Source: Candidatus Magasanikbacteria bacterium RIFOXYB2_FULL_38_10
GTDB taxonomy: Bacteria > Patescibacteriota > Patescibacteriia > Magasanikbacterales > UBA10003
Reading direction: 5' to 3'
DNA length: 34,161 bases
Assembly: GCA_001783145.1 (NCBI GenBank)
Contig: MFQT01000014.1
Coordinates: forward strand, 22,773-56,933
The first letter of the stretch is position 1. The number at the start of each line of letters is the position of its first letter. Below are positions 1-34,161 of the stretch, piece after piece. The notes under the pieces were generated by a model. The model was not told the origin of the DNA. It was given only the letters and a program-made list of their open reading frames with translations, and did no database searches. Made by a program: the position numbers and the translations under genes.

Positions 1-4
1 GTGA

Positions 5-907
5 CCTTCTGAACCTGTTAATTTAAATATCACCACTGTTTTGCCGGCAGCTCCTTTGGTTTTTTCTCCCAAAAATAATGATACAATTTCCGGTAATGAA
101 ATTGTAATAGTAGGAGGGGCCATACCGTTAGGTTCCTTGCAAGTTGATTTAGAGGGAGAGTCTTACATAACATCGGTAAGTGCCAATGGATCTTGGCAAA
201 TTGTGTTGCCTAATATTAGTCAATTAAGTAATGGTTTGCATACTTTAAATATTAGGGTTATAGATACAGCCGGTAATACTAGTGAAGCAAATCTACTTAC
301 ATTAAATAAAGTTGAAGCAATAATTCCAGCGGTCACAGCTTCAGGCGTCTCCCTGGTCCCGGGCGTAGTTTTTCCAGCTTTGGGATCAATTACAGGACCT
401 TCGGTTTTAATGCCTATCATTTTACCGGAATTATCCCTTCCCCCAGTCAAATTAATTGAAGAAACCGCAGGAGCAGTAGAATTAGCCGCCTTACCAGTAC
501 CTAATATTGCTAATGTGCAAGCCGCTGTCACTGTCACTCAGTCTAATTTAATTACTTTTGCCGGGACCGCTCTGCCCAACCAAGACGTTTTGATTTATAT
601 TCATAGCGATCAGGCTTTAGTTTACCGCACTCACACTGATAATGCCGGTCTTTGGAGTTTTTCCCATGATCAAAATGTAGCTGAATTAACTCCGGGGGAG
701 CATTCTGTTTATGCCGTGGCTGTGGATACGGACGCTAAAGTTAAAAGCCGCCCTAGCGCCGTAGCTTTCTTTACTATATCTAAAAGTTTGTGGGTGACAA
801 TCTATAGCCTTTTAAATTTGCCAACCACTATTTTTGCTGTTATAATTTTATTAATAACTATTTTTTGGCTCTATCGCTTAAAAAGAAGAGGGGCGCTAGC
901 GTCTTAA
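5..907 (+). CDS. Ig-like-repeat surface protein with C-terminal membrane anchor (5' incomplete)
   Basis: This is probably the C-terminal part of a cell-surface or adhesin-like protein; its precise role is unknown. Two bacterial Ig-like beta-sandwich repeats are visible, at about residues 5-90 (ending in the typical DTAGNTSEA strand) and about 165-250 (GTALPNQDVLIYI through GLWSFS to AVAVDTDAK), joined by a Pro/Val-rich linker. One hydrophobic segment near residues 258-280 is followed by a basic tail (RLKRRG), which suggests a C-terminal anchor with the repeats outside the cell. The only in-frame start is a TTG at 41 with no ribosome site. Codons 5-40 read smoothly into the first repeat, so the real gene very likely begins upstream of the window. 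A TGA at 2-4 closes the frame. The response regulator follows 8 nt downstream. The fold is fairly sure; the 5' end is unresolved. Confidence 0.7.
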   Translation, partial: PSEPVNLNITTVLPAAPLVFSPKNNDTISGNEIVIVGGAIPLGSLQVDLEGESYITSVSANGSWQIVLPNISQLSNGLHTLNIRVIDTAGNTSEANLLTLNKVEAIIPAVTASGVSLVPGVVFPALGSITGPSVLMPIILPELSLPPVKLIEETAGAVELAALPVPNIANVQAAVTVTQSNLITFAGTALPNQDVLIYIHSDQALVYRTHTDNAGLWSFSHDQNVAELTPGEHSVYAVAVDTDAKVKSRPSAVAFFTISKSLWVTIYSLLNLPTTIFAVIILLITIFWLYRLKRRGALAS

Positions 908-915
908 TTAAAAAT

Positions 916-1293
916 ATGGATAAGAAGAAAATTCTTTTAATTGTTGAAGACGAGGTTTCTTTGGCTAAACTTTTACAACAGGAATTTTTTAAAGAAGGTT
1001 TTGATGTTTTAGTGGCTTACGATGGAGTTGTGGGTTTATCTTTAGCTTTAGAAAATAAACCGGACATAATTTTATTAGACCTGCTTTTGCCCAAAATGGA
1101 CGGACTTAGCCTTTTAAGAGAATTGCGCAAAGATCCATGGGGTTTGGATGTGCCGGTGATTATTTTATCCAATTTAAGCGATGCGGAAAAAATTAGCGAG
1201 GCTGCCTCTAAAGAGGTCTTTGATTATTTAGTTAAGGCCGATTGGAAATTAGAGGATGTAATTAAGAAAGTTAAAGACAAATTAGGAATGTAA
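916..1293 (+). CDS. Single-domain response regulator (CheY-like receiver)
   Basis: A 125-residue stand-alone receiver domain that would take a phosphoryl group from a histidine kinase and act through protein contacts, because no DNA-binding or enzymatic output domain follows. The receiver residues are all present: acidic pair E11/D12, phospho-acceptor D55 in LLDLLLPKMDG, switch Ser S85 in IILSN, and conserved K107 in DYLVKAD. I start at the ATG at 916, which gives the normal receiver N-terminus; the frame stays open upstream to 865, but that would overlap the preceding gene. No partner kinase is visible in the window. A terminator hairpin follows directly, so it probably ends the transcript that includes the surface-protein gene. 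Confidence 0.9.
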   Translation: MDKKKILLIVEDEVSLAKLLQQEFFKEGFDVLVAYDGVVGLSLALENKPDIILLDLLLPKMDGLSLLRELRKDPWGLDVPVIILSNLSDAEKISEAASKEVFDYLVKADWKLEDVIKKVKDKLGM

Positions 1294-1300
1294 AAAAATA

Positions 1301-1330
1301 AAAGAGCCCTGCCTTTTGGTGGGGCTTTTA
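1301..1330 (+). terminator. Intrinsic terminator after response regulator
   Basis: AGCCCTGCC pairs with GGTGGGGCT around a short TTTT loop (with G-U pairs) and runs into TTTT. It sits 8 nt after the response regulator stop and before the next promoter. Confidence 0.75.
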
Positions 1331-1333
1331 AGA

Positions 1334-1362
1334 TTGCGCGATTTGTTTTTTTGTGTTATAAT
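1334..1362 (+). promoter_or_regulatory. Promoter (extended -10) of the Mg2+ sensor/NRAMP operon
   Basis: A perfect TATAAT (1357-1362) is preceded by TGT (an extended -10) and lies 17 bp from a weak -35 TTGCGC (1334-1339). The predicted transcript starts near 1369, giving a leader of about 16 nt with no SD before the ATG at 1385. Confidence 0.6.
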
Positions 1363-1384
1363 TTAAGAAGTAAAATTATTCAAT

Positions 1385-2596
1385 ATGCTTTATTTGAGTC
1401 AATTAATTAAGGCTAAAGTAAAAGATAGTTCTGATGAAGAAATAGGGCGTGTTTTTGATATTTTAATAAAACAAAAAGCGGGTATTTATTCTCCTTTAGA
1501 ATTTTTGATAATTAAAAATAAAAAAAATAAATACTGGGTACCTTTTCAGTATGTGGAAAATCTTGGCGCCGACTCTATCACTTTAAAGACTCTTTGGGAA
1601 AAAATACCTTCTTTTGAGCAACAAAGTAAAGATCTTTTATATCTTTATCATGATATTTTGGATCAACAGATAGTAGATACAGAGGGTGTGCGTATAGTGC
1701 GTGTTAACGATTTAAAAGTTGGTGTTTTTCAAAATAAACTTTCCGTTTTGGGGATTGATGTAAGTTTTAAAGGAATTTTACGACGTTTGGGCTTGGAAAA
1801 AATTGATTTTTTAAGTTTGTTTAAGGTTTATTTAATTGATTGGCGCAAGGCACAGCCAATTCATGGCCACTTAAAAGTTGATACGTTGGCTGAAAGTTTG
1901 GTTAAATTACATCCAGCCGATTTGGCTAATATTGTAGAAAAATTAAATTTGAACGAAGGTATTTTACTTTTAAAAACTTTAGATAAAGACACTGCCGGGC
2001 GGGTTTTAGAAGAAATTCAGCCGGAGATCCAGAAAATTTTGGTACAAAAATTAGGCACAGAAGGGTCGGTTGACGTAGTAGGCAAAATGTCGGTTGATGA
2101 ATTGGTAGATTTAATCCAATCATTATCTCCTGAAGAAGCCTCTTCCATTATTGCCAAATTGCCCAAAGATATAAAAACTCAAAGAGTTAAAAAAATGCTT
2201 ATTTATCCAGAGGATACGGCTGGCGGCATGATGACTACTGAGTTTATTTCTGTTCAAGAAAATTTTACAGTTGCGGAAACAATTGAAACAATTAAAAATA
2301 AGTTTGGTGAATTCACTTTTATTCATTTTGTTTATGTGACAGACAAAGAGGGCAAATTTTTAGGTGTAGTTTCTTTGCGTCGTTTGCTTGTGGCGGAAAA
2401 ACAGCAAACTATTAAAGAAATTATGCATAATTTCTTTAATATGCCCGTGGCTACGGTTGAACAAGATATAAAAGAGGTTGCTTCCATAATGACAAAATAT
2501 AACCTGTTCTCTATTGCCGTTGTTGATGAAAGACAAAAAATGTTAGGTATAGTCACGGTTGATGATTTGATGCGCTATTTTTTGCCTCACGCTTAG
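1385..2596 (+). CDS. PRC-barrel / MgtE-N / CBS-pair protein (Mg2+ sensor module without channel)
   Basis: A 403-residue soluble protein. PRC-barrel-like segments occupy about residues 1-150 (LSQLIKAKVKDSSDEEIGRV and a second one near 90-150). An MgtE N-terminal superhelical domain covers about 165-275 (LHPADLANIVEKL and repeated LSPEEASSIIAKLP-type helices). The MgtE linker motif YPEDTAGGMMTTEF and a CBS pair cover about 280-400. In MgtE channels the N and CBS domains sense cytosolic Mg2+ and gate the pore, but the protein ends at ...MRYFLPHA, where the five-helix membrane domain should begin. An NRAMP-family transporter starts 18 nt downstream, so I infer that this protein senses Mg2+ and regulates that transporter. 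It could instead regulate something else. The domain assignment is secure; the partnership is inference. Confidence 0.88.
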   Translation: MLYLSQLIKAKVKDSSDEEIGRVFDILIKQKAGIYSPLEFLIIKNKKNKYWVPFQYVENLGADSITLKTLWEKIPSFEQQSKDLLYLYHDILDQQIVDTEGVRIVRVNDLKVGVFQNKLSVLGIDVSFKGILRRLGLEKIDFLSLFKVYLIDWRKAQPIHGHLKVDTLAESLVKLHPADLANIVEKLNLNEGILLLKTLDKDTAGRVLEEIQPEIQKILVQKLGTEGSVDVVGKMSVDELVDLIQSLSPEEASSIIAKLPKDIKTQRVKKMLIYPEDTAGGMMTTEFISVQENFTVAETIETIKNKFGEFTFIHFVYVTDKEGKFLGVVSLRRLLVAEKQQTIKEIMHNFFNMPVATVEQDIKEVASIMTKYNLFSIAVVDERQKMLGIVTVDDLMRYFLPHA

Positions 2597-2614
2597 AATT
2601 TTCCGGATATTTAT

Positions 2615-3856
2615 ATGTGGGAAAAAGCAAAAAAAATTTGGCCCAGAATGTTATTTTTTTTCAGTGTGATTGGTCCGGGCATTATAGCCGCCAATGCAGA
2701 TAATGACGCCGGCGGAATCAGTACTTATTCTATCGCCGGTGCGCATTTTGGTCTTAAGATGCTTTGGGTTCTTTTTTTAATTACCTTTTCTTTGGCTATC
2801 ACTCAAGAAATGGGTGTGCGTATCGGACTTATTACTCGCCAAGGATTGGGAGGAATAATCAGAGAACGTTTTGGCGTGCGCTGGACTGTTTTTGCCATGT
2901 TAACTCTTTTGGTGGCTAATTTAGGTACTATTGTGGCAGAATTTGCCGGTATTGCCGCTTCTTTAAGCATTTTTGGTGTTAGTAAATATCTTTCCGTACC
3001 TTTGGCGGCTTTAATTGTTTGGCTGGTTCTTTCCAGAGGTTCTTTTAAATTGGCTGAAAGAATTTTTTTAATTTTTTCTTTATTTTATTTAGTTTATATT
3101 GTTAATGGTTTCTTAATTCATCCTAATTTTGGTGAGTCTTTAACCGCTTTAGTGACGCCACATTTGGAATGGTCCGCTCCTTTTTTGTTAACCTTAATCG
3201 CTTTAATCGGTACAACCATTACTCCGTGGGGTCAATTTTTTATTCAATCTTATGTGGTTGATAAAGGTTTGGATATTAAACATTATCGCGTGGAAAAGGC
3301 CGAGGTATATTTAGGCGCTTTTTTAACCAATATCGTTAGTTTTTTCATTATCGTTGGCACAGCCGCAACTTTATATAAACACGGTGTTAGAATAGAAGAC
3401 GCTAAAGATGCCGCCTTGGCGCTTAAGCCTTTAGCCGGACATTTTGCTGAAATTCTTTTTGCCTTTGGACTTTTTATTTCTTCCATGTTGGGGGCCTTCA
3501 TTTTACCCACAACCACAGCTTACGCGTTTTGTGAGGCATTTGGTTGGGAATATGGTTTTAACACCGGTTGGAAGAGAGCTAGAATTTTTTATAGTATAAT
3601 TTTGTTATCCATTGCTTTGCCTGCCCTTCTTATTTTATTGCCTAAAATTCCTTTAATGAATGTAATGCTTTTATCGCAGGACATTAACGGCATTCTTTTA
3701 CCAATAATTTTAATTTTTGTCATGATTATTATTAATGATAAAAAAGTAATGGGAGAGTATGTAAGCAGGCGCTTAGGTAATTTTATTAGTTGGATTACTG
3801 TCTTTGGAATCATATTTTTTACAATCTTACTTTTATTTTTCTCTTTCTTTAAATAA
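2615..3856 (+). CDS. NRAMP-family divalent metal transporter, probably Mg2+-type (NRMT-like)
   Basis: A 413-residue polytopic membrane protein with about 11 helices and an APC/LeuT-type fold. The helix-1 start GPG (20-22) aligns with NRAMP, but the metal-binding DPGN motif is replaced by DAGG (D31-G34, context NADNDAGGI). In helix 6 the usual M-P-H motif, whose Met favours soft transition metals, is replaced by TPWG (W205-G206). Loss of that Met and presence of Trp-Gly are, from memory, features of the NRAMP-related Mg2+ transporters (NRMTs). Together with the MgtE-type sensor directly upstream, this supports Mg2+ rather than Mn2+/Fe2+ uptake. Family certain; substrate inferred. Confidence 0.85.
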   Translation: MWEKAKKIWPRMLFFFSVIGPGIIAANADNDAGGISTYSIAGAHFGLKMLWVLFLITFSLAITQEMGVRIGLITRQGLGGIIRERFGVRWTVFAMLTLLVANLGTIVAEFAGIAASLSIFGVSKYLSVPLAALIVWLVLSRGSFKLAERIFLIFSLFYLVYIVNGFLIHPNFGESLTALVTPHLEWSAPFLLTLIALIGTTITPWGQFFIQSYVVDKGLDIKHYRVEKAEVYLGAFLTNIVSFFIIVGTAATLYKHGVRIEDAKDAALALKPLAGHFAEILFAFGLFISSMLGAFILPTTTAYAFCEAFGWEYGFNTGWKRARIFYSIILLSIALPALLILLPKIPLMNVMLLSQDINGILLPIILIFVMIIINDKKVMGEYVSRRLGNFISWITVFGIIFFTILLLFFSFFK

Positions 3857-3863
3857 ACTTGCT

Positions 3864-5000
3864 ATGAAAAATGGATCCCTGAATTTTTTTGAAGCGATGG
3901 CTGTGCTTTTGTGCGGAACAATAGGCGCCGGGATTTTAGGTATACCTTATGCAGTGGCTAAAGTCGGTTGGACATTGGGTATGGTTTATATTGTTTTGCT
4001 CGGTTTAATAATGTTGGGGCTCAATTTAATGTTAGGGGAAGTAACACTTAGAACTGGGCGGCCAATGCAGCTGGCTGGTTTGGCCGGACGTTATTTGGGA
4101 GGGACAGGAAAAAAAATAATGGCTGTCACCAGTTTATTTAGTTCTTTTGGGGCTCTTTTGGCTTACCTCATAGGGGAAGGACAAATACTACAGGGAATAT
4201 TTGGCGGATCATCATTTTTTTGGAGTATAATTTTTTGGATTGGCGGTAGTATTTTAGTTTATTTTGGCTTATCTTTAGTCAAAAAAGTTGATATTTTTTT
4301 AACCCTGATAATTTTAGGGGTGGTTCTTTTAATTTCTTTTTTAAGCGTTCAAAAAATAGAACTGCCGCATTTGCAAACCGTCTCTTTTGGTAATCTTTTA
4401 TTTCCTATCGGCGTAATTCTTTTTGCCTTTCAGAGCTCTTCGGCAATTCCTCAGGCAAAAAATGTTTTACCGGTTAATCAAAAAAAATTAAAAAGTATCA
4501 TTATTTTATCAAGCGTCGTTATTACTGTGGTTTATATGCTTTTTGCCACTGCTGTTTTGGGTGTAACCGGAAATGAAACCACAGAGGTGGCCACTGTTGG
4601 TTTGGGCAAAAAATTAGGAATGCAGATTTTAATTTTGGCCAATATTTTCGCTTTGTTTGCCATGGGTAGCGGCTTTCTTAATTTATCTTCAGCCGTAAAG
4701 AATGTTTTTCTTTGGGATTATAAAATGACTCATTTAACTTCTTGGGTCATTACAACCACTATTCCTCTCATTTTGTTCTTTTTGGGTTTTAGAAGTTTTA
4801 TCAATACCATAGATTTAATTGGTGCTGTATTTGGTTGTGTGGTGGCCATTTTAATAATTATGATTTATTGGCAGGCTAAACAAAAAGGGGATTTAGAGCC
4901 ACACAGATATCGTTTGCACCATACTCTTTTATTAAGTGTGGCGGTGATAGCTATTTATTTAATAGCCTCTATTTATAGTTTAATTAAACAATTTGTATGA
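3864..5000 (+). CDS. Amino-acid permease (AAAP/APC superfamily)
   Basis: A 378-residue membrane protein with about 11 hydrophobic helices. The first helix carries the superfamily motif GTIGAGILGIPYA, followed by VGW, as in aromatic and neutral amino-acid/auxin permeases. I start at the ATG at 3864, 7 nt after the NRAMP stop; an upstream in-frame ATG would lie inside the NRAMP gene. The stop TGA overlaps the gpsA start (ATGA at 4997-5000), so translation is probably coupled. The substrate cannot be read from the sequence; uptake of amino acids would suit an auxotrophic CPR cell. Confidence 0.82.
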   Translation: MKNGSLNFFEAMAVLLCGTIGAGILGIPYAVAKVGWTLGMVYIVLLGLIMLGLNLMLGEVTLRTGRPMQLAGLAGRYLGGTGKKIMAVTSLFSSFGALLAYLIGEGQILQGIFGGSSFFWSIIFWIGGSILVYFGLSLVKKVDIFLTLIILGVVLLISFLSVQKIELPHLQTVSFGNLLFPIGVILFAFQSSSAIPQAKNVLPVNQKKLKSIIILSSVVITVVYMLFATAVLGVTGNETTEVATVGLGKKLGMQILILANIFALFAMGSGFLNLSSAVKNVFLWDYKMTHLTSWVITTTIPLILFFLGFRSFINTIDLIGAVFGCVVAILIIMIYWQAKQKGDLEPHRYRLHHTLLLSVAVIAIYLIASIYSLIKQFV

Positions 5001-5995
5001 AGAAAAAAGTAAATGTTTGCATTTTAGGTACCGGCAGTATGGGAACGGCCTTAGCCAGACTTTTTAGTTTTAATGGGTGTGAGGTAAAGATGTGGGGAAT
5101 TGATAAAGAGGCCATTTATAATATAAATTCTATTCACGAAAATATAAATTTTCTGCCCGGGGTTAAATTAAACACTGATATTTCCGCCACTTTAGAAATT
5201 GCGGAGGCCGTTAAGAAGGCTAAAATTATTGTTGTTGCAATACCCTCTCAAGTTGTAAGCAAGGTTTTTGACAGAGCTAAGAATTATCTTAATAAAGAGC
5301 AAATCATTTTAAGTGCTTCTAAGGGCATAGAGATAGAAAGCGGCTTAACGATTACCAGGGTTATAAAAAATAAATTGCCGCGTGAATGGCATGGCAATAT
5401 AGCTGTTTTAATGGGTCCTCTTTTTGCTTCGGAAATTTCTACGGATGTTCCTACGGTGGGATTGATTGCTACTCCCAAAATTACGGTTTTTAAAATTTTA
5501 AAAAAGGTTTTGCAAAATAACAATTTTTTTGTGCGCTATAGCAGTGATGTAACTGGAGCGGAGTTGGGCGGGGCCTTAAAAAATGTATACGCTATTATTT
5601 TAGGTGTTTGTGACGGCCTGGGATACGGTTGGAATACTAAATCTGCCGCTATGACTGCGGCAGTTAAAGAAATGGCTTTAGTTGGTCATTATCTGGGCGG
5701 TCAAAAGGAGACTTTTTACGGTTTAGCGGGTTTGGGTGATTTATTAACTACCGGTTTCGGTGAAAAAAGCCGCAATCGTCGTTTTGGTGAAAAAGTTTGT
5801 TCCGGCCAATCGGTTGGGGAAGTGTTAAAGGATATAGGCCAGGTGGTGGAGGGGTCTTCCACAGTGAAAATTTTAATTAAATTATTAAAGAAAAGTAAAA
5901 TAAAAACTCCTCTTCTAAATGCTGTTTTTGCTTTAGTTAATGATCAAAAAAATCCTTGTCAGCTAATGCATAAAATTTTAGAGAAAACTTCTTAG
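4997..5995 (+). CDS. gpsA: Glycerol-3-phosphate dehydrogenase [NAD(P)+]
   Basis: Interconverts dihydroxyacetone phosphate and sn-glycerol 3-phosphate, the backbone of bacterial phospholipids, in the cytosol. The 332-residue length is normal. The Rossmann motif GTGSMG is at residues 11-16, SASKG with K109 follows, the catalytic-lysine segment GGALKNVYAI (K195) opens the all-alpha domain, and the substrate-phosphate loop EKSRNRRFGE is present. It overlaps the permease by 4 nt and glpK follows 5 nt downstream, so two routes to glycerol 3-phosphate sit together. Confidence 0.95.
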   Translation: MKKKVNVCILGTGSMGTALARLFSFNGCEVKMWGIDKEAIYNINSIHENINFLPGVKLNTDISATLEIAEAVKKAKIIVVAIPSQVVSKVFDRAKNYLNKEQIILSASKGIEIESGLTITRVIKNKLPREWHGNIAVLMGPLFASEISTDVPTVGLIATPKITVFKILKKVLQNNNFFVRYSSDVTGAELGGALKNVYAIILGVCDGLGYGWNTKSAAMTAAVKEMALVGHYLGGQKETFYGLAGLGDLLTTGFGEKSRNRRFGEKVCSGQSVGEVLKDIGQVVEGSSTVKILIKLLKKSKIKTPLLNAVFALVNDQKNPCQLMHKILEKTS

Positions 5996-6000
5996 AAAAT

Positions 6001-7470
6001 ATGGAATATATCATTTCTTTGGATATTGGCACCTCTTCTGTAAGAGCTTTAGTTTTTGATTCCCAATTGGTAATACAAGAAACTGCACAGGTGGAATTAA
6101 AAACATTTTATCCGCAGAACGGTTGGGTGGAACAAGACCCCCTTGAATTGTGGCAAAAAAGTCAAGAGGTTTTAGAAAAAGTATTGCAGAGCGCTCAAAA
6201 AAATAATTGGATAATCAAAGGTATTGGCATTACTAACCAAAGAGAAACTGTGGTTGCTTGGTCAAAAAAAACCGGTCAGCCAATTTATAATGCTATTGTT
6301 TGGCAGGATCGACGAACGGCAAGGTATTGTCAAAAATTACAAAAACAAGGGTGGTTTAAAAAAATTTATGAAAAAACAGGTTTACGATTAGATCCTTATT
6401 TTTCCGCTTCCAAAATTAATTGGATTTTAAATAATGTTGAACAAGCCAAAAAAATAATTAAAAATAATGATTTGCTCGTAGGCACGATAGACACTTGGTT
6501 AATTTGGAATTTAACTAAAAAACAAAGTCATTTAACAGATGTGTCCAATGCTAGTCGCACCATGCTGTTTAATATTAAATCCTTAAAATGGGATGAGGAG
6601 TTGTTAAAAATTTTTAAAATCCCTTTTACAATTTTGCCCCAAGTGGTTGCCTCTGCTTGCCGGGGCAAAAATTTTGGTTTAGCTAAAATAAAAAATCAGG
6701 AAATTCCTCTTTTAGCTGTTTGTGGTGATCAAACCTCGGCTTTATTTGGACAAAATTGTTTAATTAGGGGCGAAGTAAAGGCTACTTACGGGACAGGCGG
6801 TTTTGTGGTAGTTAATGCCGGTTCTAAAATAAAATTAAAAAATTCCAAACTGATTACTACCATAGCTTGGCAAATAAATAAAGAAATTATTTATGCTTTG
6901 GAAGGAAGTATTTTTCAGAGCGGAGGATCTTTAAAATGGCTTAGGGATAATTTGGGTTTATTTAATAATTATGAAGAAATAAATTTATTTTCAAATGAAA
7001 GTAAAGATTCCAACGGTGTTTATCTAGTGCCGGCCTTTGTTGGTTTGGGTGCCCCCCATTGGAAGCCGGAGGTCAGGGGAATGATAAGCGGCTTAAATCA
7101 TCAGACGCGCAAAGGTCATTTAATTAATGCCGCTATTGAATCCGCGGCCTTTCAAGTTAATGATATTTTAGAAGTAATTAAAAAGGAATATAAATTAAAA
7201 ATTGGCAGCCTTAAGGTTGACGGTGGATTGACAAAAAGTAATTATTTATTACAATTTCAAGCAAATATTTCTAATATTTTGGTTAATAAAAATAAAAATG
7301 AAGAGATGACGGGACGAGGAGTAGCCTTGATGGCGGCTAAAATTTTAGCTTGGCCCTCACCCGCTTCTTTAGTAGATAAACCTTTCAAACCTCTAGCAAC
7401 TATCATTCAAAGAAAAGAAAAATTAAACGGTTGGAAAAAAAGTTTATCTCAAATTTTTAAAGTTAAGTAA
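6001..7470 (+). CDS. glpK: Glycerol kinase (FGGY family)
   Basis: ATP-dependent phosphorylation of glycerol to sn-glycerol 3-phosphate. The 489-residue length is typical. The N-terminal phosphate loop LDIGTSSVRAL includes D8; ITNQRETVVAW and AIVWQDRRTA match glycerol kinase; the catalytic Asp is D243 in CGDQTSALFG; an ATP-site YGTGGF motif and the C-terminal FGGY signature around DGGLTKSNYLLQ are present. GLGAPHWKPEVRG is also a glycerol-kinase hallmark. No glycerol facilitator or glpD is visible nearby. Other FGGY sugar kinases are less likely given these motifs and the gpsA neighbour. Confidence 0.92.
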   Translation: MEYIISLDIGTSSVRALVFDSQLVIQETAQVELKTFYPQNGWVEQDPLELWQKSQEVLEKVLQSAQKNNWIIKGIGITNQRETVVAWSKKTGQPIYNAIVWQDRRTARYCQKLQKQGWFKKIYEKTGLRLDPYFSASKINWILNNVEQAKKIIKNNDLLVGTIDTWLIWNLTKKQSHLTDVSNASRTMLFNIKSLKWDEELLKIFKIPFTILPQVVASACRGKNFGLAKIKNQEIPLLAVCGDQTSALFGQNCLIRGEVKATYGTGGFVVVNAGSKIKLKNSKLITTIAWQINKEIIYALEGSIFQSGGSLKWLRDNLGLFNNYEEINLFSNESKDSNGVYLVPAFVGLGAPHWKPEVRGMISGLNHQTRKGHLINAAIESAAFQVNDILEVIKKEYKLKIGSLKVDGGLTKSNYLLQFQANISNILVNKNKNEEMTGRGVALMAAKILAWPSPASLVDKPFKPLATIIQRKEKLNGWKKSLSQIFKVK

Positions 7471-7479
7471 TTTTTTAAT

Positions 7480-9243
7480 ATGCGTTTTATAAATAAAAAG
7501 AGTATTATTGTTGCCGGAGTAATATTGTTGGTTATAATATTAATTATTTGGAGGCAGACATCTGTTAAACCCAAAGAAATAACCACCGCTTTTGTAACTA
7601 AAGGAGAATTGCTACAATCTGTGGAACCTTCCGGATCTGTAAAATCCCAAACAGAAATAAATTTAAATTTTGATATGATAGGCAGGGTCGCCAAAGTTTA
7701 TGTTAAGGTTGGCGATGAGGTAAAAGAAAGGCAATTACTGGCTAATTTGGAGAGTAGAAATTTAGATTCAGCCGTGGAACAAGCTAGGGCTGATTTATCA
7801 AAAGCCAAGGGTAATCTAGATTCTTATCTGGCCGGTTCCACGCCAGAAATCATTGCTCAATACGAGGCCGATGTTCAAAAAGCTGAAGCTAATTTAAAAA
7901 AGGCACAGGTTGATTTAGATAATCTTAAAGCCGGTTTGAGCCAGGGCTATAAAAATTCCTATACTAATCAACTAACAAATCTACAAGGCGCTTTAACCCC
8001 ACTGGAAACTTCTATGACCGACATGGATTCGGTTTTAGGGGTGGAAAGCAGTTATGCCAACGATGCGTTTGATAAGGCTGTTACCGACTTAGACAACTCT
8101 TCATTTCATTATGCCAATGCCAATAAAAGTTTTTTGGCAACACGTTCTTTGTTGAACGATTTTAAAAACAGTCTTAATCAATTAGATATTAATTCCCCCT
8201 TCTCTTTACTTGAATCTGTTACAAGTAAAGCAAAATTGGCGTTAGATTCTGCAGGAAAGTCGCTTAATGACACTTGGACGGTTTTGGATAAAATAGATGT
8301 TTCTAATCCCAATAATGAAATCAGTATCTCAACAATAAACAGTAAAAAAACTGTTATTGACACAGATCGTGCCGCTATTACCGCTAAAAAAACAGTTGTC
8401 TTGGGCGGAGAGCAAAGTATCGCCACCGCTAGATTAAATTATGGCTTAGAATCCGGGTCGGCTGGTGCTTCTCAGGTGGCTCAATATGAAGCTAATATTA
8501 AAATTTATGAAGCGGCACTTTCTTCAGCCAAAGCCTCTCTAGATGCTAAAAAAGCCCCGCCTCGGGCAGTGGACCAAATCTCTTATGAAGCGGCGGTAAG
8601 ATCAGCCGGAGCTAATCTTCTTTCCGCTGAAGCTAATCGTAGCAAAGCTTTTATTTATGCACCTGTAAACGGAATGATTACTCAAAAAAATAATGAAGTC
8701 GGAGAAAGTAATTCCACAGCTAATCCTGTTTTGGTTATGTTAGCCGACTCCGATTATGAAATAGAAGTTAACGTATCTGAATCCGATATAGCCAAAGTTA
8801 AAAATGGGCAAATTGTTGATATTACTTTAGATGCTTTTGGCGACGAACATGTTTTTAGGGGTAAAGTGACCATGATTGACCCGGCTGAAACTTTAATTTC
8901 CGATGTTGTTTATTACAAAGTTAAGGTTTCAATAGATCGTGAAGAAAGTTTGAAAACTGGTCGTAATATTACAGACCAATATTTAAACGATATTAAAGCC
9001 GGCATGACTGTCAGCGTCACTATTTTTACTAACCGTAAAAATGATGTGCTAATGATCCCGGAAAGAGCTGTCATTAATAAAGATAATAAGAAAACAGTGA
9101 GAGTTTTGATTGATAAAAAAAATCAAAAAATTGTAGAAAAAGAGGTGCTTACTGGTTTGCGTGGTAACGAAGGAATGGTAGAGGTTATTTCTGGTTTGAA
9201 TGAAAATGAAGAAGTGGTTACATTTATTAAAAATGGCCAATAA
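7480..9243 (+). CDS. HlyD/MacA-like membrane-fusion (adaptor) protein
   Basis: A 587-residue adaptor subunit for the ABC system downstream. It has an N-terminal membrane anchor (about residues 6-24), a lipoyl/barrel-sandwich half near 45-95 (GRVAKVYVKVGDEV), a long helical region of about 300 residues rich in Ala/Lys/Leu heptads, the second lipoyl half (FIYAPVNGMITQ) and beta-barrel domains near the C-terminus. It is clearly longer than usual MacA proteins (about 370), mainly because of the enlarged helical section. In a cell without an outer membrane it cannot dock to TolC; such adaptors in monoderms are thought to assist export at the cell surface. Cargo unknown. Confidence 0.87.
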   Translation: MRFINKKSIIVAGVILLVIILIIWRQTSVKPKEITTAFVTKGELLQSVEPSGSVKSQTEINLNFDMIGRVAKVYVKVGDEVKERQLLANLESRNLDSAVEQARADLSKAKGNLDSYLAGSTPEIIAQYEADVQKAEANLKKAQVDLDNLKAGLSQGYKNSYTNQLTNLQGALTPLETSMTDMDSVLGVESSYANDAFDKAVTDLDNSSFHYANANKSFLATRSLLNDFKNSLNQLDINSPFSLLESVTSKAKLALDSAGKSLNDTWTVLDKIDVSNPNNEISISTINSKKTVIDTDRAAITAKKTVVLGGEQSIATARLNYGLESGSAGASQVAQYEANIKIYEAALSSAKASLDAKKAPPRAVDQISYEAAVRSAGANLLSAEANRSKAFIYAPVNGMITQKNNEVGESNSTANPVLVMLADSDYEIEVNVSESDIAKVKNGQIVDITLDAFGDEHVFRGKVTMIDPAETLISDVVYYKVKVSIDREESLKTGRNITDQYLNDIKAGMTVSVTIFTNRKNDVLMIPERAVINKDNKKTVRVLIDKKNQKIVEKEVLTGLRGNEGMVEVISGLNENEEVVTFIKNGQ

Positions 9244-9246
9244 AAT

Positions 9247-9972
9247 ATGTCTTTGATTAAAGTAGAAAATTTGTGTAAGGATTATAAAAACGATAGTATC
9301 CTCACGCCGGTTTTACATCATTTAAATTTTAATATTGAAAAAGGAGATTTTGTGGCCATTATGGGTCCTAGTGGATCGGGCAAATCAACTTTGATGCATA
9401 TTTTAGGATTATTAGACCGTCCTTCTTGCGGTACTTATGAATTAGATGGTAAAGATGTTACTAAGATGAATGATGATGAATTAGCTAAATTGCGTAATCA
9501 TAAAATTGGTTTTGTATTTCAATCTTTTAATCTTTTGCCTCGTACTTCGGTCTTGGAAAATGTAAAATTACCTTTATTTTATAGTCATATACCATTAAAA
9601 GAGCATAATGAGCGCGCTCAAAAAGCTTTAGAATCGGTAGGCCTAGGTAAGCGCTTGAATTATCTTTCCAATCAATTATCCGGAGGGGAGAAACAACGTG
9701 TCGCTATTGCTAGAGCTTTGGTGACCGAACCGGAAGTTATTTTTGCCGATGAGCCTACTGGGAATTTGGACAGTAAATCTGGTGGTCAGGTAATGGAAAT
9801 TTTGCAAAACTTAAACATAGAAAAGGAACATCACCATACGGTAATTTTAGTCACCCACGAAACTTATACTGCGGAATTTGCTGAAAGAATAATTCGCTTA
9901 AAAGACGGACAGATTTTAAGCGATGAAAAAGTTTTGAATAGAAAAAAGGCAGAAGATGGCTTAATTAAATAA
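9247..9972 (+). CDS. ABC transporter ATPase, MacB/LolD type
   Basis: The ATPase that powers the adjacent permeases. The 241-residue protein has Walker [10 protein letters not shown] (40-48), Q-loop Gln in VFQSFNLLP, signature [15 protein letters not shown] (from 144), Walker B VIFADEP with catalytic E169, D-loop and switch His H204 (VTHE). The spacing and [15 protein letters not shown] are typical of the MacB/LolD/FtsE-like group that works by mechanotransmission with FtsX-type permeases. It starts 3 nt after the adaptor stop and ends 12 nt before the first permease. Confidence 0.92.
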
Positions 9973-9984
9973 TTTGTTCCTGTT

Positions 9985-11220
9985 ATGTTTCTACTGCAGA
10001 ATTTACATTTAATTTCTGCCACTTTAAATAAAAATAAACGCCGTACTTTTTTGACGATGCTGGGTATTATTATTGGCGTGGCGGCTGTAATTTTTATTAA
10101 TTCTGTGGGAGCCGGAGCACAAAGTTTAATCTTTAATCAAATTAAAAGTATCGGTTCTAACTTAATTGGCATTTTGCCAGGAGGAAGCGAAGAAAGCGGT
10201 CCTCCGGCATCGGTAATGGGCATTATCATCACTACTTTAACTTATGATGACGCCGAAGCCATTATCAATAGAGTTTCTCATATTGACGGAGTTTCTTCCT
10301 ATGTTTCCGGAAGTGCAACAGTTTCCTGGCATTCGGAATCTTTAGACACTAGTTTTACTGGCACCACGGCCTCTTACGTTCAAGTAGAAGATACACAGGT
10401 GGCTGAGGGTAGATTTTTTACCAAAGATGAGGAAAAAGATTTAAGTAAGGTGGTGGTGTTGGGTAGCCAAGCTAAAGAAGATTTATTCGGCGATCAAGAT
10501 GCTTTAGGTGAAACACTTAGAATAAAAAAAGAGAGTTTTAGAGTGATAGGCGTTTTGAAGAAACGCGGTTCTTCTGGTTTTCAAAATTATGATAGCCAAG
10601 TTTTTGTCCCTTTATTTACGGCTCAAAAAATAATGCTCGGTATTAAACACGTTTCCTTTATTAGAGCCAAGGTGGATAGTGAAGATCATATTGATGACGC
10701 GGTTGAGCAAATTAAACAACTTTTGCGCGAAAGACATGATATAGCCAATCCGGAACAAGATGATTTTAGCGTAAGGAATCAGGCGCAGGCTCTTCAAACA
10801 CTGGGTTCTGTCACTGACGCTTTGCGTTTATTTATGGCCGCTATTGCCGGATTAGGGTTGTTGGTTGGCGGAATTGGCATTATGAATATTATGTTGGTGG
10901 CCGTTAATGAAAGGATAAGAGAAATAGGTCTGCGTAAAGCAGTGGGAGCTACTTATAAGAATATTTTACGTCAATTTTTGGCCGAAACAATTTTTATTTC
11001 TTCCTTGTCTGGTTTGATTGGTATTGTAATTGGCATTTTTTTATCGTTTTTAACCTCCTTAATAGTTAAAAGCCTGGGTTACAGTTGGGAGTTTGTGGTT
11101 TCTTTGCAGTCAATTATTTTAGGTTTTGGAGTTTCCTTTTTAGTTGGTTTGATTTTCGGTGTCTATCCTGCCAGAAAAGCGGCTCGCTTAGAGCCTGTTG
11201 AGGCTCTGCGCTATGAATAA
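9985..11220 (+). CDS. MacB-like ABC permease 1 (FtsX superfamily)
   Basis: A 411-residue permease with one N-terminal helix (about 22-43), a large periplasm-type external domain (about 45-280) and three C-terminal helices, the MacB arrangement. The helix-3 cytosolic motif EIGLRKAVGAT is intact and contacts the ATPase in this family. The C-terminal ARKAARLEPVEALRYE is also characteristic. Its external domain is clearly paralogous to the next gene (shared ITTLTYDDAEAI, VVVLGS and VIGVLKKRG blocks). The last 8 nt overlap the next start, implying coupled translation and perhaps a heterodimer. Confidence 0.9.
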   Translation: MFLLQNLHLISATLNKNKRRTFLTMLGIIIGVAAVIFINSVGAGAQSLIFNQIKSIGSNLIGILPGGSEESGPPASVMGIIITTLTYDDAEAIINRVSHIDGVSSYVSGSATVSWHSESLDTSFTGTTASYVQVEDTQVAEGRFFTKDEEKDLSKVVVLGSQAKEDLFGDQDALGETLRIKKESFRVIGVLKKRGSSGFQNYDSQVFVPLFTAQKIMLGIKHVSFIRAKVDSEDHIDDAVEQIKQLLRERHDIANPEQDDFSVRNQAQALQTLGSVTDALRLFMAAIAGLGLLVGGIGIMNIMLVAVNERIREIGLRKAVGATYKNILRQFLAETIFISSLSGLIGIVIGIFLSFLTSLIVKSLGYSWEFVVSLQSIILGFGVSFLVGLIFGVYPARKAARLEPVEALRYE

Positions 11221-12460
11221 AATATATTTAATTAAATCAGCGTTGAAATCTTTAGTTAAAAATAAAATACGCAGTGTTTTAACAATTTTGGGTATTTCTA
11301 TTGGTATTATAGCGGTAATTGTAGTAATGTCTGCCGGTAATTCTTTAAAAAAATTTGTTTCCGGACAATTAGAAATTTTTGGACCCAATTTAATTCAGGT
11401 GGAAGTTAAAGTTCCCGCAACTAAAAAAAATTCAACCCAGAATGCTATAGGGATGGCCACCGGAATAACCATAACCACTCTAACTCTTGATGATGCCGAA
11501 GCCATTGCTAAACTTAAAAATGTAGAAGCTGTTTCTCCCGGGCTTACCGGGCAAGAATTATCCAGTTATCAAGATCAAATAAAAAAGACGATGTTGTGGG
11601 GAGCGAGCGAAGATTTTTTAAAAGTAAACAAGATGATTCTGTCGGATGGACGTTTCTTTTCTAAAGAAGAAAATGATGGTTTGGCTAAAGTGGTGGTTTT
11701 GGGTTCCACAGTTAAAGATAAATTATTCGGCGAGACATATCCTTTGGAGAAAAATATTAAGCTCAATCGCGTTAATTATCGCGTAATTGGTGTGTTAGCT
11801 AAACAAGGGGCTTCCGGTTTTATGGATATGGATAGTGTTATTTACATTCCGGTAAAAACTTTGCAAAAACAAATTTTAGGTGTGGATCATGTTTTATTTA
11901 TCAGTTTAGTGGTAAAAGATCAAAAAAAAGCCGAAGATACGGCCGACGAAATTACTAGTCTTTTGCGACGTCGTCACAACATTACCGATCCCAATAAGGA
12001 TGATTTTTCCGCCACCACTATGGCTGAAGCTCAAGAAACAATCAATCAAATTTTTGATGGATTGGCTATTTTACTTTTGGCTTTAGTGGCAGTTTCTCTC
12101 TTGGTGGGTGGGGTGGGTATTATGAATATCATGTATGTAACTGTTTCAGAAAGAACTTATGAAATAGGTTTGTGCAAAGCCGTTGGAGCAACCAATCGGG
12201 ATATTTTTTTACAGTTTTTGTTTGAATCCTTAGTAATGACCCTTGTTGCCGGTTTAGCGGGTATTTTAGTTGGTATTTTATTAGTTTATACAATCTCGTT
12301 GGTTGCTGCCTCCCAAGGTTTTGTTTTAGGTTTTAATTTGTCTGCGATCGGCATTATTGTAGCAATAACTTTTTCCTTAACCGTCGGTTTAATTTTCGGC
12401 CTAACTCCAGCTCGTCGAGCTTCCTTAATGGATCCTGTAAATGCCTTGAGGCAAGAATAG
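11213..12460 (+). CDS. MacB-like ABC permease 2 (paralogue of permease 1)
   Basis: A 415-residue paralogue of the preceding permease with the same plan: helix 1 at about 22-42, an external MacB-type core, then three helices. I choose the ATG at 11213, overlapping the previous gene by 8 nt, because it gives MNKIYLIKSALKSLVKNK, which matches the paralogue N-terminus. The conserved ATPase-contact motif reads EIGLCKAVGAT here, so the usual Arg is a Cys. The tail ends RRASLMDPVNALRQE. With a single ATPase gene and two different permeases, an asymmetric 1:1 transporter is plausible. Cargo unknown. Confidence 0.9.
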   Translation: MNKIYLIKSALKSLVKNKIRSVLTILGISIGIIAVIVVMSAGNSLKKFVSGQLEIFGPNLIQVEVKVPATKKNSTQNAIGMATGITITTLTLDDAEAIAKLKNVEAVSPGLTGQELSSYQDQIKKTMLWGASEDFLKVNKMILSDGRFFSKEENDGLAKVVVLGSTVKDKLFGETYPLEKNIKLNRVNYRVIGVLAKQGASGFMDMDSVIYIPVKTLQKQILGVDHVLFISLVVKDQKKAEDTADEITSLLRRRHNITDPNKDDFSATTMAEAQETINQIFDGLAILLLALVAVSLLVGGVGIMNIMYVTVSERTYEIGLCKAVGATNRDIFLQFLFESLVMTLVAGLAGILVGILLVYTISLVAASQGFVLGFNLSAIGIIVAITFSLTVGLIFGLTPARRASLMDPVNALRQE

Positions 12461-12492
12461 ATTAAAAATTGGGAAAAACAAGAACGAAGAAA

Positions 12493-12521
12493 TTGCCTTT
12501 AAACTTAAAATATGGTATATT
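12493..12521 (+). promoter_or_regulatory. yidC promoter, nearly leaderless
   Basis: TTGCCT (12493-12498), a 17-bp spacer and TATATT (12516-12521) preceded by TGG (extended -10). Only 9 nt separate the -10 from the ATG at 12531, so the mRNA should begin within about 3 nt of the start codon. Confidence 0.6.
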
Positions 12522-12530
12522 ATTATTAAT

Positions 12531-13232
12531 ATGGATTTTTTAGGCTATATTTGGACAAATTGGCTTTATATACCGGTTTTTAATGCCTTAATCTGGCTTT
12601 ATAATGGACCGGCTAAAGAAAATTTGGGCTATGCTGTTATAATTTTAACCATAGGATTGCGTTTGGTTTTATTGCCTTTTAGCATTGTTTCCGAAAGAAA
12701 CAAGATTAAATATAATAAATTATCGGAAAAAGTGGGGGAAATGCAAAAGGATTATAAAAAAGACCCCGAGGCTTTAAAAGAAAAAGTTAGAGAGTTATTA
12801 AAGAAAAGTAAAGTAAATCCTTGGGCTAAAATTTTAGTTCTAGCTATTCAAGCCTTAATGTTGGTTCTTTTATATCAGGTTTTTATTGGTGGAATTGCTA
12901 GGTATAAATTGAATGTTCTTTATCCTACAGTGGAAAAGCCGGAAATAATTTATACCCAGTTTTACGGTTTTGAACTTGGGATCAGAGACTGGCGCTGGGC
13001 GGCCGTTGTTGGTTTGGTTTTATTTGCAGAAAATTATTTGATACAAAGAAAAGTTAAACCGAATCGTTCCGAACAGCTTTATGCTATTTTCTTTCCCATA
13101 ATGAGTTTTTTATTACTGTGGGCTTTGCCTATGGTTAAGTCAATATTTATTTTAACTTCTTTGGCTTTTTCTTATTTTTTGTCCCTGTTTAAGGGGATGT
13201 TTGCCCCAGAAAAAGGCTCGGAAGTAGATTAA
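12531..13232 (+). CDS. yidC: YidC/Oxa1-family membrane protein insertase
   Basis: Inserts and folds membrane proteins, with or without SecYEG. The 233-residue protein is the short, monoderm form without the large external domain of Gram-negative YidC. The functional Arg in the first core helix is R44 (ILTIGLRLVLLPF), followed by the charged cytosolic hairpin (about residues 55-95, KLSEKVGEMQKDYKKDPEAL) and further helices at about 100-120, 148-170 and 180-215. It has its own near-leaderless promoter. The usual partners rnpA, rpmH and jag are not next to it; a short SPFH protein gene follows instead. Confidence 0.9.
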   Translation: MDFLGYIWTNWLYIPVFNALIWLYNGPAKENLGYAVIILTIGLRLVLLPFSIVSERNKIKYNKLSEKVGEMQKDYKKDPEALKEKVRELLKKSKVNPWAKILVLAIQALMLVLLYQVFIGGIARYKLNVLYPTVEKPEIIYTQFYGFELGIRDWRWAAVVGLVLFAENYLIQRKVKPNRSEQLYAIFFPIMSFLLLWALPMVKSIFILTSLAFSYFLSLFKGMFAPEKGSEVD

Positions 13233-13248
13233 AATTAATAATTTTTAT

Positions 13249-13830
13249 ATGGCCGCTGATTCATTGGATAAGTTAATGTATAATTTTGTAATGGAGGATG
13301 TTTTGCGTGGTCTTTTTATTTATGTGCCGCCAGGATATGTAGCTTGTGTTTATGATTTGGGCAGGGGAGTTTTAAAAAAAGTTTTAGCCCCCGGTTTGCA
13401 TTTGAAAATTCCTTTTTGGCAAAAGGCCAAATTATTTAATACTCAAACTTTAGAATATGGTATCCGCAAAGATTTTAATTTGGAAAATGAAAAGGCCATG
13501 GGTGATGTTCCTGTGAATGCCTCTACTTTGGATGGTAAAAAAATTAGTATTGAAGGAACTGTTTTATTACGCTTAGATGTTCATCAAATTCCTGCGATTT
13601 GGCAGACAATCGGAGAAGATTTTGTGGAAAAAATTGTGCGGCCTACTATTAGGAGTAGATTTAGGTTGATTGCTTCTCGTTATAGTTACCAGGACATTGT
13701 CTCCAGCAAACGTGATGCTACTGAAACAGAATTAAAAAATGAGTTAGAAAGAATTTTTTATCCCCGTGGCATTTATGTAGAAAACGTTCTTTTGAGTGAA
13801 ATTGAAATAAAAAATCACGAAAAAGAATAA
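13249..13830 (+). CDS. Short SPFH/band-7 (prohibitin-like) protein
   Basis: A 193-residue protein made up mostly of an SPFH domain: GYVACVYDLGRGVLKKVLAPGL and the following strand block are typical of prohibitin/stomatin proteins, as is the ISIEGTVLLRLD strand. Homologues are usually 250-300 residues with a C-terminal coiled coil for oligomerisation; here the protein stops at ...EIEIKNHEKE, where that coil would begin. No clear N-terminal membrane helix is present, only a mildly hydrophobic stretch near 18-34. The start at 13249 is the first ATG; M15 (ATG at 13291) is an alternative. It follows yidC by 16 nt, so it may help membrane-protein quality control, but that is inference. Confidence 0.78.
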   Translation: MAADSLDKLMYNFVMEDVLRGLFIYVPPGYVACVYDLGRGVLKKVLAPGLHLKIPFWQKAKLFNTQTLEYGIRKDFNLENEKAMGDVPVNASTLDGKKISIEGTVLLRLDVHQIPAIWQTIGEDFVEKIVRPTIRSRFRLIASRYSYQDIVSSKRDATETELKNELERIFYPRGIYVENVLLSEIEIKNHEKE

Positions 13831-13834
13831 AATT

Positions 13835-13866
13835 AAAAAATCAGCCTTGAAAAAGGCTGATTTTTT
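13835..13866. terminator. Bidirectional intrinsic terminator
   Basis: A perfect 14-bp inverted repeat, AAAAAATCAGCCTT / AAGGCTGATTTTTT, around a GAAA tetraloop, with A and T tracts on both sides. It lies between convergent genes (SPFH + and tsaE -) and should stop transcripts from both. Confidence 0.9.
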
Positions 13867-13868
13867 AA

Positions 13869-14294
13869 TTAGTAACTAATTTTTCTTTTATTTTCACTCA
13901 AAACCTTAAAGAGAATTTTTTTTGTTTTATATTTTTTAAGTTGGGTTGCAATTTTTTCCGGCCATTCAATTGCCGCGAGAGTTTGTTTTTCGTCTAAATA
14001 ATCAAATAAGCCAATTTCAATTATTTCTTGAAGATTTTTAATTCTGTAACAGTCTAGGTGGATGAAGCTTTTTATTCTTGAGTTTTTTTTAAGATGATAA
14101 ACTCGCATTAGATTAAAAGTAGGACTACGCAAGGATTTTTTAATTCCCAATTCTTTAGCCAAACCTTTTAAAAAAGTTGTTTTGCCAGATCCCAAATTTC
14201 CTTTTAAAAGCAAGATTGAGCCTGTTGGCAATTTTTTCCCAATTTTTTTTCCCAATTTTTGAGTTTCCTCCTCGCTATGACTTGTGAAGACCAT
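13869..14294 (-). CDS. tsaE: tRNA t6A37 biosynthesis ATPase TsaE
   Basis: The ATPase of the TsaB/TsaD/TsaE complex that makes threonylcarbamoyladenosine at tRNA position 37. The 141-residue protein has Walker A KGNLGSGKTTF (31-41), the switch segment SPTFNLMRVY, and the DCYRI and IEWPEKI motifs that define TsaE. Its start overlaps the folD 3' end by 20 nt, so it is last in the glyA-glycosidase-folD-tsaE block. Partner genes tsaB and tsaD are not in the window. Confidence 0.92.
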   Translation of the reverse strand: MVFTSHSEEETQKLGKKIGKKLPTGSILLLKGNLGSGKTTFLKGLAKELGIKKSLRSPTFNLMRVYHLKKNSRIKSFIHLDCYRIKNLQEIIEIGLFDYLDEKQTLAAIEWPEKIATQLKKYKTKKILFKVLSENKRKISY

Positions 14295-15126
14295 ATTGCT
14301 TTTTAAACAAAAGATATGTATTTTCTAAAAGCATCGCCACGGTTAAGGGCCCTACACCTCCTGGAACAGGAGTGATCCAGCCTTTAACTGAAAGGGTTGT
14401 TGAGAAATTAACATCACCAATTATTTGACCATTTTTTGATTTATTTATGCCAACATCTATAACAATTGCCCCCTTTTTAAACATCGAGCCATTTAAAAAA
14501 TCGGGTCGGCCTACAGCCACTACCACAATATCATATTTTTTTAAATTTTTAACTTTAATATTTTTAAGATTAAAGCGATCAACATCCAAACCTTTATTTT
14601 TAAGAATTATTTGTAAAGGGAACAAAAAAACGTCGCTTTTGCCAAGAATGGCACATTTAAGACCCTGGCCATTTTTATTTTTTAAAGCAGTTCTTATTAA
14701 TTGCCAGATGGCTTTTGTTAAAACAGGTTCCACTATTTTTTTACCCCCCATTATTTTTTGAATATTTTTAGGATGAAAACCGTCCACGTCTTTTAATGGG
14801 TCAATAGTGTCGATAATTTTATTTGTGGGCAAATGAAGAGGCAGGGGTAGTTGGACAATAATTCCGTGTATGGATTTTGAACGATTTAGAAGCGCTATTT
14901 GTTTGATTATTTTTTCAGTGGAAATTTTGGCGGGGAATAAAATTTTTTTGAATTTTATTCCTGCTTCCCGGCAGGCTCTTTCTTTTAAAGAGACATAAAG
15001 CTTAGAGGCTGGGTCATTGCCAACTAAAATAACTCCCAGACCCGGCTTGATGGGGGACAGAAGAATTTTTTTCTTAAGATCCTTCCTTATTTTTTGGGCA
15101 ATTTTTTTGCCATCTATAATATTCAT
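14275..15126 (-). CDS. folD: Methylene-THF dehydrogenase/cyclohydrolase FolD, divergent cofactor loop
   Basis: Bifunctional enzyme that interconverts 5,10-methylene-THF, methenyl-THF and 10-formyl-THF. The 283-residue length is normal. The catalytic set is present: K48 in YVSLKERA, Q92 in GIIVQLPLPL, D115 in KDVDGFHP; the C-terminal PGGVGPLTVAMLLENT is canonical. Two usually invariant motifs are changed: the PCTP loop reads EPVLTKA (133-139), and the GRSxIVGxP cofactor loop reads GKSDVFLFP (162-170). The gene lies two genes downstream of glyA, its pathway partner, but has its own promoter. Function is likely kept; cofactor preference may differ. Confidence 0.9.
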   Translation of the reverse strand: MNIIDGKKIAQKIRKDLKKKILLSPIKPGLGVILVGNDPASKLYVSLKERACREAGIKFKKILFPAKISTEKIIKQIALLNRSKSIHGIIVQLPLPLHLPTNKIIDTIDPLKDVDGFHPKNIQKIMGGKKIVEPVLTKAIWQLIRTALKNKNGQGLKCAILGKSDVFLFPLQIILKNKGLDVDRFNLKNIKVKNLKKYDIVVVAVGRPDFLNGSMFKKGAIVIDVGINKSKNGQIIGDVNFSTTLSVKGWITPVPGGVGPLTVAMLLENTYLLFKKQYGLHKS

Positions 15127-15134
15127 GGATTGAC

Positions 15135-15163
15135 ATTGTAGCCTAAAAATGACTAAAAGTAAA
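15135..15163 (-). promoter_or_regulatory. folD promoter, nearly leaderless
   Basis: On the minus strand, TTTACT (15163-15158), a 17-bp spacer and TACAAT (15140-15135). Only 8 nt separate the -10 from the folD ATG at 15126, so the transcript should start about 2 nt before it. Confidence 0.55.
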
Positions 15164-15172
15164 GAATGGTGT

Positions 15173-16297
15173 TTACTCCAGTCTTAAACCGGCTGTTGTA
15201 TATTTATTGCTTGCGTTCCACAGCATCCAGCCGTAAGAGGAATTTTTTTCCACTTCGTCAATCTGTGCTCTAATTTTTTCTGCGCCATAAGTAGCGCCTA
15301 AATTAAAAGCTTGGAGCCAGGGTCGGAATTTGGCTCGAGTATTGGTGAAAAACGGCAAACCTTTGGTTATGCCATTGGCAATGACTTCTTGAGGATGATC
15401 AGCCGGATTAGTAAAATTTAAATGTCCGGGATAATAGTGCGAGGGATACATCATGGGGCAAATATAGTCAACCTCATTAACGGCATCAACTATTCTTTGT
15501 CCTATACCCATATCGTCCCGGTGCTCCATTGTTAGGCCAAATAAATCCACGGAAGTCCAGATTGGTTCACCCTTCATTTCTTTATTTAGAAAGTGAAAAA
15601 AATCAGCTATAATTTCATACTTTTTTTTAGGGGTATCATAAACTATATTTTTAATCTGTCCATCGCTGGGAAAGCGTATATAGTCAAAATTAATTTCATC
15701 AAAACCCAGATCGGCCATCTCTTTGGCAATTTGCAGATTATAAGTCCAAACATATTTGTTAGTCATATCTACCCAAGAAAGACCCATTTTGTCGCGCCAA
15801 ATTTTACCATTTTTATCTTTAAGTGCCCACTCCGGTCTTTTTTCCGCTAAAATGGGATCCTGAAAAAGAGTTTGTCTGGCTATAACGTAGATTTTTTTAT
15901 CATGTAATTTTTTAATAAGATCCGGCAGATTTTTAATGCGCACATCTTTTAAACCTAATTTATTGGCCAGCCCCACTTTTGTGTTATAAAGCACTAAACC
16001 GCTGTAATCTTTAATATCAATTACCACGGCGTTTAATTCTGTTTTGTTAACCAAATCAATCATTTCCTCAATTTTTTTGGGATTACCGGCAGAATAGGCG
16101 GTTAAATAAATCGCTTTAACTGCTTGCTCTGGTGGTTTGGTTTTTGTTTCCTTTTCCGTTGGTGTAACTACAGTTAGAAATTCAGTTTTTTTAATTTCAG
16201 CGCTGGTTACATGCCACTGCCATAATACTAAAGAAATAGCCAGAAAACTAAATATAACAAAGAAAATCAAGCGCGTGTTGCGCTTTTGTCTTTTCAT
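15173..16297 (-). CDS. Putative glycoside hydrolase (DUF4015 family), membrane-anchored
   Basis: A 374-residue protein with an N-terminal uncleaved-looking anchor (about residues 9-27 after KRQKRNTR), then a TIM-barrel-like domain of the DUF4015 putative glycosidase family. Typical segments are KAIYLTAYSAG, NAVVIDIKDYSG, DEINFDYIRFPSDG (acidic barrel residues), CPMMYPSHYYPGH and the end motif GWMLWNASNKYT. It is probably exported and acts on cell-envelope or environmental glycans; the substrate is unknown. Its ATG overlaps the glyA TGA (16294-16297), so it is translationally coupled to glyA, an odd partner in function. Confidence 0.85.
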   Translation of the reverse strand: MKRQKRNTRLIFFVIFSFLAISLVLWQWHVTSAEIKKTEFLTVVTPTEKETKTKPPEQAVKAIYLTAYSAGNPKKIEEMIDLVNKTELNAVVIDIKDYSGLVLYNTKVGLANKLGLKDVRIKNLPDLIKKLHDKKIYVIARQTLFQDPILAEKRPEWALKDKNGKIWRDKMGLSWVDMTNKYVWTYNLQIAKEMADLGFDEINFDYIRFPSDGQIKNIVYDTPKKKYEIIADFFHFLNKEMKGEPIWTSVDLFGLTMEHRDDMGIGQRIVDAVNEVDYICPMMYPSHYYPGHLNFTNPADHPQEVIANGITKGLPFFTNTRAKFRPWLQAFNLGATYGAEKIRAQIDEVEKNSSYGWMLWNASNKYTTAGLRLE

Positions 16298-17538
16298 AAA
16301 GTTGGGTACAGCGGAAAATTTTCGGTTAATTCCTTTACTTGATTTTTTATATCATTCAAAATGGCCTCATTTTGGTGATTGGTAATTGCCAGTTCAATCC
16401 ATCCGGCTATTTTTTCCATTTCTTTTTCCTTCATGCCTCTGGTGGTGATGGCGGGAGTGCCTAGTCTTATACCGGATGGATCCATGGGAGAGCGGGGGTC
16501 GTCCGGAATCATATTTTTATTTACCGTAATACCGGCCTTATCTAAGGCATTTTGAGCTTCTTTGCCGCTCAGTCCCTTATTCGTCACATCAATTAAAAGC
16601 AAGTGATTGTCAGATCCGCCAAAACATAATTTATAGTTTTTGATTAAAAATTCACGCTCTAAAATTTTGATATTTTTTTTAATTTGCAAAACATAATCTT
16701 TAAATTCCGGCTGTAGGGCTTCTTTAAAGGCCACGGCTTTGGCTGCAATGTTATTTTCATGGGGACCTCCTTGAAAGCCTGGGAAAACAGCCTTGTCTAT
16801 ATTTTTAGCCAGTTTTTCTTTACACATAATCATGCCGCCGCGTGGGCCACGTAAGGTTTTGTGAGTGGTGGTGGTTACTACATCAAAAATGGGTACGGGA
16901 TTATTCATGACTCCGCCGGCAATCATGCCGGCAATATGGGCTACATCAGCCATGGTTATGGCTCCCACCTCGTCGGCGATTTCTTTAATTTTTTGATATT
17001 CAATTTCACGAGAGTAGGCGGAATAACCAACTAAAATTAATTTAGGCTTATGTTCTTGCGTCATTTTCCTTAAATTGTCCAAATCAATTAATCCTTCGGC
17101 GTTGGTTTTATAACGCACAAAATTAAAAATTTGAGCCATGTAGGTAACCGGATGTCCGTGAGTTAAATGTCCACCATGAGATAAATCCATGCCTAAAATT
17201 GTATCTCCTGGTTTTAAAAGAGCAAAATAAACCGCGATATTGGCTGGTGCTCCGGAAAGTGGCTGAACATTGACATGTTCGGCCCCAAATAATTGTTTGG
17301 CTCTGTCTATGGCTAATTGTTCTACTTGATCTATAAAACCGCAGCCACCATAGTAACGTTTGCCCGGGTAGCCCTCCGAATATTTATTGGTTAAAACAGA
17401 TCCCAAAGCCTCCAGTACCGCCGGAGAGACAAAGTTTTCCGAGGGAATCATTTCCAAGTGATTTTTTTGGCGATTTTTTTCACATTGAATGAAGTTATAA
17501 ATATCAGCATCAAAACTTTTTAAGTTATGGGTATACAT
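16294..17538 (-). CDS. glyA: Serine hydroxymethyltransferase
   Basis: PLP enzyme that converts serine and THF to glycine and 5,10-methylene-THF, the substrate of FolD encoded just downstream. The 414-residue protein has the PLP-binding Lys K227 in TTTTHKTLRGPRGG, the cofactor Asp D198 in MADVAHIAG, and the substrate segment SENFVSPAV near residues 33-41. The stop TGA overlaps the next ATG. The ATG at 17538 has no SD, only A/T-rich sequence before it. A -10-like TAAAAT lies at 17579-17574 on the minus strand, but I see no convincing -35. Confidence 0.95.
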   Translation of the reverse strand: MYTHNLKSFDADIYNFIQCEKNRQKNHLEMIPSENFVSPAVLEALGSVLTNKYSEGYPGKRYYGGCGFIDQVEQLAIDRAKQLFGAEHVNVQPLSGAPANIAVYFALLKPGDTILGMDLSHGGHLTHGHPVTYMAQIFNFVRYKTNAEGLIDLDNLRKMTQEHKPKLILVGYSAYSREIEYQKIKEIADEVGAITMADVAHIAGMIAGGVMNNPVPIFDVVTTTTHKTLRGPRGGMIMCKEKLAKNIDKAVFPGFQGGPHENNIAAKAVAFKEALQPEFKDYVLQIKKNIKILEREFLIKNYKLCFGGSDNHLLLIDVTNKGLSGKEAQNALDKAGITVNKNMIPDDPRSPMDPSGIRLGTPAITTRGMKEKEMEKIAGWIELAITNHQNEAILNDIKNQVKELTENFPLYPTL

Positions 17539-17631
17539 AATTTTTGCTTAAATTAGATAAAATTTTAAACATCATTTTACACCATATTTTAATTTATAAG
17601 ATAAGTTTGATTATTTAATCTTATCATTTTC

Positions 17632-17660
17632 TTGACAAGAAAAGCAAATCCTGGTAGCTT
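17632..17660 (+). promoter_or_regulatory. Promoter of orphan gene at 17703
   Basis: Consensus TTGACA (17632-17637), a 17-bp spacer and TAGCTT (17655-17660) with an upstream TGG (extended -10). It is followed by a leader of about 35 nt with a 7-bp inverted repeat TTTTAAA/TTTAAAA (17659-17680). Confidence 0.55.
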
Positions 17661-17702
17661 TTAAACTGTGGTCTTTAAAAAACTCTTTACACGGGTGATA
17701 TT

Positions 17703-18407
17703 ATGGAGGCCGAGACAAGAAACTCTAATCCTTTTTTGAAATGCACTAAGGGCTGGTTTGAATCTTGTATTGCATTCTTAAAAAACATTGGTGTAAATCT
17801 GCGAGCCAATGAGGCAAGTGGGGATTTGCTTCATCTCTTGGAACAGAGCCACCAGGCGACCGCTGATTTCTGGGACGGTTTTCCAGAGTGTCAGCCAGTT
17901 GCCGGATTGGAATATAGGTTCTTAAATCGCGGACTTTGGCCTTTGATCTTTGGCTTTGACTCAGCTACGCAAGAATTAAAGGTGATTTTTCCTTTAATCA
18001 ATGCCGTCAGAATAAAACCTACTATTCATGCTTTAAGTCGTTTTATAAAGTATAGGGCTCGTTTGGGAAAGAATTATGCCACAAAAGAAGACGCCGAAAA
18101 AGAAATGTTGTCGCGTTTGCTTCAAAGCTATAGTCTGGAGTTTGGTGAATTACGTAATTCAGAGGAAAGACAGCGTCGTTATGGTCGCCAAGGTCATTTT
18201 TATGCCATGGAAGATAAGAGTCGGCGCGCTCCTTTGATTTTTGTTCTGCGTTATACTGAGGATAAGGAAGGCAAGCCCATTGTCATCATTATTACCTGTC
18301 ATCCATTTAAAAGTAGTAGAGCTACGCGCACCAAGCCAAAAACTCGGGACCAGAGGGCGGCTCAAAAAAGAGTTTGGACACAGACCCTTGAACAAGTGGA
18401 GGAATAA
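17703..18407 (+). CDS. Hypothetical orphan protein, basic C-terminal domain
   Basis: A 234-residue soluble protein that I do not recognise; no signal peptide or membrane helix is visible. The N-terminal half is mixed helical. The C-terminal part (about 155-205) has RRYGRQGHFYAMEDKSR, then VLRYTED and PIVIIITCHPFK, followed by a very basic tail (RATRTKPKTRDQR). The Arg/His-rich strand pattern ending in I-T-x-H-P loosely recalls RelE/colicin-type RNase folds, but I cannot support that firmly. It is preceded by an SD-like GGGTGA 5 nt before the ATG, has its own promoter and terminator, and appears less AT-rich than its neighbours, which suggests a different history or expression mode. Confidence 0.75.
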   Translation: MEAETRNSNPFLKCTKGWFESCIAFLKNIGVNLRANEASGDLLHLLEQSHQATADFWDGFPECQPVAGLEYRFLNRGLWPLIFGFDSATQELKVIFPLINAVRIKPTIHALSRFIKYRARLGKNYATKEDAEKEMLSRLLQSYSLEFGELRNSEERQRRYGRQGHFYAMEDKSRRAPLIFVLRYTEDKEGKPIVIIITCHPFKSSRATRTKPKTRDQRAAQKRVWTQTLEQVEE

Positions 18408-18424
18408 AATAGCAAGATATTGCA

Positions 18425-18452
18425 GGGGGAGGCCTTAACGGCCCCCTTTTTT
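18425..18452 (+). terminator. Intrinsic terminator of orphan gene
   Basis: GGGaGGCC pairs with GGCCCCC across a TTAAC loop (one bulged A) and is followed by six T. It stops the + transcript just before the convergent rnhA end. Confidence 0.8.
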
Positions 18453-18849
18453 AAATCTTATCTAAAATTTGGTTGACTAATTTGTCCGCTTCTTTATTTT
18501 TTTCCCTAACAATATGATGAAAGGAAATCTTTTTAAATTTGATTGATAGATTATGAATTTTAAGAAAAAGCGGAGCTAAATCTACGTTGCGTATTTTATA
18601 CTCATGATTAAGTTGTTTAACCATTAATTCACTATCAGAAAAACAGGTAATTTCTGACCCGCCAAGTTCCATTGATTTTTCTAAGGCAAAAATTAAAGCT
18701 CGATATTCGGCTTGGTTATTAGTTGTTTCACCCAGATATTCTCCAAAAGAGGAAATGGTCTCTCCCGAAACATTTTTGATTACTATTCCGGCGGCGGCCG
18801 GACCAGGGTTACCTCTAGCGCCTCCATCTGTATAAATAAATAATTGCAT
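18451..18849 (-). CDS. rnhA: Ribonuclease H family protein (RNase HI-like)
   Basis: Degrades the RNA strand of RNA/DNA hybrids such as R-loops and Okazaki primers. With the start at 18849 the protein has 132 residues, beginning MQLFIYTDGGARGNPGP. Catalytic acids are D8, E48 (NNQAEYRAL), D72 (CFSDSELM) and D122 (KEADKLVN). An upstream in-frame start at 18918 lies inside recJ and adds no family sequence, so I reject it. The ATG lies 2 nt after the recJ stop, making a recJ-rnhA pair. The protein resembles the short YpdQ-type RNase H group; activity on hybrids is inferred from the intact acids. Confidence 0.9.
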   Translation of the reverse strand: MQLFIYTDGGARGNPGPAAAGIVIKNVSGETISSFGEYLGETTNNQAEYRALIFALEKSMELGGSEITCFSDSELMVKQLNHEYKIRNVDLAPLFLKIHNLSIKFKKISFHHIVREKNKEADKLVNQILDKI

Positions 18850-18851
18850 AT

Positions 18852-20645
18852 TTATTGTATTGGTTGATTTAGTTTTAAATCTACTAATTTTAATTGTAAT
18901 TCCCTGTTGCCATTCCATTCGTTAACGGATACCTCAAAAACCGCATCCACCGAATCTCCTGGTTTTAAAACTTGACACCAATTTTGACCTTTGATATTTT
19001 CGTCGCCAAAACAAAAACCAATCATTTTACGATGTTCAAAAGTATGTTGTCGTACTAAAAGTTTTAAGTGTCTGCCATTGTTGCCCACTGGTTCCACGCT
19101 GGCAATGGTTAGATTTTTCGCTAAGTATTTTGGTTCAGGGTTATTTTGCCCGAAAGGCTCAAATTTTTGTAGTAAATCATAAGAATCCCAATTAACATCT
19201 TCTAATTTTACTTCCGTATCAATTTTAAGAACCGGAATTATTTTCTTATTTATTACTTCTTTTTTCACCATTTCTAAAAATAAAGATTCAAACTTTTTTA
19301 ATGTTTCTGCCCTTGAATTTTTTAAAGTAAAACCGCAGGCTTGGGGATGTCCGCCATATTTGCTAAACAATTCGTTTAATTCAATCATTTTTTCCATGAT
19401 ATTGATTTCTTCAATACTGCGTCCTGATCCATGAATTTGCCCATCTTTATCCGTCATGATGATGACTGGTTTGTAAAATTCGTTGCAAAGCCTGGAAGCA
19501 ATAAGACCAATTAGACCCACTGGCCAATCCTTTTTAATTACAAAAATAATCGGTTCATTTGTTTGGTCAGTTTCCTTAATTTGTAATTTAGCCTCGTTAA
19601 CCATTTTTTCCGTTATCTGTTGGCGCTCTTGGTTGTTAACATTTAATTCTCTGGCCAATTCTTTGGCCTCGTCTTTATCCTCGGTATTTAAAAGTTGAAA
19701 AGCGCCATTGGCGTGTTTAACTCTTCCGGCCGCATTGATGCGCGGGGCAATTTTAAAGCCTATGTCAGATGTAAAGAGTCTGCGGGAGTTGTCTTTATTT
19801 TCTTGATTTTTGTTTAATCCGCAGATTTCTAAAAGTTCTTTCAGGCCGATTCTTTTGGTTTTGTTAAGAACAATTAAGCCATATTTGGTAAGAGTTCGGG
19901 ATTCACCAAGTAGGGGAACCATATCGGCTACACTGGAAATTGCCACTAAATCTAAAAGCCACTTTTCATGCATTTCGCGAGTGTCTTTTATTTGCCAGTG
20001 AGCCGCGGCGCGCTTGTCTTTTAAAAGAGCTTGAACTAGTTTAAAAGCCACTCCACCTCCGGATAATCCTTTGTCCGGATAAGTTTCTCCGGGCACCTTA
20101 GGATGAATGATTGCCACGGCTGGCGGTAAGGTTTCCGGTACATTATGATGGTCGGTAATAATTACATCAACACCTTTGCTTTGGGCCAGAGAGATTTCTT
20201 CTTTGTTAGAAATACCACAGTCGCAAGACAGTAGAAGTTTAGCTCCGGCCGAAGCGATAATTTCTATCGTATTTTTATTAATGCCATATCCGTCTAAATC
20301 GCGATCAGGTAAAAAGACGTCCACGCGTTTGGCGCCTAGAGCCTTGAGGGTGGAGATTAAAATGACAGAAGCGCAAACACCATCAGCATCATAATCGCCA
20401 TGGACAATTATTAACTCATTTTTTTCTATGGCTTGAAAGATTCTATTCACGGCTGAAACCATATCCTTAAAAAGATAAGGGTCAAAAACATCTTGAGAAT
20501 AATCAGGATAAAGAAATTCATCAATTTTTTCTTGCGTTAAAAGATTGCGATTGTGAAGTAATTGCAAAACTACCTCCGGTATTTCGGGAAATTGTTTTTT
20601 AAACTCTTCGGTAAGGGATTCCGCCACCCGCCAGATTTTTTGCAT
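18852..20645 (-). CDS. recJ: Single-stranded-DNA-specific exonuclease RecJ
   Basis: 5'-3' ssDNA exonuclease for recombination and mismatch or base-excision repair. The 597-residue protein has the DHH phosphoesterase motifs HGDYDADGV (about residues 79-87), SCDCGISN and TDHHNVPE, then a DHHA1 region with GGHPQACGFTL, then an OB-like C-terminal domain (about 460-597). The ATG at 20645 has no SD; it lies 5 nt after the stop of a 32-codon membrane ORF, and rnhA follows after 2 nt. Confidence 0.94.
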   Translation of the reverse strand: MQKIWRVAESLTEEFKKQFPEIPEVVLQLLHNRNLLTQEKIDEFLYPDYSQDVFDPYLFKDMVSAVNRIFQAIEKNELIIVHGDYDADGVCASVILISTLKALGAKRVDVFLPDRDLDGYGINKNTIEIIASAGAKLLLSCDCGISNKEEISLAQSKGVDVIITDHHNVPETLPPAVAIIHPKVPGETYPDKGLSGGGVAFKLVQALLKDKRAAAHWQIKDTREMHEKWLLDLVAISSVADMVPLLGESRTLTKYGLIVLNKTKRIGLKELLEICGLNKNQENKDNSRRLFTSDIGFKIAPRINAAGRVKHANGAFQLLNTEDKDEAKELARELNVNNQERQQITEKMVNEAKLQIKETDQTNEPIIFVIKKDWPVGLIGLIASRLCNEFYKPVIIMTDKDGQIHGSGRSIEEINIMEKMIELNELFSKYGGHPQACGFTLKNSRAETLKKFESLFLEMVKKEVINKKIIPVLKIDTEVKLEDVNWDSYDLLQKFEPFGQNNPEPKYLAKNLTIASVEPVGNNGRHLKLLVRQHTFEHRKMIGFCFGDENIKGQNWCQVLKPGDSVDAVFEVSVNEWNGNRELQLKLVDLKLNQPIQ

Positions 20646-20650
20646 AAATT

Positions 20651-20749
20651 TTATCTAAAAGCCGGGCCGATTGTCCAAGCCAACATGCCAAAAACTACAA
20701 TGACAGTTAAAAACATCCAAAAGATTTTGATTAATTTTTTTCTTTTCAT
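20651..20749 (-). CDS. Small single-helix membrane protein (32 residues)
   Basis: An ORF in the gap between lepA and recJ: a basic start MKRKKLIK, then one hydrophobic helix (about residues 9-28, with WMFLTVIVVFGMLAW) and the end TIGPAFR. The positive-inside start and single helix are what a real mini membrane protein would show. It is spaced like an operon gene (11 nt after lepA, 5 nt before recJ). I do not know a function; a chance ORF in AT-rich DNA is possible, but the fit between two genes and the charge pattern argue for coding. Confidence 0.5.
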   Translation of the reverse strand: MKRKKLIKIFWMFLTVIVVFGMLAWTIGPAFR

Positions 20750-20760
20750 ATGAATTTATT

Positions 20761-22545
20761 TTATCTTTTTAAAATAGCCAGATAGGTTTCACTGGGTATT
20801 TCCACCCTTCCTTTGGCCAGCATTTTTTTCTTACCGGCTTTTTGTTTTTGCAAAAGTTTCATTTTACGCGTCCAATCGCCCCCGGACATTTTAGCCAAGA
20901 CGTCTTTGCGCATAGCGGGGATTCTTTCGGCGGCTAAAACTTTGCTACCTATGCCAGCTTGAATCTTGATTTCAAACATTTGTCGTGGCAGGCTGGCTTT
21001 TAATTTTTCTACCACAACTCTTCCTGCGCGATAGGCTTCTTCTTCATATACCAAAGAAGAAAGAGCCTCTACTTCTTCCTCGGCTACAACTATTTTTAAT
21101 TTTACTACTTTGGCCGACTGATAAGCGGAAAGTTCATAATTTAAAGAAGCGTAGCCGGAAGAAATACTTTTTAAACGGTCATAAAAATCAACCAAAATAG
21201 AAGCTAGAGGAATTTGATAATGCAAAATAGCGCGATTGGAGTCTAAATATTCCGTATTAGTGTAAGTACCATGTTTTTCTTGCACCAATTGCATGATAGC
21301 GCCAATAAATTCTTTGGGTGAGACAATGTCGGCTTTTACCAGAGGTTCTTCTATTTGTTTAATGTTGGTGGGGTCGGGTAATTCTTGCGGACTTTTAATA
21401 ATTATTTTTTCCCCGTCCGTTTTAGTTACTTTATAAGCTACGGACGGAACGGTAATGATGATTTTTAAGTTATATTCGCGTTCTAACCTTTCTCTAAAAA
21501 TATCCAAATGCAAGAGTCCTAAAAAACCGCAGCGAAAACCAAAACCCAAAGCAGGAGAATGCTCGGCTTCAAATGTAAGGGCGGAATCATTAAGTTTTAA
21601 TTTTAAAATCGCCTCGCGTAAACGTTCAAAGTCGTTGCCTTGTTGGCAAAAAACGCCGGCAAAAACCATTGGATTAACCTCTTTATAGCCTGGCAAGGAT
21701 GCTACATTTTTAGTTTCTTTTAAGACTATGGTATCTCCCACACGGCAGCCTTCAATATTTTTGAATCCCGTAACAATGTAGCCAATTTCTCCAGCCGAGA
21801 TTTGGCTGGAGGCACTGTATTTTGGCTTAAAAAATCCCACTTCTATTATATCGCTTTCTTTTTCAGTGGCTTGAAAAAAAATTTTGTTTCCCCGCGTAGC
21901 TCTGCCGTCAATTAATCTTACATAAGCCACTACTCCCCGATAGTCATCATAAACAGAATCAAAAATTAAAGCGCGTAAGGGTTTGTCTAAAGCTCCTTTG
22001 GGCGAGGGTATAATTTCCACCACTTTTTGCAATATTTTTTCCACTCCTTCACCTGTTTTGGCAGAGACAGACAAAATGTCTTCTTCCTTGCAACCGATCA
22101 AATTAATTATTTCTTGTTTGGTTTCTACAATTTTGGCCGAAGGCAAATCAATTTTATTAATAACCGGAATAATGGTTAGATTTTGATCTAAGGCCAAGTA
22201 AAGATTGCCAATAGTCTGGGCTTGCACTCCTTGGGTGGCGTCAACAAGCAGGATGGCACCTTCTACGGCGGCGAGTGAACGTGAAACCTCATAATTAAAG
22301 TCCACGTGCCCGGGAGTATCAATTAAATTTAAAATATAATTTTTTCCCCGTAAGGTATAGTCCATTCTAACCGGAGTTAATTTAATGGTAATGCCGCGTT
22401 CACGTTCCAAGTCCATGGAATCCAAAATTTGCGCTTTCATTTCGCGCTTACTTACTGTTCCGGTAAATTCCAAAAGTCTGTCGGCTAAAGTTGATTTGCC
22501 GTGATCGATGTGGGCAATAATGCAGAAATTTCTGATATTATCCAT
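20761..22545 (-). CDS. lepA: Elongation factor 4 (LepA), translational GTPase
   Basis: Ribosome-associated GTPase linked to translation fidelity and 30S assembly. The 594-residue protein has G1 AHIDHGKST, switch RGITIK, G3 DTPGHVDF, G4 NKIDLP, EF-G-like domains, and the LepA-specific C-terminal domain with KMSGGDWTRKMKLLQKQKAGKKKM. I start at the ATG at 22545 (MDNIRNFCIIAHID, the family N-terminus); an ATG at 22575, 1 nt after the murJ stop, would add ten residues and is an alternative. It is central in the murJ-lepA-recJ-rnhA operon. Confidence 0.95.
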   Translation of the reverse strand: MDNIRNFCIIAHIDHGKSTLADRLLEFTGTVSKREMKAQILDSMDLERERGITIKLTPVRMDYTLRGKNYILNLIDTPGHVDFNYEVSRSLAAVEGAILLVDATQGVQAQTIGNLYLALDQNLTIIPVINKIDLPSAKIVETKQEIINLIGCKEEDILSVSAKTGEGVEKILQKVVEIIPSPKGALDKPLRALIFDSVYDDYRGVVAYVRLIDGRATRGNKIFFQATEKESDIIEVGFFKPKYSASSQISAGEIGYIVTGFKNIEGCRVGDTIVLKETKNVASLPGYKEVNPMVFAGVFCQQGNDFERLREAILKLKLNDSALTFEAEHSPALGFGFRCGFLGLLHLDIFRERLEREYNLKIIITVPSVAYKVTKTDGEKIIIKSPQELPDPTNIKQIEEPLVKADIVSPKEFIGAIMQLVQEKHGTYTNTEYLDSNRAILHYQIPLASILVDFYDRLKSISSGYASLNYELSAYQSAKVVKLKIVVAEEEVEALSSLVYEEEAYRAGRVVVEKLKASLPRQMFEIKIQAGIGSKVLAAERIPAMRKDVLAKMSGGDWTRKMKLLQKQKAGKKKMLAKGRVEIPSETYLAILKR

Positions 22546-22576
22546 AAAAAACAGTTTCTTTTTCAGTCCAACCATT

Positions 22577-24208
22577 TTACTTATTTATTTCGGAAACATC
22601 AAGGGCTACGGCGGGACGACGAATAAGTCTTTTTTTGATGACGTTAATAAAAATTTGCATTTCTTTATTTTTTAATAGTAATCCTACCAGAATATAAATT
22701 ATTAATCCTCCCAGGCCGGCTAAGAGAGCTTGGCTTAAAATTCCTAGAAAAGTGTGGGTGTCTAAAAATACATCCCCAACCTGTTTTAAAGCTTGAACGG
22801 TTAACCCCATTAAGATTGCCGCTGCGCTCATTTTATATACCGCGGGCAAAATATTTGTTTCGTCAAGATTTTTTAAACGAATACGCAATAACACCCAAAG
22901 CAGAATAAAATTTACTAAATTTCCTAAAGAAAAAGCCAAGGCCAATCCTTCAACTCCAAAGTTACCTTTGGTAATTTGCCAAGCGACAATAATATTTAGA
23001 CCTACGGAAATTAAACCGGAAATGAAAGGGGTAATTGTGTCTTCTAAAGCGTAAAAAGAGCGAGCCAAAAGAGGAATCAGCGATTGGGCAAAAAGGCTTA
23101 AAGTAAAAAAAGCCAACGTGTCTGAGGTTTTGATTGTGGCATCCCAATCAAAAGCTCCCGTTCCCAAAACCACGCGCACAATTTGCGCCCGCAACATTAA
23201 AAATAAAATCATTAAGGGAATGGTAAAAAATAAAATTTGCCGGGTGGTGGAAGAAAAAGTAGAAATAATTTTTTCTTTGTCTCCTTTGGCCGCCAGTTCC
23301 GAGAGTGTAGGAAAAGCCGCGACGGCAAAAGAAATGCCGATTAGTCCCAAAGGCAAAGATTGCAGATTAAAGGCATAATTGTAAACAGCTACACTGCCTA
23401 CGGCCAAGGTTGAGGCAAAAACCGTCATTACAATGGCATTAAGCTGTCCAGCTGCTAAACCCAAGGTTCTGGGTATAATCAGTTTTATTACATTTAAAAG
23501 ATTTTTATCTTTAAAATTGAATAGCCAAAAATAAGCATAACCGGCATGAAATAAAGATGGGAGTTGTATTAAAAAATGTAAAAGCGCTCCCAAAATTACT
23601 CCCCAAGCCAATCCCGCGTTGCCTAGTAAGGGTACAAAAATCACGGCTCCAATAATAATACCAACATTGTACATCATTGGCGAAAGGGAGTAGATGAAGA
23701 AATTTTTTAGGGACTGCAAAACTGCGCCCACTACCGTGGACAATCCTAAAAGTAAGGGGCTCAATAGCATGACGCGAGTCATTTTTATTGTCAGAGTAAG
23801 CTTTTCTTCACTAAATCCCGGCGCAATCAAAGGCACTAGAAGGGGAGCGAGAATAATTAAGATAATGGTTAAAAAAATTAAAAAAATACCCAAAGTATTG
23901 ATGGCGTTATTTACTAATCGCCAAGCTTCATCTTTTTTATTTTTTAAAAAACTCCGATTAAATAATTTGCTGAAAATCGGAATAAAACCAGCAGAAAAAG
24001 CCCCTAAAATTATAAGATTATAGGCTAAGTCCGGTATTTTAAAAGCGGCATAATAGACGTCAACAATATCTCCCGCGCCAAAATAATGAGCTAAAACTCG
24101 ATCGCGTATAAAACCCAAAAGACGGGAGGCTAAGGTAGTGGCTCCCAAAATTATGGCCGCCCCGGTGACGGTTTCGGTTTGACTGTTGAAAAATTTTTTC
24201 CAAATCAT
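22577..24208 (-). CDS. murJ: Lipid II flippase MurJ (MviN)
   Basis: Flips lipid II across the membrane for peptidoglycan synthesis (MOP superfamily). The 543-residue protein has about 14 hydrophobic helices and the MurJ N-terminal signature TTLASRLLGFIRDRVLAHYFG with the conserved Arg residues. The ATG overlaps the TGA of the upstream gene (24205-24208), so the two are coupled. The lipid II synthesis genes usually linked to it are absent from this window; a dcw remnant lies about 3 kb away on the other strand. Confidence 0.93.
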   Translation of the reverse strand: MIWKKFFNSQTETVTGAAIILGATTLASRLLGFIRDRVLAHYFGAGDIVDVYYAAFKIPDLAYNLIILGAFSAGFIPIFSKLFNRSFLKNKKDEAWRLVNNAINTLGIFLIFLTIILIILAPLLVPLIAPGFSEEKLTLTIKMTRVMLLSPLLLGLSTVVGAVLQSLKNFFIYSLSPMMYNVGIIIGAVIFVPLLGNAGLAWGVILGALLHFLIQLPSLFHAGYAYFWLFNFKDKNLLNVIKLIIPRTLGLAAGQLNAIVMTVFASTLAVGSVAVYNYAFNLQSLPLGLIGISFAVAAFPTLSELAAKGDKEKIISTFSSTTRQILFFTIPLMILFLMLRAQIVRVVLGTGAFDWDATIKTSDTLAFFTLSLFAQSLIPLLARSFYALEDTITPFISGLISVGLNIIVAWQITKGNFGVEGLALAFSLGNLVNFILLWVLLRIRLKNLDETNILPAVYKMSAAAILMGLTVQALKQVGDVFLDTHTFLGILSQALLAGLGGLIIYILVGLLLKNKEMQIFINVIKKRLIRRPAVALDVSEINK

Positions 24209-24897
24209 TTTTGATTGGAGAAGTTTACTTTAAGTGTAATTCTTTGAGTTTTATTTTTGTCTTGATCGTCCGTAATAAACAGTTCCCCGCTGGTTTTTTC
24301 TTTAGTAAAGGAAAGATAAAAATTCCCGCCATTTTTATTTTCTTCTTTAACTTGGTAATCTTGGCTAACTAAATTTTTTTTATAAAAATCTTTTATTTTT
24401 CTTGGCACTTCATTAATGTTTTCCCATTCAATTTCGGCAATATCAAGACTGCTGTCAGAGGCCGGTTGTAAAATTATTTTGATTTCGCTCCATTTAAGTG
24501 TATTGGAAAGAGCTATATTATTGTGTAGAATTTTTTGTTCTGGTGAAAAATTAGGATTGAATTTTAAAATAAGAGGACCAAAGATATATTTGGGTATTTG
24601 GGAAAGACGATTAAAAAAAGTGTCATTTTCTTTGGCGTCCTGATATTGGATAGAGTTGCGGTCGTCAAAACGATATAAAGGAATATCAGTAGGAAAAAGG
24701 TCGGGTAGTACTGCCATTCTTTTAATAGTAGGGCCGCTGTAAAAAATACTGATAAAACTAAAAATAAGAATGGCTAAAATACCCAGTGTTAAAATTAAGG
24801 TAAAGGCTCTCCAAAGACAAGAGCGCCGGTTTTTAAGAGGCGGTTCTTCAATTGGTGAAGGAGTGAAATCGCGAATGATTGGTTGGGATTCATCCAT
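24205..24897 (-). CDS. Hypothetical membrane-anchored protein upstream of murJ
   Basis: A 230-residue protein of unknown function. It has a short acidic/Pro-rich cytosolic start (FTPSPIEEPPLKNRR), one membrane helix at about residues 31-53, and an external domain of about 175 residues with mixed beta strands (KWSEIKIILQP, FYLSFTKE, QRITLKVNF), so it is probably an N-in, C-out single-pass protein. I choose the ATG at 24897 because the in-frame TTG at 24936 forms the -35 element of the promoter. It is coupled to murJ by an ATGA overlap, which hints at an envelope role. Confidence 0.8.
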   Translation of the reverse strand: MDESQPIIRDFTPSPIEEPPLKNRRSCLWRAFTLILTLGILAILIFSFISIFYSGPTIKRMAVLPDLFPTDIPLYRFDDRNSIQYQDAKENDTFFNRLSQIPKYIFGPLILKFNPNFSPEQKILHNNIALSNTLKWSEIKIILQPASDSSLDIAEIEWENINEVPRKIKDFYKKNLVSQDYQVKEENKNGGNFYLSFTKEKTSGELFITDDQDKNKTQRITLKVNFSNQK

Positions 24898-24907
24898 AGA
24901 TGGATAT

Positions 24908-24936
24908 ATTTTAGCAGAATCCTTGACTTTATTCAA
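24908..24936 (-). promoter_or_regulatory. Promoter of the murJ-lepA-recJ-rnhA operon, nearly leaderless
   Basis: On the minus strand, TTGAAT (24936-24931), 17 bp, then TAAAAT (24913-24908) preceded by TGC (extended -10). The ATG at 24897 is only 10 nt past the -10, so the leader is at most about 4 nt. It overlaps the divergent + promoter at 24923. Confidence 0.65.
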
Positions 24937-24951
24937 CTATAATGATAAAAA
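24923..24951 (+). promoter_or_regulatory. Candidate promoter of the Cys-rich orphan gene
   Basis: TTGACT (24923-24928), 17-bp spacer, TAAAAA (24946-24951) with upstream TGA (extended -10). A better-looking TATAAT at 24938-24943 lies only 9 bp from the -35, so it would need another -35. Both put the transcript start near 24950-24957, about 80 nt before the ATG. Confidence 0.45.
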
Positions 24952-24978
24952 ACAATTGTTGGCTAATTTGGCCGCACC

Positions 24979-25020
24979 TTATCCGTGAGGTTCACGGATA
25001 AAACCATTGCCAAAAGGCAA
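24979..25020 (+). promoter_or_regulatory. Two-hairpin 5' leader before the Cys-rich orphan
   Basis: A perfect 10-bp hairpin TTATCCGTGA/TCACGGATAA with a 3-nt loop (24979-25001) is followed after 5 nt by a second stem TTGCC/GGCAA with an AAAA loop (25007-25020). The SD AGGTGA (25025-25030) lies just beyond. Neither stem has a T tract, so this is not a terminator. It could be a cis-regulatory RNA or, for the first repeat, a protein operator. Confidence 0.5.
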
Positions 25021-25034
25021 GGATAGGTGAAATC

Positions 25035-25598
25035 ATGAAACGAGTAGTTCAAAACGCTTTATTTTTGATTGGAGTAGCCTGTTTTGCGGTGGCTGTTATT
25101 GCCCTTGTCATCCGTCTGGGTAAAATAAGATCTGCTCATTTTAATCAGTTAATTCAAGCTGAAGGAACCCTGGAGTCGCAAGAATCTGTTATTGACATTG
25201 AACCGGTAGTGGAAGGGGCTAACGCCTCAATCATCAGCGCCCTTATCGCCAATCCAGATGACGAACCACGGTTTGTTGATGTAATTATTGGCGACGATGG
25301 CTGTATCAACAAGCCTTTTGCTACTCGCGAGATCAAGGATATCCAAGGCATAGAAAATTGCCGCGAATTTTATGAGAATTGGTTTGTCTGTTGTCCTTGT
25401 GGCATGGAACCTGCAGACAGATCGAACGATCTTAATGGCGGTTTCTTTTGCTACCGTCCTCCTGTTGAAGCAAACGGCACTATGGTGCTAGCCGAAGAGC
25501 GCTTAAGTATTAGTCGAAACATTTGTTGTCCGCAAAATTGCATTGTCCATTTTGAAGAGTTCAGAAGTTGGCTCTGCCCTGTTGACAATTGTAAATAG
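25035..25598 (+). CDS. Cys-rich membrane-anchored orphan protein
   Basis: A 187-residue protein with one N-terminal membrane helix (about residues 7-27) and an external domain that I do not recognise. The external part holds eleven Cys, clustered as FVCCPCG, FFCY, NICCPQNC and LCPVDNC, with single Cys in GCIN and NCRE. This pattern points to disulfides or metal binding outside the membrane. The start is well supported by the SD AGGTGA 4 nt before the ATG, unlike most genes here. It is a monocistron with its own leader and a terminator, and appears less AT-rich than the neighbouring core genes. No function is proposed. Confidence 0.78.
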   Translation: MKRVVQNALFLIGVACFAVAVIALVIRLGKIRSAHFNQLIQAEGTLESQESVIDIEPVVEGANASIISALIANPDDEPRFVDVIIGDDGCINKPFATREIKDIQGIENCREFYENWFVCCPCGMEPADRSNDLNGGFFCYRPPVEANGTMVLAEERLSISRNICCPQNCIVHFEEFRSWLCPVDNCK

Positions 25599-25609
25599 TT
25601 AGTTTCCTC

Positions 25610-25641
25610 CCACCCGGCTTTAACAAGTTGGGTGGTTTTTT
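25610..25641 (+). terminator. Intrinsic terminator after Cys-rich gene
   Basis: CCACCC pairs with GGGTGG (25610-25635), extended by an inner CTT/AAG pairing, and is followed by six T. The next gene's -35 lies inside this hairpin. Confidence 0.85.
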
Positions 25642-25648
25642 GTATAAT
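25620..25648 (+). promoter_or_regulatory. Promoter of the beta-CASP hydrolase gene, embedded in a terminator
   Basis: TTAACA (25620-25625), 17-bp spacer, perfect TATAAT (25643-25648). The -35 is in the loop of the upstream terminator and the spacer contains its 3' arm and T tract. The leader is about 35 nt. Confidence 0.65.
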
Positions 25649-25689
25649 GAAAGAACTAACTGAAGGCTTTTATTCATCTAAATAATTTT

Positions 25690-27039
25690 ATGCGTTTAAC
25701 TTTTTGTGGTGCAGCAGGGGAAGTAACTGGTTCTTGTTATTTACTAGAAACCAACAACAAAAAATATTTAATTGATTGCGGCATGTTTCAGGGTGGAGAA
25801 TTTAATGAAGATCGCAACTGGAATGCCTTTCCTTTTAATCCGGCAGAAATTGAGGCGGTAATTTTAACTCACGCCCACTTGGATCACACAGGTCGTTTGC
25901 CTAAACTTATTAAAGAGGGTTTTAAGGGCGTTATTTATGCCAATCCGGCCACCAAAGAATTAACTCGTTTAGTCCTTTTGGATGCGCTGGAAATTATGCT
26001 TTACAACCAAAAGAAAAATGGCATACCATTACTTTATAATCAAGATGATGTTGAAGAAACCGTGAAGCTTTTTAAAAATGTTGATTATCTGGAAAAGCAC
26101 AAATTGGCCGAAGAGGTTTTTTTTACTTTTAAAGATGCCGGGCATATTTTAGGCTCGTGTTTTATTGTTTTGGAGAGTGAAGGCAAGAAAATAATTTTTT
26201 CCGGCGATGTGGGCAATACCCATGTGCCCATTGTTAGGGAAACCGCCAATTTGGGCGAAGCTGATTATTTAATTTTGGAATCCACTTATGGCAATATCAA
26301 TCACGAAGATCCCGAGCGTCGCATTTTTGTTTTGCAAGAGGCCATTGTGGAAACCATGAAACGCGGCGGCACGTTGATGATTCCGGCTTTTTCTTTGGAA
26401 CGCACGCAAGAAATTTTATACGAAATCAATAATTTGTTAAATAACAAATTAATTCCGCAAGTGCCGATTTTTTTAGACAGCCCTCTGGCCGCTGACGCCA
26501 CCCAAGTTTATAAAAGATATGCTAAATATTTTGATGAAGCGGCAAGGTATTTGATTGGTCACGGTGATGATTTATTTAATTTTGTCGGTTTAAGAATTAC
26601 TAAGACGCCGGAAGATTCTAAAAGCATCAATGAGGTTGGGCCTCCTAAGATTATTATTGCCGGTTCGGGTATGATGAATGGTGGAAGAATTTTGCATCAT
26701 TTGGTGAGATACCTTTCCGATCCCAAATCCAGACTGCTTATTATTTCTTATCAGGCGCGGGGTACTTTGGGCCGCCGTCTTTTAAATGGAGAAAAAAAAG
26801 TCAGGATTTATAATCAAGATGTGGAGGTAAGAGCCGAAGTAAAAGCCATTGGGGCTTACAGCGCCCACGCTGATCAAAAAAAATTGCTATCTTGGATTAA
26901 AGAAGCCAAAAAAATGCCCGGGAAAATTTTTTTAACACATGGTGATTCTGAACAAGCCGGGGTTTTACAAGAAAAAATTAAGCAGGATTTTAATCTTTCC
27001 GTAGAAGTACCGGCCTTAGGGGCGAGTATGGAAATATAA
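25690..27039 (+). CDS. MBL-fold beta-CASP hydrolase (CPSF/RNase-like)
   Basis: A 449-residue metallo-beta-lactamase-fold enzyme of the beta-CASP group, probably a zinc-dependent RNase. Motif 2 HAHLDH (H61, H63, D65, H66) binds the two metals; further ligands are in GHILGSC and SGDVG. The beta-CASP cap has SFSLERTQE and GSGMMNGGRILHHL, and the last motif is GAYSAHADQKKLLSWI. The proteins closest in style are bacterial CPSF-like exonucleases such as the Thermus TTHA0252 type, not RNase J, which is longer and differs at the C-terminus. RNA substrates are unknown. It is followed by its own terminator. Confidence 0.9.
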   Translation: MRLTFCGAAGEVTGSCYLLETNNKKYLIDCGMFQGGEFNEDRNWNAFPFNPAEIEAVILTHAHLDHTGRLPKLIKEGFKGVIYANPATKELTRLVLLDALEIMLYNQKKNGIPLLYNQDDVEETVKLFKNVDYLEKHKLAEEVFFTFKDAGHILGSCFIVLESEGKKIIFSGDVGNTHVPIVRETANLGEADYLILESTYGNINHEDPERRIFVLQEAIVETMKRGGTLMIPAFSLERTQEILYEINNLLNNKLIPQVPIFLDSPLAADATQVYKRYAKYFDEAARYLIGHGDDLFNFVGLRITKTPEDSKSINEVGPPKIIIAGSGMMNGGRILHHLVRYLSDPKSRLLIISYQARGTLGRRLLNGEKKVRIYNQDVEVRAEVKAIGAYSAHADQKKLLSWIKEAKKMPGKIFLTHGDSEQAGVLQEKIKQDFNLSVEVPALGASMEI

Positions 27040-27054
27040 AAGAATGAACAGTCC

Positions 27055-27083
27055 CCGCTATCTTTTTAGGTAGCGGTTTTTTT
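27055..27083 (+). terminator. Intrinsic terminator after beta-CASP gene
   Basis: CCGCTATC pairs with GGTAGCGG (one G-U) across a TTTTTA loop, then seven T. Confidence 0.88.
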
Positions 27084-27085
27084 AT

Positions 27086-27094
27086 TTATCCACA
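27086..27094 (+). promoter_or_regulatory. DnaA-box consensus 9-mer
   Basis: TTATCCACA matches the consensus DnaA box exactly. It is followed by about 80 nt of very AT-rich sequence and, at 27224-27232, by a one-mismatch box on the other strand (TGGGGATAA). DnaA binding here is inference. Confidence 0.35.
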
Positions 27095-27174
27095 GCCTAA
27101 TAGTAAATTTAAAAATTAATAAATTTTTAATCTAAATTAAGCTAAAAAAGATTACTGATAAAAATTGATCATGG

Positions 27175-27203
27175 TTGAAAAATGCTTAAGAGTGGTGTAT
27201 AAT
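27175..27203 (+). promoter_or_regulatory. Promoter of mraZ-rsmH-ftsL
   Basis: TTGAAA (27175-27180), 17-bp spacer, perfect TATAAT (27198-27203). The transcript should start near 27210, directly before the MraZ repeats. Confidence 0.75.
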
Positions 27204-27212
27204 ATACTTCAG

Positions 27213-27239
27213 GTGGGGGAAAGTGGGGATAAGTGGAAA
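27213..27239 (+). promoter_or_regulatory. MraZ operator: three GTGG repeats with 10-bp period
   Basis: GTGGGGG at 27213, GTGGGGA at 27223 and GTGGAAA at 27233 repeat with an exact 10-bp step, the known layout of MraZ boxes (TGGGN units with 5-bp gaps; AAAGTGG-type in mollicutes). They lie about +4 to +30 from the predicted start, so bound MraZ should block its own operon. Confidence 0.75.
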
Positions 27240-27268
27240 ATAAAAGGTCCGCCCGCCTAGACTTAATT

Positions 27269-27700
27269 ATGTTTATTGGGGAATTTCATCACGCAGTAGA
27301 TGATAAATCACGGCTGGCTATTCCCGTGAAATTTAGGTTGGAATTAAAAGATGGAGCTGTTATCACGCGCGGACTTGATAGTTGTTTGTTTGTTTTTTCT
27401 AAAAAAGAATGGAAGAATCTTGCAGAAAAAATTACCGCTTTGCCCTTAAGCCAAGCTAATAGCAGAGCGTTTGCCAGGCTTATGCTTTCGGGTGCTATGG
27501 ATGTAAAAATGGATAAACAAGGCCGAGTGATTGTTCCAGACTATTTAAACAAATACGCCGGATTAAAAAAGCAAGTGGTGGTGACTGGTTTGTACAGCCG
27601 TTTAGAAGTTTGGGACGAAGAAGCCTGGGAAAAATATAAACAAAATACAGAAAAACAAAGTGAAGAAATTGCCGAAAGAATGGGGGAACTAGGAATTTAA
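27269..27700 (+). CDS. mraZ: Transcriptional regulator MraZ
   Basis: DNA-binding repressor of the division and cell-wall (dcw) operon, a ring oligomer of tandem AbrB-like swapped-hairpin domains. With the start at 27269 it has 143 residues and begins MFIGEFHHAVDDKSRLAIP, the family N-terminus; the second repeat has MDKQGRVIVPDYL. A GTG at 27233 would add 12 residues but is part of the operator, so I reject it. The gene is first of mraZ-rsmH-ftsL, preceded by a promoter and three MraZ boxes, so it should be autoregulated. Confidence 0.93.
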   Translation: MFIGEFHHAVDDKSRLAIPVKFRLELKDGAVITRGLDSCLFVFSKKEWKNLAEKITALPLSQANSRAFARLMLSGAMDVKMDKQGRVIVPDYLNKYAGLKKQVVVTGLYSRLEVWDEEAWEKYKQNTEKQSEEIAERMGELGI

Positions 27701-27701
27701 T

Positions 27702-28559
27702 ATGCACATTACCGTTTTATTACAGGAAGCCGTAGAAGGATTAAATTTAAAAGACGGGGATAAGGCAGTGGATTGCACTTTGGGCGATGGCGGACACAGT
27801 GCGGAGATTTTAAAAAAAATAGGTCAATCAGGAAAACTTTTATCCATTGATGTAGATGAAGAAAATTTTGCGCGAGCCAGAGAAAAGTTTAAAACCGCAA
27901 TTTTAGTTAATGATAATTTTGTTCATTTAAAGAATATTTTGACAAGTCATAATTTTACTTCAGTGCAAGGTATTTTACTTGATTTGGGTTGGTCAACCAC
28001 GCAGTTTGAAGAATCAGGCCGAGGGTTTAGCTTTCAAAGACAAGATGAACCTTTGGATATGCGTTTGGGAGGAGAAAGTATTACAGCCGCGGAGATTTTA
28101 AACACCTGGTCAGAAGAGGAAATCGGCCGAATTTTAAGAATCTACGGTGAAGAAAAAAAATGGCGCTTTTGGGCAGAACAAATAGTAGAAAGAAGAAAAA
28201 AGAAAAAATTTGCCATAGTAGGGGATTTATTAGAACTTACAGGGGAGGAAAAAAAACAAAACCGCTTGCATCCCGCTACTAAAATTTTTCAAGCTTTGCG
28301 AATTGCCGTTAATGATGAATTGAAGAATTTAGAAGAAACTTTGCCGCAGGCCTTGGAGGCGCTTAATTCAAACGGCCGTCTAGCAGTGATTACCTTCCAT
28401 TCTTTAGAAGACAGAATCGTTAAAAATTTTTTTCAGAAATCTGCTTTGCAGGGAAAAATAAAAATTATAAATAAAAAACCCATTACTGCCTCTGCCGAGG
28501 AGTTAAAAAAGAATCCTCGCAGTCGCAGTGCCAAACTAAGAATAATTGAGAAAATTTAG
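27702..28559 (+). CDS. rsmH: 16S rRNA (cytosine1402-N4)-methyltransferase RsmH
   Basis: SAM-dependent methyltransferase that modifies C1402 in the ribosomal P site. The 285-residue protein begins HITVLLQEAVEGL, has the SAM motif DCTLGDGGHS (24-33), LLDLGWSTTQFEE, the GRGFSF/EPLDMR block, FQALRIAVNDEL and TFHSLEDRIVK, all diagnostic. It starts 1 nt after the mraZ stop and ends 1 nt before the ftsL-like gene, the classic dcw order. Confidence 0.96.
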   Translation: MHITVLLQEAVEGLNLKDGDKAVDCTLGDGGHSAEILKKIGQSGKLLSIDVDEENFARAREKFKTAILVNDNFVHLKNILTSHNFTSVQGILLDLGWSTTQFEESGRGFSFQRQDEPLDMRLGGESITAAEILNTWSEEEIGRILRIYGEEKKWRFWAEQIVERRKKKKFAIVGDLLELTGEEKKQNRLHPATKIFQALRIAVNDELKNLEETLPQALEALNSNGRLAVITFHSLEDRIVKNFFQKSALQGKIKIINKKPITASAEELKKNPRSRSAKLRIIEKI

Positions 28560-28560
28560 T

Positions 28561-28890
28561 ATGATCTACTCTAAACTTCCTAAAGCCACTGCCGCCAATT
28601 TAGTTTTTCATAAATTAGAAAAATTTAGGATTTGGCTTTTCTTGGGTTGTTTTATTTTTGGTTTGGCTTATTTTTGGCAAGTTAACTCCTTATCCAACCG
28701 CGGCTTTCTTATAAAAGACTTGCAAAATCAAATTACTTCCTTAAAAAATTTGAATCAGAAATTAGAAGTACAGGCGGCGGCGGCTCAATCTTTGGAGAAC
28801 ATTCAAGAGAAAATCAAGAATTTAAATATGGTCACTCCCGATAAAGTGGAATATTTTAGTCCAGTGGGCACCAATGTGGCTTTAAAGTAA
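28561..28890 (+). CDS. ftsL: FtsL-like small division protein
   Basis: A 109-residue bitopic protein: a short basic cytosolic part (about 1-25), one membrane helix (about 27-45) and an external coiled coil (about 48-95, LKNLNQKLEVQAAAAQSLEN). Sequence identity to FtsL is always low, so the call rests on size, topology and position directly after rsmH, where ftsL normally sits. FtsL links FtsB/FtsQ to septal synthesis by FtsWI. The expected next gene, ftsI, is missing: a terminator and an unrelated transferase follow. Confidence 0.7.
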   Translation: MIYSKLPKATAANLVFHKLEKFRIWLFLGCFIFGLAYFWQVNSLSNRGFLIKDLQNQITSLKNLNQKLEVQAAAAQSLENIQEKIKNLNMVTPDKVEYFSPVGTNVALK

Positions 28891-28914
28891 GTAAAAGTAA
28901 ATAAATTTGGTTTA

Positions 28915-28965
28915 TAAAAAGCTTTTCTTTTCTTTTTTAAAAAATTGCACAGAAAGCTTTTTTTT
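28915..28965 (+). terminator. Intrinsic terminator closing the dcw remnant
   Basis: AAAAAGCTTTTC and GAAAGCTTTTT form a stem of about 11 bp with a long AT-rich loop and end in eight T. The loop is unusually large, so strength is uncertain. Confidence 0.6.
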
Positions 28966-28982
28966 GATAACTTATAAATAAT

Positions 28983-30050
28983 ATGTCGCTTTTATTTTGG
29001 TTAATAATTTTAGCTTTTTTTCTTTCTTCGGTTTTAACTTTTTTAATTAAAAAAGCGGCCATCTTTTTGAGAATTTTAGATTATCCCGAAACAGCGGCGG
29101 GAAAAAAAGTACACACTCAAGCCGTGCCACTTTTGGGTGGTGGAGCTATTTTTTTATCTTTTTTCTTGGTTTTTTTATTGTTGTTTTGGCTCAAACCGGA
29201 TTTTATCACTCATCTATCTTATGGACAGATATTAGCTGTCTTTTGGGCTTCTTTTATCTTAATGATTGGTGGGTTTTTTGATGATAAATATAATTTGGCC
29301 CCAAAATACCAAATAATTTTTCCTCTCTTGGCTATCCTTTTGGTAGTACTGGTGGGCACTAATTTAAAAGAAATTACCAATCCTTTGGGCGGAAAATTTA
29401 ATATCAGAGCTTGGCAAATAGGAGGGCGTTTTTTACTAGTTGACGGAATAGTTTTTGTTTGGCTGTTGGCCATGTCTTATACCACTAAAATTTTAGACGG
29501 TTTAGACGGCTTGGTGGCGGGTTTAACCATAATTGGCAGTTTAATGATAGGTTTTCTTTCTTTAACGCAAAAATTTTATCAAGCCGATATTGCCTGGTTG
29601 GCCTTTTTGTTTGCCGCCGTCAATCTGGGTTTTTTAATTTTTAATTTTCATCCCGCCAAGATTTTTTTGGGCGAAGGTGGAAGTTTGTTTACCGGCTTTA
29701 TGCTGGGAATTTTGGCTATTATGGCCGGCGGGAAAATTGCCACCACCCTTTTAGTAATGGGATTGGCCTTAATTGATATTGTTTTTGTAGTTTTAAAAAG
29801 GATGTCAATCGGCTCTTCTCCCTTTTTAGGAGATGGAGCTCATCTGCATCATCGTTTATTAAGCATCGGCCTAACTCATCGTCAGGCGGTTTTTTTGTTT
29901 TATTTCTTGGCGATTATTTTTGGAATTTTAACTTTGGTTTTGCAAAGTCGGGGAAAATTATTGGCTCTTTTAATTCTTTTTATTTTGGCCATTGTTATTG
30001 GTTTGGGTGTTGATAAAATTGGAAAAAAATATGCTAAGTCAAAAAATTAG
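28983..30050 (+). CDS. WecA/TagO-like polyprenyl-phosphate sugar-1-phosphate transferase
   Basis: Transfers a HexNAc-1-phosphate (probably GlcNAc) from UDP to undecaprenyl phosphate at the membrane, starting surface-glycan synthesis. The 355-residue protein has about 10-11 helices. KVHTQAVPLLGG (42-53), FFDDKYNLAPKYQ (D100/D101), LDGLDGLVAG (D172, D175), FNFHPAKIFLG and GAHLHHRL are family motifs, nearer WecA/TagO than MraY. The Asp that binds Mg2+ in MraY (GDxGS) is Glu here (E231 in FLGEGGS), and the usual Asn before the DG-LDG motif is K169. Its 3' end overlaps the DUF192 gene by 20 nt. Confidence 0.87.
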   Translation: MSLLFWLIILAFFLSSVLTFLIKKAAIFLRILDYPETAAGKKVHTQAVPLLGGGAIFLSFFLVFLLLFWLKPDFITHLSYGQILAVFWASFILMIGGFFDDKYNLAPKYQIIFPLLAILLVVLVGTNLKEITNPLGGKFNIRAWQIGGRFLLVDGIVFVWLLAMSYTTKILDGLDGLVAGLTIIGSLMIGFLSLTQKFYQADIAWLAFLFAAVNLGFLIFNFHPAKIFLGEGGSLFTGFMLGILAIMAGGKIATTLLVMGLALIDIVFVVLKRMSIGSSPFLGDGAHLHHRLLSIGLTHRQAVFLFYFLAIIFGILTLVLQSRGKLLALLILFILAIVIGLGVDKIGKKYAKSKN

Positions 30051-30498
30051 TTTAGGGAAAATTATTGGCCTAATTTTGGTTTTGATTTTTGTTTTATCTT
30101 TAGGTTATTTTAAAATTAGAGAGTATTATTTGCCTACGGCGCAAATTAAAATTGGCGGACAAATTTTAATGGTGGATTTGGCGCAAAATCCCGCTGCTTG
30201 GCAAAAAGGTCTTAGTGGACGCAAAAGCTTAGCGGAAAATCAGGGTATGCTTTTTGTTTTTCCACTGGCCTCTCGCCGCGCTTTTTGGATGAAGGATATG
30301 AATTTTTCCATTGACATTATTTGGATAAATGAGGGTAAAATAGTGGATATCGCCCCTAATTTAAAACCATCCATGCTGGATCCTTTGCCTGTCTATTCAC
30401 CGCGTTTGCCCGCCAATCTGGTTTTAGAGGTCGCGGCCGGTTTTAGCCAAAAAAATGAGCTTAAAATAGGGGATTCATTAGAACTGTTGACAAAATAA
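30031..30498 (+). CDS. DUF192 protein, membrane-anchored
   Basis: A 155-residue protein with an N-terminal helix (about residues 8-26) as signal or anchor and one DUF192 domain (about 37-150): AAWQKGLSGRKSLAENQGMLFVF, FWMKDMNFSIDIIWI and the later hydrophobic strand block. DUF192 proteins are widespread small exported beta proteins of uncertain role, some linked to envelope or metal stress. I start at the ATG at 30031, within the end of the transferase gene, because it gives a normal signal; earlier starts add nothing. The stop overlaps the rplU promoter region. Confidence 0.85.
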   Translation: MLSQKISLGKIIGLILVLIFVLSLGYFKIREYYLPTAQIKIGGQILMVDLAQNPAAWQKGLSGRKSLAENQGMLFVFPLASRRAFWMKDMNFSIDIIWINEGKIVDIAPNLKPSMLDPLPVYSPRLPANLVLEVAAGFSQKNELKIGDSLELLTK

Positions 30499-30515
30499 GA
30501 TCGATTTAGTATAAT
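30487..30515 (+). promoter_or_regulatory. rplU promoter, full consensus
   Basis: TTGACA (30487-30492), 17-bp spacer, TATAAT (30510-30515): the only perfect match to both boxes in the window. The -35 overlaps the last codons of the DUF192 gene. The transcript should start near 30522. Confidence 0.85.
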
Positions 30516-30521
30516 AGACTC

Positions 30522-30584
30522 ACTAATAATTTACTCAAAACTTTCAGTTCCCTTGAAGTGGCGAGACAGAAAATTAATTTAAAT
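30522..30584 (+). promoter_or_regulatory. rplU 5' leader
   Basis: About 63 nt from the predicted start to the ATG, long for this genome. It contains weak stems (for example TTCA/TGAA around GTTCCCT) and no SD. Ribosomal protein leaders often carry autoregulatory sites, and an L21 leader is known in Firmicutes, but I cannot show a conserved structure here. Confidence 0.3.
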
Positions 30585-30896
30585 ATGTTCGCAGTAATTC
30601 AAACAGGTGGAAAACAATACCTTGTCCAGGAAGGACAAATTTTAAAAATAGAAAAATTAGCCGGTGAAAAAGAATCTAAGTTAAAATTTGATAAAATTTT
30701 ACTTTTAGCCAGTGAAGATGGAACCGGCGTGGAAATAGGCAAGCCATATTTAGATGCCAAAGTGGAGGCTGAAATTTTAGAACAAGGCCGCTCTAAAAAA
30801 GTTAAAGTGATTAAATTTAAACGCAAGGTCAGATACAATCGTCGCCACGGCCATCGTCAGGAATACACTAAAGTAAAGGTGACTAAAATTGGTTAA
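30585..30896 (+). CDS. rplU: 50S ribosomal protein L21
   Basis: A 103-residue large-subunit protein that binds 23S rRNA. It begins MFAVIQTGGKQYLVQEGQ, the family start, which fixes the ATG at 30585 (an upstream frame extends to 30558). The basic C-terminal segment KVIKFKRKVRYNRRHGHRQ is diagnostic. The usual partner rpmA (L27) does not follow: a terminator and the convergent recR end come next, so rplU is transcribed alone. Confidence 0.96.
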   Translation: MFAVIQTGGKQYLVQEGQILKIEKLAGEKESKLKFDKILLLASEDGTGVEIGKPYLDAKVEAEILEQGRSKKVKVIKFKRKVRYNRRHGHRQEYTKVKVTKIG

Positions 30897-30911
30897 ATAA
30901 TTCTTAAAAAC

Positions 30912-30935
30912 CCATCATCAAAGTGATGGATTTTT
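30912..30935 (+). terminator. Intrinsic terminator after rplU
   Basis: CCATCA pairs with TGATGG across a TCAAAG loop and is followed by ATTTTT. Confidence 0.75.
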
Positions 30936-30945
30936 ATTTATAATA

Positions 30946-30976
30946 AAAGAAAGGAAGTTTTAAACTTCCTTTCTTT
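30946..30976. terminator. Inverted repeat overlapping the recR 3' end, likely terminator
   Basis: A perfect 15-bp inverted repeat, AAAGAAAGGAAGTTT / AAACTTCCTTTCTTT, with a 1-nt centre. The right arm contains the last recR codons and stop on the minus strand; T-rich sequence lies on both outer sides, so it may act in both directions. Confidence 0.6.
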
Positions 30977-31571
30977 CTTTTAAGGCGTTAAGCAAGGTGA
31001 TTTCATCGGCGTACTGCAGGTCGCTGCCCTGGGGAAGTCCTCTGGCTAAACGCGTAATTTTAATTCCGGAAGGCTTGAGCAGTTTTGTTAAATATAAAGC
31101 GGTGGTTTCGCCCTCCATATTAGCATTCAGTCCTAAAATAATTTCTAAATTTTTAAGACCGAAATTATGGGCGGTTTTTTTTAATCTTTCAATCAGTTCT
31201 TTTATTTTTAAATTGGCCGGAGTGGAAGCCTCTGGCAAATTAACACTACCGTGAAGCACGTGATAAGTGCCTGTAAAAGAATTAGCCTTTTCTAGAGCAA
31301 TAATATCTTGCGGGTAGCTAACTATACAAATTACATTCTGGGCGCGCTGCGTATCGGCACAAATTTCACAAGGGTCGGTTATGGAAAAATTTTGGCAAGC
31401 GGAACAACTTTTAATGTTTTTTTGAATATCCAGTAAAGTGGCGGCTAATTCGTTTAATTCTTGTGATGATTGTCTAAATAGATGAAAAACAAAACGTTCG
31501 GCGGTTTTGGGGCCGACACCGGGAAATTTTTCTAAAATTTCAGTAAGTTTTTTAATTAGTTGGTTGGTCAT
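30960..31571 (-). CDS. recR: Recombination mediator RecR
   Basis: Works with RecO/RecF to load RecA at gaps. The 203-residue protein has the helix-hairpin-helix LEKFPGVGPKTAERFVFHL (13-31), a C4 zinc finger (C56, C59, C68, C71), and a Toprim domain (about 78-175, CIVSYPQDIIALE, then GLNANMEGETTALY). It starts 9 nt after the ybaB/ebfC stop, the standard ybaB-recR pair; dnaX, the usual third partner, is absent and dnaB lies upstream instead. Confidence 0.95.
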   Translation of the reverse strand: MTNQLIKKLTEILEKFPGVGPKTAERFVFHLFRQSSQELNELAATLLDIQKNIKSCSACQNFSITDPCEICADTQRAQNVICIVSYPQDIIALEKANSFTGTYHVLHGSVNLPEASTPANLKIKELIERLKKTAHNFGLKNLEIILGLNANMEGETTALYLTKLLKPSGIKITRLARGLPQGSDLQYADEITLLNALKERKEV

Positions 31572-31580
31572 TCTAGGTTT

Positions 31581-31871
31581 TTACATTCCTGGCATTTTGA
31601 ATCCTCCGTCTTTCATCATTTTATCGGCCATTACTTTTTGCGCTTTTTTGATAGCTTCATTGGTTACTTCTTTGATAGCGTCTTCTATTTTAGATTTGCT
31701 GGCGAGCAGTTCTTCGTCAACGGAAACAGATAAAACTTCCTGATTGCCATTCATTTCCATTTTAATTTTGCCCCAAGCGGCAGTAGCTAAAACTTTTTCT
31801 TCGGCCAATTTACTTTGAATGTCTTTGGCTTTTTCACGCAAATCTTTAAATTGTTTTAACTTTTCAAACAT
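31581..31871 (-). CDS. ybaB: YbaB/EbfC nucleoid-associated protein
   Basis: A small DNA-binding dimer found almost always upstream of recR. The 96-residue protein has a helical start with the KLKQFKDLREKAKDIQSKLA heptads, a central three-stranded sheet (VLATAAWGKIKMEMNGNQEV, LSVSVDEELL) and a C-terminal helix (IEDAIKEVTNEAIKKAQKVM), the normal fold order. The tail DGGFKMPGM is Gly/Met rich, as in many family members. No SD precedes the ATG. Confidence 0.93.
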   Translation of the reverse strand: MFEKLKQFKDLREKAKDIQSKLAEEKVLATAAWGKIKMEMNGNQEVLSVSVDEELLASKSKIEDAIKEVTNEAIKKAQKVMADKMMKDGGFKMPGM

Positions 31872-31919
31872 ATTTTTTATTTTTAAAAAAATTAATTTTT
31901 AATTTTATTTTTTTTTATT

Positions 31920-31939
31920 TGGCGGCCAGAGCGGGACTC
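31920..31939 (-). other. tRNA 3'-end-like remnant beside dnaB
   Basis: Read on the minus strand, this GC-rich 20-mer in an AT-rich gap has the order of a tRNA 3' end: GAGT of the T loop, then CCCGC (T stem), TCTGGCC (acceptor strand), G and CCA. The 5' half of the T arm (GCGGG) and the rest of a tRNA are absent, so it is at most a remnant, perhaps an old attachment site. Confidence 0.3.
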
Positions 31940-31943
31940 TTGG

Positions 31944-33329
31944 TTATTCAAAGGATGTATGCCCAGAAAAAGAGGTGTCTAGACTTCTAAAACTGGCTTT
32001 TTCTTCGTCAAAATAAAGATTAGCAATGCCGGTTGGTCCGTTGCGATGCTTGGCAATGTGAATTTCCGCTAGATGGCGTTCATCCGGGGGTATGTCTTCT
32101 AATTTATATTTTCTATCTGCGGCTTTACGATAAATAAATAAAACCACATCGGCGTCTTGTTCTATGCTACCGGATTCTCTTAAGTGGGCTAATTTAGGAA
32201 TAGCCGGTCCATTTTGCATTTCTACGGCGCGAGAAAGCTGGGAAAGAGCCAAAACCGGCACATTGAGTTCACGGGCAATACCTTTGAGGGAACGGGAAAT
32301 TTCGGAAATTTCTTGCACGCGGTTATCTGTTTTGGTACGTGATTCCATTAATTGAAGATAATCAATCATAATCAAACCCAAACCATGTTCAGCTTGTAAA
32401 CGGCGGGCTTTGATTCTAATTTGCATGATGTTGGCACTGGCCGCATCATCTATAAAAATTGGGGCGTCGGAAAGCATACCCATGGCTTGGCCGATTTTGG
32501 GGAAATCATCATCATCAGAACGTTCGGAAAGTTTTCCGGTACGCATTTTCCATAAACTTACGCCGGCCTCGGCGCAAATCAAACGATCAGCCAATTCTTC
32601 TTTAGACATTTCTAAACTAAAAATACCTACGGGCACCTTGGCGCGTACAGCCACTTGGCGGGCAATATCCAAGGCTAGAGAAGTTTTGCCTACGCTGGGG
32701 CGGGCGGCTAAGATAACCAAATTAGATTTTTGTAAACCCGATAATAAATTATCTAATTGGGAAAAGCCTGTCGGTACTCCGCGCAATTTTCCTTTTTCCC
32801 TATGTAGTTCATCTATCCTATCAAAAGCATCGGTAAGGATGTTGCGTAAAGGCTGAAAAGATTGTTTGAGAAAATTTTGTGAAACGCCAAAGATTTCTTT
32901 TTCCGCTCGGTCTAAAACAGTATCCAGTTCTTCTTCTTCGTTAAATCCCAATTTGTTAATTTCATTGCCGGCAGTGATGAGGCGGCGTAAAGTGGCTTTT
33001 TTGTGTACAATTTCGGCGTAATGGACAATATGGGCGGAAGAGGGAACGCTGTTGGCTAAATTCATTAAAGTTGATCGTCCGCCGACGGATTCCAATTTGC
33101 CGATTTCTTCCAAACGATTACCTAAGCTTAAAATATCAATAGGCTCACGTTTATTGTACAAATCCAACATCGTCTCATAAATTATTTTGTAGCCCTCTTT
33201 GTAAAAATCTTCGGGAAAAACAGTGTCGGCAATTTTAAGCAAAGCCTCTTTATCGGTTAAAATAGCGCCTAAAAGTGAGATTTCGGCTTCCAAATTTTGT
33301 GGTGGAATTTTTTTAAGTTCATCTGCCAT
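31944..33329 (-). CDS. dnaB: Replicative DNA helicase DnaB
   Basis: Hexameric 5'-3' helicase of the replication fork. The 461-residue protein has the N-terminal helical domain (about 8-110, PPQNLEAEISLLGAIL), a linker, and the RecA-like domain with GVPTGFSQLDNLLSGL, Walker A ARPSVGKTS (K215), LEMSKEELADRL, Walker B IMIDYLQLM, and QLSRAVE plus RESGSIEQDADVV near the end. No intein is present. It has its own promoter with a leader of about 15 nt, and lacks a clear T-tract terminator before ybaB, so ybaB and recR may be read from the same transcript. Confidence 0.96.
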   Translation of the reverse strand: MADELKKIPPQNLEAEISLLGAILTDKEALLKIADTVFPEDFYKEGYKIIYETMLDLYNKREPIDILSLGNRLEEIGKLESVGGRSTLMNLANSVPSSAHIVHYAEIVHKKATLRRLITAGNEINKLGFNEEEELDTVLDRAEKEIFGVSQNFLKQSFQPLRNILTDAFDRIDELHREKGKLRGVPTGFSQLDNLLSGLQKSNLVILAARPSVGKTSLALDIARQVAVRAKVPVGIFSLEMSKEELADRLICAEAGVSLWKMRTGKLSERSDDDDFPKIGQAMGMLSDAPIFIDDAASANIMQIRIKARRLQAEHGLGLIMIDYLQLMESRTKTDNRVQEISEISRSLKGIARELNVPVLALSQLSRAVEMQNGPAIPKLAHLRESGSIEQDADVVLFIYRKAADRKYKLEDIPPDERHLAEIHIAKHRNGPTGIANLYFDEEKASFRSLDTSFSGHTSFE

Positions 33330-33350
33330 AAGATATATTTTGGTGATTAC

Positions 33351-33379
33351 ATTTTACATTCAGCTGAAGTATTAAGCAA
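33351..33379 (-). promoter_or_regulatory. dnaB promoter
   Basis: On the minus strand, TTGCTT (33379-33374), 17-bp spacer, TAAAAT (33356-33351). The ATG at 33329 is 21 nt past the -10. Confidence 0.6.
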
Positions 33380-33411
33380 GTGGCATTTAAATACACTTTA
33401 GCCACAGGTTA

Positions 33412-33440
33412 TTGACAAGCGCTTTGTTTTTGTGTATCTT
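33412..33440 (+). promoter_or_regulatory. Promoter of the 54-residue membrane ORF
   Basis: Consensus TTGACA (33412-33417), 17-bp spacer, TATCTT (33435-33440). It is similar to the 17632 promoter (both TTGACAAG and TAnCTT). The leader is about 29 nt and ends with a strong SD. Confidence 0.65.
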
Positions 33441-33475
33441 TAATTATACACGTAGTTCTTTTAAAAGGAGAGAAA

Positions 33476-33640
33476 ATGATAGAGTTTAGAAAAATCTGGG
33501 CTATTATTGGTTTAAGTGCCCTGGTAATTGCGGGAGTAATACTTTATACAAGTAGGCCCGATTCTTTGGTGGAAGATTTTTCTCAACTAATTAGTCTCAT
33601 TTGTATGTTAGACCCAGCCGCAACGGTTGGGCTTTTTTAA
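33476..33640 (+). CDS. Small membrane protein (54 residues) with own promoter and terminator
   Basis: A short ORF beginning MIEFRKIWAIIGL with one hydrophobic helix (about residues 7-24) and a short acidic outside part ending LDPAATVGLF. Support is strong for its size: a consensus promoter, the clear SD AAAAGGAG 7 nt before the ATG, and a terminator. The last nine codons lie in that terminator hairpin, with the stop TAA at the end of the T tract. Function unknown; small single-helix proteins can be regulators or toxins, but nothing here decides it. Confidence 0.65.
   Translation: MIEFRKIWAIIGLSALVIAGVILYTSRPDSLVEDFSQLISLICMLDPAATVGLF
33613..33638 (+). terminator. Terminator overlapping the 54-residue ORF end
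   Basis: CCCAGCCG pairs with CGGTTGGG (one G-U) across a CAA loop and runs into six T (33633-33638). The stem is inside the coding sequence. Confidence 0.85.
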
Positions 33641-33664
33641 TTTGCGGCTAAAAATGAAAATAAA

Positions 33665-33697
33665 TTAAAAAACCCGCCGGCGTGAAACGCCGACGGG
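33665..33697 (-). terminator. Strong intrinsic terminator of the orphan at the window end
   Basis: On the minus strand, CCCGTCGGCG pairs with CGCCGGCGGG (one G-U) across TTTCA, followed by six T. There is no T tract in the + direction. Confidence 0.9.
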
Positions 33698-33707
33698 CTA
33701 AGGTCAG

Positions 33708-34161
33708 TTAGTTAAAGTGAGCTAGGATCCAATGGCTCCTGCCAAAGGCGTCCTCACCATCTGAGACCCAAGAACAAAGGCCTGAATATGACAGCCTTAA
33801 AATATTTTTTTCCTCTTTCTTTCCCTGCCATCTTGTACCAAGTGCCAGCAAACGTCTTGGAAGATTAAATTCCCCCAGCCTTTTTCCATAATCCTTTAAA
33901 AAAGCCAGTAAGTCCTCAGCAAAGACCGGAGACAAATCTAATTCTTCTAAGAAAGAAAAAATCCTGGTCACAAGTACATCCTCAAAACTTGAAAGGACAG
34001 AAAGGCTTATTAGTACAATCTCTTTCTTTACTTTACCAACTTTGCCTGCTGGTTTGCCCAGAGTAACAGGGATGACAGAAGCGTCTAAATTTGTTTCGTC
34101 TACGTCATGATACCCAAACCCACTGGCCTCTACCATTTCTGCGGCGGTTTGGGAGTAATCC
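33708..34161 (-). CDS. Hypothetical orphan protein, 5' end outside window
   Basis: An unrecognised protein. The first in-frame ATG is at 34136 (142 residues), but the frame is open to the window edge with plausible codons (YSQTAAE), and the ATG has no SD, so the gene probably starts outside. Visible parts are a Val/Lys/Gly-rich stretch (VTLGKPAGKVGKVKKEIV), helical segments around 50-90 (ISLSVLSSFEDVL, FLEELDLSPVF), and an aromatic end SGLCSWVSDGEDAFGRSHW. No membrane helix or known motif is seen. The DNA looks less AT-rich than the core genes, as in the other orphans, and a strong terminator follows. Confidence 0.6.
   Translation of the reverse strand, partial: DYSQTAAEMVEASGFGYHDVDETNLDASVIPVTLGKPAGKVGKVKKEIVLISLSVLSSFEDVLVTRIFSFLEELDLSPVFAEDLLAFLKDYGKRLGEFNLPRRLLALGTRWQGKKEEKNILRLSYSGLCSWVSDGEDAFGRSHWILAHFN

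Follow-up and report, generated by a model that had tools for sequence, protein, structure and literature searches.

Two adjacent genes in the analyzed stretch of DNA (34,161 nucleotides in total, hereafter the window) form a unit that is conserved across several bacterial phyla. We consider it on balance probable that this unit takes up Mg2+ as an NRMT-type system whose regulatory subunit is a separate cytosolic protein, which would inhibit the NRMT at high Mg2+. The first gene encodes a soluble sensor-type protein and the second an NRAMP-related transporter; the two open reading frames (ORFs) are separated by 18 bases, lie in the same frame (Table 1) and reside in the 854-kb genome (20 contigs) of a tiny uncultured bacterium. 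Conservation of the two genes as a unit, together with the published NRMT metal site, makes a two-gene Mg2+ uptake unit the best reading of the pair. Feedback-regulated Mg2+ uptake is its most likely function, with the regulatory part being predicted.

The idea as such is not new, since the pairing and the feedback hypothesis were both published in 2014. Shin et al. (PMC4072509) introduced the name NrmT for the family, noted that most of its genes adjoin a gene homologous to the N-terminal cytoplasmic domain of MgtE, and suggested that this companion acts in cytoplasmic feedback regulation or as a chaperone. A later test of the companion protein was not found in the open literature, with subscription papers lying mostly outside the search. 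Added here, and not found published, are the inventory of ligands, the conservation of the N-terminal barrels, the exchange of partners and the link to DUF1003 described below.

Table 1. Features of the two-gene unit and its upstream region (positions refer to the window)
Feature	Position	Strand	Basis
Candidate -10 element, TATAAT hexamer	1357..1362	+	By eye, 22 bases ahead of the sensor ATG
Soluble sensor-type protein, 403 aa (PRC, PRC-like barrel, MgtE_N, CBS pair)	1385..2596	+	ORF, Pfam, AF2
PRC-barrel domain, residues 2-72	1388..1600	+	Pfam PF05239, E 1.2e-9
Second beta-rich domain, residues about 84-165	1634..1879	+	AF2 secondary structure, column conservation
MgtE_N domain, residues 175-277	1907..2215	+	Pfam, E 9.6e-21
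CBS domain pair (two CBS domains)	2225..2581	+	Pfam
NRAMP-related Mg2+ transporter (NRMT/NrmT clade, predicted), 413 aa	2615..3856	+	Pfam Nramp, E 1.8e-86
Helix-1 metal motif D31-A-G-G34	2705..2716	+	Alignment with EleNRMT NDAGG and Deinococcus MDPGN
Helix-6 metal motif T200-T-I-T203-P-W205	3212..3229	+	Alignment with EleNRMT and Deinococcus Nramp

Using the transporter as query, we compared 60 homologous loci from one-per-species genomes of several phyla. A sensor gene was present in the flank of 54 loci, upstream on the same strand in 52 of them, downstream in one (L045) and on the opposite strand in another (L033); a natural fusion of sensor and transporter did not occur in the 60 loci. A second, independent test of linkage ran two Pfam searches on one common set of 192 genomes from the phylum, and all 15 sensor-type MgtE_N matches on intact contigs were found to adjoin an Nramp gene. 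A sixteenth match, in genome G122, is cut by a contig end, and an NRMT without a partner begins at the edge of a different contig of this genome. Judged by their C-terminal ends, the remaining MgtE_N matches look like full-length MgtE proteins, except for one 814-aa open frame (L107, G146:C1:137435-138892) with eight overlapping or tandem MgtE_N matches, possibly a long helical repeat protein. An earlier note on this DNA, made from the sequence alone, had named missing linkage in relatives as evidence against a joint unit; the co-occurrence search instead revealed that the pairing of sensor and NRAMP is far beyond chance.

The pair ranges over Patescibacteria, Chloroflexota, Actinomycetota, Armatimonadota, Bacillota and an enterobacterial plasmid, with mostly the same gene order. 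On annotated plasmids, full-length sensor homologs adjoin an Nramp gene in Alicyclobacillus, Leifsonia, Arthrobacter, Rhodococcus, Citrobacter, Cellulomonas and Pseudarthrobacter, and an ORF search identified a sensor homolog beside an Nramp gene in Streptomyces clavuligerus. In the Leifsonia locus (L112:4262-5044), the NRAMP-sensor pair is followed by a gene of the MgtC/SapB family, a further possible link to Mg2+ physiology. The closest NRAMP homolog (82% identity) belongs to a Candidatus Magasanikbacteria (Patescibacteria) MAG, which makes the host of the window a probable member of this group. In this locus (L008:2766-3993) the sensor is split over two frames around residues 307-321, due to either a frameshift or an assembly error.

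Assignment of the transporter to the NRMT clade rests on homology, structure and metal site. Its nearest solved relative by far is EleNRMT (7qia; phmmer E 7.7e-117, 394 bits), followed by a next solved relative at E 4.5e-24 and 89 bits, and its model superimposes on EleNRMT with a structural Z of 58 and an rmsd of 2.1 over 399 residues. Sequence identity amounts to 48% to EleNRMT versus 22% to Deinococcus Nramp, and Pfam found no domain other than Nramp in the ORF. Ramanadane et al. 2022 (PMC8806188) give DxxG-TxxA/T as the metal-site signature of NRMTs, which is matched exactly by D31/G34 and T200/T203; E109 and W205 of the EleNRMT-type site are also present. The MntH-type site (DxxN plus A/CxxM) was not found in this protein, the Asn being replaced by G34, the Ala by T200 and the Met by T203. 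Alignment confirmed DAGG in place of DPGN, as proposed in the earlier note, which had, however, misplaced the change in helix 6 by assigning Trp-Gly to the position of the Met. This position is occupied by Thr203, while Trp205 replaces the proton-pathway His and Ile210 stands at the position of the second His. As both helix-6b His are lost, proton coupling is probably absent. EleNRMT carries the same Trp at the His position and has been shown to operate without coupling to protons (PMC8806188), and from such relatives we infer that the transporter would carry Mg2+ without proton coupling.

Linked and unlinked transporters were also compared at the metal site. Asp and Gly of helix 1 are present in 68 of 68 linked transporters, and helix 6 reads T..T or T..A in 67 of these 68. 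Most of the 20 unlinked NRAMPs fetched from the phylum either fall into a different clade, characterized by DP(S/A)G and TTIS-like motifs, or are true MntH (DPGN, Met). The former clade (L088-L101, e.g. in G035, G148 and G119) is common in Patescibacteria and carries DP(S/A)G and TTISPY-like motifs, with no sensor adjoining.

The soluble protein resembles the cytosolic part of MgtE. An AF2 model based on 48 homologs reached a mean pLDDT of 89, and the best solved relatives are cytosolic domains of MgtE, with a Foldseek TM-score of 0.82 (on the target) to Mg2+-bound MgtE (2yvy) and a VIA-align Z of 27 to MgtE 8gpv (rmsd 2.8 over 243 residues). By Pfam and by structure match, MgtE_N and the CBS pair stand in the MgtE arrangement. 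The membrane domain of MgtE (PF01769) is absent from the protein according to Pfam, and none was found across the 854-kb genome. ORF calls and Pfam hereby bear out what had been read from the letters, a soluble protein with MgtE_N, YPEDTAGGMMTTEF linker and CBS pair that has no membrane domain. Its C-terminus lies nine residues past the position of MgtE D247, and the plug helix and channel are missing. Such a short tail is typical of the family (median 9 residues), most members of which have no plug helix. At the N-terminus, the second beta-rich domain is PRC-like in appearance and may represent a second barrel; Pfam calls the first copy only.

The Mg2+ ligands were mapped onto the sites that Maruyama et al. 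(PMC5882242) had tested, with a numbering that reproduces seven isoleucine landmarks. Every cytosolic Mg2+ site is needed for closure of T. thermophilus MgtE (PMC5882242). The statement of the earlier note that these domains sense Mg2+ found a divided answer here. Three ligands are retained, namely MgtE D91 of site Mg4 as D238 (conserved in 56 of 60 homologs, rank 27 of 403 columns), D95 of site Mg6 as D242 (59 of 60, rank 11) and D247 of site Mg4 as D394 (58 of 60, rank 20). MgtE E59, D226 and D250 are not retained but replaced by R206, N373 and R397, at positions that vary between acidic and non-acidic residues across the family, and E258/D259 lack an equivalent, since the sensor ends ahead of the plug helix. 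Four of the six cytosolic sites of MgtE (Mg2, Mg3, Mg5 and Mg7) lack a tested ligand in the sensor, which counts against the proposed regulation. Site Mg4 survives, as does D95 at Mg6, but none of the plug-helix ligands. We infer from the sequence that this pattern of retained and lost ligands is what would be expected of a sensor adapted to a different pore. Further, the ATP-stacking Phe227 of MgtE is replaced by Leu374 and the ribose-binding Asp188 by Arg333, so that the sensor has probably lost the ATP effect known from MgtE.

The most conserved columns of the sensor are largely outside the MgtE part, and the second barrel is better conserved than most of that part. Four of its residues (D93, D98, D109 and R133) are invariant in the 60 homologs. 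Since the highest conservation is found in the N-terminal double barrel, which is absent from MgtE, this region is a likely working part. Adenine nucleotides are frequent ligands of CBS pairs. The companion could be a nucleotide sensor acting via its CBS pair, or a factor for assembly, stability or Mg2+ handling, rather than a Mg2+-gated inhibitor. Such roles would fit a protein whose top-conserved columns are not Mg2+ ligands and which has lost several gating sites of MgtE, and a chaperone was named as an alternative by Shin et al. (PMC4072509). We regard these roles as quite unlikely, because the equivalents of D91, D95 and D247 rank among the best conserved columns of the MgtE part and are kept even in sensors with a DUF1003 neighbor (see below), and because the replaced ATP-stacking Phe and ribose-binding Asp speak against nucleotide sensing. 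Regulation of the transporter by Mg2+ stays the preferred role of the companion.

The pair might also take up Mn2+/Fe2+ or a broad range of divalent ions, with the MgtE-like protein answering to Mn2+ or another ligand instead of Mg2+. The one published co-expression test, of the Acidobacterium capsulatum pair in B. subtilis, points in this direction: the sensor gave no gain in Mg2+ rescue, and the transporter, an NrmT whose neighbor is an MgtE-like gene, acted like a Mn2+ transporter, with full rescue of a Mn2+ uptake mutant and poor rescue of a Mg2+ mutant (PMC4072509). This result counts against the gated two-gene Mg2+ unit suggested in the earlier note, of which the conserved unit and the NRMT site have held up. 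Additionally, the transporter is the only Nramp in the 854-kb genome, meaning that no separate MntH is present. It has Thr in helix 6 where the characterized EleNRMT has Ala, and EleNRMT binds Mn2+ too (PMC8806188). However, the identity of 48% to EleNRMT and the full match to the NRMT signature, which allows Thr, argue against this reading, as does the loss of the proton-pathway His, unlike in Mn2+ transporters. Further evidence comes from an actinobacterial pair (L034) with the same kind of sensor and a transporter of about 50% identity that carries the same TTITPWG motif. This pair is preceded by an M-box Mg2+ riboswitch (E 1e-29), the only M-box and the only riboswitch detected among 55 relatives. 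We therefore rate uptake of Mn2+/Fe2+ or of broad divalent ions as rather improbable and favor Mg2+ as the transported ion. The genome also encodes a protein of the CorA family and an ATPase scoring above the cut-off of the Mg2+-translocating type (MgtA-type), so that the pair would share Mg2+ uptake with other routes, and this uptake is not its only candidate duty.

Sensor and transporter trees built for the 60 pairs conflict at branches with good support. The sensors of four loci (L057, L076, L077 and L081) are nested among Magasanikbacteria/Peregrinibacteria, while their transporters group with Roizmanbacteria. Forcing a 20-row transporter clade on the sensor data cost 108 log units (AU P = 5e-4), forcing the Doudna/Roizman transporter clade cost 59 log units (P = 2.5e-4), and forcing a sensor clade of 11 on the transporter data cost 733 log units (P = 1e-60); these P-values are optimistic, because the groups were picked after viewing the trees and the trees were 'quick' ones, and the conflict is still large. 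A mirror-tree correlation (r = 0.58) was set aside in favor of the tree tests, as shared descent alone yields such a value. We conclude from the strong conflict that sensors and transporters exchanged partners. Disagreeing trees would also be expected if each gene moved freely and adjacency were a habit of gene order only, with two proteins that do not act together. This explanation is extremely improbable and largely refuted by the linkage counts already, given that the pair is adjacent across several phyla and mostly in the same order despite the exchanges, and that every sensor on an intact contig of the phylum sample was found beside an Nramp gene. That partners changed yet adjacency was kept argues for a shared function and an interface that would tolerate exchange. 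Together with the surviving ligands and the conservation of the barrels, the exchange of adjacent partners sharpens the question of the companion's role.

A different neighbor was observed in three actinobacterial plasmid records (Tsukamurella, Nonomuraea and Nocardia), where DUF1003 (PF06210) is located directly downstream of a PRC-MgtE_N-CBS sensor (L120:4269-4796, L114:4136-4675 and L121:4149-4601) and no Nramp homolog was found near the pair. The equivalents of D91, D95 and D247 are kept in these three sensors. Position D125 in the second barrel holds Ala in each of them, compared with Asp in seven of the eight NRAMP-linked plasmid sensors. Though three cases are few, this pattern would fit a constant Mg2+-sensing core combined with a partner-specific barrel. 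DUF1003 is a candidate new partner of the sensor or component of Mg2+ transport. We tentatively suggest that PRC-MgtE_N-CBS could be a portable Mg2+-responsive regulatory subunit, traded among membrane partners that are unrelated, namely different NRMT sub-clades in Patescibacteria and DUF1003 in actinobacteria. If so, one type of sensor would gate at least three pores (the MgtE channel, the NRMT carrier and DUF1003), and DUF1003, a little-studied small membrane protein, would become a candidate component of a Mg2+ transporter or channel. As a general third component in Patescibacteria DUF1003 was rejected, with matches in 35 of the 192 genomes and a position beside Nramp in G181 only. In this sole case (L090, G181:C1:290941-292438) the DUF1003 gene adjoins a DPSG-type Nramp.

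It is plausible that the sensor gates the transporter, and binding of the two proteins to each other, binding of Mg2+ by the sensor and inhibition of the transporter are all predicted. Largely hydrated Mg2+ would enter the cell through the LeuT-fold NRMT down its electrochemical gradient. At high cytosolic Mg2+, the 403-aa protein would bind Mg2+ between MgtE_N and the CBS pair via D238/D394 and D242 and close into the compact form known from MgtE. The closed sensor would then dock on the cytoplasmic face of the NRMT and inhibit it, probably making contact via its N-terminal barrels. For the complex, whose structural prediction was among the checks named in the earlier note, we modeled the pair as one AF2 chain, an artificial construct in which the stop between the genes is read through and 15 other rows were paired. 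The model has a mean pLDDT of 91 (below 50 in the linker 404-415) and a pTM of 0.74; as this exceeds the value of about 0.5 that we estimate for halves without a set placement, it lends some, albeit weak, confidence to the docking. Against the model, NRMTs of C. acetobutylicum work without a sensor in B. subtilis (PMC4072509), and an NRMT is also active without it in liposomes. If the sensor gates the NRMT, one Mg2+-sensing module controls both a channel and an unrelated carrier, which would be a clear case of a regulatory domain reused across transporter families.

The region between the upstream gene, a response regulator, and the sensor measures 91 bases, whereas the M-box model is longer (169 positions). 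An Rfam search at gathering level detected neither an M-box nor another Rfam element in the window, which counts against Mg2+ as the ion, and low-threshold matches were rejected as chance. An M-box precedes a subset of NRMT/NrmT members and is no general requirement. The TATAAT hexamer was not called by the consensus promoter scanner. Visual inspection of the stretch from the response regulator to the sensor (1293-1385) also showed, at about 1304-1331, a hairpin with T-rich sequence after it that resembles an intrinsic terminator and is absent from the scanner output. Downstream of the pair, a third ORF for an amino-acid-permease-like protein can start 7 bases past the NRAMP ORF, and longer co-transcription is therefore possible.

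Among known systems, the C. acetobutylicum NrmT transporters (Ca_c0685 and Ca_c3329; PMC4072509) likewise combine an NRMT with a soluble homolog of the MgtE N-terminus. Compared by description, the C. acetobutylicum operon differs in being under an M-box and in having the MgtE-like fragment split into two genes, whereas our pair has no M-box and its sensor is a single gene. With the Mn2+/Fe2+ transporters of the MntH/Nramp type (Deinococcus Nramp and EcoDMT), the transporter shares the NRAMP/LeuT fold, the metal-binding Asp and the helix-3 Glu, but it has none of their DPGN motif, AxxM site and proton-pathway His. EleNRMT of Eggerthella lenta (7qia) is alike in its DAGG helix 1, in the Thr at the position of T200 and in the Trp replacing the proton-pathway His. 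It differs by Ala227 in place of Thr203 and Asn234 in place of Ile210, and the searched passages of PMC8806188 make no mention of an operon or companion gene. The cytoplasmic domain of T. thermophilus MgtE (2yvy/2zy9) shares MgtE_N, the CBS pair and D91/D95/D247 with the sensor. MgtE additionally possesses the channel domain, the plug helix and E59/D226/D250, which the sensor lacks, while the sensor carries an N-terminal barrel region of about 165 residues that is absent from MgtE.
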